A DNA stretch of 47,927 nucleotides. It comes from Natrinema gari JCM 14663. Lineage in GTDB: Archaea; Halobacteriota; Halobacteria; Halobacteriales; Natrialbaceae. The notes beneath the pieces are model-generated. The model saw only the letters and a program-made list of their open reading frames with translations. It was not told the DNA's origin and made no database searches. Position numbers and translations under genes: made by a program. The DNA lies in NCBI RefSeq assembly GCF_000337175.1, contig NZ_AOIJ01000032.1, forward strand, positions 91,425-139,351, in the 5' to 3' direction. The first letter of the stretch is position 1; each line of letters starts with the position of its first letter. Of this stretch, positions 1 to 47,927 are shown piece by piece.

Positions 1-984
1 GAGAACGACCTCGTCAAGATGGAGGCCGGCGAGACGATGTCGATCGGCGACTCCGGAAAGGTCGACCTCGAGTTCGTCAACGTTACGCACTCGATCATCG
101 ACGCTATCAACCCCGTTCTCCACACCCCCGAAGGCGCGGTCGTCTACGGGCTCGACAAACGGATGGACCACACGCCCGTCATCGGCGATCCGATCGATAT
201 GGAGCGGTTCCGAGAGATCGGTCGCGAAGGTGAGGGCGTCCTTTGTTACATCGAGGACTGTACCAACGCGAACAAGAAGGGGCGTACGCCCTCCGAGAAA
301 GTCGCCCGTGAACACCTCCGCGACGTTCTCTACAGCATCGAGGACTACGACGGCGGTATCGTCGCCACGACCTTCTCGAGCCACATCGCTCGCGTCAAGT
401 CGCTCGTCGAGTTCGCCGACGATATCGGCCGCCAGCCGGTCCTGCTGGGGCGGTCGATGGAGAAGTACTCCGGAACCGCGGAACGACTGGACTTCGTCGA
501 CTTCCCCTCTGATCTGGGGATGTTCGGCCACCGCAAGTCCGTCGACCGCACGTTCAAGCGGATCATGAACGAGGGCAAGGAGAACTACCTGCCGATCGTC
601 ACCGGCCACCAGGGCGAGCCCCGCGCGATGCTCACCCGGATGGCCCGCGGCGAGACGCCGTACGAACTGGACGACGGCGACAAGGTCGTCTTCTCCGCAC
701 GGGTCATTCCGGAGCCGACCAACGAGGGCCAGCGCTACCAGGCCGAGAAGCTGCTCGGCATGCAGGGCGCGCGCGTCTACGACGATATCCACGTCTCCGG
801 CCACCTCAATCAGGAAGGCCACTACGAGATGCTCGATGCGTTGCAACCCCAGCACATCATCCCGGCCCACCAGGACATGAGCGGGTACTCGAGCTACGTC
901 AACCTCTGTGAGAGCGAGGGGTACAAGATGGGCCGAGACCTTCACGTCACGCGCAATGGGAACCTCATCCAGCTAGTCGACTGA
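1..984 (+). CDS. rnj: Ribonuclease J (beta-CASP metallo-beta-lactamase exonuclease), 3' part
   Basis: C-terminal 327 residues of an archaeal RNase J. The reading frame is open to the first base, so the metal-binding N-terminus lies outside the window. RNase J is a 5'-3' exoribonuclease of mRNA decay and RNA maturation in the cytoplasm. Visible family features are the beta-CASP stretch [12 protein letters not shown], the GHQGEP segment, the [12 protein letters not shown] histidine motif and the late PAHQD motif, all typical of the C-terminal part of the lactamase fold. The stop codon is followed one base later by the ATG of the prenyl synthase, so the two are probably co-transcribed; this rnj-idsA neighbourhood is common in haloarchaea. 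Confidence 0.93.
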
Positions 985-985
985 T

Positions 986-2038
986 ATGACGAGCCCCGAG
1001 GCACGCGAAGAGGCGGTGCTCGAGGCGGTTCGGAAGCGCCGCGAGCTGGTCAACGACGCCATTCCGGAGGAGTTGCCGATCAAGCGACCCGAACGGCTCT
1101 ACGAGGCGTCCCGATACCTGCTGGACGCGGGCGGCAAGCGACTGCGGCCGGCGGTCCTCCTGACGACGGCGGAAGCGCTGGCCGACGTCGAGCCGCTGTC
1201 GGCGGCATACCGTTCGTTCCCCGCGATCGACGACAGCGGGCCGATCGACGTGATGGCGGCTGCCGTCAGCGTCGAGGTCATCCAGTCGTTTACCCTGATT
1301 CACGACGACATCATGGACGACGACGACCTCCGGCGCGGCGTCCCCGCCGTCCACGAGGAGTACGACCTCGAGACAGCGATTTTGGCCGGCGATACGCTCT
1401 ACTCGAAAGCCTTCGAGATCATGCTCGAGACGGGTGCCGAACCGGATCGCATCGTCGAGGCGCTTGACGTTCTCGCGACGACCTGTACGAAGATCTGCGA
1501 GGGGCAGTCGCTTGATGTCACCTTCGAGGAACGCATCGACGTCTCGCCCGACGAGTACCTGGAGATGGTCGAGCAGAAGACGGCCGTACTCTATGCCGCC
1601 TCAGCGTGTCTCCCCGCGATCCTGCTGGGAGCCGACGACGAGACGATCGACGCGCTCTACGGCTACGGGCTCGACATCGGCCGCGCGTTCCAGATCCAGG
1701 ACGACGTCCTCGATCTGACGGTGCCAAGCGAGCAACTCGGCAAACAGCGCGGCAGCGACCTGGTCGAGAACAAGCAGACGCTGATCACGGTGCATGCCCG
1801 CGAGCAGGGTGTCGATGTCGACGGCCTGGTCGATACCGATGACGTCGATGCGGTCACCGAGGCCGAGATCGACGACGCGGTCGCCGAACTCGAGGCGGCG
1901 GGTTCGATCTCCTACGCCAACGAGACGGCCCGCGACCTTGTCGAACAGGGGAAAAACCGCCTCGAGGTCGTCCCGGACAACGAGGCTCGTGAATTGCTCT
2001 GTGAACTCGCGGATTACCTGATTCAGCGCGGCTACTGA
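986..2038 (+). CDS. idsA: Geranylgeranyl/farnesyl diphosphate synthase (trans-prenyltransferase)
   Basis: 350 aa, full length for the family. It condenses isopentenyl diphosphate units onto allylic diphosphates to give the C20 precursor of archaeal ether lipids. The first aspartate-rich motif is DDIMD (about residues 107-111) followed by DDLRRG, and the second is FQIQDDVLD (D239-D243). KRLRP near residue 52 binds the diphosphate. The ATG at 986 starts one base after the RNase J stop, indicating an operon. Product length (C15, C20 or C25) cannot be read from the sequence with certainty. Confidence 0.95.
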   Translation: MTSPEAREEAVLEAVRKRRELVNDAIPEELPIKRPERLYEASRYLLDAGGKRLRPAVLLTTAEALADVEPLSAAYRSFPAIDDSGPIDVMAAAVSVEVIQSFTLIHDDIMDDDDLRRGVPAVHEEYDLETAILAGDTLYSKAFEIMLETGAEPDRIVEALDVLATTCTKICEGQSLDVTFEERIDVSPDEYLEMVEQKTAVLYAASACLPAILLGADDETIDALYGYGLDIGRAFQIQDDVLDLTVPSEQLGKQRGSDLVENKQTLITVHAREQGVDVDGLVDTDDVDAVTEAEIDDAVAELEAAGSISYANETARDLVEQGKNRLEVVPDNEARELLCELADYLIQRGY

Positions 2039-2240
2039 GACCCGGGCGCGATCGGGTCGGCCGGTAGGCGACCGCGCCGTTTTTCGACCGCTCGTCGCGA
2101 CGCGAGTGACGCGTGGTGTCTCCGATCCGACGGCGATGATCGACAGGGGACGGAGCCGTAGGGACTCGACTGCGAACGCGGACCGGGAGGACACCCCCGA
2201 ATCGCGAGGGTTTTGGGCCGGGCGCGAATACCGCCCGGTA

Positions 2241-3980
2241 ATGGACGACGAGTTACGCGAGCGTGTCGAGCGCGAAGCCGAAAAGCACGCGCTGTTGAAC
2301 GCCGTCAAACACGAGAGCGACGCCGCGGTCGGTGCCGTGATGGGGCCGCTGATGGGCGACAATCCGGACTTCCGCGAGCACTCCGACGCCGTCCCCGGCG
2401 TCGTCGGCGGCGTCGTGGGTCGCGTCAACGACCTCGACTACGCGGAGAAACGGGCCCGTCTCGAGGACCTCGCACCCGAGGCACTCGCCGAACTCGAGGC
2501 CGAGGAGGAGGAAGACGAATACGACCTCCCCGACCTGCCAAACGCCGAAGCGCACGACGAGATTCGAATGCGGTGTGCGCCCAACCCCAACGGCCCGTGG
2601 CACGTCGGCCACGCCCGGATGCCCGCCGTCATCGGCACCTACCGCGAACGCTACGACGGCTGGTTCTGCGTGCGTTTTGACGACACCGATCCGGAGACCA
2701 AACGGCCGGATCTCGAGGCCTACGACGCGATCCTCGACGATCTCGACTACCTCGGCTTCGAACCCGACGCGACCTACACGGCAAGTGACCGGCTCGAGAC
2801 CTACTACGACCACGCCCGTGACCTGATCGAACTCGGCGGGGCCTACACCTGCTCGTGTTCGGGCGAGGCGTTCTCGGAGCTGAAGAACTCCGGCGAGCCC
2901 TGTCCGCACCGCGACAAAGATGAGGCGACCGTTCGCGAGGAGTTCGAGGCCATGGTCGACGGCGAGTACGACAGCGGCGAGCTGGTCCTTCGCGTGAAAA
3001 CGGACATCGAACACAAGAATCCCGCCCTGCGCGACTGGGTTGCCTTCCGGATGATCGATACGCCACACCCGCGGGAGGACGCCAGCGAGTACCGCTGCTG
3101 GCCGATGCTCGACTTCCAGTCGGGGGTCGACGACCACCTGCTCGAGATCACCCACATCATCCGTGGGATCGATCTCCAGGACTCCGCGAAGCGCCAGCAG
3201 TTCGTCTACGATTATTTCGGGTGGGACTACCCGGACGTCATCCACTGGGGACACGTCCAACTCGACGACTACGACGTCACGATGAGCACGTCGACGATTT
3301 CGGAACTGATCGAGGACGGGGAGCTCGACGGCTGGGACGATCCGCGAGCGCCGACGCTCAAGAGTCTGCGCCGGCGTGGCATCCGTGGCGAGGCCATCGT
3401 CGAGGCGATGACCGGCCTCGGTACCTCGACCACCGATGTCGACCTCGCGATGAGTTCGATCTACGCGAACAACCGGGAGCTGATCGACGAGGAGACCGAC
3501 CGCCGCTTTTTTGTCCGCGACGGCACCCAGGTCCCCCTCGCCGGGGACCCGCCCGCCGAAGCGAACCCGCCGCTGCATCCCAACCACGAGGACCGCGGGG
3601 TTCGTGACATCCCCGTCGGCGACGCCGTCCTGCTCGAGGCCGAGGACATTCCCGATGGGGACGAGAACGGGGAACAGCGCATCTGGCTGAAAGGGTTCGG
3701 CTGTTTCCGGTTCGACGACGGCGTCCTTCGATACACCGCCGACGACATCGACGTGGTCCGGGAGGGCGGCGTCGACGTCGTCCACTGGGTGCCCGCCGAC
3801 GGGAGCGTTCCGGTCCGGATGCGAACGATGGACGGCGACGTGACGGGACACGCCGAACCCGGCGTCGGCGACCTCGCGGCCGACGACATGGTCCAGTTCG
3901 AGCGGGTCGGGTTCGCACGGATCGACCGGCACGGAGACGGCAAGGACGCGGAGACGGTCGCGTACTACGCACACCCCTGA
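2241..3980 (+). CDS. gltX: Glutamyl-tRNA synthetase (archaeal type)
   Basis: 579 aa counted from the ATG at 2241. The frame is open from 2106, but the upstream part is compositionally unlike the rest and homologues begin with a short acidic helix such as MDDELRERVEREAEKHAL. It charges tRNA-Glu, and usually also tRNA-Gln for later amidation in archaea that lack GlnRS. The class I signature is NPNGPWHVGHARMP (HIGH variant HVGH), and the KMSKS-like loop is DVTMSTSTI. The C-terminal anticodon-binding beta-barrel half is of the archaeal/GlnRS-like type. The N-terminal extension of about 110 acidic residues before the catalytic core is normal for haloarchaeal GluRS. Confidence 0.95.
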   Translation: MDDELRERVEREAEKHALLNAVKHESDAAVGAVMGPLMGDNPDFREHSDAVPGVVGGVVGRVNDLDYAEKRARLEDLAPEALAELEAEEEEDEYDLPDLPNAEAHDEIRMRCAPNPNGPWHVGHARMPAVIGTYRERYDGWFCVRFDDTDPETKRPDLEAYDAILDDLDYLGFEPDATYTASDRLETYYDHARDLIELGGAYTCSCSGEAFSELKNSGEPCPHRDKDEATVREEFEAMVDGEYDSGELVLRVKTDIEHKNPALRDWVAFRMIDTPHPREDASEYRCWPMLDFQSGVDDHLLEITHIIRGIDLQDSAKRQQFVYDYFGWDYPDVIHWGHVQLDDYDVTMSTSTISELIEDGELDGWDDPRAPTLKSLRRRGIRGEAIVEAMTGLGTSTTDVDLAMSSIYANNRELIDEETDRRFFVRDGTQVPLAGDPPAEANPPLHPNHEDRGVRDIPVGDAVLLEAEDIPDGDENGEQRIWLKGFGCFRFDDGVLRYTADDIDVVREGGVDVVHWVPADGSVPVRMRTMDGDVTGHAEPGVGDLAADDMVQFERVGFARIDRHGDGKDAETVAYYAHP

Positions 3981-4208
3981 CGCCCCGCCCACGACGCCGC
4001 CGGACGCGCACCGAAAGAATCGTACTGTCACCCTTTGTTCCGGATACTAGAACATGTCACGGCCGCCGACAGTCGGCTGCGAGAGTTCGATCAGCGACGG
4101 CATCGCCGCCGGATACACGGGGCGTTCGCTCGCATCAACGCGGCGCGGTCTCGAGGTCGCCCGGCCCCGCCGATCGAATCACCTGCAGGACGAGACCGCC
4201 CGCGACCC

Positions 4209-5234
4209 GTGACGGTGACCGAGGAGTCCCCGAGCGGCGTGTCCCGGGCGCAGGTGGGACGGATCGTCGCCGGATTCGCCGTCGCGAGCGTGCTGCTGGC
4301 AGTCATCGCTGCCGGCGTGGGCATCAACGAAGTGCGGGGTGCGCTCGCGACGGCCAGTCCCGGGTGGCTCGTCGTGGCCTGTTGTTCGATGTGTCTGTGT
4401 CTCTGTCTGTGGACGCGCAGTTGGCAGGTCATTCTCGGCGTTACCGGCGTCGACGAGTCGTATCGGACGCTGCTCGTGACCTACGCGGCGGCGACGTTCG
4501 CCAACTACGTCACGCCGATGGGACAGGCGGGTGGCGAGCCGTTCATCGCGTACGTGCTCTCCCGGGAGACGGCGGCGAGCTACGAGGAAAGCCTCGCGAG
4601 CGTCGTCACCGCGGATCTGTTGAACCTGATCGCGTCGGTCGGGATGGCGATTCTCAGCCTGGGCGTCCTCGTCTGGCGATCCGAACTCCCGACCGCGCTC
4701 GCGCCGGTCGCCGGCGGGCTGGTCGTCACGGCCGCGGGCGTGCTGGCGGTCGCGACGGTCGCGATTCGGTTCCGAGCGACCGTCGAACGGTCGCTGATGA
4801 AACTGGTGGCACCGATCGGCCGGCTGGTCCCCAGGCTGACGGTCGACGGCGTTCGAGAGCGACTGGGTGAGTTACGAGCGGCGTTCGATCGGCTCGCCGC
4901 CGATCCTCGAGCACTCGGGCGGGCGTTCGCGCTCTCCGTGCTCGGCTGGACGCTGTTCGTTCTGCCGCTGTTCCTCGCCGGGCGCGCGCTCGGGCTGACC
5001 GTCGACCCCGTCGTCGTCTCGTTTACCGTCTCGGCGAGCATGCTCGCCGGATACGTCCCCTCGCCGGGCGGACTCGGGAGTATCGAAGTCGCGCTGACCG
5101 CACTCCTCGTCGCCCTGGTCGGCCTCTCCTCGGCGAACGCCTACGCGGTCGCGCTCCTCTATCGGCTGACCACCTACTGGTTCGCGATCGGAGTCGGCGG
5201 GCTCGCGGCGCTGGCTGTCGTCCGCCGCCAGTAG
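4209..5234 (+). CDS. Lysylphosphatidylglycerol synthetase-TM/flippase-like membrane protein (UPF0104)
   Basis: About 341 aa from the GTG at 4209. The frame is open from 4035, but the first 58 residues are arginine-rich and not membrane-like, so a GTG at 4209 or 4215 just before the first membrane helix is preferred. There are about eight hydrophobic helices. The conserved TFANYVTPMGQAGGEPFIAY region and the late YVPSPGGLGSIEVALTALL segment are hallmarks of the PF03706 family (relatives of MprF and AglD). Members act in the cytoplasmic membrane, and some are implicated in flipping or using lipid-linked substrates. No substrate can be assigned. The gene stands alone. Confidence 0.82.
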   Translation: MTVTEESPSGVSRAQVGRIVAGFAVASVLLAVIAAGVGINEVRGALATASPGWLVVACCSMCLCLCLWTRSWQVILGVTGVDESYRTLLVTYAAATFANYVTPMGQAGGEPFIAYVLSRETAASYEESLASVVTADLLNLIASVGMAILSLGVLVWRSELPTALAPVAGGLVVTAAGVLAVATVAIRFRATVERSLMKLVAPIGRLVPRLTVDGVRERLGELRAAFDRLAADPRALGRAFALSVLGWTLFVLPLFLAGRALGLTVDPVVVSFTVSASMLAGYVPSPGGLGSIEVALTALLVALVGLSSANAYAVALLYRLTTYWFAIGVGGLAALAVVRRQ

Positions 5235-5254
5235 CCGCGATCGGCGACGGCAAC

Positions 5255-5419
5255 TCACTCGAGTAAGTCCCCGCTCCGGTCGGGAAGCGGGTCCGCGACG
5301 ATACCGTCCCGTCGCCCCAGCACGCGGGCGTGGGGGGCACAGACGAGCCGGTTCTCGTCCCAGGGCACGTGTAACTCGACTGCGGCGGGACGCTCGCAGT
5401 CGGACTCGGCACACTCCAT
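5255..5419 (-). CDS. Small Cys/His-rich protein, possible zinc-binding
   Basis: 54 aa. It begins MECAESDCERPAAVELHVPW and contains a later CAPH, giving a C-x4-C ... C-x2-H arrangement that could hold one zinc ion, a pattern common in very short haloarchaeal zinc-finger proteins. Codon use is strongly haloarchaeal. It sits convergent to the flippase-like gene (20 nt between stops) and upstream of the DUF456 gene on the same strand. Function is unknown. The call rests on codon pattern and the paired cysteines. Confidence 0.6.
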   Translation of the reverse strand: MECAESDCERPAAVELHVPWDENRLVCAPHARVLGRRDGIVADPLPDRSGDLLE

Positions 5420-5462
5420 GTAGTCGTGTGAACGCTGCCCACGGATTCAGTCTTTCCGGTGC

Positions 5463-5948
5463 TCAGAGCAGGAACACGGCGATGACGAATCCGAGCAGGA
5501 TCGACGCCGTCAGCAGGACTTGGACCGCCGTCGACGCGAGGGCCCCGACAGTCGTATAAGCCGCCGAGCGCGCGCTGCCCTCGAGTTCCCCCTGTCGAAC
5601 GAACTCGAGGGCGAAAACGGTCCCGAAGAGGCCGGCAAGCAGCCCCAGCGGGCCGGTGGCGAGCATGAGGACGATCCCGACGACGGCAGCGACGGCGGTG
5701 GTCAGCCAGGACGCGCCGCCGGCCCGGGCGGCGATCGAGCCGCCGAAGAATTCGACGAGCGCGGTGACGACGGCGATGAGGACGAGGACGGCGAAGGTGA
5801 TCGCGCTCAGTTCCGCGGCTCCGGCTCCCACCCAGTAGACGACGAGGCCGGCCAGCGAGAGCAGGCCGCTTGGCACCATCGGGACGGCCGCGCCGACGAT
5901 TGCACCCACGAGCAACGCGATAGCGACGACGAGAACGGCATCGACCAT
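5463..5948 (-). CDS. DUF456 family integral membrane protein
   Basis: 161 aa, almost entirely hydrophobic, with about five membrane helices separated by short glycine/alanine-rich turns. The N-terminal VPMVPSGLLSLAGLVVYWVG and the central VEFFGGSIAARAGGAS and GPLGLLAGLFGT stretches match the DUF456 pattern (small Gly-rich membrane proteins of unknown function). The ATG at 5948 begins directly with the first helix. Confidence 0.8.
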   Translation of the reverse strand: MVDAVLVVAIALLVGAIVGAAVPMVPSGLLSLAGLVVYWVGAGAAELSAITFAVLVLIAVVTALVEFFGGSIAARAGGASWLTTAVAAVVGIVLMLATGPLGLLAGLFGTVFALEFVRQGELEGSARSAAYTTVGALASTAVQVLLTASILLGFVIAVFLL

Positions 5949-6394
5949 ATCGGGAGGACGGCTGACCGCGGCAAAGACGTACCGCCTTCAGTAGCAGTAG
6001 GTGGCCACCTCCGAAGTTGTGGCTATGGCAACCGCTCGCGGAGCGATCAGCGTTGGCGCGTCGTCGGGTCTCGGGGACGCTGGTCCGGCGATGCCGTCGG
6101 CCGACCTCGTCGTCAGCAGCGACGGGGTCACGATAGCCGATCCGGACCGCGAGTGGGCTGAGGGGTGACGGGCGATCGACGTCACCGTCCGGGGGTACTG
6201 CGATCGCGATGGCCGCGATGGACGCGTTCGAGCACACTCCAGAGCACGCGAGCGAGACGGATGGCCACCTCGTGGATCTCTCCTCGGTTGCAGGGTCGTT
6301 GCGGGGGGATGATTGCCGTCCACGGGCTATTGTCTCGAACGGGTAGGTGCCGAAAAAATCGACGGCCCACCGAAACTGGCAATGGAACTGCGGC
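5949..6394. other. Intergenic stretch, no confident gene
   Basis: 446 bp between the DUF456 gene and gcvH. The only coding-like part is a 47-codon frame on the + strand (6025-6168) whose GASSGLGDAGPAMPSADLVV stretch faintly recalls the C-terminus of HAD-type phosphatases. It has no promoter or full domain and may be a remnant or chance. Confidence 0.3.
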
Positions 6395-6778
6395 TCAGGC
6401 GATCTGGTCCTCGTACTCCTCGGCGGTCAGCAACACCTCGAGTTCGTCGGGGTCGTCGGCCTCGATCTCGAGCATCCAGCCCTCGCCGAAGGGGTCCTCG
6501 TTGACGAGTTCGGGGGCGTCGAACAGGTCGGCGTTGATCGCGACGACCTCGCCGCCGACGGGGGCGTAGAGATCGGAGACGGCTTTGATCGATTCGACGA
6601 CGCCGAACTCCGTCCCTTGCTCGAGGTCGTCGCCCTCGTCGGGGAGTTCGACGAAGACCACGTCGCCGAGCTCGTCCTGTGCGAAGTCGGAGATGCCCAC
6701 GCGGACGACGCCGTCGGTCTCGAGTGCCCACTCGTGCGATTCCAGGTACCGTCTTTCGTCGGGAACGTCGAAGCTCAT
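6395..6778 (-). CDS. gcvH: Glycine cleavage system H protein
   Basis: 127 aa, normal length. It carries the lipoyl arm that shuttles the aminomethyl group between the P, T and L proteins of glycine cleavage. The lipoylation site is the lysine in [14 protein letters not shown] (K65), and the N-terminal YLESHEWA is also typical. Its ATG shares one base with the stop codon of gcvT (TAATG), so translation is coupled. gcvPA-gcvPB lie about 15 kb away on the other strand. Confidence 0.97.
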
Positions 6779-7917
6779 TATACTGTATCGATAAAGGGTG
6801 TGGTTTCGACTCTTGCTTTCTTCGATTGGCCGCGGACGACGACCTGCAGCGTGGTCCCCGGCTCCGCGTACTCGACCGGCACGTAGCCGAGCCCGATCGG
6901 CTTCTCGAGGGTCGGACTCATCGTCCCGCTGGTGACGGTGCCGATCACCCGGCTCTCGGTCGTCGTGATGTCATAGCCGTGTCTGGGGACGCCGCGGTCG
7001 ATCAGTTGGAAGCCGACGAGTCGCTCGTCGACGCCCGCCGCGTCGACCGCCGCCAAGGCGTCCCGGCCCACGAACTCGGTCTCGAGTGCGACGGTAAAGC
7101 CGATGCCGGCTTCGTAGGGCGTCCGCGGGTTGTCCTCGTGATCGAAGTCCTGTCCGGCAAGCAGTAAGCCGGCCTCGATGCGGAGCGTGTCCCGCGCGCC
7201 GAGGCCGCAGGGTTGGCAGTCGAGCGCCGTCCAGATCTCAGCGGCGTCCGCCCAGGGGACGATCAGTTCGAAGCCGTCCTCGCCGGTGTAGCCCGTCCGG
7301 GCGGTCCAGCAGTCGACGCCATCGATCGTCGCGTACTGGGCCTCGAACCGCTCGAGATCGCCGACGGGGTCCGCAGTGATGCTCGCCACCAGATCGACCG
7401 CGTTCGGCCCCTGTACGGCGAACATCGCGTATTCGTCGGTCCGGTTGTCGACGGTCGCCTCCAGGTCCCACTCGTTGCGGTAGCTGAGCCACCGTTCGTG
7501 GGTCGCCTCGTCGGTGCCCGCGTTGGGGACGAACAGATAGGTCGGCTCCCCGTCGGCGGCGTCGCCGTCTCCGTGGGACTCCTGGGGCGTCTCGTCATCG
7601 TCGGGCAGCCGATAGACGACGGTATCGTCGATGACGATCCCGTCCTCGTCCGTGATCGCGGCGTACTGGGAGTCGCCGACTGAGAGCCGGGAGACATCGT
7701 TCGACGTCAGCCGTTGCATCAACTCGGTCGCGTCCGGGCCGGTCACATGAATCTGCCCCATGTGTGAGACGTCGAAGATTCCGACGTCCTCCCGGACGGC
7801 CGCGTGTTCCGTTTGAATGGAATCGAACTCGACCGGCATGTCCCAGCCGCCAAACTCCGTAAACTTCGCTCCACGTTCGTCGTGAATCCCACGTAACGGC
7901 GGCGTCTGAAGCGGCAT
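6778..7917 (-). CDS. gcvT: Glycine cleavage system T protein (aminomethyltransferase)
   Basis: 379 aa from the ATG at 7917. The frame stays open to 8007, but homologues start at [19 protein letters not shown]. It transfers the methylene group from aminomethyl-lipoyl-H protein to tetrahydrofolate, releasing ammonia. Family motifs include [13 protein letters not shown], the DVSHMGQI segment, [16 protein letters not shown] and the C-terminal [21 protein letters not shown]. An acidic insert near the middle is typical of halophilic versions. It is the first gene of a gcvT-gcvH operon. Confidence 0.96.
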
Positions 7918-8083
7918 GGTCGAGACATCTCCCGCGGTGTAGTAATGTCTTTTCGTCGGCTGACTGCGACGACGGGTCCCTGTTCCCTGCCGAGTCGGCG
8001 GACCCAACGGCTACCCGTCCCTCGCGACCACTCGATAACCGATTCCGGTTACAACTGCTCTGCCTATCATCTCCGGTTGCCGA

Positions 8084-8094
8084 AAACATATGGC
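8084..8094 (+). promoter_or_regulatory. Putative TATA element of aldehyde dehydrogenase gene
   Basis: AAAACATATGG is centred about 30 nt before the ATG at 8119, the spacing of a leaderless haloarchaeal transcript. It supports 8119 rather than the more upstream in-frame start. Confidence 0.4.
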
Positions 8095-8118
8095 CGGAAC
8101 GGACCTACGAATCGATAC

Positions 8119-9600
8119 ATGAGTACGCCAGCACTCGACCCACGCGCCGACTGGGACCAGATATACGTCGACGGCGAATGGCGGGACGCAGCGAGCGGCG
8201 AAACGATCCCCGTCGAAAACCCGGCGAAACAGGAGGCCTTCACCGAGGTCCCCGCGGGGACGGAGGCCGACGTCGACGCTGCCTACGAGGCAGCCGAGGC
8301 GGCCCAATCCGACTGGGCGGCGACGCCGCGGGCAGAGCGCAACGAGATCGTTCAAAACCTGCTGGACGAACTGAACGCACACGTCGAGGAGATCACCGGG
8401 CTGCTCGCGACGGAGGCTGGCACCCCTGGCTACCGGGCCATGGGCGAGTTCGCGACCACGACCGGCGACGTAGAGATGGCACTCGAGCTCGAGCCACCCG
8501 AAGAGGAGGTTCGGCCCTCGCCATCGGTCGAGGGCAAGGACAACCACATCGTCCACGAACCGGTCGGCGTCGTCGGCGTCATCTCGCCGTGGAACTTCCC
8601 GCTCCATCTCACCATGCGCGCGGTCGCGCCCGCGATCGCGCTGGGCAACACGGTCGTCCTGAAGCCGGCGACCGACACGCCGATCACGGGCGGGCTGCTC
8701 ATCGCGAAGCTGTGCGAGGCGGCCGGCCTTCCGGACGGCGTTCTCAACGTCGTCACCGGCCGTGGCTCCGATATCGGCGATCGGATCGCCGGCCATCCGA
8801 CGCCACGGGTCGTCTCCTTTACCGGCTCGACGGCCGTCGGCAAGGGCGTCGCCGAGCAGGCCGGCGCGAGTCTCGCCTTGCCCGCCCTCGAACTCGGCGG
8901 CAACGCGCCGTTTATCGTCACCGACGAGGCCGACCTCGAGAAGGCCGCCCGCGCCGGCGCGTTCGGCTCGTTCTTCCATCAGGGGCAGGTCTGTATCTCG
9001 ATCAACCGCCATCTGGTCCACGAGGACCTCTACGACGAGTACGTCGACCTGCTGGTCGAGCACGCCGAATCGCTCACCATCGGCGACCCCTCCGAGAACG
9101 ACGACGTCACGTTCGGCCCGGTCCAGAACGAAACCCAGCGCGACGATCTGGTCGACTTCATCGAGGGCTCGCTCGAGGCGGGTGCCACCCTCGAGACGGG
9201 CGGCGAGGCCAACGGGCTGTTCGTCGAGCCGACGGTCCTCTCGGACTGTACCAACGACATGCCGACGGCGTGTAACGAGCACTTCGGCCCCGTCGCGCCC
9301 GTGATCCCGTTCTCGGACGACGAGGAAGCGATCGAGTTGGCGAACGACACCGAGTACGGGCTCTCGGCGTCGGTTTTCTGTGAGGACGCCGAGCGCGCCC
9401 GCGACCTCGCCGATCGGGTCGAGGCGGGGATGGTCCACATCAACGACCAGCCGATCAACGAGGACCACAACGCGCCCTTCGGCGGCGTCAAGCAGTCCGG
9501 CCTCGGTCGCTACCACGGCGAGTGGATCACCCGCGAACTCACTGAGCCCAAGTGGATTTCCGTCCAGGACGAGGAACGCGATTACTTCGTCTTCGAATAA
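8119..9600 (+). CDS. NAD(P)-dependent aldehyde dehydrogenase
   Basis: 493 aa from the ATG at 8119, where the family-typical region begins (YVDGEWRDAASGETIPVENP). It oxidises an aldehyde to the acid. The oxyanion Asn is in PWNF (N159), the general base is E258 in LELGGNAP, the catalytic Cys is C292 in HQGQVCISINR, and the dinucleotide loop is FTGSTAVGKGV. The C-terminal AERARDLADRVEAGMVHIND and GGVKQSGLGRYHGEW are standard. The QVCIS pattern and ELGGN recall benzaldehyde/vanillin-type dehydrogenases, but the substrate is not decidable. It is divergent from gcvT. Confidence 0.9.
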   Translation: MSTPALDPRADWDQIYVDGEWRDAASGETIPVENPAKQEAFTEVPAGTEADVDAAYEAAEAAQSDWAATPRAERNEIVQNLLDELNAHVEEITGLLATEAGTPGYRAMGEFATTTGDVEMALELEPPEEEVRPSPSVEGKDNHIVHEPVGVVGVISPWNFPLHLTMRAVAPAIALGNTVVLKPATDTPITGGLLIAKLCEAAGLPDGVLNVVTGRGSDIGDRIAGHPTPRVVSFTGSTAVGKGVAEQAGASLALPALELGGNAPFIVTDEADLEKAARAGAFGSFFHQGQVCISINRHLVHEDLYDEYVDLLVEHAESLTIGDPSENDDVTFGPVQNETQRDDLVDFIEGSLEAGATLETGGEANGLFVEPTVLSDCTNDMPTACNEHFGPVAPVIPFSDDEEAIELANDTEYGLSASVFCEDAERARDLADRVEAGMVHINDQPINEDHNAPFGGVKQSGLGRYHGEWITRELTEPKWISVQDEERDYFVFE

Positions 9601-9857
9601 TAGCGACTGCAACTGCGCGGTCCTCGTTCAGTCTGCGGCGTGGGTTCTCGATTCGACTGTCGCGCCGGAGGCCTCAAATCCGGCGAGAGCGGATCGCTGC
9701 ACAGGTTTCCGCCCGCAGAAACCCGGCCCGAGTGATACTCGGGCGTTTCGTGTAAGGGTCACGCCTCGTGGGGCAGGGGTGCTTTTCACCGTCTGCGACA
9801 TCGCATCCTTCGTCCCAACCATGGGTTCGCGTCCGCCGTTGGTCCGATTTCACTGCT

Positions 9858-11468
9858 TTATCGACCGCGTTCCTCGAGTCGGAGCGTGTACTCGCCGCTC
9901 CCGCTAACCGCGTGTACCTGGAGCCGGATCTCCTCGTCGCCCTCGAGCGGGACCGTGATCGATTCGCTCGTGCCCGCGCCCGCGGACGACGCGTCATGCT
10001 CCCATCTGGTGGGTTTGCTGCCGTCCGTGGTCACGTAGAGATCGAAGTCAGCGTTGGCAGGCCCCTCGAGCGTGATCGTCGCCGAACAGGGGGTGGCGGT
10101 GTTCAACGAGTAGCTATAGCGGTCGCTCTCGCCCCACCAGCCGCTGCCATCGAGGGAGCCGCTCGCGCTCGCGGTGATCGCCTCGTCGCCACACTCCCCA
10201 GGTTCCTCGTCGGGGTCGCTCTCGTCCGGGAACGGATCGGTCTCGACCGCTGCAGCCGCATCGACGCGACCGTACCCCTGTTGGGTATCGCGGAGGCCGA
10301 GATCGGCTGCGGTCGCCCGAAGGTGCTCGCGGAGTTCCGTCCGCGAGAGATCGGGATAGGCGGAGAGCACGAGGCCGGCGACGCCGGCGACGACCGGCGC
10401 TGCCATCGACGTCCCCGACATTCGCGCGTACTCGTCGCCGGTCACGCTCGAGACGAGCCGGCTGCCCGGGGCAGCGAGTTCGATCGCCGAGCCGGTGTTC
10501 GAAAACGAAGCGAGCGAATCGTCGCTGTCGACGGCCGAAACGGCGACGACGCTGTCCTCCGCGGCCGGCGAGTAGACGCGGTCGCTCCCGTCGTTGCCGG
10601 CCGCACCGACCAGCAAGACGCCGTGGTCGGCCGCGTACTCACAGGCCGCAGTCAGCGTGTCGTAGGAGCCGTCGACCCCCAGCGAGAGATTGACGATATC
10701 GGCCCCGGCGTCGGCGGCCCACTGAATCGCGTCGGCGATATCGGAGAGCGATCCCACGCCGTTTTCGTTGAGCGCACGGACCGAGAGCAGCGAGCAGTCG
10801 CTGATTCCGGCGTGGCCGGTGCCGTCGTCCGATCCGCCAGCCGCGATACCGCCCACGTGCGTGCCGTGGTCCGCCCCGCTGGCGGGATACGGATCATCGT
10901 CAGCGTCGAGGAGATCCGTCCCGATCCGGTCGTCGACGGTCGCCTCGAGCGCGGGATGATCGTACTGAATTCCCTGATCGACAACGGCGATAACGACGTC
11001 CTCGCTGCCACGGGTCGTCTCCCAGGCCGTTTCGCAGCCGATCTGTTTGGGGGCATGCTGAAAGTCGTAGTAGGGATCGTTCGGCTTGAGTAGCGACGCG
11101 ACCGTCACGTTCGGTTCCGCGTACTCGACCGCGGGGGAGCGAGTGACGGCATCGATGACGTCCTCGCGAGCGTGAGCAGGTGCATCCGATGGAAACGAAA
11201 CGACGGCGTAGTGGATCGACTCGTTCGCGTGGACGACATCGGCATTGCCGGGGACGGCGGCACGGGCCTCACCGGCCACGTCCGTAGCCGACGGCGAAAT
11301 CCCCAGAATGAGTTCGTCGTCCTTCGGCCCCGGTTCGCGGCTCGGGGTCGCGGTCACGACGCCACTCGAGCCGATTACGCTGCCGATACCGATCGAACCG
11401 GCACCGGTCAGGATCGAGCGGCGATCGTACGCGCGAGCGGGGTCGTCCGGGTGATCGTTCTGTGTCAT
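9858..11468 (-). CDS. Tat-exported halolysin-like subtilase (S8) with C-terminal PPC domain
   Basis: 536 aa extracellular serine protease. The N-terminus carries a twin-arginine signal (DRRSILTGAG followed by a hydrophobic stretch). An inhibitor-like propeptide (about 50-125) precedes the subtilisin catalytic domain with D164 (VVDQGIQYDHP), H201 (DHGTHVGG), oxyanion N292 (AAGND) and S354 (SGTSMAAP). An acidic linker leads to a prepeptidase C-terminal domain (about 430-536, with DFDLYVT). It is the downstream member of a tandem pair with a close paralogue. Its own promoter (see 11491) suggests independent transcription. Confidence 0.95.
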   Translation of the reverse strand: MTQNDHPDDPARAYDRRSILTGAGSIGIGSVIGSSGVVTATPSREPGPKDDELILGISPSATDVAGEARAAVPGNADVVHANESIHYAVVSFPSDAPAHAREDVIDAVTRSPAVEYAEPNVTVASLLKPNDPYYDFQHAPKQIGCETAWETTRGSEDVVIAVVDQGIQYDHPALEATVDDRIGTDLLDADDDPYPASGADHGTHVGGIAAGGSDDGTGHAGISDCSLLSVRALNENGVGSLSDIADAIQWAADAGADIVNLSLGVDGSYDTLTAACEYAADHGVLLVGAAGNDGSDRVYSPAAEDSVVAVSAVDSDDSLASFSNTGSAIELAAPGSRLVSSVTGDEYARMSGTSMAAPVVAGVAGLVLSAYPDLSRTELREHLRATAADLGLRDTQQGYGRVDAAAAVETDPFPDESDPDEEPGECGDEAITASASGSLDGSGWWGESDRYSYSLNTATPCSATITLEGPANADFDLYVTTDGSKPTRWEHDASSAGAGTSESITVPLEGDEEIRLQVHAVSGSGEYTLRLEERGR

Positions 11469-11490
11469 GGAACGACAGTCAGCAAGCCCT

Positions 11491-11502
11491 GAAATTAGTA
11501 AA
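11491..11502 (-). promoter_or_regulatory. Putative TATA element, leaderless promoter of subtilase 1
   Basis: On the minus strand TTTACTAATTTC lies 23-34 nt before the ATG at 11468, consistent with transcription starting at or next to the start codon. Confidence 0.45.
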
Positions 11503-11845
11503 GCGTTATCGAATCATCTGTGGATTTATTTTGGAAAGAAGACGCTAAATGGTGACAAGAATGGTATTTGTTGGGTATAAAGTGTGGACGTGTGAACTCA
11601 GTGTTTTATCACCGAGCGTGTGGACACGAGAACCGGTTCGGAGTTTCCGGGACTAACGCGGCCACGGGGGGACGGTTTGCCGTCGGTCGGCCGCGTGACC
11701 GGGCCTCCGCTGCTCATCTGAGCCCGCGGCTGTGCTACGGTTTCGTCACGCGAGCCCGGATCGTGACAGTCCCTGCGGTCTCCGTCGCCGAACTCCGAGC
11801 GGTCGGCAGCATGCTCGGAGCAGTCGGCAGCGGCCGCCGCTCGAT
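11503..11845. other. Intergenic stretch between the two subtilase genes
   Basis: About 340 bp. The part next to subtilase 1 is AT-rich (11510-11600) and the rest is GC-rich. I see no gene, repeat or clear hairpin terminator. Confidence 0.4.
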
Positions 11846-13507
11846 CTATCGACCGCGTTCGTCGATAGTCATGGAGTAGGAGCCGCTTCCGCTGTACCGG
11901 GTGACGAGGACACCTAATTCTTCGTCGCCCGTGAGGTCGAGTTCGATCGTTTCGCTTGCGCCCTGGCCCGTCGAGCGCTCGTCGTAGTCGTACATCGACG
12001 GCGTCCGTCCGTCGAGCGTCATGTAGAGGTCGAAGTCAGCGTCGGCCGGTCCCTCAAGCGAGACGGTGGCACTGCAGGGGTCGGCCGTCTGAAGCTGGTA
12101 GGTGTAGGTATCGTTCGGGTTGCCGCCCCAGCCACCACTGAGTTCGCCCTCTTCGCTTGCAGTGTTGACCTCGTCACCGCACTTACCGGGCTCCGGGTCC
12201 GGGTCCGGGTCGGGGTCCGGAGAGGTACCCGGTTCGGTGGTGACGGCATTGCCGGCGTCAACGCGGCCGCTGCCCTGTTCGTTCGCCGAAAGGCCGACAT
12301 CGACGGCGGTTTGCTTGAGATGGTCTCGCAGCTGATCGTTCGAGAGGTTCGGCCACGCCGAGAGCGTGAGTCCGGCGACGCCGGCGACGACCGGCGACGC
12401 CATCGAGGTACCGGAGAGGGTCTCGTAGTCGCCCCAGGGAACGCTCGAGAGGACGTTGCCACCGGGTGCGGCCAGTTCGATCTCCGGGCCGACGTTCGAG
12501 AAGTCGGACAGCGTTTCACCCTGGTCCAGCGAGGAGACGGCGAGGACGGTGTCGTAGGCGGCCGGGTACGAGACGCTGCTGCCGTAGTCGTTACCGGCCG
12601 CTGCGACGACCAATGTCCCCTGCGAGGCGGCGTACTCACAGGCCTCCCGCATCAGTTGCGTAGCACCGCCGCCACCGAGGGACATGTTGATGATGTCGGC
12701 ACCCTGGTCGGCCGACCACTGGACCGCATCGGCGATGTCGGAGAGCGAACCGCTGCCCCCGCCACCGAGCGCGCGGGCCGAGAGCAGCGAACAGTTCGAA
12801 ATACCGGCATGGCCCGTCCCGTTGTCGGTGCCACCGGCTGCGATCCCAGCCACGTGCGTCCCGTGGTTCTCGCTCGCGTCTGCCGGGTACGGATCGCCGT
12901 TATCATCGACGAAGTCGGACCCACCGTTCGAGACGCTGTTGTCCATGTTCTCCGCGAGATCCGGGTGGTCGTACTGGACCCCTTGGTCGACGATCGAGAT
13001 CGTAACCTCCGGATCGCCGAGGGTCGTGTTCCAGGCTTCCGGCGCGTTCACCTGCTGTGGCGCGTACTGACTCCCGAAGTCCGGGTCGTTCGGGGTATAG
13101 AGCGGCGACGCCGTCTCGCCATCGCTTTCCAATTCCTGTGGTTCCGCCTCGATGGCCTCGTAGGTCACGTTGTCTTCGGAGTAGGTCACCTCGTCGGCAT
13201 CGAGGACGCTCCGCTTGACGGATTCCTTGGCCTGAATGGAAGCCTGATCGGCGATCTCCACTGCGGCATAGCCCAGCGTCTCGTTCGTGTGGACAATGTT
13301 CGCGTTGCTCGGAATCTTCGGCTCCACGGCCGCTTCGATGTTCGAGACGTCGGGGTCGACCCCGACGATCAGCTCGTCTTTCTTCGGCCCCGGCTCCCGT
13401 CCCGGCGTCGCGGACGTGATACCACCCAGGCCGACCAGCGCACCGAACGCGCCGACTGTTTGTAAAAGCGATCTTCGATCCATGTGTTGGTTATTGTCAC
13501 CGGACAT
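11846..13507 (-). CDS. Tat-exported halolysin-like subtilase (S8), paralogue 2
   Basis: 553 aa from the ATG at 13507. The frame extends to 13567, but a TATA box 31 nt before 13507 and the lack of a signal-like start upstream favour 13507. The twin-arginine signal is [10 protein letters not shown]. The propeptide is followed by the catalytic domain with D174 ([12 protein letters not shown]), H215 (NHGTHVAG), N306 (AAGND) and S368 (SGTSMASP). A Pro-Asp repeat linker leads to a C-terminal PPC domain ([10 protein letters not shown]). The architecture equals that of the neighbouring subtilase, indicating local duplication. Expected role is extracellular protein degradation at high salt. Confidence 0.95.
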
Positions 13508-13534
13508 AACGCAACCGAAGAAATTCCAGCACGC

Positions 13535-13541
13535 TATTAAA
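13535..13541 (-). promoter_or_regulatory. Putative TATA element, leaderless promoter of subtilase 2
   Basis: TTTAATA on the minus strand is centred 31 nt before the ATG at 13507. The surrounding 13520-13600 is very AT-rich for this genome. Confidence 0.55.
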
Positions 13542-13544
13542 TTC

Positions 13545-13833
13545 TTCCTAAACATCAAGAAATACAATAAATTTCGAACACTAATATTATAATCGGGTAT
13601 GTGAGGGTCGAGTACCCATGATGAGGGTTACCAAGTGTAATAGTAATAATTGTATGCTACTGAAATGAACTTAGGGAATGTTTATTCCACAACTCTTGTG
13701 GCTAATTATGGGGTGATTCGGACCATCACCGTCGCAATCACTATTCTTTATCTAACTATTCGCCGATGGGGTCGGTGCTGCTATCGTTTCGTCACACCTA
13801 TTTCCGTGCACGGGAAAAGCCGGGCAACTGACC
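13545..13833. other. AT-rich intergenic stretch, divergent promoters
   Basis: About 290 bp between subtilase 2 (minus) and the NYN gene (plus). The sequence is AT-rich compared with its neighbours. No gene or RNA is recognised. It probably holds upstream elements of both divergent genes. Confidence 0.4.
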
Positions 13834-14292
13834 ATGTTTGACCGCGTTCGCGCACGTCTCGTGCCTGACACCGCGACCGAACCGGCAGTCGGGTTGTTCG
13901 TTGACGGGCCGAACGTCTTCCGCGACGAATTCGATGTCGATCTCGATGATCTCCGCGATACCGCTCGCCGGCTCGGTCGCGTCGGCGTGATTCGGCTCTA
14001 TCTCGACGAACACGCCACGCCCGGTCTCATTCAGGCCGCGGAAGCGCGCGGCTTCGAAGTCATCATTACCAGCGGCGACGTCGACGTGAAACTGGCCGTC
14101 GATGCAACCGCAATCGTCGGCGATGGGACCATCGACCGGCTCGCGATCGTCTCCCGAGATACGGACTTCAAACCCGTCCTCGAGTACGCGGGCACCGCCG
14201 GCGTGGAAACGATCGCGATTGCACCGGGCTCGCACGGCCGCTCGGACGCGTTACAGAACGCCGCCGACGACGCGGTCACGCTCGACCGGTGA
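13834..14292 (+). CDS. NYN domain (PIN-like) putative nuclease
   Basis: 152 aa. It starts with a short helix, then the LFVDGPNVF signature (D24) of NYN/LabA-DUF88 proteins, followed by DVDVKLAVDA (D82, D84, D90) and IVSRDTDFKPVL (D109, D111), the acidic residues that build the metal site of this PIN-like fold. The domain fills nearly the whole protein. Family members are suspected or proven ribonucleases acting on RNA in the cytoplasm. Its target here is unknown. The gene is monocistronic. Confidence 0.88.
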   Translation: MFDRVRARLVPDTATEPAVGLFVDGPNVFRDEFDVDLDDLRDTARRLGRVGVIRLYLDEHATPGLIQAAEARGFEVIITSGDVDVKLAVDATAIVGDGTIDRLAIVSRDTDFKPVLEYAGTAGVETIAIAPGSHGRSDALQNAADDAVTLDR

Positions 14293-14588
14293 GAGACCAA
14301 CCCGGCTACCCGGCGCTTGAGGACGACTTCTCACGGCGCGACCTCGAGTTGGAACGCCGAAACCGACCGTTCCAGCCGTCACGATGAGCGGCCGGGGAGA
14401 GCGGACGGAGCGCTGATCGACGAGCGACTCGGGCCCGGCGTTTCGTGAGCGGATCACGTCCCTCGGTGAGCGCTCCCCGTTCGCGGCGACGACGCGTCGA
14501 GGCGACGGGGTCGATTGTGCTGTTGCTGCGTTGCGTTGGCCGGGTTGCGTCGCAAAAAAGACAGGCGGTTCCGGCTCGGTCCGGGTCG
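14293..14588. other. Intergenic stretch, nothing recognised
   Basis: 296 bp between the convergent NYN and TRAM-like genes. It is GC-rich, and I see no gene and no clear terminator hairpin. Confidence 0.4.
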
Positions 14589-14861
14589 TTATTCGGCGTA
14601 AGAACTCTCGCCGACGACTTCGACGAACTCGCCGCGACCGCTCGCGGTTGTCTCGTCGAATTCGGTTACCCGAACGCGGACCTGCTTTTCGATCGTTTCC
14701 GGGCCGGCACCCTCGATGATGAGTTCGGTATCGCCGACGTACGCACGACCGGACGTGCCGTTCGACTCCGCGATGAAGATATCGACTTCGCTTCCCACTT
14801 CGAACGACGGCCGAGACGTCCGGAGACGCCAGCCAGCGAGGTATTTGTCGAAGACGCTCAT
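14589..14861 (-). CDS. Small TRAM-like/OB-fold protein downstream of the antiporter
   Basis: 90 aa. After about 20 residues (MSVFDKYLAGWR) comes one small beta-barrel-like domain, from FEVGSEVDIFIAESNGTSG through VRVRVTEFDE to ASGRGEFVEVV. Its spacing resembles the TRAM domain found in RNA-binding and tRNA-modifying proteins. The start codon overlaps the antiporter stop by 4 bases (ATGA), so the two are translationally coupled. Such short haloarchaeal proteins next to NhaC-like transporters have no known function. The TRAM resemblance is my reading, not a proven hit. Confidence 0.65.
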   Translation of the reverse strand: MSVFDKYLAGWRLRTSRPSFEVGSEVDIFIAESNGTSGRAYVGDTELIIEGAGPETIEKQVRVRVTEFDETTASGRGEFVEVVGESSYAE

Positions 14862-16429
14862 ACGCGCGCCACCTCCTCGGTCTCACGGTCGGTTACGTAC
14901 TCACGGCCGAAGCCGGTCAGTGCGGCGATGACGAAGACCGCGACCAGCAGCCAGCCCTGAAAGACGAACGGAACGACGTCGATCGGCGTGACGAGCATCG
15001 CCTGGTCGAGCCATTCGTACTCCCCGGGGAGGTTCTGCATCGCGCCGTACCCGGCGAGGACGCCGCCGGACCACGGGAAGATGTAGCCCATGGCGGCAGT
15101 CTGACCGTCGAGGATGTTCGCTCGTCGGTAGCCGTTCAGATTGAAGCGTTCACCGATCTTCGAGATGTAGGGGCCGATCGCGACTTCGGCGGCCGTATTG
15201 ATCGTGATGATCGAGTTGATCAGCGCCGCGGTCGCGACCATCGTGAGTTCGGCGTTGCGAACGTTGGTCGCGAGGTTCTCGAGCGACCAGTTCAACAGCA
15301 CCTCGAAGGCACCGCCGCGGATCATGATCTGGGCCGCACCGATGATCAGGAGCACGAGAATGGAGAGTTCGAAGAACCCGGACACCCCGCTCATCAGACT
15401 CCCGGTGACGCCGACGGCGTCGGCCGAGTCGACGACCGTGAGGACCGGCAGTGACTCCAGCGGACCGGCAAACGGCGCGTCGCTGGGTGCGTTGAACATG
15501 ACGATGTCTCCGAGGGATGCCAGCCCGAAGATGAGGTTGAACGCGATGGCGATGACGATCCCCCACGAAATCGCCTCGACGATGTGACGGCCCGCAACCG
15601 CCGCGCCGATCACTGCGAGCATCGGGATCACGTGGACGAGACCGATCGCCTCGCTGCTCTCGAGGAAGATCGTCTGGGCTTCGCCGCTGATCTCGAGGCC
15701 GTCCATCGAACTGCCGGCGACGATGTAGCCAACGAAGGCGACGGCGGCGGCGATGATGATGTACTTGAACCGCGAGGCGACGACGCCGCCGATATCGGCA
15801 TCCTGCGTGACGGCGCTGACGATCGTCGTGTCACTGACCGGTGCGAGGTTGTCGCCGAAGATAGCCCCCGAAAGGATCGCCCCGAACAGGAGGACCGGGT
15901 TCGCACCGAGCAATATGCCGGCCGGGAAGAACAGGCCGACGAAGGCGACGCTCGCGCCGTATCCCGTCCCGATCCCCGTTGTGAAGACGGCGGCGAGGAC
16001 GAACGTAATCGCCGGGAACAGCGTCGCGCCGACGCCGGCGGTGTCGGCCAGCCAGACGAGGCCACCGACGAAGCCGCCGTCCTGCAGCAACTGGGCGAAC
16101 ATGCCGGCCCAGATCCACGCTACGATGGCAGTCACCGCGACGGGTTGAGTCATCCCCTCGAAGATGGTGTTGGCGTAGGTTTTCCAGTTCCCCCGCACGA
16201 AGAACATCCCGAGGATCAGTCCTACTAGGATACCGACGATAAGGCCCCCCGTATCGCCGATCCGCCAGAGTGCGGTCTGGATGATCGCCCACACGATGAA
16301 AAACGCGATCGGGAACGCGCTCATCCCGCGGCCGCCGTAGAACTCGACTCGAGGACCCTCATCGTTGTCCCCGCCGATGAACTGGTCGGACGGGTCCTCG
16401 CCGGGAGCGGTTGCTCCGTTTTCGCTCAT
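14858..16429 (-). CDS. NhaC-family Na+/H+ antiporter
   Basis: 523 aa with a 35-residue acidic cytoplasmic N-terminus and about 11-12 membrane helices. Family motifs include FTTGIGTGYGASVAF, GAIFGDNLAPVSDTTIVSA (the conserved GDxxxPxSDTT core of NhaC-type carriers) and the late INTAAEVAIGPYIS and YIFPWSGG segments. It exchanges Na+ for H+ or a related organic-ion couple across the cytoplasmic membrane. It is the first gene of a two-gene operon with the small TRAM-like protein. The ATG at 16429 is preceded by an AT-rich stretch (16465-16490). Confidence 0.92.
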   Translation of the reverse strand: MSENGATAPGEDPSDQFIGGDNDEGPRVEFYGGRGMSAFPIAFFIVWAIIQTALWRIGDTGGLIVGILVGLILGMFFVRGNWKTYANTIFEGMTQPVAVTAIVAWIWAGMFAQLLQDGGFVGGLVWLADTAGVGATLFPAITFVLAAVFTTGIGTGYGASVAFVGLFFPAGILLGANPVLLFGAILSGAIFGDNLAPVSDTTIVSAVTQDADIGGVVASRFKYIIIAAAVAFVGYIVAGSSMDGLEISGEAQTIFLESSEAIGLVHVIPMLAVIGAAVAGRHIVEAISWGIVIAIAFNLIFGLASLGDIVMFNAPSDAPFAGPLESLPVLTVVDSADAVGVTGSLMSGVSGFFELSILVLLIIGAAQIMIRGGAFEVLLNWSLENLATNVRNAELTMVATAALINSIITINTAAEVAIGPYISKIGERFNLNGYRRANILDGQTAAMGYIFPWSGGVLAGYGAMQNLPGEYEWLDQAMLVTPIDVVPFVFQGWLLVAVFVIAALTGFGREYVTDRETEEVARV

Positions 16430-16656
16430 AGTTGATCACTCATACTGGAACACACTCGTGCTGATTCGGTTGAAACATAATAACTATTGTTGATAAACCC
16501 GGATCGGTGTGGTAGTTGTTCGGTATCGATCCGCTCGGTAATACGCCACACGACCACCATTTATCTATCGGATCGCTCTCGCGAGCACGATCGTGTTGTG
16601 AGCGCCGTCCGCGCCGGATCGGAGCACTTTCGAGTGTCACCGACCCACTGGCGAGT

Positions 16657-17505
16657 ATGATCGACGATCGGCCGGTGATGGACGATCACCTCCACCTCGA
16701 TCCGGACGCCCATCGTGGCATCGACGCCGTCAGGGATTTCGCTCGCGTCGGCGGCACACATCTACTCGTAGTGAACAAACCCTCCTGGCACCTCGGCGTC
16801 GAGGCCGAGACCGGTTCGGACTTCCGGACGGTCTTCGAACGAACGATCGAGATCGTCGACGAGGCCGCGAACGAACTCGAGGGGAACGCATGGCCCGTCC
16901 TCGGCGTGCATCCGGGGTTGATAACGCGTCTGGTCGACGACCGCGGGTTCGATCCCGAGGAGGCCCGCGACCTCATGCAGGCCGGGATCGACGTGGCGGC
17001 CGAGTACGTCGATTCGGGCGAGGCGCTGGCACTGAAATCGGGACGGCCCCACTACGAGGTCGATGACGACGTCTGGGCGGCTTCGAACGCGGTCATGCGC
17101 CGGGCCTTCGAGCACGGGGCCGATCTGGACTGTGCCGTCCAACTGCACGCCGAAGCCAGCGAGGACATGACCGCAGTCGCCGACTGGGCTACCGATGCCG
17201 GCCTGCCGTCCCATCGCGTCGTCAAACACTACGCGAGCGGCCGACTCGAGGGGCCGACTCCGAGCGTCATGGCCGATAAGGATCGCCTGCAGACCGCCGC
17301 CGAGCGCGGCGAGCCGTTCCTGATGGAGACCGATTACATCGACGATCCCGATCGGCCGGGGGCGGTACTCGGCCCCAAGACGGTCCCCCGACGAGTCCGG
17401 TGGCTCCTCGAGAACGGCTTCGAAGAGGCCGTTCGGATAGCCCACGTCGAGACGCCAAAGCGGGTCTACGGCATCGATACGGAAGCGACGCTCGAGCGCG
17501 ACTGA
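16657..17505 (+). CDS. TatD-related metal-dependent hydrolase
   Basis: 282 aa from the ATG at 16657. The frame is open from 16516, but the amidohydrolase start MDDHLHLDPD follows 16657 directly. TIM-barrel metal-binding features are DHLHLDP (HxH motif), LGVHPGLI, LALKSGRPHYEV, the histidine in VQLHAEAS, VVKHYASG and the late METDYIDDP aspartate. It belongs to the TatD-like branch, many of which are nucleases or unknown amidohydrolases. The true substrate is unknown. It is divergent from the antiporter operon. Confidence 0.85.
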   Translation: MIDDRPVMDDHLHLDPDAHRGIDAVRDFARVGGTHLLVVNKPSWHLGVEAETGSDFRTVFERTIEIVDEAANELEGNAWPVLGVHPGLITRLVDDRGFDPEEARDLMQAGIDVAAEYVDSGEALALKSGRPHYEVDDDVWAASNAVMRRAFEHGADLDCAVQLHAEASEDMTAVADWATDAGLPSHRVVKHYASGRLEGPTPSVMADKDRLQTAAERGEPFLMETDYIDDPDRPGAVLGPKTVPRRVRWLLENGFEEAVRIAHVETPKRVYGIDTEATLERD

Positions 17506-17686
17506 AAGGGACCGATAAGAACCGATTCCGATCGCTCGATCGCGGGTACGCCGAGACGCCGATGGCTCTAACAGGGATCTGAGCGGCTGTAAGCTGCTAT
17601 TGGTCGGTCGTCCGGTTTTTCCAAACGTTCGCTTTCGGCGGCTAGTGTAGAGAAAGGCATTTCAAGCGGCCGGTGTAGGTGTCTGT

Positions 17687-18265
17687 ATGAGCAATCCCCC
17701 GACCGAGTTCTACTCGGAGGAACGCTGGCAGAACTGGATCGATCGCATCAAAGACGAAGACATCGATCCGGAAGACGAAGACTCGGCCCGACTCCTGTTG
17801 AACCTGCAGGACGATACGGCGATCGCGATCGCCAAGATCGTCGCCGCGTACGACGACGGGGAACTCGACCAGGAGGAGACCCTCGAGGAAATCGACGACG
17901 TTCGCGAGATCGTCCTCAGCGAGATCGATATCGAAGACGAGGAGAAACTCATCCTCGTCGACGGCGTCCAGACGAGTCTGGTCTGTGTCTTCTTCGCGGC
18001 CGAGGAGTACGTCGCGAACGGGCCGGCCGACGAGGGGACCGTCGGCGATTACCTCAGCGCCGCGGCCGATGCCGAGGCCGAAGAGGATCTCGACGCCGCG
18101 CTCGGATATGCGGCACAGGCAGGGACCCTCATCATCGACGAGCAGGAACTCGATATGAGCGTCGCGGAGGACCTCGAGTACGGACTCGTTACGGAGTGGA
18201 TCAACGGCCTTGACAGCCTCCAGAGCGCGATGAGCGATCCGGAAGTCGTCGAGGAAGACGAGTAG
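17687..18265 (+). CDS. DUF2150 family protein
   Basis: 192 aa, highly acidic and mostly helical. It has the haloarchaeal DUF2150 layout: EFYSEERWQNWIDRIK at the start, LLLNLQDDTAIAIAKIVAAY, and VDGVQTSLVCVFFAAEEY in the middle. There are no membrane segments or signal. Function is unknown; the family is limited to haloarchaea and some methanogens. Confidence 0.85.
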   Translation: MSNPPTEFYSEERWQNWIDRIKDEDIDPEDEDSARLLLNLQDDTAIAIAKIVAAYDDGELDQEETLEEIDDVREIVLSEIDIEDEEKLILVDGVQTSLVCVFFAAEEYVANGPADEGTVGDYLSAAADAEAEEDLDAALGYAAQAGTLIIDEQELDMSVAEDLEYGLVTEWINGLDSLQSAMSDPEVVEEDE

Positions 18266-18693
18266 TTCTGTCGACGGAGTCGATCACGTTTTCGGCACGC
18301 GGTAGCCACCGGCCGATTCCTCTCGGTGACTCGCTCCGCAGACTTAGACAGGAGACGACCGTCTCGTGACTGTCCGGAGTCCCAACCGAAACGAGTCACA
18401 CACTGATCGGACGGGTATCGCGCGAGAAGGTGTGCGGTGACGGTCAGTAGCGACTATCGTTGAGGTTACCTCTCCGCCCGCGATCCTCACGTTCGTGTCC
18501 CTTCAGAGTCGTCCCGCGGAGAACCAGGGGCAACAGCGACGACACCCAACAGGCACGCGCGGCGCTGTAGCAGGCGCTGGGACATGCGATCGCGGCTCGC
18601 GATCGATTTCGCCCGGTTACCGGCGATAATTTCTCGACGGTTGTCGAAACATCGAACGACAATATCTTGTACCATCGCCCGTATTGACGAGGT
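18266..18693. other. Intergenic stretch upstream of HMG-CoA synthase
   Basis: 428 bp. It holds no gene that I can support. Near its end an inverted repeat, TTGTCG (18641-18646) and CGACAA (18657-18662), sits just upstream of an AATATCTT TATA-like element about 30 nt before the hmgB start. Confidence 0.4.
18641..18662 (+). promoter_or_regulatory. Inverted repeat at the HMG-CoA synthase promoter
   Basis: Perfect 6-bp arms TTGTCG/CGACAA with a 10-bp spacer directly abut the TATA-like AATATCTT (18661-18668). The position over the BRE is typical of repressor or activator sites in archaea. The bound factor is unknown. Confidence 0.35.
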
Positions 18694-20031
18694 ATGACTG
18701 CAGTCGGCATCGACGCCGTCGAAATTTGGACCGGGAACCTCAAACTCGACCTTCCCGGCACGTTCGCCCCGGAGAAGGGCGAAGACCCGGAAAAGTACAC
18801 GAAAGGGCTCGGCCTCAACGCCAGTTCCTTCCCCGACAGCTACGAGGACATTGTCACGATGGGGGCCAACGCCGCCCACCGGCTGATGGAGCGCAAAGGC
18901 CTCGAGCCCGACGATATCGGTCGCATCGACGTTGCGACCGAGAGCGCGTTCGATAACTCGAAGCCGGTTTCGACGTACGTCGCTGGCTGTCTCGAGCAGG
19001 TCTACGAGGGTGACTTCCACCACGCGAACAAAGGCGAGCGGAAGTTCGCCTGCATCGCGGGGACCCAGAGTTTGGACGACGCGTACAACTGGATCCGTGC
19101 GGGCCGGAATCGCGGCCGCTCGGCGCTGGTCATCGCGACCGACACGGCGCTGTACGCCCGCGGCGACGACGGCGAGGCGACGCAAGGAGCCGGAGCCGTC
19201 GCGATGCTCATCAGCGAGGACCCGAACCTGGTCGAACTCTCCGCCGAACAGGGCTACGGCTCGGCCGACGAGACCGACTTCCTCAAGCCCAACCAGCAGT
19301 TCCCGTCGGTCGACGGCAAACGCTCCGTGCAGGTCTACCTCGCGCGGATGCGCGAAGCCCTCGAGGACTTCGAGAGCGTCGCGGGCGCGGTCCACGAGGA
19401 GGACTTCGTCTACGCACCGTTCCACACGCCGTTCCCGGGCATGGTCCGGAAAGCCGCCCTGCTCGCGTTCCGCCACGTGACGCGGGACACCGAAGTCGAG
19501 GACGAACTCGCCGACGAAATCGGTCGCCAGCCTCGCCCCGAGGCGTTCGACTCCGACGACGACTACCGCGACGCCCTCCGGGAGTACATGGATCTCCTCA
19601 AGGGCACCGACCGCTACGCCGAGTGGTACGACACGACGATCGCTCCCACGCTGACGATCTCCCGCGAGGTCGGCAACTGGTACACCGGATCCGTCCACGT
19701 CGCCCGCGCGAGCGCGCTCAAACACGCTCTCGAGAACGACCGCGACCTGGCCGGCAAGAAACTCCTCGTCGGCTCCTACGGCAGCGGTGCACAGGCGGAG
19801 ATCCACGCCGAGACGATTCGGGAGGGCTGGGCCGAGGAGATCGACGCCCTGAACGTCGACGCCCAACTCGCCGAGCGCTACGAGATGGAGTGGGACGACT
19901 ACGAGGAGATCCACGACGCCCACAACCACGAGATGGACGTCGACATCGAGGAGTTCACGACGCCCAGCGAGGAGTTCGTCTTTGACGGCTGGGGCCGCAT
20001 GGGCGAGCGGAAGTATCGGTACGTGGACTAG
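18694..20031 (+). CDS. hmgB: Hydroxymethylglutaryl-CoA synthase
   Basis: 445 aa, normal for haloarchaeal HMGS. It condenses acetyl-CoA with acetoacetyl-CoA to HMG-CoA, an early step of the mevalonate route to archaeal isoprenoid lipids. It has the thiolase fold with E83 (VATESAFDNSK), catalytic C120 (FACIAGTQSL), the VYAPFHTPFPGMVRKA histidine loop and the late TISREVGNWYTGSV and GSYGSGAQAE segments. It stands alone with its own promoter. Confidence 0.95.
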   Translation: MTAVGIDAVEIWTGNLKLDLPGTFAPEKGEDPEKYTKGLGLNASSFPDSYEDIVTMGANAAHRLMERKGLEPDDIGRIDVATESAFDNSKPVSTYVAGCLEQVYEGDFHHANKGERKFACIAGTQSLDDAYNWIRAGRNRGRSALVIATDTALYARGDDGEATQGAGAVAMLISEDPNLVELSAEQGYGSADETDFLKPNQQFPSVDGKRSVQVYLARMREALEDFESVAGAVHEEDFVYAPFHTPFPGMVRKAALLAFRHVTRDTEVEDELADEIGRQPRPEAFDSDDDYRDALREYMDLLKGTDRYAEWYDTTIAPTLTISREVGNWYTGSVHVARASALKHALENDRDLAGKKLLVGSYGSGAQAEIHAETIREGWAEEIDALNVDAQLAERYEMEWDDYEEIHDAHNHEMDVDIEEFTTPSEEFVFDGWGRMGERKYRYVD

Positions 20032-20082
20032 TTGGGGGTATCGGTCCGTCTCCGACAGACGCAAGGACCGCCGGAACGGCGG

Positions 20083-20874
20083 TTAGTTCTCCCCGGGATC
20101 GACCCAGCGGTCTTGGCCGCAATCCGACGCCAACTGCAGGTCCCAGCGCCGTTCGCCGGGGCGATCGAAGCTTTCGTTACAGAAGTTCGTCGTTTTCTCC
20201 GGGCCGTTCATGCCGAGGGGCGTCACGAAATGATACGATTGGGACCAGGCTGAATCGTTCGTTTTCGTGACTTCGCCCGTCGTGTGCCCGCTGTGGGGGA
20301 AATCGTAGTCCCGTTTGCGTTTTTCGTCGGCCTCCGGATCGAACTCGAGCATCTGGTGTCCGATCTCGTGCATGATCGTCTGCATATCACCATGCCCGCG
20401 TCCCGTATTGTACCGCTGATAGGTATCGGGAGCCTCGTCGACGTGTTTCGCCTCGGCGACGATATAGGTCTCGCCATTATCATCGGCAGTGACGCCGCCG
20501 CCGCTTTCGTTCGTCAACAGGATGTGACAGTCGTCCGCTTGCATGTACGATGGGCTCTCACATTGAACCCAGTCACGGAACCAGCCGTTCATCCAGGTGT
20601 ACGCTCTCTGCTCTCCGCAGACCGTGTCATAATGTTTTCGCCTTCTGACACAATCGTCGTCGGAGTTCGTCTCCAGACACTCGCTTACATAGTTCTCGAT
20701 CGGCGGATCAGGTAAATCGCTGGCAGCAGGTGCGTACACTTTCACGGACGCAGTGTGAGGGGACGAATCGAACGCATGTTCAATATAGTCTTTCACTTTA
20801 CCGAGGAACTTCCCAGTCCCCTTCGCCTCGTAAAGCGACCGCGACATCGTGACGGTGAATTCGTACTCGCTCAT
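20083..20874 (-). CDS. Putative zinc metalloprotease domain, separated from a Tat-signal ORF by one TAG
   Basis: 263 aa. It has an HEIGH zinc site (H169-H173) in MHEIGHQMLEF, with a later DFPHSGHTTG that may supply a third ligand. Six or more cysteines (ECLETNSDDDC, TVCGEQ, QCESP, DDCH, NFCNES, SDCGQ) suggest disulfides and therefore an extracytoplasmic location. Yet this ORF has no signal peptide: it begins MSEYEFTVTMSRSLYEAKG. Its ATG immediately follows, in the same frame, the TAG stop of the upstream Tat-signal ORF. It looks like the catalytic half of one secreted protein. Family not recognised beyond the HExxH motif. Confidence 0.7.
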   Translation of the reverse strand: MSEYEFTVTMSRSLYEAKGTGKFLGKVKDYIEHAFDSSPHTASVKVYAPAASDLPDPPIENYVSECLETNSDDDCVRRRKHYDTVCGEQRAYTWMNGWFRDWVQCESPSYMQADDCHILLTNESGGGVTADDNGETYIVAEAKHVDEAPDTYQRYNTGRGHGDMQTIMHEIGHQMLEFDPEADEKRKRDYDFPHSGHTTGEVTKTNDSAWSQSYHFVTPLGMNGPEKTTNFCNESFDRPGERRWDLQLASDCGQDRWVDPGEN

Positions 20875-21315
20875 CTAGATCACCCGTTTCGAGACTTTGA
20901 GTTCATCGTTTGGCGAAACGTCAACGTGGTACCCTGCCGCGGCCGAGAACCCGTCGCCGAAGACGGTCAGCCGCCTCTCGATCTGCTGGTCGCCGTACGT
21001 TGCGACTATCTTGTAGTCTCCGGAGTCGTCGATGCCGATATCCGCGATCGTCGCGAGCTGTTCGTCCTGTGTTTCGGTCGTGTAGGTGAAAACCTCCGTC
21101 CCCGACCCTTCGTCGGTCACGGTGACGCTTACGTGTTCGTTCGGATCGGGACTATCTCGGACGTGGAGATCCGGCGTTTGCATCTCCTCATCCGATCGGT
21201 TGTCGTGACCCTCACGGGTCGTCGCTTCCGTTGCGCTTGCGACGCCCGTCAGTCCACTCGCCGCCGCCGTTCCGGCGCTCGCTTTCAGCACCTTTCTTCG
21301 AGTGTGCTTTGGCAT
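20875..21315 (-). CDS. Tat-signal protein with beta-sandwich-like domain, N-terminal half of a secreted metalloprotease
   Basis: 146 aa. The N-terminus HTRRKVLKASAG plus a hydrophobic stretch ending GVASA is a twin-arginine signal. The rest (about 50-146) looks like a small beta-sandwich, from VSVTVTDEGSGTEVFTYTT through DSGDYKIVATYGDQQIERRL. It ends in TAG at 20875-20877, and the next codon is the ATG of the metalloprotease in the same frame. A leaderless promoter (TATA 21336-21346) precedes the ATG. Either the two are a split pair or one gene with a nonsense codon or readthrough. Confidence 0.75.
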   Translation of the reverse strand: MPKHTRRKVLKASAGTAAASGLTGVASATEATTREGHDNRSDEEMQTPDLHVRDSPDPNEHVSVTVTDEGSGTEVFTYTTETQDEQLATIADIGIDDSGDYKIVATYGDQQIERRLTVFGDGFSAAAGYHVDVSPNDELKVSKRVI

Positions 21316-21335
21316 GCATGTATGATGTTAAACCC

Positions 21336-21346
21336 ATTAATTATAA
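21336..21346 (-). promoter_or_regulatory. Putative TATA element of the Tat-signal/metalloprotease unit
   Basis: TTATAATTAAT on the minus strand is centred 26 nt before the ATG at 21315, suggesting a leaderless transcript. Confidence 0.5.
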
Positions 21347-21599
21347 GGTTTTTCTAGGGTATATTATAATTGGAGAGAGTGGGAGTGAGATTACCGATAT
21401 ACTGTAGAATACCACGTCGGTGTAGTATCCGTTTTCCCCCTCACACAGTCATTTGAGCGGAGCGAGCCTCGAGTTACGCCACCCGATGCGTGACGGACCG
21501 GGATCGGAAGCGAGGACAGCCAGGGACCGTCCGACCCCGACGGCACGTCGGAGTCGGTCGTCTCAGCACTTAATGTCCGTCGCGGTCGCACGTCCCTGT

Positions 21600-22775
21600 A
21601 TGGTTGACCGTGCCAGTCCCTCGGACTGGGTCGTGGAACAACCCGTTCTGACCACGCTCGCGTTGATCAGCGTCGCGCTCGGATTCCTCGTCGTGCTCCC
21701 CTACTTGCAGTACGTCCTCTTCGGGATCGTCCTCGCGTACATCCTACTCCCCCTTCAGCGGCGACTCGAGGAGTACCTGCGGCCGACGGTCGCCGCGTCG
21801 ATCACGATCATCGTCGCGGTTCTCGTCATTGTGCTGCCGCTCGTCTACATCCTCACCGTCGCACTCAGGCAGACGTCACAGCTCGTGACCGCCGTCCGGA
21901 ACGGGGGCGTCGACCTCGAGATGGTCGAGCGGACGCTCGCCGAGCGCGGGTATTCGGTGAATCTTACCGGGCTGTACGAATCGTACCAGGACGCGATCAC
22001 GAGCGGCGTGCAGGGATTGGCGACCGGGGTCCTCGATATCGTCGGCGGGTTGCCCGGCATCGCGATCGGAGTGACGATCACGCTGTTCGTCTGCTTTGCG
22101 CTGTTACGGGACGGGGAACAACTGGTCGAATGGCTGTACCGCGTCGTCCCGATCGACGACGCGATCCAGCGGGAACTGCTCGCGGAACTGGACCACCTCA
22201 TGCAGGCGTCGGTCATCAGTAACGTCCTCGTGGCAGCGATTCAGGCCGTACTGCTCGGGGCCGGACTCGCGGTGCTGGGGATGCCCGCCGTCGTCCTGCT
22301 CACCGTTTTGACCTTCGTGCTCACGCTCCTCCCGCTGGTCGGCTCGTTCGGCGTCTGGCTTCCCGTCTCGATCTATCTGGTCGCGCTCAACCGGCCGGTC
22401 GCCGCGGTCGGGCTCACGCTCTATGGCCTGCTCGTCATGATTTCCGATACGTATCTTCGGCCCGCGCTCATCGGCCGGACGAGCGCGTTCAACTCGACGA
22501 TCGCCGTCGTCGGTATCTTCGGCGGACTCATCACGTTCGGCGCTGTGGGGCTGTTCATCGGTCCCGTCGTCCTCGGCGGCGTGAAGGTCGTCCTCGATAT
22601 CTTCGCTCGAGAACACACTGGCGGTCCCGGTCCCGAACCTGGAGCGGCGGGCGGGACCGGAACATCCGCCGACGCGTCGGACTCCGACGCCCCACCCGTG
22701 ACCAGGGATGCCGAAACAGGGCCGCCACCTGACGGGACTGACGTTGACACCGACGGTGACGATACCGGCACCTGA
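21600..22775 (+). CDS. AI-2E/YdgG-type permease (PF01594)
   Basis: 391 aa from the ATG at 21600. An in-frame ATG at 21573 is also possible, while the frame further upstream is not protein-like. There are about eight membrane helices with a large soluble insert between the third and fourth, and a hydrophilic C-terminal tail rich in Gly, Pro and Asp. The family signature includes [37 protein letters not shown] and [18 protein letters not shown]. Bacterial relatives are reported as AI-2 exporters or Na+/H+ antiporters. The archaeal substrate is not known. Confidence 0.87.
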
Positions 22776-22998
22776 GTCGGGTGATCGACGGGCGGCCGAT
22801 CCGAGCCAGCACACCGGGGACGTGGCTGCTATCACTGGGCTGATCGGTTCCAGCCGGCAAGGCACTGCGCGTCGGCACCGAAACGGGTGCGTTCATTACC
22901 CCGTACCCGCTAGGGGCCAGTATCGTGTCTCGAATCGAACGCCGTCACCGACGCTGGTGGGATGCGGACCGATCGCTCGCTCGAGACCACTGTTAAGC

Positions 22999-24336
22999 AT
23001 GCACGGATCACACGCCACGGGGAGCCCCTACGCTCCCTACACGGAGGAGGACCGGACGGCAATGCTCGAGACGGTCGGTGCGGAGGCCGTCGACGAACTC
23101 TTCGACATTCCGGCCGATGTCCAGTTCGACGGCCGGTTCGACATCGATGCGCGAACGGAACGGGAAACGAGACGACTGGTTCGCTCGATTTTGGACCGCA
23201 ACGACGACGTGACGGAACTGCTCGGCCGCGGCCACTACGGCTACTACGTCCCGTCGCTGGTTGACCACCTTGCCGATCGGTCGGAGTTTCTCACGTCGTA
23301 CACGCAGTACCAGCCCGAGATCTCACAGGGGTTCCTACAGGCCCTGTTCGAGTACCAGTCGCTGCTGGTCGAGTTGACCGGCCTCGGGGTCGCGAACTGC
23401 TCGATGTACGACGCCGCGACGGCCCTGGGCGAGGCCGCCACGCTGGCCGACCGCGTCCGCGACACCACGGGCCACCGCGTGCTCGTTCCCGAACTGCTGC
23501 GCGAGGAACGGCGAAGCACGCTCGAGAACTACGTCGCCGGCACCGACCTCGCGGTCGAGACCTACCCCGTAGCGGACGGGACCGTCGACCTCGCAGGCCT
23601 CACCGACCTCGTCGACGACGGCGTCGTCATGATCTACGCCGAGAGCCCGACCGTTCGCGGGACCATCGAGGAGGACCTCGCGGCCATCGGCGACCTCGCG
23701 GCCGACACCGAGGCCCTCTTCGTGCTCGGTTCCGACCCGGTCGCCCTCTCCCTGCTCGAGCGGCCCGTCGACGTCGGTGCGGACGTGGTCGTCGGCGACG
23801 CGAGCGTGCTCGGGCTGCCGACGAGCTACGGGATGGGGCTGGGACTGTTCGCGACGCGGGAAGACTACCTCCGCCAAGTCCCCGGCCGGCTGGTCGGGGC
23901 CAGCGAGGACGCGACAGACCGCCGGGCGTTCACCCTCACCCTGCAGACCCGCGAACAGCACATTCGCCGGGAGCGCGCGACGAGTAACATCTGTACGAAT
24001 CAGGCCTGGGTGGCGCTTCGAACTGCCATGCACGCCGCCGTGCTCGGGCCGAGCGGGCTGGTCGAGCTCGCGGAACGGGACGTTCAGCGGGCACGGGACC
24101 TCGCGGCCCGTCTCGACGATTTTGTCGGCGTCATCGCATCGGTCCACGATCGCCACCACCTCCGGGAGTTCGTCGCCCGCGTCGACCGGCCCGCTCGAGC
24201 CGTCGCGGACGACCTCGAGAAGCGGGGCTTTGCGGTCCACGTCGTCGGCGATCACGAGATTCAGATCTGTATCGCCGGCGTCTGCGACGAGCGGATCGAT
24301 GAGTTCGTTGCGGCGGTCGAGGAGGTGACACGATGA
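22999..24336 (+). CDS. gcvPA: Glycine dehydrogenase (decarboxylating) subunit 1
   Basis: 445 aa from the ATG at 22999, where [19 protein letters not shown] matches the family start. This is the N-terminal-half subunit of the two-subunit P protein, which decarboxylates glycine with pyridoxal phosphate and passes the aminomethyl group to GcvH. Motifs include [35 protein letters not shown] and [18 protein letters not shown]. The stop overlaps the start of gcvPB by 4 bases (ATGA). Confidence 0.96.
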
Positions 24337-25844
24337 GCGGCGACCGACCCGATGTCTCCGACGACGGTGACGCCCCACAGTCGCGGTACGATCAGGCCCG
24401 ATACGTCGAGAACGGCGAGTACGAACCGCTGCTCTCGGAGAAAGATCGGACGCGCGTCAAGATCGGCGGCGATGATGCCGATACCGACGGCTCGCCGCTT
24501 CCCGACGACCTCACCCGCGACTCCCTCGAACTCCCCGAACTCTCCGAACCGGAACTGGCCCGCCACTACACGCGCCTCTCCCAGATGATCTACGGGATCG
24601 ACAGCGGCCCCTACCCGCTGGGCTCGTGTACGATGAAGTACAACCCCAAGTTCACCGAAGACGTGGCCACGTTGCCGGCGGCGGCCGTCCACCCCGACCG
24701 TACTGAGGCGTCCGTCCAGGGCACCCTTGAACTCCTCTATCGACTGCAGGACTATCTCGGCAGAATCGGCGGGATGGACGCCGTGACGCTCCAGCCGCCC
24801 GCGGGCGCGGCGGGCGAGTTCGTCGGCATTCGCGTCGCCGCGGCCTACCACGAGCACAACGACGAGGGCCACCGAGACGAGGTCATCGTCCCCGAGAGCG
24901 CCCACGGTACCAACTTCGCCAGCGCCGCCCTGGGCGGCTACGACGTCGTGTCGTTGCCCAGCGACGACGATGGCCGGGTCGATCTCGAGGCGCTCGAGGC
25001 CGCCCTCTCCGAGGACACCGCGGCGCTCATGCTGACCAACCCGAACACGCTCGGACTGTTCGAGCGTGATATCACGACGATCGCCGACATGGTCCACGAG
25101 GCGGGCGGACTGCTCTACTACGACGGCGCGAACCTCAACGCCTTGCTCGGCCGCGCCCGACCGGGCGACATGGGGTTCGACGTGATGCACTACAACGTCC
25201 ACAAGACGTTCGCGACGCCCCACGGGGGCGGCGGGCCGGGTGCGGGTCCCGTCGGCGTCGTCTCCGACCTCGCGCCGTTCCTGCCCGCGCCCCGCGTCCG
25301 CGAGCGCGCCGCGGAATCGACGGCCGAGGACCCGGTCTACGAGCGCTTCGACCCCGAGCACACCATCGGCAAGGTTCACGGGTTCGACGGCAATTGGCTC
25401 GTGTTGCTCAAGGCCTTCGCCTACATCGCCCGCCTCGGTGACGAGGGGCTCGCGGACGCGAGCGCGTCGGCAGTGCTCAACGCGAACTACCTCGCCGAGC
25501 GGATCGAGTACGACGTCCCCTACGGCCCGTTCCACCACGAGTTCGTCGCCAGCGCCGGCGAACAGGACGCCGCCGACGTGGCCAAACGGATGCTCGACTA
25601 CGGCGTCCACCCGCCGACGACGAAGTGGCCCGAGATCGTCCCCGAGGCGCTGATGACCGAACCGACCGAAGTCGAGAGCAAGGACACGCTCGATCGCCTC
25701 GCCGCCGCGTTCAACGCCGTCGCCGGCGAGGACGACGACGCCCTCGAGACCGCGCCGGAACGGACCACCGCCCGCCGGATCGACCAGACGACCGCCGCAC
25801 GGACCCCGCGGCTGGCGTGGCAGGCGCTCGAGGACGACGCCTGA
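24333..25844 (+). CDS. gcvPB: Glycine dehydrogenase (decarboxylating) subunit 2
   Basis: 503 aa, the pyridoxal-phosphate-carrying subunit of the P protein. The Schiff-base lysine is K291 in [19 protein letters not shown]. Other motifs are [26 protein letters not shown] and [13 protein letters not shown]. It is translationally coupled to gcvPA. With gcvT and gcvH (6.4-7.9 kb) the window encodes all glycine-cleavage parts except the lipoamide dehydrogenase L protein, which is shared with other complexes and encoded elsewhere. Confidence 0.96.
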
Positions 25845-26020
25845 TCGCGGAAGCGGCCACGCTCACCGCCATCCCCTGCCGTCGGACCGCTCGAGAGCGA
25901 CACCCCGGGCGGCCCGTACTCGGAACACGTTACGCGTGAGTGGGATTCGAGCCCTCGGGAGCGATGCGCCGAAACACATGTAAACTGGTATCAGTTTCGA
26001 TCGTGTTACTCAGCACAAAT

Positions 26021-26028
26021 CTTTTTAC
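26021..26028 (+). promoter_or_regulatory. Putative TATA element of second aldehyde dehydrogenase
   Basis: CTTTTTAC is centred about 28 nt before the ATG at 26053, the spacing of a leaderless transcript. It supports that start. Confidence 0.45.
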
Positions 26029-26052
26029 GCTGCCCCGGTGTTTCCATCGACA

Positions 26053-27567
26053 ATGTCTAGCCAATCAGACTCGGTCGACGACAGCCGAAGTGATGTCCTC
26101 CAGCGCCACCAGGAGACAGCCGATGCCGTCGTTCCCGAACGGACGGCCCTGTATATCGGCGGCGAATTCACGGAGCCAGCCGATGGCAAAACGTTCGCAA
26201 CGACCGATCCGACGACGAATCAGGAACTCGCGTCGGTCGCCCGCGGCCGATCGGCGGACGTAGACCGTGCAGTCGAGGCCGCGTGGGACGGGTTCGAAAC
26301 TGAGTGGTCGGGATACGACGCCGGGGACCGCCAGCGCGTACTGCTGGCGATCGCCGACGCGATCGAGGCACACGCCGACGAACTCGCCCAGTTAGAGACG
26401 CTCGATAACGGGAAACCGATCACGGAGGCGACGATCGACGTCCACTCCGCCGCGGAACAGTTCCGATACTTCGCGGGCATCGTCCGCGAGAACGGCGGCG
26501 AGACGATGACCGACGGCTCGAGGCACGGCCAGGTCATCGCGGAACCGTACGGCGTCGTCGGACAAGTCATCCCGTGGAACTTCCCGCTGTTGATGGCCTC
26601 GTGGAAGCTCGCACCGGCACTCGCTGCCGGTAACTGTTCGGTGTTGAAACCGGCCGAACAGACGCCGCTTTCCGCGCTGCGGCTCGCCGAATTGATCGAC
26701 GACATCGTCCCGGACGGCGTCGTCAACGTCGTGACCGGGTTCGGTGAGGAAGCGGGCGAACCGCTGACCCGCCATTCCGACGTTCGGAAGGTCGCGTTCA
26801 CCGGCTCGACGGCCGTCGGCAAACAGGTCATGAAAAACGCCGCCGAAAACGTCACCGACGTGACGCTCGAACTCGGCGGCAAAAGCCCCGTCGTCGTCTT
26901 CCCCGATGTCGATGTCTCGACGGCCGTCCAACTGGTCACCGCCGCGATCTTCTACAACACCGGCGAGTGTTGCGAGGCCGGCTCGCGGCTGTTCATTCAC
27001 GACGACGTTGCCGACGATGTCCTCGAGGGCCTCGTCCAGGCGATCGACGACATGGAAATCGGGGACCCGTTGCGCGACGAGACGGATCTCGGCCCGAAGG
27101 TGTCTCGCGAACAAGTCGATCGAACCATCGACTACCTCGACGCGGCGCGGGACGCCGGCGGGGAGTTCCTCGCCGGCGGCGATCGCCCCGACGACGAGGT
27201 CCTATCCGAGGGCTGTTACGTCGAACCGACCCTCATCGAGGGACTCGATCACGATCACGCCGCGGTCCAAGAGGAGATTTTCGGCCCGGTTCTCGAGGTG
27301 TTCCGCTGGGACGACTACGAGACGATGATCGAGTTGGCAAACGACGTCGACTACGGGCTCGCCGGCGGCGTGATCACGGACGATCTCGCGCAAGCGAATG
27401 ACGCGGCACGGGATATCGAAGCGGGGTACATCTGGGTTAACAGCTATCACGACCTTGTGCCCGGCCTCCCGTTCGGCGGCTACAAACAGTCCGGAATCGG
27501 CCGCGAGCTCAGTGCCGAGACGCTCGACCACTATCAGCAGACGAAAACGATCAATCTCTCTCTGTAA
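26053..27567 (+). CDS. Aldehyde dehydrogenase (betaine-aldehyde/ALDH1-like)
   Basis: 504 aa from the ATG at 26053. It oxidises an aldehyde with NAD(P)+. Motifs are PWNFPLLMASWKLAPALAAGN, FTGSTAVGKQVM, LELGGKSP with general base E273, and YNTGECCEAGSR with C307 aligning to the catalytic cysteine (second of the CC pair). The C-terminal GGYKQSGIGRELSAETLDHY is standard. The sequence type resembles betaine aldehyde dehydrogenases and retinal/ALDH1 enzymes. The usual Gln before the Cys pair is Glu here, a modest variation. Substrate not decidable. Confidence 0.92.
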   Translation: MSSQSDSVDDSRSDVLQRHQETADAVVPERTALYIGGEFTEPADGKTFATTDPTTNQELASVARGRSADVDRAVEAAWDGFETEWSGYDAGDRQRVLLAIADAIEAHADELAQLETLDNGKPITEATIDVHSAAEQFRYFAGIVRENGGETMTDGSRHGQVIAEPYGVVGQVIPWNFPLLMASWKLAPALAAGNCSVLKPAEQTPLSALRLAELIDDIVPDGVVNVVTGFGEEAGEPLTRHSDVRKVAFTGSTAVGKQVMKNAAENVTDVTLELGGKSPVVVFPDVDVSTAVQLVTAAIFYNTGECCEAGSRLFIHDDVADDVLEGLVQAIDDMEIGDPLRDETDLGPKVSREQVDRTIDYLDAARDAGGEFLAGGDRPDDEVLSEGCYVEPTLIEGLDHDHAAVQEEIFGPVLEVFRWDDYETMIELANDVDYGLAGGVITDDLAQANDAARDIEAGYIWVNSYHDLVPGLPFGGYKQSGIGRELSAETLDHYQQTKTINLSL

Positions 27568-27628
27568 CTAAGCGCGCGTCGTCTCCATCCCGTGAGTCCG
27601 AACGCGTCGAATCGCCGCCCCCGACGCG

Positions 27629-27805
27629 TTACGCCGTACTCGAGTCGACGGCGGTGCCGTTGTCGCCGATGCGGACGAACCCGTAGTCGCAGTCCGGACA
27701 GTGCCACTTGACCTTCTCGCCGAGGTGCAGCGTCGTACTGGCGGCGCGATAGAACGTCTTTTCGCCCCCGCAGTTCGGACACTCGTGCTCGAGTTCCAAA
27801 GCCAT
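27629..27805 (-). CDS. Small zinc-ribbon protein
   Basis: 58 aa from the ATG at 27805. The longer open frame upstream is only the antisense of the next gene. Two cysteine pairs, CPNCGG (near residue 9) and CPDCDYG (near residue 36), form a classic zinc ribbon. Typical of haloarchaeal small zinc-finger proteins. Function unknown. It is divergent from the cobalamin adenosyltransferase. Confidence 0.85.
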   Translation of the reverse strand: MALELEHECPNCGGEKTFYRAASTTLHLGEKVKWHCPDCDYGFVRIGDNGTAVDSSTA

Positions 27806-27937
27806 AGCCGAGGGTAGCGAGCGAAGCGAGTTTAACGTACTGGTTCCGACGGCGACGAGCGGGCGGTCGGGACGACTGCCCGTCACAGCACCGCAGGTGA
27901 CAGGGAAGTTAAGTGGAGTCCGGCCGTCGATCCAGCT

Positions 27938-28471
27938 ATGTCGATTTACACCGGCCGCGGCGACGACGGGGAGACCGACCTCCGGGACATGACTCGTGTC
28001 TCGAAGGCGAGCGCCCGCATCGAAGCCTACGGGACCGTCGACGAACTCAACGCCCTGCTCGGGACGGTTCGTCCGACCGCTCACGATGACATCAACGACC
28101 GACTGTCCGCGATCCAAAACCACCTCCACGTCGTGCAGGCGGATTTCGCGAACCCCGACCCCGACGAGGACGACCCCGCAATCCGCCCCGCCCACGTCGA
28201 AACCGTCGAGGACTGGATCGACGCGTACGACGAGGAACTCGAGCCGCTGACCGCCTTTATTCTGCCGACCGGCAGCGAACACGGCGCGGCGCTACACCAC
28301 GCCCGTACCGTCTGTCGGCGCGCCGAACGCCGTGCGGTCGCGCTCGCAGCCGAGGAGCGGATCAACGAGGACGCGGTCCAGTACCTCAATCGGCTCTCGG
28401 ACGGTCTGTTCACTTTCGCCCGCGTCGTCAACGCTCGCGACGGGGAGCCGGAGGAAGCTCCCGAGTACTAG
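27938..28471 (+). CDS. Cob(I)yrinic acid a,c-diamide adenosyltransferase (PduO type)
   Basis: 177 aa. It attaches the adenosyl group from ATP to cobalt(I) of a corrinoid, giving adenosylcobalamin. PduO-type features are the N-terminal YTGRGDDGETDL phosphate loop, ARIEAYGTVDELNALLG, the ARTVCRRAERRAVAL arginine segment and the late LNRLSDGLFTFARVVN. Halophilic acidic insertions are short. The gene stands alone. Confidence 0.93.
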   Translation: MSIYTGRGDDGETDLRDMTRVSKASARIEAYGTVDELNALLGTVRPTAHDDINDRLSAIQNHLHVVQADFANPDPDEDDPAIRPAHVETVEDWIDAYDEELEPLTAFILPTGSEHGAALHHARTVCRRAERRAVALAAEERINEDAVQYLNRLSDGLFTFARVVNARDGEPEEAPEY

Positions 28472-28692
28472 CGCGACGGCTGCCGATTTCGACTGTGGAT
28501 TCGCGGGCCCGTCCTCGAGCACTGCAGGACAGGCCCGCCGCGATCGTGCTCGATGGGTCGGCGACCGACCGGCCAACCGAGACCGGAAACCGGGAGTGTG
28601 CGACTCGAGACGGCACAGCGCGTAGCGCACGCACGCTCCGCTAGTCTATCGCGTGTCGGTTCCGGGGGCTCGACGTGTGCGATCCGCTCTCG

Positions 28693-29109
28693 TTACAGCC
28701 CGATATTCAACGCGTAGCCCCAGGGCTCACCGGCGAGGACGAACACGAGCAGAGCGGTGCCCAGCAGTTCGACGTTCTTCATGAAGTGGATCAGTTCGTC
28801 TTGTTGCTGGTCCTCGGGGACCGCCCAGAAGTCATGCATGAACGGGGTCACGAAGACGAAAAACACCGCGAGCATCCCCGCAGCGACGACGGGGTAGATG
28901 CCGAGTACGATCCCAAGGCCTCCGAGAACGAGCATCACGCCCGACGCGACCACGCCGAACCTTGCCGCGGGAACGCCCTTTGCCTCCGCGTAGCCGGCCA
29001 TCGTATCCGTCGCCATGAAGTGATTCAGACCCTGGTAGACCAGCAGGCCACCGAAGAGCAGTCGGCCAACGAGCAGGACTCCCGCACCGAGACCGCTCTC
29101 GAACGCCAT
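28693..29109 (-). CDS. DoxX family membrane protein
   Basis: 138 aa with four membrane helices. It starts VGRLLFGGLLVYQGLNHF, the usual first helix of DoxX proteins, followed by YAEAKGVPAARFGVVASGV and a short loop FMHDFWAVPED. DoxX-like proteins are small quinone/thiosulfate or redox-linked membrane subunits, and the role here is unknown. Its ATG shares a base with the stop codon of a 30-codon upstream ORF (29109-29201), so it may be translated by coupling. Confidence 0.88.
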   Translation of the reverse strand: MAFESGLGAGVLLVGRLLFGGLLVYQGLNHFMATDTMAGYAEAKGVPAARFGVVASGVMLVLGGLGIVLGIYPVVAAGMLAVFFVFVTPFMHDFWAVPEDQQQDELIHFMKNVELLGTALLVFVLAGEPWGYALNIGL

Positions 29110-29201
29110 TAGTCGCTCACCTCCGGTCGCGAGGCGGTGGCGTCTCCTTCGGTCAGTTGGTGGAATCGATTCCGATCCGCGAATCGCAGTTGTAGTTGCA
29201 T
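29109..29201 (-). CDS. Possible small leader ORF upstream of the DoxX gene
   Basis: 30 aa, MQLQLRFADRNRFHQLTEGD and ten more residues. It ends TAATG on the DoxX start. The TATA-like GAGTATAAC at 29229-29237 is centred 32 nt before its ATG, so it would be the first translated frame of a leaderless mRNA. It lacks recognisable domains and could be a regulatory uORF or a coupling leader. Confidence 0.45.
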   Translation of the reverse strand: MQLQLRFADRNRFHQLTEGDATASRPEVSD

Positions 29202-29228
29202 TACGTTATCTGGTACGTCCTTGAACCA

Positions 29229-29237
29229 GTTATACTC
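29229..29237 (-). promoter_or_regulatory. Putative TATA element of the DoxX unit
   Basis: GAGTATAAC on the minus strand, 28-36 nt before the small ORF start at 29201. Confidence 0.4.
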
Positions 29238-29420
29238 TCGCTAACGGGAGTGTTACCGGGTGAAAAGCGCGTTATTGGCGACCTCGTGCAGTGGACGTGA
29301 CGCGAACTCGCGACGCGTTCGGCTTGGTCCGAACCCGGGTAGCCGCGGGCCGCTCGAGCGGGGCCGACGGCGAGCCGTGAAAGGAAGTCTTAAGTCGAAA
29401 GCACGGGAAGCACCTCGTGC

Positions 29421-29495
29421 GGGTTGGTGATCTAGTCCGGTTATGATACCTCCTTCACACGGAGGAAGTCGGCAGTTCGAATCTGCCCCAACCCA
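29421..29495 (+). tRNA. tRNA-Val (anticodon CAC)
   Basis: 75 nt. The acceptor stem GGGTTGG (29421-29427) pairs with CCAACCC (29488-29494), with discriminator A. The anticodon stem is CCTCC/GGAGG with loop TTCACAC, giving anticodon CAC at 29456-29458. The T arm is GGCAG-TTCGAAT-CTGCC. The CCA end is not encoded. A TTAA-containing TATA-like element lies about 30 nt upstream. The 3' part is the attachment site of the adjacent mobile element, which keeps the tRNA intact. Confidence 0.96.
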
Positions 29496-29497
29496 CT
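29462..29497 (+). repeat. attL: 36-bp direct repeat in tRNA-Val 3' end
   Basis: Identical over 36 bases to 36619-36654. It covers the 3' half of the anticodon stem through the discriminator plus CT. Confidence 0.93.
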
Positions 29498-29679
29498 ACG
29501 CTCCTTCCGTCGCGTGAAGTAGTAAACCACCAGAGGGCAGTGTGTTCGTCTTGCACCCCTCCAGCAATTCACAAAGTCGCTTCCCAATTCTGTGTGGAAT
29601 CGCAGTACGGCGTCCCGTTGCCCAATAAGTAGTCGGGGAGAATGCTATAACCCCGTCAAGAGGCAAAAACAACCGGCTC

Positions 29680-29879
29680 CCTATCCAAGTAAGCCTCATG
29701 TCAATGTACGGAACTCCCTCCGTCGGGGATATGTGACGGAATCGCTCAATGCTGGTGAGCCTCAAGATGCGACAGCAGACAGAGTGGATATGACTATCGA
29801 AGTACTGGATAAGCACTATAATCACGCAACAAAGAGTGAGAAGATGAAACGACAGGAGAAACACCTAATGGATATCTAA
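29680..29879 (+). pseudogene. C-terminal remnant of a tyrosine integrase
   Basis: The last 55 or so codons read SLRRGYVTESLNAGEPQ, then VDMTIEVLDKHYNHATKSEK. This is the end of a tyrosine recombinase with the second catalytic arginine region and the nucleophilic Tyr in LDKHYNHAT. Nothing upstream in frame encodes the N-terminal and core-binding domains: the tRNA gene lies just 185 bp before. It differs from the intact integrase at the other end (which ends LDEHYDARTESEK), so it probably comes from an earlier integration at the same tRNA. Confidence 0.7.
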
Positions 29880-29880
29880 T

Positions 29881-30330
29881 TCATTCTGTAGCCCCATCGT
29901 AGAACCCCCTTAGATACAACCAGATTTTGTCCACTGAATCTTCATTTATTCCATCTATATCTATCAGGTCCTCTTTTGTAAGTTCATCCAGGGTGTTTAC
30001 TACTATTTGTTCAAGGATATTCAATGCAGTTACCTCTCCAACACGGTTTATCTCAATTAAACTCTCAAATAGCACCCGTTCGTCAAAGTCCATTCCCACT
30101 TCGACATCATCTATGCGTGTAGGGTGGTCAATTGGGCGTTTAGAAAGGGGCTGTCGATCAACTGCCTTACTGGCTTGATCTTCTAACAACCGTAGTTCAG
30201 TCTCTTCAAGTTGAAACTTTTGTTCCCCGACTGTTAGCCTCGTATATCCTTCTGATAGATTGCTTATATTTATTTTCAAACGCCCCGTTTTGTCTTCTCT
30301 ATCAGAAATATCCACAGGACAATATAGCAT
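29881..30330 (-). CDS. Hypothetical protein with helix-hairpin-helix-like C-terminus
   Basis: 149 aa from the ATG at 30330. A TTG at 30366 in the same frame is less likely. The N-terminal half has short beta-like stretches (KINISNLSEGYTRLTVGEQK). The C-terminal part, VLFESLIEINRVGEVTALNI followed by ELTKEDLIDIDGINEDSVDK, reads like a helix-hairpin-helix fold, often used for non-specific DNA binding. Codon use is AT-rich, unlike the core genes. It converges on the integrase remnant (one base apart). Function unknown. Confidence 0.65.
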   Translation of the reverse strand: MLYCPVDISDREDKTGRLKINISNLSEGYTRLTVGEQKFQLEETELRLLEDQASKAVDRQPLSKRPIDHPTRIDDVEVGMDFDERVLFESLIEINRVGEVTALNILEQIVVNTLDELTKEDLIDIDGINEDSVDKIWLYLRGFYDGATE

Positions 30331-30366
30331 CGATTGGTGATAGTATTTGGGATGATTAGAAATCAA

Positions 30367-30780
30367 CTGAGCCAGTCACAAGGAATCTATGAGGTCTTCC
30401 CGAAGGTTTTGCTACATTGAGGGTGGGGGACATTAACGAGATCAGCTGCTACCAATTCGTATCCCAAGTCCGACGGGAGATCAAGGACGATACCTGACCA
30501 ATGTGGCGATATTACGGGAGAACCATCTCGAACTTTACGAGGAGCTTCGAGCGGCAGTGTGAACCAGAATGAGCCGGCACATAGAGCGAAGAGGGACGAA
30601 CAGCCGGCTCAATGAAGTAATCTCTACCGGTTAGAACATTGACCGGCGTATGCGAGCGCGTATTTAGTAACTCCGTCTGCGAAATTTCTGGCTGAGAGTC
30701 AGAGTTTTCGCTACACAATTTCACTGTGGAACAGCTGATGAGCAGACGTGAGCAAGAACAGCCAGAACCCGCCGAGTACC
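30367..30780. other. Degenerate non-coding stretch with a coding remnant
   Basis: 414 bp. On the + strand, about 30428-30561, two frames give protein-like pieces (ISCYQFVSQVRREIKDD, then a shift, then LTNVAILRENHLELYEELRA), suggesting a decayed gene of unknown family. The rest (30600-30780) shows nothing I can support. Confidence 0.4.
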
Positions 30781-31245
30781 TCAGTCTCGTAAGTGGGATT
30801 CCTCGACGAGAACGAGCTGAAGTGACGGGAATGGAGCAAAGGGAACTTCGTCGTCCACCAGCTGTTCTAACGGAAGTGGTGTCTCTCGTTCGTCCCAGTA
30901 CGGGAGATATCCGTCGAGTACATCGAGGGGTACAACAATGACGACATCATCGTCATCGGGGTATTTCGGTGTTCGGTCAGCCAACGTGTCGCCATCGTCG
31001 AACTCCCATTCTTCGGCGTCAATTCCGGGGATATTCATCACGACCAGCGCGATGGGCTCATCTGCTTCATCATCATGAACAATGTCCCCGTAGATGAAAT
31101 CGCATTCATCGTCATCGAGGTCTTCCTCGGAATCCCTTCGGATGACGAGGTCTAGGGACCGTTGGGTTGGCTCATCCGAACCCGGTGGCGTCCATGGTTC
31201 TTCGTCGGTTCGTCCGTCCGGTGGTCCGCCAGTCTTTCTGGTCAT
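30781..31245 (-). CDS. Acidic hypothetical protein, second gene of element operon
   Basis: 154 aa. The first 55 residues are Pro/Asp/Glu-rich and probably disordered. The remainder, DIVHDDEADEPIALVVMNIP through DDVVIVVPLDVLDGYLPYW, looks like an alpha/beta domain. No known motif is seen. Its ATG overlaps the stop of the upstream gene (ATGA at 31242-31245), so the two are made together and probably act together. It may be the smaller partner of the 256-aa protein. Unknown function. Confidence 0.7.
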   Translation of the reverse strand: MTRKTGGPPDGRTDEEPWTPPGSDEPTQRSLDLVIRRDSEEDLDDDECDFIYGDIVHDDEADEPIALVVMNIPGIDAEEWEFDDGDTLADRTPKYPDDDDVVIVVPLDVLDGYLPYWDERETPLPLEQLVDDEVPFAPFPSLQLVLVEESHLRD

Positions 31246-32012
31246 AGGTAATTGGTGAGGTCCGATTGCCAGGTATTGAGTGCATCAACCCGCTTCTCCA
31301 AGACTTCTGGGAGATTCTCCCGCTGAGGATTCCCGCTATTGTCCTCGGTTCTTTTGCGGATGCCCCAGGAACCCGAACATGCCACAACTGATTTCGGGAG
31401 TTTCCGGAGTCTCCTCGGGGAATTACACCCGTTTACGAAGATTCGGTCCAAATCCAGGACCTCCTCTGCAGTTTCGACGTGATTGGCGAGTCGTCTTCCA
31501 GAGTTGTACTGGGTGGCATCAAACGCAACCGAAGCACCGAGTTCCTCGACGAGTTCACGACATCGCTCGAAGTGCCAGTCTTCCCACCCGAGAATCGTTG
31601 GGTAGAGTGGCATATCGATGCCGCGCTCATTGAGCAGGTCCTTCGCTGCTAACTGACGCTTCACGCCCTCGTCGATTTCCTTGACCAGCTCGCGTCGATC
31701 GAGGTCGGGGTACGTGAATCGGTCTCCGACGAATGCTCCCTGTGCGATGTCTTCAAGCTCCGCCAGTCTGTCTACCACGGTCGACGTCTCGCGTCCGAGG
31801 AGGTTCTTGTCGCTCTCGAACGTCGTGATGAACAGGTCTTGATCTGGGAGAAGAAACGCCCACCGTGGTTGATTCACGAACCACGATGAACGCCGGAACT
31901 TGCAGGCAACGAATGGGACGTACTCTGGATTCCGGGCAAACAGCCGCTGATGCACGTGATGGCTCGGGTGAATCTTTGCTCCGAAGTCGTGTGGAAACGG
32001 GTCGTCCGTCAT
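31242..32012 (-). CDS. Unknown element protein, possible TIM-barrel (transglycosylase-like)
   Basis: 256 aa. Features in order: a basic aromatic N-terminus (ACKFRRSSWFVNQPRWAFLLP), a helical middle, then MPLYPTILGWEDWHFERCRE, ASVAFDATQYNSGRRLANH and DRIFVNGCNSPRRLRKLP, ending VACSGSWGIRKR. The alternation of beta-strands ending in Gly/Asp and helices resembles a TIM barrel. The spacing loosely recalls tRNA-guanine-transglycosylase relatives (including DpdA of DNA 7-deazaguanine systems), but the catalytic residues cannot be verified and the protein is short. First gene of a two-gene operon, divergent from the CARF-like regulator. Confidence 0.6.
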   Translation of the reverse strand: MTDDPFPHDFGAKIHPSHHVHQRLFARNPEYVPFVACKFRRSSWFVNQPRWAFLLPDQDLFITTFESDKNLLGRETSTVVDRLAELEDIAQGAFVGDRFTYPDLDRRELVKEIDEGVKRQLAAKDLLNERGIDMPLYPTILGWEDWHFERCRELVEELGASVAFDATQYNSGRRLANHVETAEEVLDLDRIFVNGCNSPRRLRKLPKSVVACSGSWGIRKRTEDNSGNPQRENLPEVLEKRVDALNTWQSDLTNYL

Positions 32013-32021
32013 GTGGTGTCA

Positions 32022-32049
32022 TAGGTGCTGTCGTTTTTCGTGGCACCTA
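32022..32049. promoter_or_regulatory. Inverted repeat at the element operon promoter
   Basis: TAGGTGC (32022-32028) and GCACCTA (32043-32049) form perfect 7-bp arms with a 14-bp spacer. They lie between the ATG at 32012 and the TATA-like CTATATG near 32053-32060, so at the expected transcription start of the minus-strand operon. A possible operator for the adjacent regulator. Confidence 0.4.
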
Positions 32050-32182
32050 CCCCCATATAGTAGACTTGCATAGAAAAGGTTTTTGCTGAAATTTGCACAA
32101 GGTGGGTTATTAGTAGAGCATAGTTACTCACTCCCCCATGTTTTGGTTCGCCTAGTCCACAGACCAGCTAAAGTGCCAAAGG

Positions 32183-32188
32183 ATTATA
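32183..32188 (+). promoter_or_regulatory. Putative TATA element of the CARF-like regulator
   Basis: ATTATA within GGATTATACT is centred 28 nt before the ATG at 32214, matching a leaderless transcript. Confidence 0.5.
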
Positions 32189-32213
32189 CTCCGGAAAAGA
32201 CGAGTGGGCGCAT

Positions 32214-33116
32214 ATGGCCGAACAAGTCCACTATATTCCAGTTGGATTCGACTTTGAGCGGTTGATACACCCAATTTCGAAGGGAGAGATGGGCGCGAAC
32301 CGAGTGGTCTTAGTCACTCATGATGGAGATCCAGACAATGATGACACCGAGGAGGCAGCCAGACTTGCAGGCAACATGGCGAACCAACTGGAACGTTCCT
32401 TCGACTTGCTTGATGTCGAAGTAGAGTCTATTGGGCTGGAGGTCGACGAGTTGTATAAGTACGAGCGCCTCTACCCGATGGCTTACGATCAGTTACTGGA
32501 TGAATTAGAGGAGGGAAACGAGGTTTACGTGAATATCTCCTCTATGCCCCGGACGACTGCGTTCGCCTACGCGACTGCAGCTGACTCAATCATCGCCGAG
32601 TATCAACAGGAGGTGGAGGGAATCAGAGAGAGACTTCACACGTACTATGTCCCGCCAAAACGGTATCTTGTCCTCGATATGATTCAGAGACTGAGAGAGG
32701 CCAAGGGCCTTCTTGAGGATATGGGTGAGGATTTACGAGTTCATCCAGAGTACATCAAAATCCGGGAACTGCTTGATAAAATCGATGAGAACGGTGTGAC
32801 AGAGGGTGTTCGAGACCTTAACGAGGGGATGCATATTGAGTTCCCATCTTCTCCGGGAAGTAACGTTGAAGATTTTGAGGGGGACGTCTTGCACTTTCTG
32901 GGGGCCGAAGGTACATTCTCGTCGACTTCGGAGCTTGCTGAACAAATGGCAGCGTATCTGAACGAAGAGTACAACGAGTCATTTCGGAGTAGAGTCCAAT
33001 ACAATGTCTCGAACTTGGAGGAGAAGGGATACGTTGATCGCGAGAAACATGGGAATCGGCTCGAAACGAAACTATCGAAGGTAGGTGAGATGTGGGTAGA
33101 AACCCATCATAGGTGA
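32214..33116 (+). CDS. CARF-like/winged-helix transcriptional regulator (HFX_2341 type, formerly DUF6293)
   Basis: 300 aa. The N-terminal half (1-150) is a Rossmann-like ligand-sensing domain: QVHYIPVGFDFERLIHPIS, RVVLVTHDG, LYPMAYDQLLDELEEGNEVY and the NISSMPRTTAFAYATAAD loop (from about 107), the layout of the CARF-like haloarchaeal HFX_2341 family. A linker follows, then a winged helix (about 222-300: LAEQMAAYLNEEYNESFRSR, VSNLEEKGYVDRE). CARF domains bind cyclic oligonucleotides or similar ligands, and the wHTH binds DNA. It is divergent from the two-gene unknown operon, which it may control. Confidence 0.82.
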   Translation: MAEQVHYIPVGFDFERLIHPISKGEMGANRVVLVTHDGDPDNDDTEEAARLAGNMANQLERSFDLLDVEVESIGLEVDELYKYERLYPMAYDQLLDELEEGNEVYVNISSMPRTTAFAYATAADSIIAEYQQEVEGIRERLHTYYVPPKRYLVLDMIQRLREAKGLLEDMGEDLRVHPEYIKIRELLDKIDENGVTEGVRDLNEGMHIEFPSSPGSNVEDFEGDVLHFLGAEGTFSSTSELAEQMAAYLNEEYNESFRSRVQYNVSNLEEKGYVDREKHGNRLETKLSKVGEMWVETHHR

Positions 33117-33604
33117 ATAGGTACTCTGTACGAGGAGTTCTTGACGTAGAGGTACTTAGCAGTCCATCAATACATCGGGGGTGTTCATCCCTACCTGAGC
33201 CGCTGAAATCTACGGGTGTCGAGGATAGTGGAACAGGGAGTATGGAGGCCCAGAATAGCGCCACTCACACCCTACAGGAGAGTTCATAACGAATCAGCGG
33301 GGGAATTATCACGAAATTTCTGGACGCCGCGATTGCCCTGCTGTTGCCGCGAACGGCTACCTCGATACCTGTGGAACGTTGGATACTGGAAGCCGCTAAT
33401 CTCTTTATAAGCAATAATGACGTAAGGCAGAGTCACCCCGACGCCGTACTGCGTTCTCGCAACATAACTTAGTAGGGGTTGTTGTGTGTATTGTTGGGTG
33501 TGTAGAACAGGGAGAGGACTCATTCATTGAGGGAGGATAGAGTAGCCACAACGTTCGTGGACAGGAGACACCGTCTATGGGTTCGGGCAGAGGGGGCGAG
33601 AGTG
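33117..33604. other. Intergenic stretch in the element
   Basis: 488 bp between the convergent regulator and primase-like genes. A TATA-like CTTTATAAGC at 33409-33418 occurs on both strands (partly palindromic), but no credible ORF follows. A non-coding transcript is possible but unproven. Confidence 0.35.
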
Positions 33605-35086
33605 TTACGTTGGTTTCGGGGGGATGTCCACGTGGTCATACTCCGCGAAGTCGGGGTCCTCGACAATTCCCTTGAGGAACCGCCACGTTACCTCCGGCTT
33701 GAACGCTGAGCCATACTGTTCCTCGAACCATTCCCATGTCGGTTGCCAGCCGTACTGGAGATGGCGGCATGCAACACGAATCCGCTCGTTATGTATGAGT
33801 GTACCAATGCCATCCTGTTCGGCTTTCCGTTGGAGTGCTTCCGCTGTCGTCTGCGGATTTTCTCGAGCAGGCCAGATCGTCCGTGGTTCCTCGTTGGGAG
33901 TCGCGGACCTCAATGCAGTCGTCCCCTTCGAGCGGGCTACCGTGGAACCGGACGCGCCAACATTATACCCTTGCTCAGAGAGATAGTCAAGAGCGGTGTC
34001 ACGCCCACCCTCATCGCTTGTGAGTGCGTGACCAAACTCGGTGGCTTCCCACGACGAGACGCTGAAGATTCGAGAACTTCCGCTTTTCCCGCCGATGAGG
34101 ACGACCTTCTCACCGTGTTCGTAGTCCCACTTCCGGTAGTCCTTCTTCGACAACTGGAGCGGCGCGTGTACGTCCTGCTTCGTGAACTCGCCGTTACACC
34201 CGACAGCACCGTAGAAGTACGCCGGTATCATCGTCGCCCCACCACGCTTTTCCTCTCGGGCGAACGCCCCGCCTTTCACTCGAATTACTGCGACACTCCG
34301 GGGGTTCCCCGATGCGTGGGCATACGGGGAGAACTCCTGTGTGTTGTACATCGACCACTCTGGAACATCAGCGGGGTCGTCAGGATATTCATCAACGCGC
34401 TCGATGGAGGGAGTCTCGATCTCGCGCTCATCGCACTCCAGTTCCAGCACAGCCGCATCAAGGTCGAGATTCGGGTGAATCTCCGCGTGTGGCTCTACCG
34501 TTGGGGACTGTGCCGTTGGCGTTGTCACGCCACCTCGATGCACGAATACGTCGCGTAGTACCTCTGCGTAGGATGCTGGCAGCTCAGTACTCACGCTCGC
34601 GGCTTCTGAGATGATACGGTCGTGTTCCCACTCCGGTTCTATCTGTACCTTGGGGAGCGTCGAACTCTCGTGTGTCACGCTGGGGAGCCTGAACAACCGC
34701 TTCCGGTGGTAGAGTCCAACGTCCAACTCTGCACCCGTCTCCTCGCAGAACGTCTCTGCTCGCCCCTTGAGGCGTTCCCGTTGTTCCTCACCGTTCACGA
34801 AGCGGGGGAGGTGAACGTGGATAGAGCGATTCCCCGAGAAGTAGAGCGAACACTCGTGGAAGGGAACACCAAGCCAATCGTCGGTGAACTCCCGGAACCA
34901 CTCGATAAGTGTCTGTGCGCTCTCCTCGTGGTACGCGTCAGACTCGATGTGGATAGGGTAGAGTACGCGGTCGTCGTCTTCGCACCCATCCTGTAGCTCC
35001 TTGCCGATGAAGCTTGTTCCGCTGACTTCGTATCCGCTCTCGAACTCGTCTTGCCGTTCGTACTCCTCGGGCGTCAGAAGGTACAC
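33605..35086 (-). CDS. Archaeo-eukaryotic primase-like replication protein of the element
   Basis: 493 aa if started at the GTG at 35086. Near the N-terminus YPIHIESDAYHEES resembles primase motif I. LYFSGNRSIHVHLPRF (84-92) is the sxH-type motif II. LDVGLYHRKRLFRLPSVTHE (around D122) is motif III with the usual R-x-P-GS/SV ending. Together they mark an AEP fold, as in PriS and plasmid primase-polymerases. The C-terminal 300 residues are unassigned. The same frame stays open and protein-like to 35254 (about 56 more codons, e.g. LPAEWDAVPCVQYGFPEDKG) without any ATG, GTG or TTG, so the true N-terminus may be frameshifted. Likely role: replication priming. Confidence 0.65.
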   Translation of the reverse strand: MYLLTPEEYERQDEFESGYEVSGTSFIGKELQDGCEDDDRVLYPIHIESDAYHEESAQTLIEWFREFTDDWLGVPFHECSLYFSGNRSIHVHLPRFVNGEEQRERLKGRAETFCEETGAELDVGLYHRKRLFRLPSVTHESSTLPKVQIEPEWEHDRIISEAASVSTELPASYAEVLRDVFVHRGGVTTPTAQSPTVEPHAEIHPNLDLDAAVLELECDEREIETPSIERVDEYPDDPADVPEWSMYNTQEFSPYAHASGNPRSVAVIRVKGGAFAREEKRGGATMIPAYFYGAVGCNGEFTKQDVHAPLQLSKKDYRKWDYEHGEKVVLIGGKSGSSRIFSVSSWEATEFGHALTSDEGGRDTALDYLSEQGYNVGASGSTVARSKGTTALRSATPNEEPRTIWPARENPQTTAEALQRKAEQDGIGTLIHNERIRVACRHLQYGWQPTWEWFEEQYGSAFKPEVTWRFLKGIVEDPDFAEYDHVDIPPKPT

Positions 35087-35341
35087 CGGACTGGCGGTGT
35101 TCGCACCTTCAGGAACCGGCTCGAATATCGTCTTAAGTTTCGGAGCGCGAATCGGCCCCTTGTCTTCGGGGAAGCCGTACTGAACACAGGGAACCGCATC
35201 CCATTCGGCCGGAAGAGTCGTCGTGCTATACGCTGAGCTACGTGTGGTTGTCGGTCAATCATTGTAACAGCGAAGGCTCTCAGCGGTCGATTTGTTAGCT
35301 CATCCTCAATGCGCTGAAACACCCGAGAGAAACCGGACGGT

Positions 35342-35355
35342 CACGACTGGTCGTG
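35342..35355. repeat. 14-bp palindrome CACGACTGGTCGTG
   Basis: Perfect 6-bp arms with a 2-bp centre, in the gap between the integrase 3' end and the primase-like gene 5' end. Could be an operator for the primase-like gene. Confidence 0.35.
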
Positions 35356-35526
35356 GTGAGTCCCACGAGGATTTGCCTTCGCTCTAAAGACGGAATGCAG
35401 TGGGATAGAACTACCGACTTTCGACAGACGGCGTTGGGATTCAGCGTTCAAGAATTACGAATCTAAAGGGTGGTTTTCCACACTAGACTCCAGGGGCGAA
35501 CCTCCGAAGTGTGCTGTAATCCGGCT

Positions 35527-36537
35527 TCAGTCCATCTTGAACATCTCCCGCCGTAGGTTTCGCTTCTCAGACTCGGTTCGAGCGTCGTAGTGTTCATCGA
35601 GGGTTTTTACTCCGACGTTCATCCGTTCGCTAATGAGTTCCTTACGGTGGCCTTCGTTGAGCCAGTGGGTGATAGCACCTCGCCGGATTGGATGAGGGCT
35701 GACGGAGCCGGGACACTGGGAGGCTGCTCGGTAATCCAGTGTGGCTTCGCACTCGTCTTGATCTCGTCCGTGGGGACAGTCTCCGGTATAGTGGCACGGA
35801 CGGGTTAGACGGCGGATGTGCATCCGTAGGTTCGAACGAGTCATACGACCGTGACGGGATGCGAATATAGGCTCCCGGCCGTGATCGTCAGTCGTTCCTT
35901 TGTGGTTCATCTGGAGATAGTCGTCAAGGATCTCGGAAGCCCACGTATGGAGGTTGATCTCTCGATTGGCCTCAGATTCGTTTTTCAGCGGTGTTCCCTG
36001 ATCGGGACGATGCTGCACCTCAATGTATTGTTCCTCTGGATAGTAGTCATCCACGTCAAGGGAGCGGGCAGTACCAAGCCGTATTCCAGTATCCCATAAG
36101 ATCGCGAACAGCGCGTGACGGAGCGTAGCGTACTCGAACTGGTTGAGATAGTTGCGGATCATCTCCGCTTCCTCTGCATCGAGCTTGTCGGATCGAACCT
36201 TATCGTCCGGTTCATTGAGGACCATATCCTCGACGACCCATGACTCAATGAGTCCCATCGACTTGCACCACTTGAGGAATGCTCGGAGGGTGCTGAGTTC
36301 GTTGTAGAGGGTCATCTCGCTGATACCGTCGTTCCGACGGACAGACTTGAAGTCGGAAATGTGGAAGCCGTCGATCTCGCAGATGTTCTCGAGGTTATCG
36401 TCTTCGCAGAACTCGAGGAAGCGGGAGAGCGACGAGCTGTAGTTGTAGTAAGTCGAGTCAGCCCACTCTGGTTTCATTTCGGAGAGGAATCGATTCACGG
36501 CCCGTTCGGGTTTCATCTGGGTTCGGCGTTCGGACAT
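35527..36537 (-). CDS. int: Tyrosine recombinase/integrase (XerC/D-like)
   Basis: 336 aa from the ATG at 36537. The open frame continues into attR, but that part is just translated tRNA sequence. It integrates and excises the element by strand exchange at tRNA-Val. The N-terminal SAM-like core-binding domain (about 10-105) contains STYYNYSSSLSRFLEFCE. The catalytic domain has R153 (DTGIRLGTARSLD), H282-x-x-R285 (HPIRRGAITHWLNEG) and the nucleophile Y317 (LDEHYDARTESEK). A CHYTGDC...C cluster between the R and HxxR boxes is a zinc-binding-like insert common in haloarchaeal integrases. It lies directly inside attR, 82 nt away, as usual for such elements. Confidence 0.93.
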   Translation of the reverse strand: MSERRTQMKPERAVNRFLSEMKPEWADSTYYNYSSSLSRFLEFCEDDNLENICEIDGFHISDFKSVRRNDGISEMTLYNELSTLRAFLKWCKSMGLIESWVVEDMVLNEPDDKVRSDKLDAEEAEMIRNYLNQFEYATLRHALFAILWDTGIRLGTARSLDVDDYYPEEQYIEVQHRPDQGTPLKNESEANREINLHTWASEILDDYLQMNHKGTTDDHGREPIFASRHGRMTRSNLRMHIRRLTRPCHYTGDCPHGRDQDECEATLDYRAASQCPGSVSPHPIRRGAITHWLNEGHRKELISERMNVGVKTLDEHYDARTESEKRNLRREMFKMD

Positions 36538-36618
36538 GGTTATCTTGCGGAACGCCGTGGGCTGATTCACAGAACCGGGTAGAGAGACCTCCACTCTGCG
36601 GTTGCGAGCGGAGCGAGC

Positions 36619-36654
36619 GAGGAAGTCGGCAGTTCGAATCTGCCCCAACCCACT
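36619..36654 (+). repeat. attR: 36-bp direct repeat of tRNA-Val 3' end
   Basis: Identical to 29462-29497. Marks the right junction of the element. No acceptor 5' half follows, so it is not a second tRNA gene. Confidence 0.93.
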
Positions 36655-37106
36655 CGCTCACTTCGTTGGCAAGACCCCACGGACACTGGAGGAACGGTTA
36701 TACCGAAATCCAGTAGTGGTGTCCTGGATTCCACCAGGTTCCTCGTCGGGAGTCGTCGCCGTTGTGCGGTGCTACTGGAATCGGAACTGGGGAGGTCTAT
36801 GGGTGGACGTTTCCCGGCGGGAAAAGCGAGTGAACGGAGCAGTGGCTGAACGTTATTTTCAAGACAGTACCTAAGGATGGATGGTTGCTTCGGAACAGAG
36901 ACAACAGTAATCTATCCACGGACTCGCAGTCAAGATGGCCGTCCATTTCGTTTTCGCCACCGTAGTAGGGCCGCGAGTAGCGACTCACGACGATCGCTAC
37001 CTGCCCGGGAAGGAACTCGAGAACTGCTCGCCGGTCGGGCTCACGGTAGCGATTCGCACTTGGTGTGGCGTGCTAGCGCACATCGTTGGCGAAGAAGTGC
37101 GACTGG
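36655..37106. other. Intergenic stretch right of the element
   Basis: 452 bp between attR and tmcA. Short open frames exist on both strands but none shows a domain, start signal or codon bias I trust. May contain decayed material from earlier insertions. Confidence 0.35.
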
Positions 37107-39395
37107 TTACTCGTCGCCGAACCGCTCCCGAACCTCGAGCGCCGCGTCTTCGCCGTAGCGATCCACGAGCGGGCAGCAAGCGTCGCCGAGCGCCCGCATG
37201 CACTGTCCGGCGGAGGGGTACGCGAGGCGGTCGGCGACGGTCTCCCACGTTTGCCCCTGGAGCACGCGCAGGACGAGCAGTCGTTCCTCGCGATCGGTCA
37301 GGTCGACGGTATCGGGATCGTCCACGAAGTATCGAACGACGAGCGCTCGGAACGGCCCGGGATCGACGTCGAACAGTCCCGGGCCGTAGGCGGCCCCCGC
37401 GACGACGCGCCACTCGTGAGCCGATAGCTCGAGCGGCGGCCCCGCCTCGGCGTCGACGCTCCGGAGCACCGCGCGGGCGACGTCGGGCGCGAGGTCATCG
37501 AGCGCGTCCGAACTGAGTGCGGCGAACCGGCGGACGAACCAGTCAGCGTGCCGGTCGTGAAGCGCCCGGCCCTCGTCACTGATCGGCGCGAGCATGAGCG
37601 CGGAGTACTCGCCGCTGGCGTCGTTGCGCGTCGTCGAGACGTGGACCGTCCGATAGTCGTTCTTGCGCCAGAACGAGAGGAGGCCGGGCGTCGCGCCGAA
37701 ACCGGTTCCCAGCCAGTCGACGCCGGCGGGGTCGTCGCCGTCGCCGCTCCCGGCGGCGAACTCCGCGCGGATGCGCTCGAGCAGGTGCGAGCCGAGCCCG
37801 CGCGAGCGGGCCGCATGGTGGGTTGCGATCCGGACGACGCGACGACCGACGGGGTCGCTCGCCGCCTCGTCGCGCAACTGGCTCGTCAGCACGTCCGGGA
37901 GCATGTTGCCGCGGACGCGGCCACCCTCGTACATCATCGCGCGAGTGGCCGCGGGGAGGCCTCCCTCGCGAGCGAGCAAGGCGACGCTGACGACGTGACC
38001 GTCGTGGAGTAACGCGCGCGCAGTGAGGTTTGGGGCGTCGAGCAGGCGTGCGAGGTCGTTCGGTTCGGTCCGGTAGTGGGCGAGGACGAGCAGGCCGAAC
38101 GCCTCCCGGAGCAGTCGCTCGTCCGCGAGCAGCGCGTCGGGCTCGAGCCGTCGGTACTCGACCGTCTCGGGCGTGGCGTCGGTCACGAGCCCGTCGACTG
38201 GCGGCCGAGCGTCGAGCAACAGTGCGCGGAAGGCCCACACCTCTACGGGGTCGCCCGCCGCGTACCGGATCGGCTCGACCAGCGTACAGTCGGTGACCGC
38301 GTGATCGCTCTCGGCGAGTCGATCCCGGAATCGGACCGAGAAGCCCCGCCCCGCGCCCTCGTAGCCGTGGATCGTCGTCGCGAAGGCGATCCGGTCGGCC
38401 GCGAGCAGCGACTCGAGCGTCGCGACCGGCAGTGCCGCGGCCTCGTCGACGATGACGATGTCGGCCGACTCGAGGGTGTCGACGGCCGCGGTCGGCTCGC
38501 GGAATTCGATCGAACCCCCGGCGGCCGTCTCGATCCGACGAGAGTCGACAGTCGCGGCGTCACCCTCGAGTCGCTCACAGAGCGCCCCCGCGCGATCGAA
38601 CAGTTCCGCGGCGTTCCGGGCGGCGGGAGCGGTTACCAGCACGTCCGCGCCGTCGAGGGCGACCGCTCCCGCGGCCAGTCCGGCGGCGCTTGACTTCCCG
38701 CGGCCGCGATCGGCCTCAAGCACGACGGCCCGCTCGGTCCCGCGAAGCGACTCGAAGGCCGCGACCGCATCGACCTGATCGGCCGTGAGACACGCCTCGT
38801 AGGCGGCGGTCGGAAACTGGTGGTCCGAGGGCGGAGTCGGGGGCTCCGTCGCCAGCCGCGGGGCCGGGTCGGTGAGTCCGTCGGCCTCGCATCGGTCCCG
38901 TTCGAGGTCGACGATCGCGATGCCACGGTGGGCCCGCAGCGTCCGGACGAGACGGCGTTTGAACCGGCCCGTAACGTCGTCCAGTTCGAACGGGGGGACG
39001 GCAAGCGAGTCGGCAAACGCACCGCGGTGCTCCGGCCACGACTCGAGCGGCGGCGTCAGCAAGACGAGGAGGCCACCGCCGTCGACCGCGCCGGTGACTT
39101 TGCCGAGCGCGTTCGGCTGGAGTTCGTCGTGACCGTCGACGGCGATGACGTCCCGGGTGGTCCCGAGGAGGGCGCTCGCGTCGACCTGTCGACGCTGTTC
39201 ACACCGGAGTCGATCCTCGGGACCGACGAGCGTCGTGCCGGTGATCGGAACCGGGAGGGCATCGAGGATCGACTCGAGACGATCGTAGCCGCGGCTCCGA
39301 CTGCCTGCAAGAACGAGCATCCGCCGCTGGTTGGCACGCTCGGCTTCCGCGTGGAGTGCTCGTGCGAGTGGAACGACGTCCGCTTCCGCGTTCAT
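37107..39395 (-). CDS. tmcA: tRNA(Met) cytidine acetyltransferase TmcA
   Basis: 762 aa from the ATG at 39395, with a TATA box 25 nt upstream; the open frame extends to 39524 but the extra part is not family-like. It forms N4-acetylcytidine in RNA using ATP and acetyl-CoA. Domain order: N-terminal DUF1726-like region (1-150), helicase-like ATPase with Walker A GRGKSS (231-236) and Walker B IVDEAAALP, GNAT acetyltransferase with VRIATHHAARSRGLGSHLL and MMYEGGRVRGNMLP, then the C-terminal tRNA-binding tail. In haloarchaea and other archaea the homologue also acetylates rRNA and other RNAs. Confidence 0.94.
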   Translation of the reverse strand: MNAEADVVPLARALHAEAERANQRRMLVLAGSRSRGYDRLESILDALPVPITGTTLVGPEDRLRCEQRRQVDASALLGTTRDVIAVDGHDELQPNALGKVTGAVDGGGLLVLLTPPLESWPEHRGAFADSLAVPPFELDDVTGRFKRRLVRTLRAHRGIAIVDLERDRCEADGLTDPAPRLATEPPTPPSDHQFPTAAYEACLTADQVDAVAAFESLRGTERAVVLEADRGRGKSSAAGLAAGAVALDGADVLVTAPAARNAAELFDRAGALCERLEGDAATVDSRRIETAAGGSIEFREPTAAVDTLESADIVIVDEAAALPVATLESLLAADRIAFATTIHGYEGAGRGFSVRFRDRLAESDHAVTDCTLVEPIRYAAGDPVEVWAFRALLLDARPPVDGLVTDATPETVEYRRLEPDALLADERLLREAFGLLVLAHYRTEPNDLARLLDAPNLTARALLHDGHVVSVALLAREGGLPAATRAMMYEGGRVRGNMLPDVLTSQLRDEAASDPVGRRVVRIATHHAARSRGLGSHLLERIRAEFAAGSGDGDDPAGVDWLGTGFGATPGLLSFWRKNDYRTVHVSTTRNDASGEYSALMLAPISDEGRALHDRHADWFVRRFAALSSDALDDLAPDVARAVLRSVDAEAGPPLELSAHEWRVVAGAAYGPGLFDVDPGPFRALVVRYFVDDPDTVDLTDREERLLVLRVLQGQTWETVADRLAYPSAGQCMRALGDACCPLVDRYGEDAALEVRERFGDE

Positions 39396-39415
39396 AGGAC
39401 CGCTTTGTGTGCTCG

Positions 39416-39423
39416 CATTAAAT
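39416..39423 (-). promoter_or_regulatory. Putative TATA element of tmcA
   Basis: ATTTAATG on the minus strand, centred 25 nt before the ATG at 39395, consistent with a leaderless transcript and supporting that start. Confidence 0.45.
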
Positions 39424-39700
39424 GAATCTCGCATGCGCGAATCCCGCCGTCGAGGCCATCGGCGACCGTCGCGCGACCACTGAGCCGGTGAAACGCCGCG
39501 TCGGGGCGCTGTCGGTGAGGACAATCGCTTCCGAAAACATATAATAGATCTATGATTTCCACGCCGTGAGAATTACTGTCCGTATTCAAGACCACTCGTG
39601 TCAATTATCTAGGTGTGATTCCCGATAGACACCAACACGGAAGCGGATTGGCCACACCGACACATCGAGACGACGGTCGAGGGCACGGAGGGCGAGTCGC

Positions 39701-41299
39701 ATGAGTAACGACGGGGTCCGACAGCACAACGACTCCGACCGGGAGGCGTACTTCGTCGGCGGCGGGATCGCGTCCCTCGCCGGGGCCGCGTTCCTCGTTC
39801 GTGACAGCGAACTGCCGGGCGAGAACATCCACGTGTTGGAGAAGTTGGACGTGATGGGCGGGGCGCTCGACGGAGCCGGCTCGCCCGAAGAGGGATACGT
39901 CATTCGCGGCGGCCGGATGTTCAACTATCCGGCCTACGAGTGCACGTGGGATCTGCTGGAATCGATCCCATCGCTCGAGGACCGCGAACGGTCGGTCAAG
40001 GACGTGATGGACGAGTTCAACGAAGCGAACCAGACGTACGCGGTCGCGCGGTTGCTGGGCGACGAGCAGGAGGTGCTCGATGTCTCGTCGTACGGGTTCG
40101 AAATGGACCATCGACTCTCGTTGCTCCAACTGGCGTTGACACCCGAGGCGCAACTGGGAGACACGCGGATCGAAGAGTGGTTTTCGGAGTCGTTCTTCGA
40201 GACGCCGTTCTGGTATATCTGGGCCACGACGTTCGCCTTCCAGCCTTGGCACAGCGTCGCGGAGATGCGCCGGTACATGCACCGGTTCATGCACGAGTTC
40301 CCCCGCTTGAACACCATGGAGGGGATCCATCGGACCAAGTACAACCAGTACGACTCGATGGTCCGCCCCATTCGGCGGTGGCTGGAAGACCACGGCGTCG
40401 AGTTCCGGAGCGGCTGTGAAGTGACGGACATGGATATCGTACCCGGCCGCAAGGGCAAGACCGTCGAAACGATCTACTACGAGACGGACGGGTCCACCGA
40501 GACGGTCGATGTCGAGCCGACAGACCTCGTCTTCGTGACCAACGGCTCGATGACCGACGGCTCGGATCTCGGATCGATGACCGAAGCCCCCGAACTGAAC
40601 ACGACGGGGGCGTCGTTCCAACTGTGGAAGAACATCGTCGAGGACAACCCCGAGTTCGGGACGCCGTCGGCGTTTGCCGACAACGTTCCGGAAACGAAAT
40701 GGCCGTCGTACACCGTTACGCTCCACGAACCCGACCTGCTCGAGCACATCGTCGAGGTCACCGGCGAAGCGCCCGGAAACGGATTGATCACGTTCACCGA
40801 GTCGAACTGGTTGATGTCCATCGTCGTCGCCGCCCAGCCCCATTTCGCGGACCAGCCCGACGATGTGAAGGTCTTCTGGGGATACGGACTGTTCCCCGAG
40901 GAGGAGGGGAACCACGTCGAGAAAAAGATGGAAGACTGTACCGGCGAGGAGATCCTCGAGGAACTCTGTTATCATCTCGGCTACCTCGACGAACTCCCGT
41001 CGGTCCTCGAGGATGCGAACTGTATCCCCTGCAACATGCCGTTTATCACGAGCCAGTTCATGCCACGGACCGCCGGCGACCGGCCGGACGTCGTCCCGAC
41101 GGGATCGAACAACCTGGCGTTTATCGGACAGTTCGCCGAGCAGCCCCGGGACGTGGTATTCACCGTCGAATATTCGGTGCGGTCCGCGATGACTGCCGTC
41201 TACGACCTGCTAGACGTAGATCGGGAGGTCCCGCCGGTGAGCACGCATCAGTACGAACCCGAGGTCCTCGTCGAGGCCGGGAAAGCCGCGTTCAGATAG
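39701..41299 (+). CDS. ohyA: Oleate hydratase (fatty acid double-bond hydratase)
   Basis: 532 aa. FAD-dependent family that adds water to cis double bonds of unsaturated fatty acids (10-hydroxystearate from oleate). Motifs: dinucleotide fold FVGGGIASLAGAAFLVRD, GGRMFNYPAYECTWDLL, the WYIWATTFAFQPWHSVAEMR core, TNGSMTDGSDLGS and the late NNLAFIGQFAEQPRDVVFTVEYSVR. Length is normal for the family. It is divergent from tmcA and otherwise isolated. Haloarchaea have isoprenoid membrane lipids, so it more likely acts on free, environmental fatty acids. Acquisition from bacteria is plausible but not shown here. Confidence 0.93.
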   Translation: MSNDGVRQHNDSDREAYFVGGGIASLAGAAFLVRDSELPGENIHVLEKLDVMGGALDGAGSPEEGYVIRGGRMFNYPAYECTWDLLESIPSLEDRERSVKDVMDEFNEANQTYAVARLLGDEQEVLDVSSYGFEMDHRLSLLQLALTPEAQLGDTRIEEWFSESFFETPFWYIWATTFAFQPWHSVAEMRRYMHRFMHEFPRLNTMEGIHRTKYNQYDSMVRPIRRWLEDHGVEFRSGCEVTDMDIVPGRKGKTVETIYYETDGSTETVDVEPTDLVFVTNGSMTDGSDLGSMTEAPELNTTGASFQLWKNIVEDNPEFGTPSAFADNVPETKWPSYTVTLHEPDLLEHIVEVTGEAPGNGLITFTESNWLMSIVVAAQPHFADQPDDVKVFWGYGLFPEEEGNHVEKKMEDCTGEEILEELCYHLGYLDELPSVLEDANCIPCNMPFITSQFMPRTAGDRPDVVPTGSNNLAFIGQFAEQPRDVVFTVEYSVRSAMTAVYDLLDVDREVPPVSTHQYEPEVLVEAGKAAFR

Positions 41300-41461
41300 T
41301 CCCGGCAGGCAAATCGCGCACCGGCAGCGTCGTCGGTGCGGAACCGCTTCGGTTGGATCGAACACGACCGACCGAATCCGGTCAGTTCTCGCAACCGCAC
41401 GCCGATCCGAACCGGCCCCGACCGTGCGGACGTGTCTCACTTCGCCAGCCGTTTGAACACG

Positions 41462-41469
41462 CTTTTAAG
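41462..41469 (+). promoter_or_regulatory. Putative TATA element of the rpl7ae operon
   Basis: CTTTTAAG. Transcription would start about 41490-41496, leaving an unusually long leader of about 125 nt before the rpl7ae ATG. Confidence 0.5.
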
Positions 41470-41495
41470 GGGGGCAGCGCTATTCGAGTGTACAC

Positions 41496-41603
41496 CCTAC
41501 GCGGGGTTGATGATGCTCCTAGCTTCACAGGACTTCCGCCGGGATCGGCCCGGCACGGGTACCCAGTGCCCGGACGGCAGGGGAGCGCGAGCCCACGTGT
41601 AGG
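41496..41603 (+). promoter_or_regulatory. Structured leader of rpl7ae with kink-turn-like loop
   Basis: CCTACGCG (41496-41503) pairs with CGTGTAGG (41596-41603, one G-T pair) and GGG (41504-41506) with CCC (41592-41594), around one bulged A. An asymmetric internal loop, TTGATGAT (41507-41514) opposite GCGA (41587-41590), contains GA on both strands as in kink-turns. GCTCC (41515-41519) then pairs with GGAGC (41582-41586) below an apical GC-rich hairpin. The 3' arm ends at the Shine-Dalgarno AGAGGTGA. Archaeal L7Ae binds kink-turns, so autoregulation is inferred. Confidence 0.6.
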
Positions 41604-41618
41604 AGAGGTGAACAACCA

Positions 41619-41981
41619 ATGTCAGTTTACGTAACCACCGACATCCCAGCCGACCTCGCCGACGACGCGCTTGAGGCGCTCGAGGTCGCACGAGACACCG
41701 GACGAGTAAAGAAAGGAACGAACGAAACCACGAAGGCGATCGAGCGCGGCAACGCCGAGCTCGTCTACGTCGCCGAGGACGTCTCTCCCGAAGAGATCGT
41801 CATGCATCTCCCCGAACTCGCCGAGGAGAAAGGCATCCCCGTCGTTTTCATCGAGACCCAGGACGACGTCGGCCACGCCGCCGGCCTCGAGGTCGGCTCG
41901 GCCGCCGCGGCGGTCGTCGACGCCGGTGAGGCAGCAGACGACGTCGAGGACATCGCCGACAAGGTCGAGGATCTCGACTGA
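41619..41981 (+). CDS. rpl7ae: Ribosomal protein L7Ae
   Basis: 120 aa, full length. It is a kink-turn-binding protein of the large subunit and a core component of archaeal box C/D and H/ACA guide RNPs and of RNase P. The family RNA-binding motif [20 protein letters not shown] is followed by [20 protein letters not shown] and [14 protein letters not shown] Shine-Dalgarno AGAGGTGA lies 8 nt upstream of the ATG. First gene of the rpl7ae-rps28e-rpl24e-ndk operon. Confidence 0.97.
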
Positions 41982-41992
41982 GGTGATCAGAG

Positions 41993-42217
41993 ATGAGTGC
42001 TGAAGAGGAAGAAAGCGGCTCTACGCCCGCCGAGGTCATCGAGGTCGTCGGCAAGACCGGCATGCACGGCGAAGCCATGCAGGTCAAATGCCGAATCAAG
42101 GAGGGCGAGAACCAGGGACGCATCATTACCCGTAACTGCCTCGGGCCGGTCCGCGAAGGGGACGTACTCCAACTTCGCGAGACCGCCCGCGAGGCCGACT
42201 CCATCGGAGGACAATAA
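41993..42217 (+). CDS. rps28e: Ribosomal protein S28e
   Basis: 74 aa. Small-subunit protein with an OB-like fold. Motifs [20 protein letters not shown] and [19 protein letters not shown] are diagnostic. It starts 11 nt after rpl7ae and its stop overlaps the rpl24e ATG by one base (TAATG). Confidence 0.97.
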
Positions 42218-42591
42218 TGGTCGAGAAACGAACCTGCGACTACACGGGCGAAGAGATCGAACCCGGCACGGGCATCATGTACGTCAAAAACGACGGCACC
42301 GTGCTCCACTTCGTCGACTCCAAAGCGGAGAAAAACTACAAGCTCGGGCGCGAACCCCGAGACCTCGAGTGGACCGAAGAGGGTCGTCGCGGCAAGGGTC
42401 CCGCACAGGCGGAGACGCCTGCCGACGAGGACGAGGACCTCGAGACGGAGACCGACGCGGCCGACGAGGACGAGGACCTCGAGACGGAGACCGACGCGGC
42501 CGACGACGAGGAAGACTCGCCCGCCGGTGACGAGACGGTCGACGAGGCCGACGAACCCGACGACGCCGAAACCGAGGCTGAAGAGGCATGA
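42217..42591 (+). CDS. rpl24e: Ribosomal protein L24e with long acidic tail
   Basis: 124 aa. The first 62 residues are a typical archaeal L24e ([20 protein letters not shown], then [20 protein letters not shown]). The remaining 60 or so residues are an extra, almost purely acidic tail. It contains two exact copies of a 13-residue unit ([13 protein letters not shown]), encoded by a perfect 39-bp tandem repeat at 42421-42498. The usual four-Cys zinc finger is reduced, as in other halophiles. Overlaps ndk by 4 bases. Confidence 0.95.
42421..42498 (+). repeat. Two perfect 39-bp tandem repeats inside rpl24e
   Basis: GCCGACGAGGACGAGGACCT begins each unit (42421 and 42460). The unit is 13 codons, so changes in copy number keep the frame. 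A partial third copy starts at 42499. Confidence 0.95.
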
Positions 42592-43052
42592 GCGATCACG
42601 AACGTACCTTCGTGATGGTCAAGCCCGACGCCTTCGCGCGCGGACTCGTGGGCGAAGTCGTCTCTCGACTCGAGGACCGCGGGCTCAAGCTCGTCGGCAT
42701 CAAAGTCGAGAACATGCCCCGCGAACGGGCCGAAGAACACTACGGCGAACACGAGGACAAGCCGTTTTACGACGACCTCGTGGACTTCATCACCTCGGGA
42801 CCGGTCGTCCCGATGGTCTGGGAAGGCCAGGACGCGACCCGCCAGGTCCGCCAGATGATCGGCGAAACCGACCCGCTCGAGGCCGCCCCCGGTACGATCC
42901 GGGGCGACTACGCGCTCGATCTCGGTCGGAACGTCGTTCACGCGGCCGATCACGAGGACGAGGGCGCGAACGAACGCGAAATCGCGATCCACTTCGACGA
43001 CGACGAACTGATCGACTACGAACAACACGACGCCGAGTGGCTCTACGAGTAA
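42588..43052 (+). CDS. ndk: Nucleoside diphosphate kinase
   Basis: 154 aa. Transfers the gamma phosphate from ATP to other NDPs through a phosphohistidine. [18 protein letters not shown] at the N-terminus, [20 protein letters not shown] with catalytic H118, then [11 protein letters not shown] are diagnostic. Last gene of the ribosomal operon; the ATGA overlap with rpl24e indicates coupled translation. This gene order is conserved in haloarchaea. Confidence 0.97.
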
Positions 43053-43514
43053 CGCCACCGCAGTAGCGGTTTCCACGCTCGAGCGGCACCCGGCACCCGG
43101 CCTGCGGGACGACGAGGCCGAGTCGATCCTTCTCGACGGACTCGCTTCGAGAGTGCCAACGGAACGTTGCAGCCGGCCCTATCGATCGCGTACTGGCGCT
43201 GTTTCGCGTTCGGGGCTGCGGTCGCTGCATGCGAACACTCGGTCGGACGCCGACGTTCCGAGCCGCGTCAGTGTGACGGTCGGATGAAACGGCGGCTCGA
43301 CAACCCGGCTCGGAGGGCCCTTCTCCGGGCGGTCTGACACGCGAGCGCACGCGCTGTCTCCCGAGTGATCGTGGTATTTCCGCCACAACGGTCTTCAGCA
43401 CCGGTGGCTCGAGGACGAACGCGAGACATCCAGGAGTTATAATCTCTGTCGTTATCTATGGATATAACACAGGTATTTTTCTAGGGAGACGTAAGGCCTA
43501 ATGTGTCGGCTACT
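43053..43514. other. Intergenic stretch after ndk
   Basis: About 460 bp, GC-rich to 43430, then AT-rich with several TATA-like strings (TTATAATC near 43438, GATATAAC near 43461). No gene recognised. The AT-rich end is the promoter region of the DUF7344 regulator. Confidence 0.4.
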
Positions 43515-43535
43515 GAAACCACGCTTGGTGGTTTC
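43515..43535 (+). promoter_or_regulatory. Perfect inverted repeat upstream of the DUF7344 regulator
   Basis: GAAACCAC (43515-43522) and GTGGTTTC (43528-43535) with a 5-bp spacer, ending 30 bp before the ATG. Candidate autoregulatory operator of the adjacent winged-helix protein. Confidence 0.5.
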
Positions 43536-43565
43536 GAATGGTAACACACGGTAGGTGGTTCGTGG

Positions 43566-43973
43566 ATGCGTGAACAGGAGGGAGCGACCGCGCTGACAGC
43601 GGCCGTCCCGCCGTCGCTGGACCTCGTTTTCGACCTGCTTTCGAACAGTCGGCGGCGATACGTCCTCTACGACCTCAACGACCGGCCGGACGGCGTCGCA
43701 ACGATCGAAAACCTCACCCAAAACGTCATCGCCCTCGAGGAGGCAACGGCATGTGACACCGCTGACGGGGAGTCACCCGCGAGTCGGACGGTCGACTCCG
43801 ATACGATGGATCAGCGAGCGGGAGTGCAACTGGAACTCCAGCACGTCCACCTGCCGAAACTCGAGGACGCGGGCGTCCTCGAACACGATCGACGGAGCGA
43901 GACGGTGCGGTACTGGAACCAACCGTCGCTCGAGGAGTGGCTCGAGCACGCCCATCACAAGGAGTTCGAGTGA
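43566..43973 (+). CDS. Winged-helix regulator, DUF7344 type (ArsR-like)
   Basis: 135 aa. It starts with LDLVFDLLSNSRRRYVLYDL, the usual first helices of haloarchaeal DUF7344 regulators, and ends with the wing segment LQHVHLPKLEDAGVLEHDRR followed by SETVRYWNQPSLEEWLEH. A DNA-binding transcription factor of unknown target. A perfect inverted repeat lies just upstream. The superoxide dismutase gene follows 208 bp downstream, but co-transcription is not evident. Confidence 0.85.
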   Translation: MREQEGATALTAAVPPSLDLVFDLLSNSRRRYVLYDLNDRPDGVATIENLTQNVIALEEATACDTADGESPASRTVDSDTMDQRAGVQLELQHVHLPKLEDAGVLEHDRRSETVRYWNQPSLEEWLEHAHHKEFE

Positions 43974-44181
43974 GTCGGGGACGGGACTGTCACGCCGGAG
44001 CGCGCGACGGAAGCCGCTCGGAAGTACGTTGCTGAAAGGTTTAATACGCAGTCGGTGGTGGGTTCACCGACGTGTCGGGAAATCACGAGACAGGACGGTC
44101 GTGCCTTTATGGGGTGTGATATCGTCTCACTCCTCAACACTTAACAGGCGAGATACCGATACGGAACGTGAGGTGCATACT

Positions 44182-44784
44182 ATGACTGACCACGAACTTC
44201 CACCACTCCCGTACGATTACGACGCGCTCGAACCGGCACTGTCCGAACAGGTACTGACCTGGCATCACGATACGCACCACCAGGGCTACGTTAACGGCCT
44301 CAACGCCGCCGAGGAGACCCTCGCGGAGAACCGCGAGGAGGGTGACTTCGGCTCGACGCCCGGTGCCCTCTCAAACGTTACTCACAACGGCTGTGGTCAC
44401 TATCTCCACACGCTGTTCTGGGAGAACATGTCCCCCAACGGCGGCGGCGAACCCGAGGGCGACCTCGCCGACCGCATCGAGGAGGACTTCGGGTCCTACG
44501 AGGGCTGGAAAGGCGAGTTCGAGGCCGCTGCCGGTGCCGCCGGTGGCTGGGCGCTGCTGGTGTACGATCCGGTTTCGAAGCAGCTTCGCAACGTCGCGGT
44601 CGACAAGCACGACCAGGGCGCGCTCTGGGGCGCACATCCAGTGCTCGCGCTGGACGTCTGGGAACACTCCTACTACTACGATTACGGTCCGGACCGGGGG
44701 GACTTCATCGACGCCTTCTTCGACGTCGTCAACTGGGAGAAGGCCGAAGAGGAGTACCAGACCTGCCTCGACCACTTCGAGTAA
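44182..44784 (+). CDS. sod: Superoxide dismutase (Mn/Fe type)
   Basis: 200 aa from the ATG at 44182, preceded by a GAGGTG Shine-Dalgarno. It dismutates superoxide to oxygen and hydrogen peroxide in the cytoplasm. The metal ligands are H28 (LTWHHDTHHQGYV), H76 (YLHTLFWENM), D158 and H162 (LALDVWEHSYYYDYGPDR). The GGWALLVYDP and QGALWGAHPVLALDVWEHS signatures fit the Mn-type enzymes of haloarchaea. The longer open frame upstream of 44182 is not protein-like. Confidence 0.96.
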   Translation: MTDHELPPLPYDYDALEPALSEQVLTWHHDTHHQGYVNGLNAAEETLAENREEGDFGSTPGALSNVTHNGCGHYLHTLFWENMSPNGGGEPEGDLADRIEEDFGSYEGWKGEFEAAAGAAGGWALLVYDPVSKQLRNVAVDKHDQGALWGAHPVLALDVWEHSYYYDYGPDRGDFIDAFFDVVNWEKAEEEYQTCLDHFE

Positions 44785-44863
44785 GTCGCCAGCAACAGCG
44801 ACGAGCCAGTTGATCGCGTCTTTTTATCGCCATGGCCACGGCGACTGTCGGTTGTTCCTCTGA

Positions 44864-45265
44864 TTGACCTGTATAGTAATCCACATAGACATTCATGATT
44901 GCTTCATTGAGTTTGTCGATGCTGTACTCGGTCAGTGCAACGGTGACCAGGAAATCCTCCTAATGATCGGTGAAATCTATCACCGATGTTGGTTGTTGCT
45001 TTGGGTTGCTGCTTTGTATATAAGCGGTCGCACCACAACGCGTCGTCAAGCACAAGAAACTCTCGAAGAACGAGGAAATCCACTTAGTACAGCTTGGAAG
45101 CCAGAGAACACGAACTTGTTCTTCTCAAATCGGCCGAGTTCTGGACTAATCTCTAGGACGACGGTGTCGTTTCACTAGATCGTCTCAGAGCTGATCAACG
45201 CTCTCCAAACTTCTCCTATCATATTGTCTGGGTTCAATTAAGTTTGTTATTGAGGTGGCGATATA
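44864..45265 (+). pseudogene. Frameshifted, stop-interrupted gene remnant
   Basis: From about 44864 one frame reads FIEFVDAVLGQCNGDQEILL, then RTTTRRQAQETLEERGNPL and STAWKPENTN. A frameshift near 45110-45130 moves the reading to EFWTNL, a TAG stop, then DDGVVSLDRLRADQRSPNFS. The two parts fit one protein whose tail is read through a stop. No intact start is seen. The family is not recognised. Lower GC than the core genome. Confidence 0.45.
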
Positions 45266-45649
45266 TTACTTATTGATTGTCAATACTATGAACGAGAGAC
45301 TAGTGGATTTGAATGTGAGTTCATTCGTATCGCCGTAGGTATCATGTGTTGTCACATAGAGTGGGGGCTCTGTTGGGTTCCACCAAGAATCATCAGCTTC
45401 TTCATATCCGACTACAGTTTCGGCATGACCAACCGGCATGTCTGGCAAATCCGGAAGACTCCCAGAAGAGCTAGTTGCTGTAGTGTTCGGACTTTTATCG
45501 CCAAAGTAACCGACGATACAAGGATTGTCAGAGTCAATTTCACGTTTTATTTCCTGACGTCTCCCATTCAGCTCATAGCCCGGATCATATGCAGAATCAT
45601 AGTCATTAATGCCACTGTGGAAAGCATCCCCCCGAGGGTCATATGGATA
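45266..45649 (-). pseudogene. C-terminal fragment of a C39/papain-like cysteine peptidase domain
   Basis: On the minus strand 127 codons read YPYDPRGDAFHSGINDYDSA, then REIDSDNPCIVGYFGD, MPVGHAETVVGYEEADD and PLYVTTHDTYGD. The I-x-x-x-N-P-x-I-V-G and G-H-A-x-x-V-V-G-Y pattern is the second half of C39-like peptidase domains (the catalytic His region). A TAG at 45650-45652 interrupts the frame and the Cys-containing N-terminal half is absent. Probably a broken secreted or element-borne peptidase. Confidence 0.55.
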
Positions 45650-45652
45650 CTA

Positions 45653-46000
45653 TTTGAGCAGGAAAGCTGATCAGCTACAGATCAAACTCCTCCAAAGTAG
45701 TGAATGAGTCGTTTCGGCTCGATTCGGATTGTTTTGACAGCACAGACCAAAGTCATCTCTGGCGACAGTGACCTGTTCCACTGAGACAAGAACCAAATCC
45801 AACTAACATACTTTGACGTGGCTATTGAAGCCGTAGTCTTGCTGTGTCTGCTCCTCTCGAATTGATCGGCGATGGACTCGCTGTCAACTTCGTTGAGCGA
45901 GTACAAGACCTCGCGACGGAGTAGGCAGAATTGACGCTTTCCGTGTTCGTTTCTACTGCTAATAATCTGCTACCGACCTATGTCGATTTTTAAATACTAA
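45653..46000. other. Decayed low-GC stretch
   Basis: An open frame of 74 codons on the minus strand (45682-45906, starting MYSLNEVDSESIADQFERSR) has no recognisable family. I regard it as a possible remnant only. Promoter elements of the next gene lie at the right end. Confidence 0.3.
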
Positions 46001-46006
46001 GAGGTG
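45987..46006 (+). promoter_or_regulatory. TATA box and Shine-Dalgarno of the small membrane protein
   Basis: TTTTAAATAC (45987-45996) and GAGGTG (46001-46006) precede the ATG at 46021 by 25-34 and 15 nt. The TATA spacing points to a near-leaderless start; the GAGGTG may then be fortuitous. Confidence 0.4.
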
Positions 46007-46020
46007 AACTGGAATAATAG

Positions 46021-46467
46021 ATGGGACAGAACTTTATTACTACCAAAGGGATCCGAATCGGCGAGCTAGTGTTAGCACTCTATATACTAGGAACCAGTGT
46101 TCTGTTAGGTATTTTCGGAGACTTCCGAAATGTCTTCCCAAATGTGGATCTGTTCCTTGAACTGGTATTTTGGACTGCGTTCTTCATTGCACCCTTGGCA
46201 CTCGGAATTACGGTACTGCTTGGGACACTGGTGAACGATACGAGCATTAGCTCATTCGTGATCGGCGGAGTCGCTGGAGTAACATTGTTTGTTGTGAGTT
46301 TTTGCACATATTGGTTTATCAATCCTCCATCAAATAATGGGCTGGTAGTTGCTCACCTCATCTCGTATGTGTTCGGAGTAGCGCTCTCTCTTATCATCGG
46401 ATTAAAACATACGATACGCCGCATATTTTCAAGTGAAGCGAGATCTGAGCCAGTCACTCGTGAGTGA
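46021..46467 (+). CDS. Small hypothetical membrane protein
   Basis: 148 aa with four clear membrane helices (about 14-34, 45-66, 78-100 and 106-128) and a basic C-terminus (KHTIRRIFSSEARS). No family recognised. It sits in a decayed low-GC zone, has good transcription signals, and may be a recently arrived orphan gene. Confidence 0.65.
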   Translation: MGQNFITTKGIRIGELVLALYILGTSVLLGIFGDFRNVFPNVDLFLELVFWTAFFIAPLALGITVLLGTLVNDTSISSFVIGGVAGVTLFVVSFCTYWFINPPSNNGLVVAHLISYVFGVALSLIIGLKHTIRRIFSSEARSEPVTRE

Positions 46468-46656
46468 CCGATTATACCGACTCGATCTGCGTCCCTGTTA
46501 ACCTGGCAGAGAACGACCCGGTCTGCATTGTCGATCTGGCTTCGTGTTACGGTGGCTTGAGGTTCCTATTCCTTTGTCGTCTTCACTTCGACCCGAGCAT
46601 TCCGTCTATCCTGACATGAATTTTTTATATTAGATCCGCTCGTTATACCAGCCAAG

Positions 46657-47048
46657 TCACTCGCCGAAAATCAACCCCTCTACTGGAAATCGGACCGTCA
46701 CCTTAGTTTCTTCGAGCATGGGCAGGAGTTCCTCGTAGTACGCTTTTCCTGCGTGAAAGACGAGAACGGTATCCGACTCGAGTAACCCGGGCGACTCGAG
46801 TTGCTCGAATGCCTCCTTTGACCAGTCCCGTTTTTGACCGACTCGGGAACCGGTACGTGTCTCGTCGTCTGGTTCGATCGGTGGGCCGTCCGACTCGAGC
46901 AGATGGTGCTTCGCAGAGAGAATATACCAGTCGTCGTGTTGCTGTTCACAGTACTGGCTAGCCTTGCTAAACAACGTCGACAGTCCGTATAGCTCACCAG
47001 GGGCACTGGTTGCTCGAGTTTCGTCTTCGTGCAGCTCGAGAGTATCAT
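46657..47048 (-). pseudogene. DUF6884-like gene broken by a single-base frameshift
   Basis: The start at 47048 reads MILSSCTKTKLEQP in one frame. The continuation GELYGLSTLFSKASQYCEQQ, then DDWYILSAKHHLLES, IEPDDET and LVFHAGKAYYEELLP, is in another frame. The switch is needed near 46997-47008. CTKTKLE, then DWYILSAKH(G/H)L, then a terminal Tyr-rich segment is the DUF6884 order. Joined, the length is normal (about 130 aa). Function of the family is unknown; many members are phage- or island-associated. Confidence 0.65.
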
Positions 47049-47189
47049 AGAAGTCTTCTCACACCGAGATCACGGTACTTCCTCGATTGTCTCCACGTTC
47101 ATAGTTGGTGATCGCAACGACGAGACAGAGAGCAAGAAACACCTGCGTTCGTGCATGGACACGGGTTCGGCGCGATGTGGAGGTGTAAC

Positions 47190-47876
47190 TCACGCCCCGT
47201 CCTCGACGCCGGCGGCACGCAGGTACTCCTCGAGCAGCGTCGGGAACTGCCCGCCCCGAACGTAGCGGAGCCCGAACTCGTCGGCCCAGGAGATGATCCC
47301 CCGGTCCTCAGTGACGACGCCGGCGTCGAGTTCGCGAGCGAGGATCAGGAGGTCGAAGTCCTCGCGGGAATCGAGGACGCCTTGTCGGAGCGCGCGGCGG
47401 TACTTGTCACGCATATCCGAGAGGATGCGGTCGGCGTCGGTCATGTACTCCTCGCGGCCGTCGTCGGTCGACCCGCCGGCGAGCGCCTCGGGATCGAGTT
47501 GTTCGACCTCGCGGATCGCCTTCTCCGAGACGCGGAGGCCGCGGTCGACCCGATCGCTCATCTCGTCGATGAAGTCGTAGACGATGTCCGCCGGGATCAT
47601 GACGCCGTACCGGTCCGGGCTCTTGCGGACGACCCACGTGTCGAGCCGCGAGAACACCGCCTCGTCGACATCGCGTTCGCGTAACATCGTCGCGAGTTCG
47701 TCGTGGATCGACGGCGGCACGTAACAGGAGATGTTGAGTTCGAGCCGAGCGGTCGCGATGCGTTCGAGTAGCCGGACGACGGCGTCCTCGAGCGAGTCGT
47801 CGTCCCGCCGGATCTCCTCGGTGATGAACAGCGACGTGTCGAGGACGAACCGTTGGCGCGGCAGTTCCCCGGGCAT
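47190..47876 (-). CDS. PIN-domain RNA ligase partner protein (MJ_0950 family)
   Basis: 228 aa from the ATG at 47876. A GTG at 47891 is also in frame. [16 protein letters not shown] (D13) and the late [20 protein letters not shown] give the acidic PIN-domain nuclease site. The central [15 protein letters not shown] and [20 protein letters not shown] match the family that normally accompanies an archaeal RNA ligase. The ligase itself is not in the window and would lie beyond the contig end or elsewhere. Upstream sequence ends in adapter 32 nt away, so the promoter cannot be judged. Confidence 0.85.
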
Positions 47877-47908
47877 GGTCGTCCGTTGCACGGGGCGCTA
47901 CATAGGCC

Positions 47909-47927
47909 CTGTCTCTTATACACATCT
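47909..47927 (+). other. Sequencing adapter (Tn5/Nextera mosaic end), not genomic
   Basis: CTGTCTCTTATACACATCT is exactly the 19-bp transposase mosaic-end sequence used in tagmentation libraries. It is the last sequence of the window, so it is untrimmed adapter joined to the contig end. Confidence 0.97.

Follow-up and report, generated by a model that had tools for sequence, protein, structure and literature searches.

In 2025, conjugation of a nucleobase to a protein was reported for one type of CBASS. In type IV CBASS, a QueC-like protein (Cap9) is reported to join a deazaguanine to the N-terminal glycine (MGGS) of the CD-NTase (PMC11996544; PMC13279940), and Cap10, a TGT-family protein, has been remodelled to bind the deazaguanine-modified CD-NTase N-terminus (PMC11996544). 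QatB carries an analogous MGTS tail, and its unstructured N-terminus is essential (PMC13279940). On the regulatory side, HFX_2341 is a repressor with a Csa3-like fold by HHpred, and its action is not confined to CRISPR (PMC11434293). Here we set against these systems a three-gene unit in Natrinema gari JCM 14663, located in a window (the whole stretch of DNA analysed) of 47,927 nt from assembly GCF_000337175.1, contig NZ_AOIJ01000032.1, positions 91,425-139,351 of the forward strand.

Table 1 Features of the three-gene unit and of the integrated element that carries it (positions in the window)
Feature	Position	Strand	Basis or remark
CARF-type (HFX_2341/DUF6293, PADLOC CARF3) winged-helix regulator, 300 aa	32214-33116	+	faces the two-gene operon
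TGT-fold protein, 256 aa, Cap10-like	31242-32012	-	AF2 model, VIA-align, PADLOC TGT
Small acidic partner, 154 aa	30781-31245	-	ORF; ATG inside the end of the 256-aa gene
Inverted repeat TAGGTGC-N14-GCACCTA	32022-32049 (arms 32022-32028, 32043-32049)	no strand	sequence conservation and covariation
Left attachment repeat, 3' part of tRNA-Val	29462-29497	no strand	36-bp exact direct repeat
Right attachment repeat	36619-36654	no strand	36-bp exact direct repeat
tRNA-Val hosting the left repeat	29421-29496		
Tyrosine integrase of the element	35527-36648	-	phrog_1 integrase 1.5e-28; Phage_integrase 3.7e-8

The ORF positions, the divergent arrangement, the 4-bp overlap of the 256-aa and 154-aa genes (31242-31245) and the inverted repeat were all where the original prediction had put them (Table 1). 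Its interval for the unit (31242-33116) left out the second operon gene, that of the 154-aa protein, so the unit is taken here as 30781-33116; the operon itself spans 30781-32012 on the minus strand and holds no other genes. The claim that the unit lies inside a mobile element held as well: exact 36-bp repeats, one of them at tRNA-Val, bound an integrated element of 7.2 kb that encodes an integrase and in which the local G+C drops from ~0.65 to ~0.51. A 95-aa ORF adjoining the tRNA-Val (29592-29879, +) has a C-terminus, LDKHYNHATKSEKMKRQEKHLMDI, resembling that of the element integrase, LDEHYDARTESEKRNLRREMFKMD; it is likely an integrase remnant, which would suggest an earlier insertion at the same tRNA-Val. 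The element also encodes a 493-aa protein (33605-35086, -) that weakly resembles a primase (phrog_16345, 1e-4) and is probably the product of its replication gene. Downstream of the operon lies a gene for a 161-aa protein with a C-terminal helix-hairpin-helix (29881-30366, -; HHH_5 6.6e-6), which is not conserved with the three-gene unit.

Conservation of the three-gene block across haloarchaeal elements had been proposed as one check on this unit. Of the 16 loci compared, 15 have the CARF gene, a 256-aa-like gene and a small acidic partner gene together (the same plasmid record accounts for two of the 16), and such units are carried on elements and plasmids and beside restriction genes. At the remaining locus, L049, a TrmB regulator takes the place of the CARF gene. 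Flanks of the 16 loci were unrelated, with no gene besides the block common to all. Searches with the 256-aa protein returned full-length relatives on haloarchaeal plasmids and chromosomes from several haloarchaeal families, and no homologues were found on phages or viral contigs. The TGT-like match was sparse, occurring in 37 of 392 genomes. McrBC, GmrSD, a DNA methylase and an Eco57I-type methylase are among the locus neighbours, and these are the surroundings of a defence island. The operon continues past the acidic partner, with 393-aa and 310-aa genes of no family, solely in Haloplanus sp. GX21 (L013:7225-9335), neither gene being conserved at the other compared loci.

For the 256-aa protein, AlphaFold2 predicted a barrel with high confidence (pLDDT 87.7), and VIA-align aligned 250 of its 256 residues with the TGT of Z. 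mobilis (Z 17.5, 3.3 Å), so that the possible TIM barrel of the original prediction can now be specified as a TIM barrel of the TGT type. All 50 matches listed by VIA-align were TGT, with Cap10 not among these listed matches; Foldseek gave TGT and DpdA (7ui4) among the best matches, together with other TIM barrels. The PADLOC 'TGT' model PDLC00912, which we take to stand for Cap10 from PADLOC naming and from the CD-NTase adjacency seen here, matched the 256-aa protein weakly (8.3e-5), its relatives at up to 2.9e-42 and a sister group at up to 2e-88; judged by this profile, the protein is a remote member of the PADLOC 'TGT' family. Two groups of TGT-like proteins, A1 and A2, were homologous to each other (hhalign 99.95%). 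Pfam, NCBIfam and PHROGs returned nothing reliable for the 256-aa or the 154-aa protein, and a PDB sequence search gave no match for either of them or for three TGT-like profiles, the pentatricopeptide matches of group A2 in that search being repeat artefacts. Since solved Cap10 chains showed no sequence match to the 256-aa protein or to the TGT-like profiles, and profile comparison with archaeal TGT gave no match, the link to TGT rests on the fold and the PADLOC name.

Residue equivalences to archaeal TGT are proposed from the order of motifs and strands rather than from coordinates. The TGT motif ...ATPVDIPTP pairs with ...HIPTDYPVY in CD-NTase-linked members, which would place the TGT base-recognition Asp at Asp97, a residue kept in 40 of 55 TGT-like members, including all 14 of the CD-NTase-linked ones. 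FGAGHP of TGT pairs with IGLQSP, and LFDSAAY with AAAGQRW; the latter pairing would put the TGT nucleophile Asp at Ser213. None of the 55 members has Asp at position 213, which is always A, S, T, C or V, and the 256-aa protein, with Ser there, is apparently without the transglycosylase nucleophile. At barrel position 141, Lys is present in 41 of 55 members and is replaced by Leu in the 256-aa protein and by Leu, Val or Met throughout the 12-row clade (100/100) to which it belongs. Grouping in the tree of TGT-like proteins follows the head type of the partner.

The barrel could also be read as that of an active base-exchange enzyme of the DpdA/TGT type, modifying the nucleic acid of the element, the host or a virus, with the acidic protein as a specificity or inhibitor subunit. 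The fold and the Foldseek matches to TGT and DpdA would agree with this, and DNA deazaguanine systems are known from archaeal viruses as well as from bacteria and phages (PMC13329287). We nevertheless consider it unlikely, given that no member carries Asp in the column matched to the nucleophile, that a chain of 256 aa lacks portions present in TGT and DpdA, and that its constant companion is a tailed protein and not a preQ0 pathway gene.

Sister units consist of a TGT-like gene followed, mostly within ~20 bp or with an overlap, by a gene for a partner that has a Met-Gly start, a Gly/Ser/acid-rich disordered tail and a variable head. Gly2 was present in 34 of 40 partners encoded directly after haloarchaeal TGT-like genes versus 4 of 101 annotated haloarchaeal plasmid genes, a count in which the rows are related, some start codons were chosen by the analyst and MG is the sole available start in many loci. 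The heads were CD-NTases of PADLOC clade PDLC00805 (up to 1e-163) or of a second clade, PDLC00788 (1.5e-81), a ThsB-like TIR (2.9e-18) followed by an 8xMP membrane protein, a DsbA/Thioredoxin_5 domain, a 1015-aa protein without known family, or a small acidic domain as in the 154-aa partner. Haloarchaeal CD-NTase partners begin MGGGY, MGTD or MGNT. A CARF gene is divergent from several CD-NTase units (L065, L130, L131, L133, L135, L136, L138) and from DsbA units (L066, L142), the CARF type being the same in both as in small-head units; TrmB-like genes face other units of both CD-NTase and small-head types.

Several individual loci extend this picture. Seven of them (L130, L135, L136, L065, L128, L129, L132) have a CBASS layout of TGT-like gene, MG-tailed CD-NTase and ~180-230-aa two-TM protein; several of these have a divergent CARF regulator and lack QueC. 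At L061:4754-5874, a TGT-like gene is accompanied by an MG-tailed ThsB-like TIR and the 8xMP membrane protein, in what looks like a Thoeris-type signalling unit with a TGT-tail module. An MG-tailed 1015-aa protein without PADLOC or Pfam match directly follows the TGT-like gene at L070:2582-5629. L140:6112-8760 contains two nearby TGT-like genes (380 and 327 aa), the first preceding a protein that begins MSSDDSGSAR... and has no MG tail. Natrinema gari itself has one canonical QueC, elsewhere, its QueC matches lying on other contigs than the unit. Beside haloarchaeal TGT-like units no QueC/Cap9 neighbour was found apart from a distant one, a canonical queC ~3 kb from the unit at L127, the sole case and one that we read as coincidence; several carriers (e.g. 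G396, G187, G242) had no QueC above weak PP-loop matches.

These relatives bear on whether the pair might instead be an addiction module resembling toxin-antitoxin systems, with one product toxic and the other neutralising it, the CARF protein an ordinary autoregulator and the element stabilised as a result. A pair of short, overlapping genes that has its own regulator and is carried on mobile elements and plasmids would fit such a module. However, sister units carry CD-NTase or TIR heads and membrane proteins (8xMP), which are parts of immune signalling, and toxin families went unmatched in Pfam, NCBIfam, PHROGs and PADLOC; we regard an addiction module as unlikely.

In the alignment, the 154-aa partner has a conserved N-terminus (MTRKTGGPP), a disordered acidic tail and a conserved C-terminal domain ending in SHLRD; its AF2 model has a pLDDT of 77, with residues 1-3, 5-16 and 39-47 below 50. 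Comparison with SH3-like, PAZ and Spt5 domains gave weak matches (best Foldseek E 0.88; VIA Z 7.1) and we assign no fold name; an HNH match (phrog_2118, 0.006) was taken as chance. The description of the operon as two unknown effector-like genes has to be revised: the products are a TGT-fold protein and a partner with a conserved exposed N-terminus. Position 2 of the partner is Thr, not Gly, and the Met-Gly start associated with Gly2 deazaguanylation is absent. Across the 12 rows of the clade of this pair, partner residue 2 is Pro, Thr or Ala and not Gly; outside that clade the exceptions to Gly2 are L058, L060, L067, L071 and L140. Small-partner relatives begin MGNR[VT]GSPP or MPRKGGGPP, the former being close relatives that have Lys141. 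Residues seen at position 2 all normally permit removal of the initiator Met, so an exposed N-terminus would be kept. The replacement of Gly2 and the loss of Lys141 amount to a single correlated change on a single branch, to be taken as suggestive.

The regulator had been described as CARF-like and of the HFX_2341 type, and the profiles agree; together with the co-occurrence of the three genes, this means that neither outcome named in the original prediction as speaking against it was obtained. Its N-terminal CARF-like domain matched Pfam PF19810 (HFX_2341_N) at 2.5e-17 (63.9 bits vs a cut-off of 30), the whole protein matched PADLOC CARF3 at 6e-117, and a C-terminal winged helix follows from full-length matches to the CARF3 and NF051475 profiles. 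The DUF6293_C wing matched at 6.5e-5, yet with 23.8 bits against a cut-off of 27, and the protein stays below the cut-off of the HFX_2341 equivalog NF051475 (239 vs 500 bits). Natrinema gari has three further PF19810 genes. Chromosomal HFX_2341-like proteins, one of them from Natrinema gari itself, form a separate clade (100/100), and the CARF protein of the unit joins those of small-partner and DsbA-type units (97/100).

This placement also matters for a metabolic or stress role, in which the CARF protein would answer a nucleotide or salt cue, as HFX_2341 may, and the TGT-fold/acidic pair would form a housekeeping, chaperone-like complex. HFX_2341 is a global repressor beyond CRISPR (PMC11434293), and DsbA/thioredoxin heads occur in sister units. 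We find this role quite unlikely in view of the sparse distribution (the 37 of 392 genomes given above), the carriage on plasmids and elements beside restriction genes, and the position of the regulator in a clade apart from chromosomal HFX_2341.

Upstream of the 256-aa gene, the inverted repeat lies 9 bp from the start codon. Taken alone, a repeat of 7 bp is unremarkable, being present in 17% of shuffles of the same region, but this one keeps its position throughout the CARF-linked small-partner loci. Its arms show compensatory changes in 6 of 7 pairs, with 94.5% of cells paired, and a covariation of 0.509 vs 0.283 for shuffled data, the observed value being reached in 0 of 500 shuffles. The repeat noted at the operon promoter by the original prediction is thus both conserved and covarying in these loci. 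It was absent in two TrmB-regulated relatives, both from one close group, and the palindrome was not found in CARF loci of the DsbA or CD-NTase type, where start codons are less certain. On comparative evidence it is probably a CARF operator; as the spacing varies (14-17 bp), a leader hairpin is the other candidate. Neither a SMODS CD-NTase (Pfam) nor a Cas10 palm was matched in the Natrinema gari genome, which argues against a resident cyclic oligonucleotide source, not against CARF binding.

With slightly better than even confidence, we interpret the three genes as one mobile, probably defensive unit whose architecture is related to type IV CBASS, combining a tail reader, a tailed partner and CARF control. 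The 256-aa protein would be a non-catalytic, Cap10-like reader of TGT fold that binds the N-terminal tail of the acidic partner. In TGT, the barrel pocket holds a deazaguanine base. Here the pocket would instead hold the exposed tail of the co-translated 154-aa protein, much as Cap10 is reported to hold the tagged end of the CD-NTase. The partner would consist of this tail and a small C-terminal head standing in for the CD-NTase, TIR or thioredoxin heads, and tail binding would keep the head inactive or in place. Because both the acceptor Gly2 and the barrel Lys (141) are replaced, the reader may recognise an unmodified tail or one that bears a different tag. The CARF/winged-helix protein would act as the unit's own regulator, binding the inverted repeat at the operon start and setting the amount of protein, with transcription of the operon released or activated once its CARF domain is liganded. 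An immune role is likely because sister units carry CD-NTase and TIR heads.

More tentatively, and at somewhat less than even likelihood, non-catalytic TGT-fold tail reading could be a general platform of archaeal immunity, rather than something particular to type IV CBASS, that in haloarchaea accommodates CD-NTase, TIR, thioredoxin and small partners, exchanges CARF for TrmB control and has no dedicated QueC/Cap9, with the 154-aa clade having changed acceptor and pocket together, so that its N-terminal tag would be another one or absent. Should readers of TGT fold and their tailed partners indeed form such a broad haloarchaeal platform, with swapped heads and without local QueC, the tag, its maker and its purpose would become testable, including whether the housekeeping QueC or another enzyme tags the tail or whether it stays untagged. 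For CARF repressors of the HFX_2341 type, the unit further supplies a definite target along with a predicted operator, and tail reading could be tested in its small two-gene operon as a minimal system.

Compared with TGT and DpdA, the 256-aa protein shares the (beta/alpha)8 fold over nearly its full length; unlike them, it is much shorter, has no profile-detectable sequence similarity and belongs to a family in which the apparent nucleophile Asp is replaced in all members. Its regulator has the domain order, length and family profile of HFX_2341 and Csa3-type CARF-wHTH regulators, but represents a separate clade tied to one operon, whereas HFX_2341 is a chromosomal global regulator. The qatABCD system likewise has a non-CD-NTase partner with an N-terminal tail (QatB MGTS; PMC13279940); it differs in having a QueC-family enzyme (QatC) and no TGT-fold protein, and the heads are unrelated as far as tested. 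A further comparison is with type IV CBASS. In both, the gene for a TGT-fold protein accompanies that for a partner with a disordered tail and a conserved, exposed N-terminus; the partners of haloarchaeal sister units include CD-NTases, and the PADLOC 'TGT' profile recognises the reader. In contrast to type IV CBASS, the partner here is a small acidic protein, with no CD-NTase in the operon or, by Pfam SMODS, in the genome; residue 2 is Thr; no Cap9/QueC is adjacent and no effector gene is nearby; a CARF repressor belongs to the three-gene unit; and heads are swapped across haloarchaeal units. The term 'undescribed system' of the original prediction is therefore too strong, since the pair of TGT-fold protein and tailed partner is shared in kind with type IV CBASS. 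To judge from the literature searched, which leaves most subscription papers out, the wider head-swapping family appears not to have been described. The three-gene unit is real and conserved, a variant within a known kind, Cap10 with a tailed partner, and seems to be a reduced relative of type IV CBASS.
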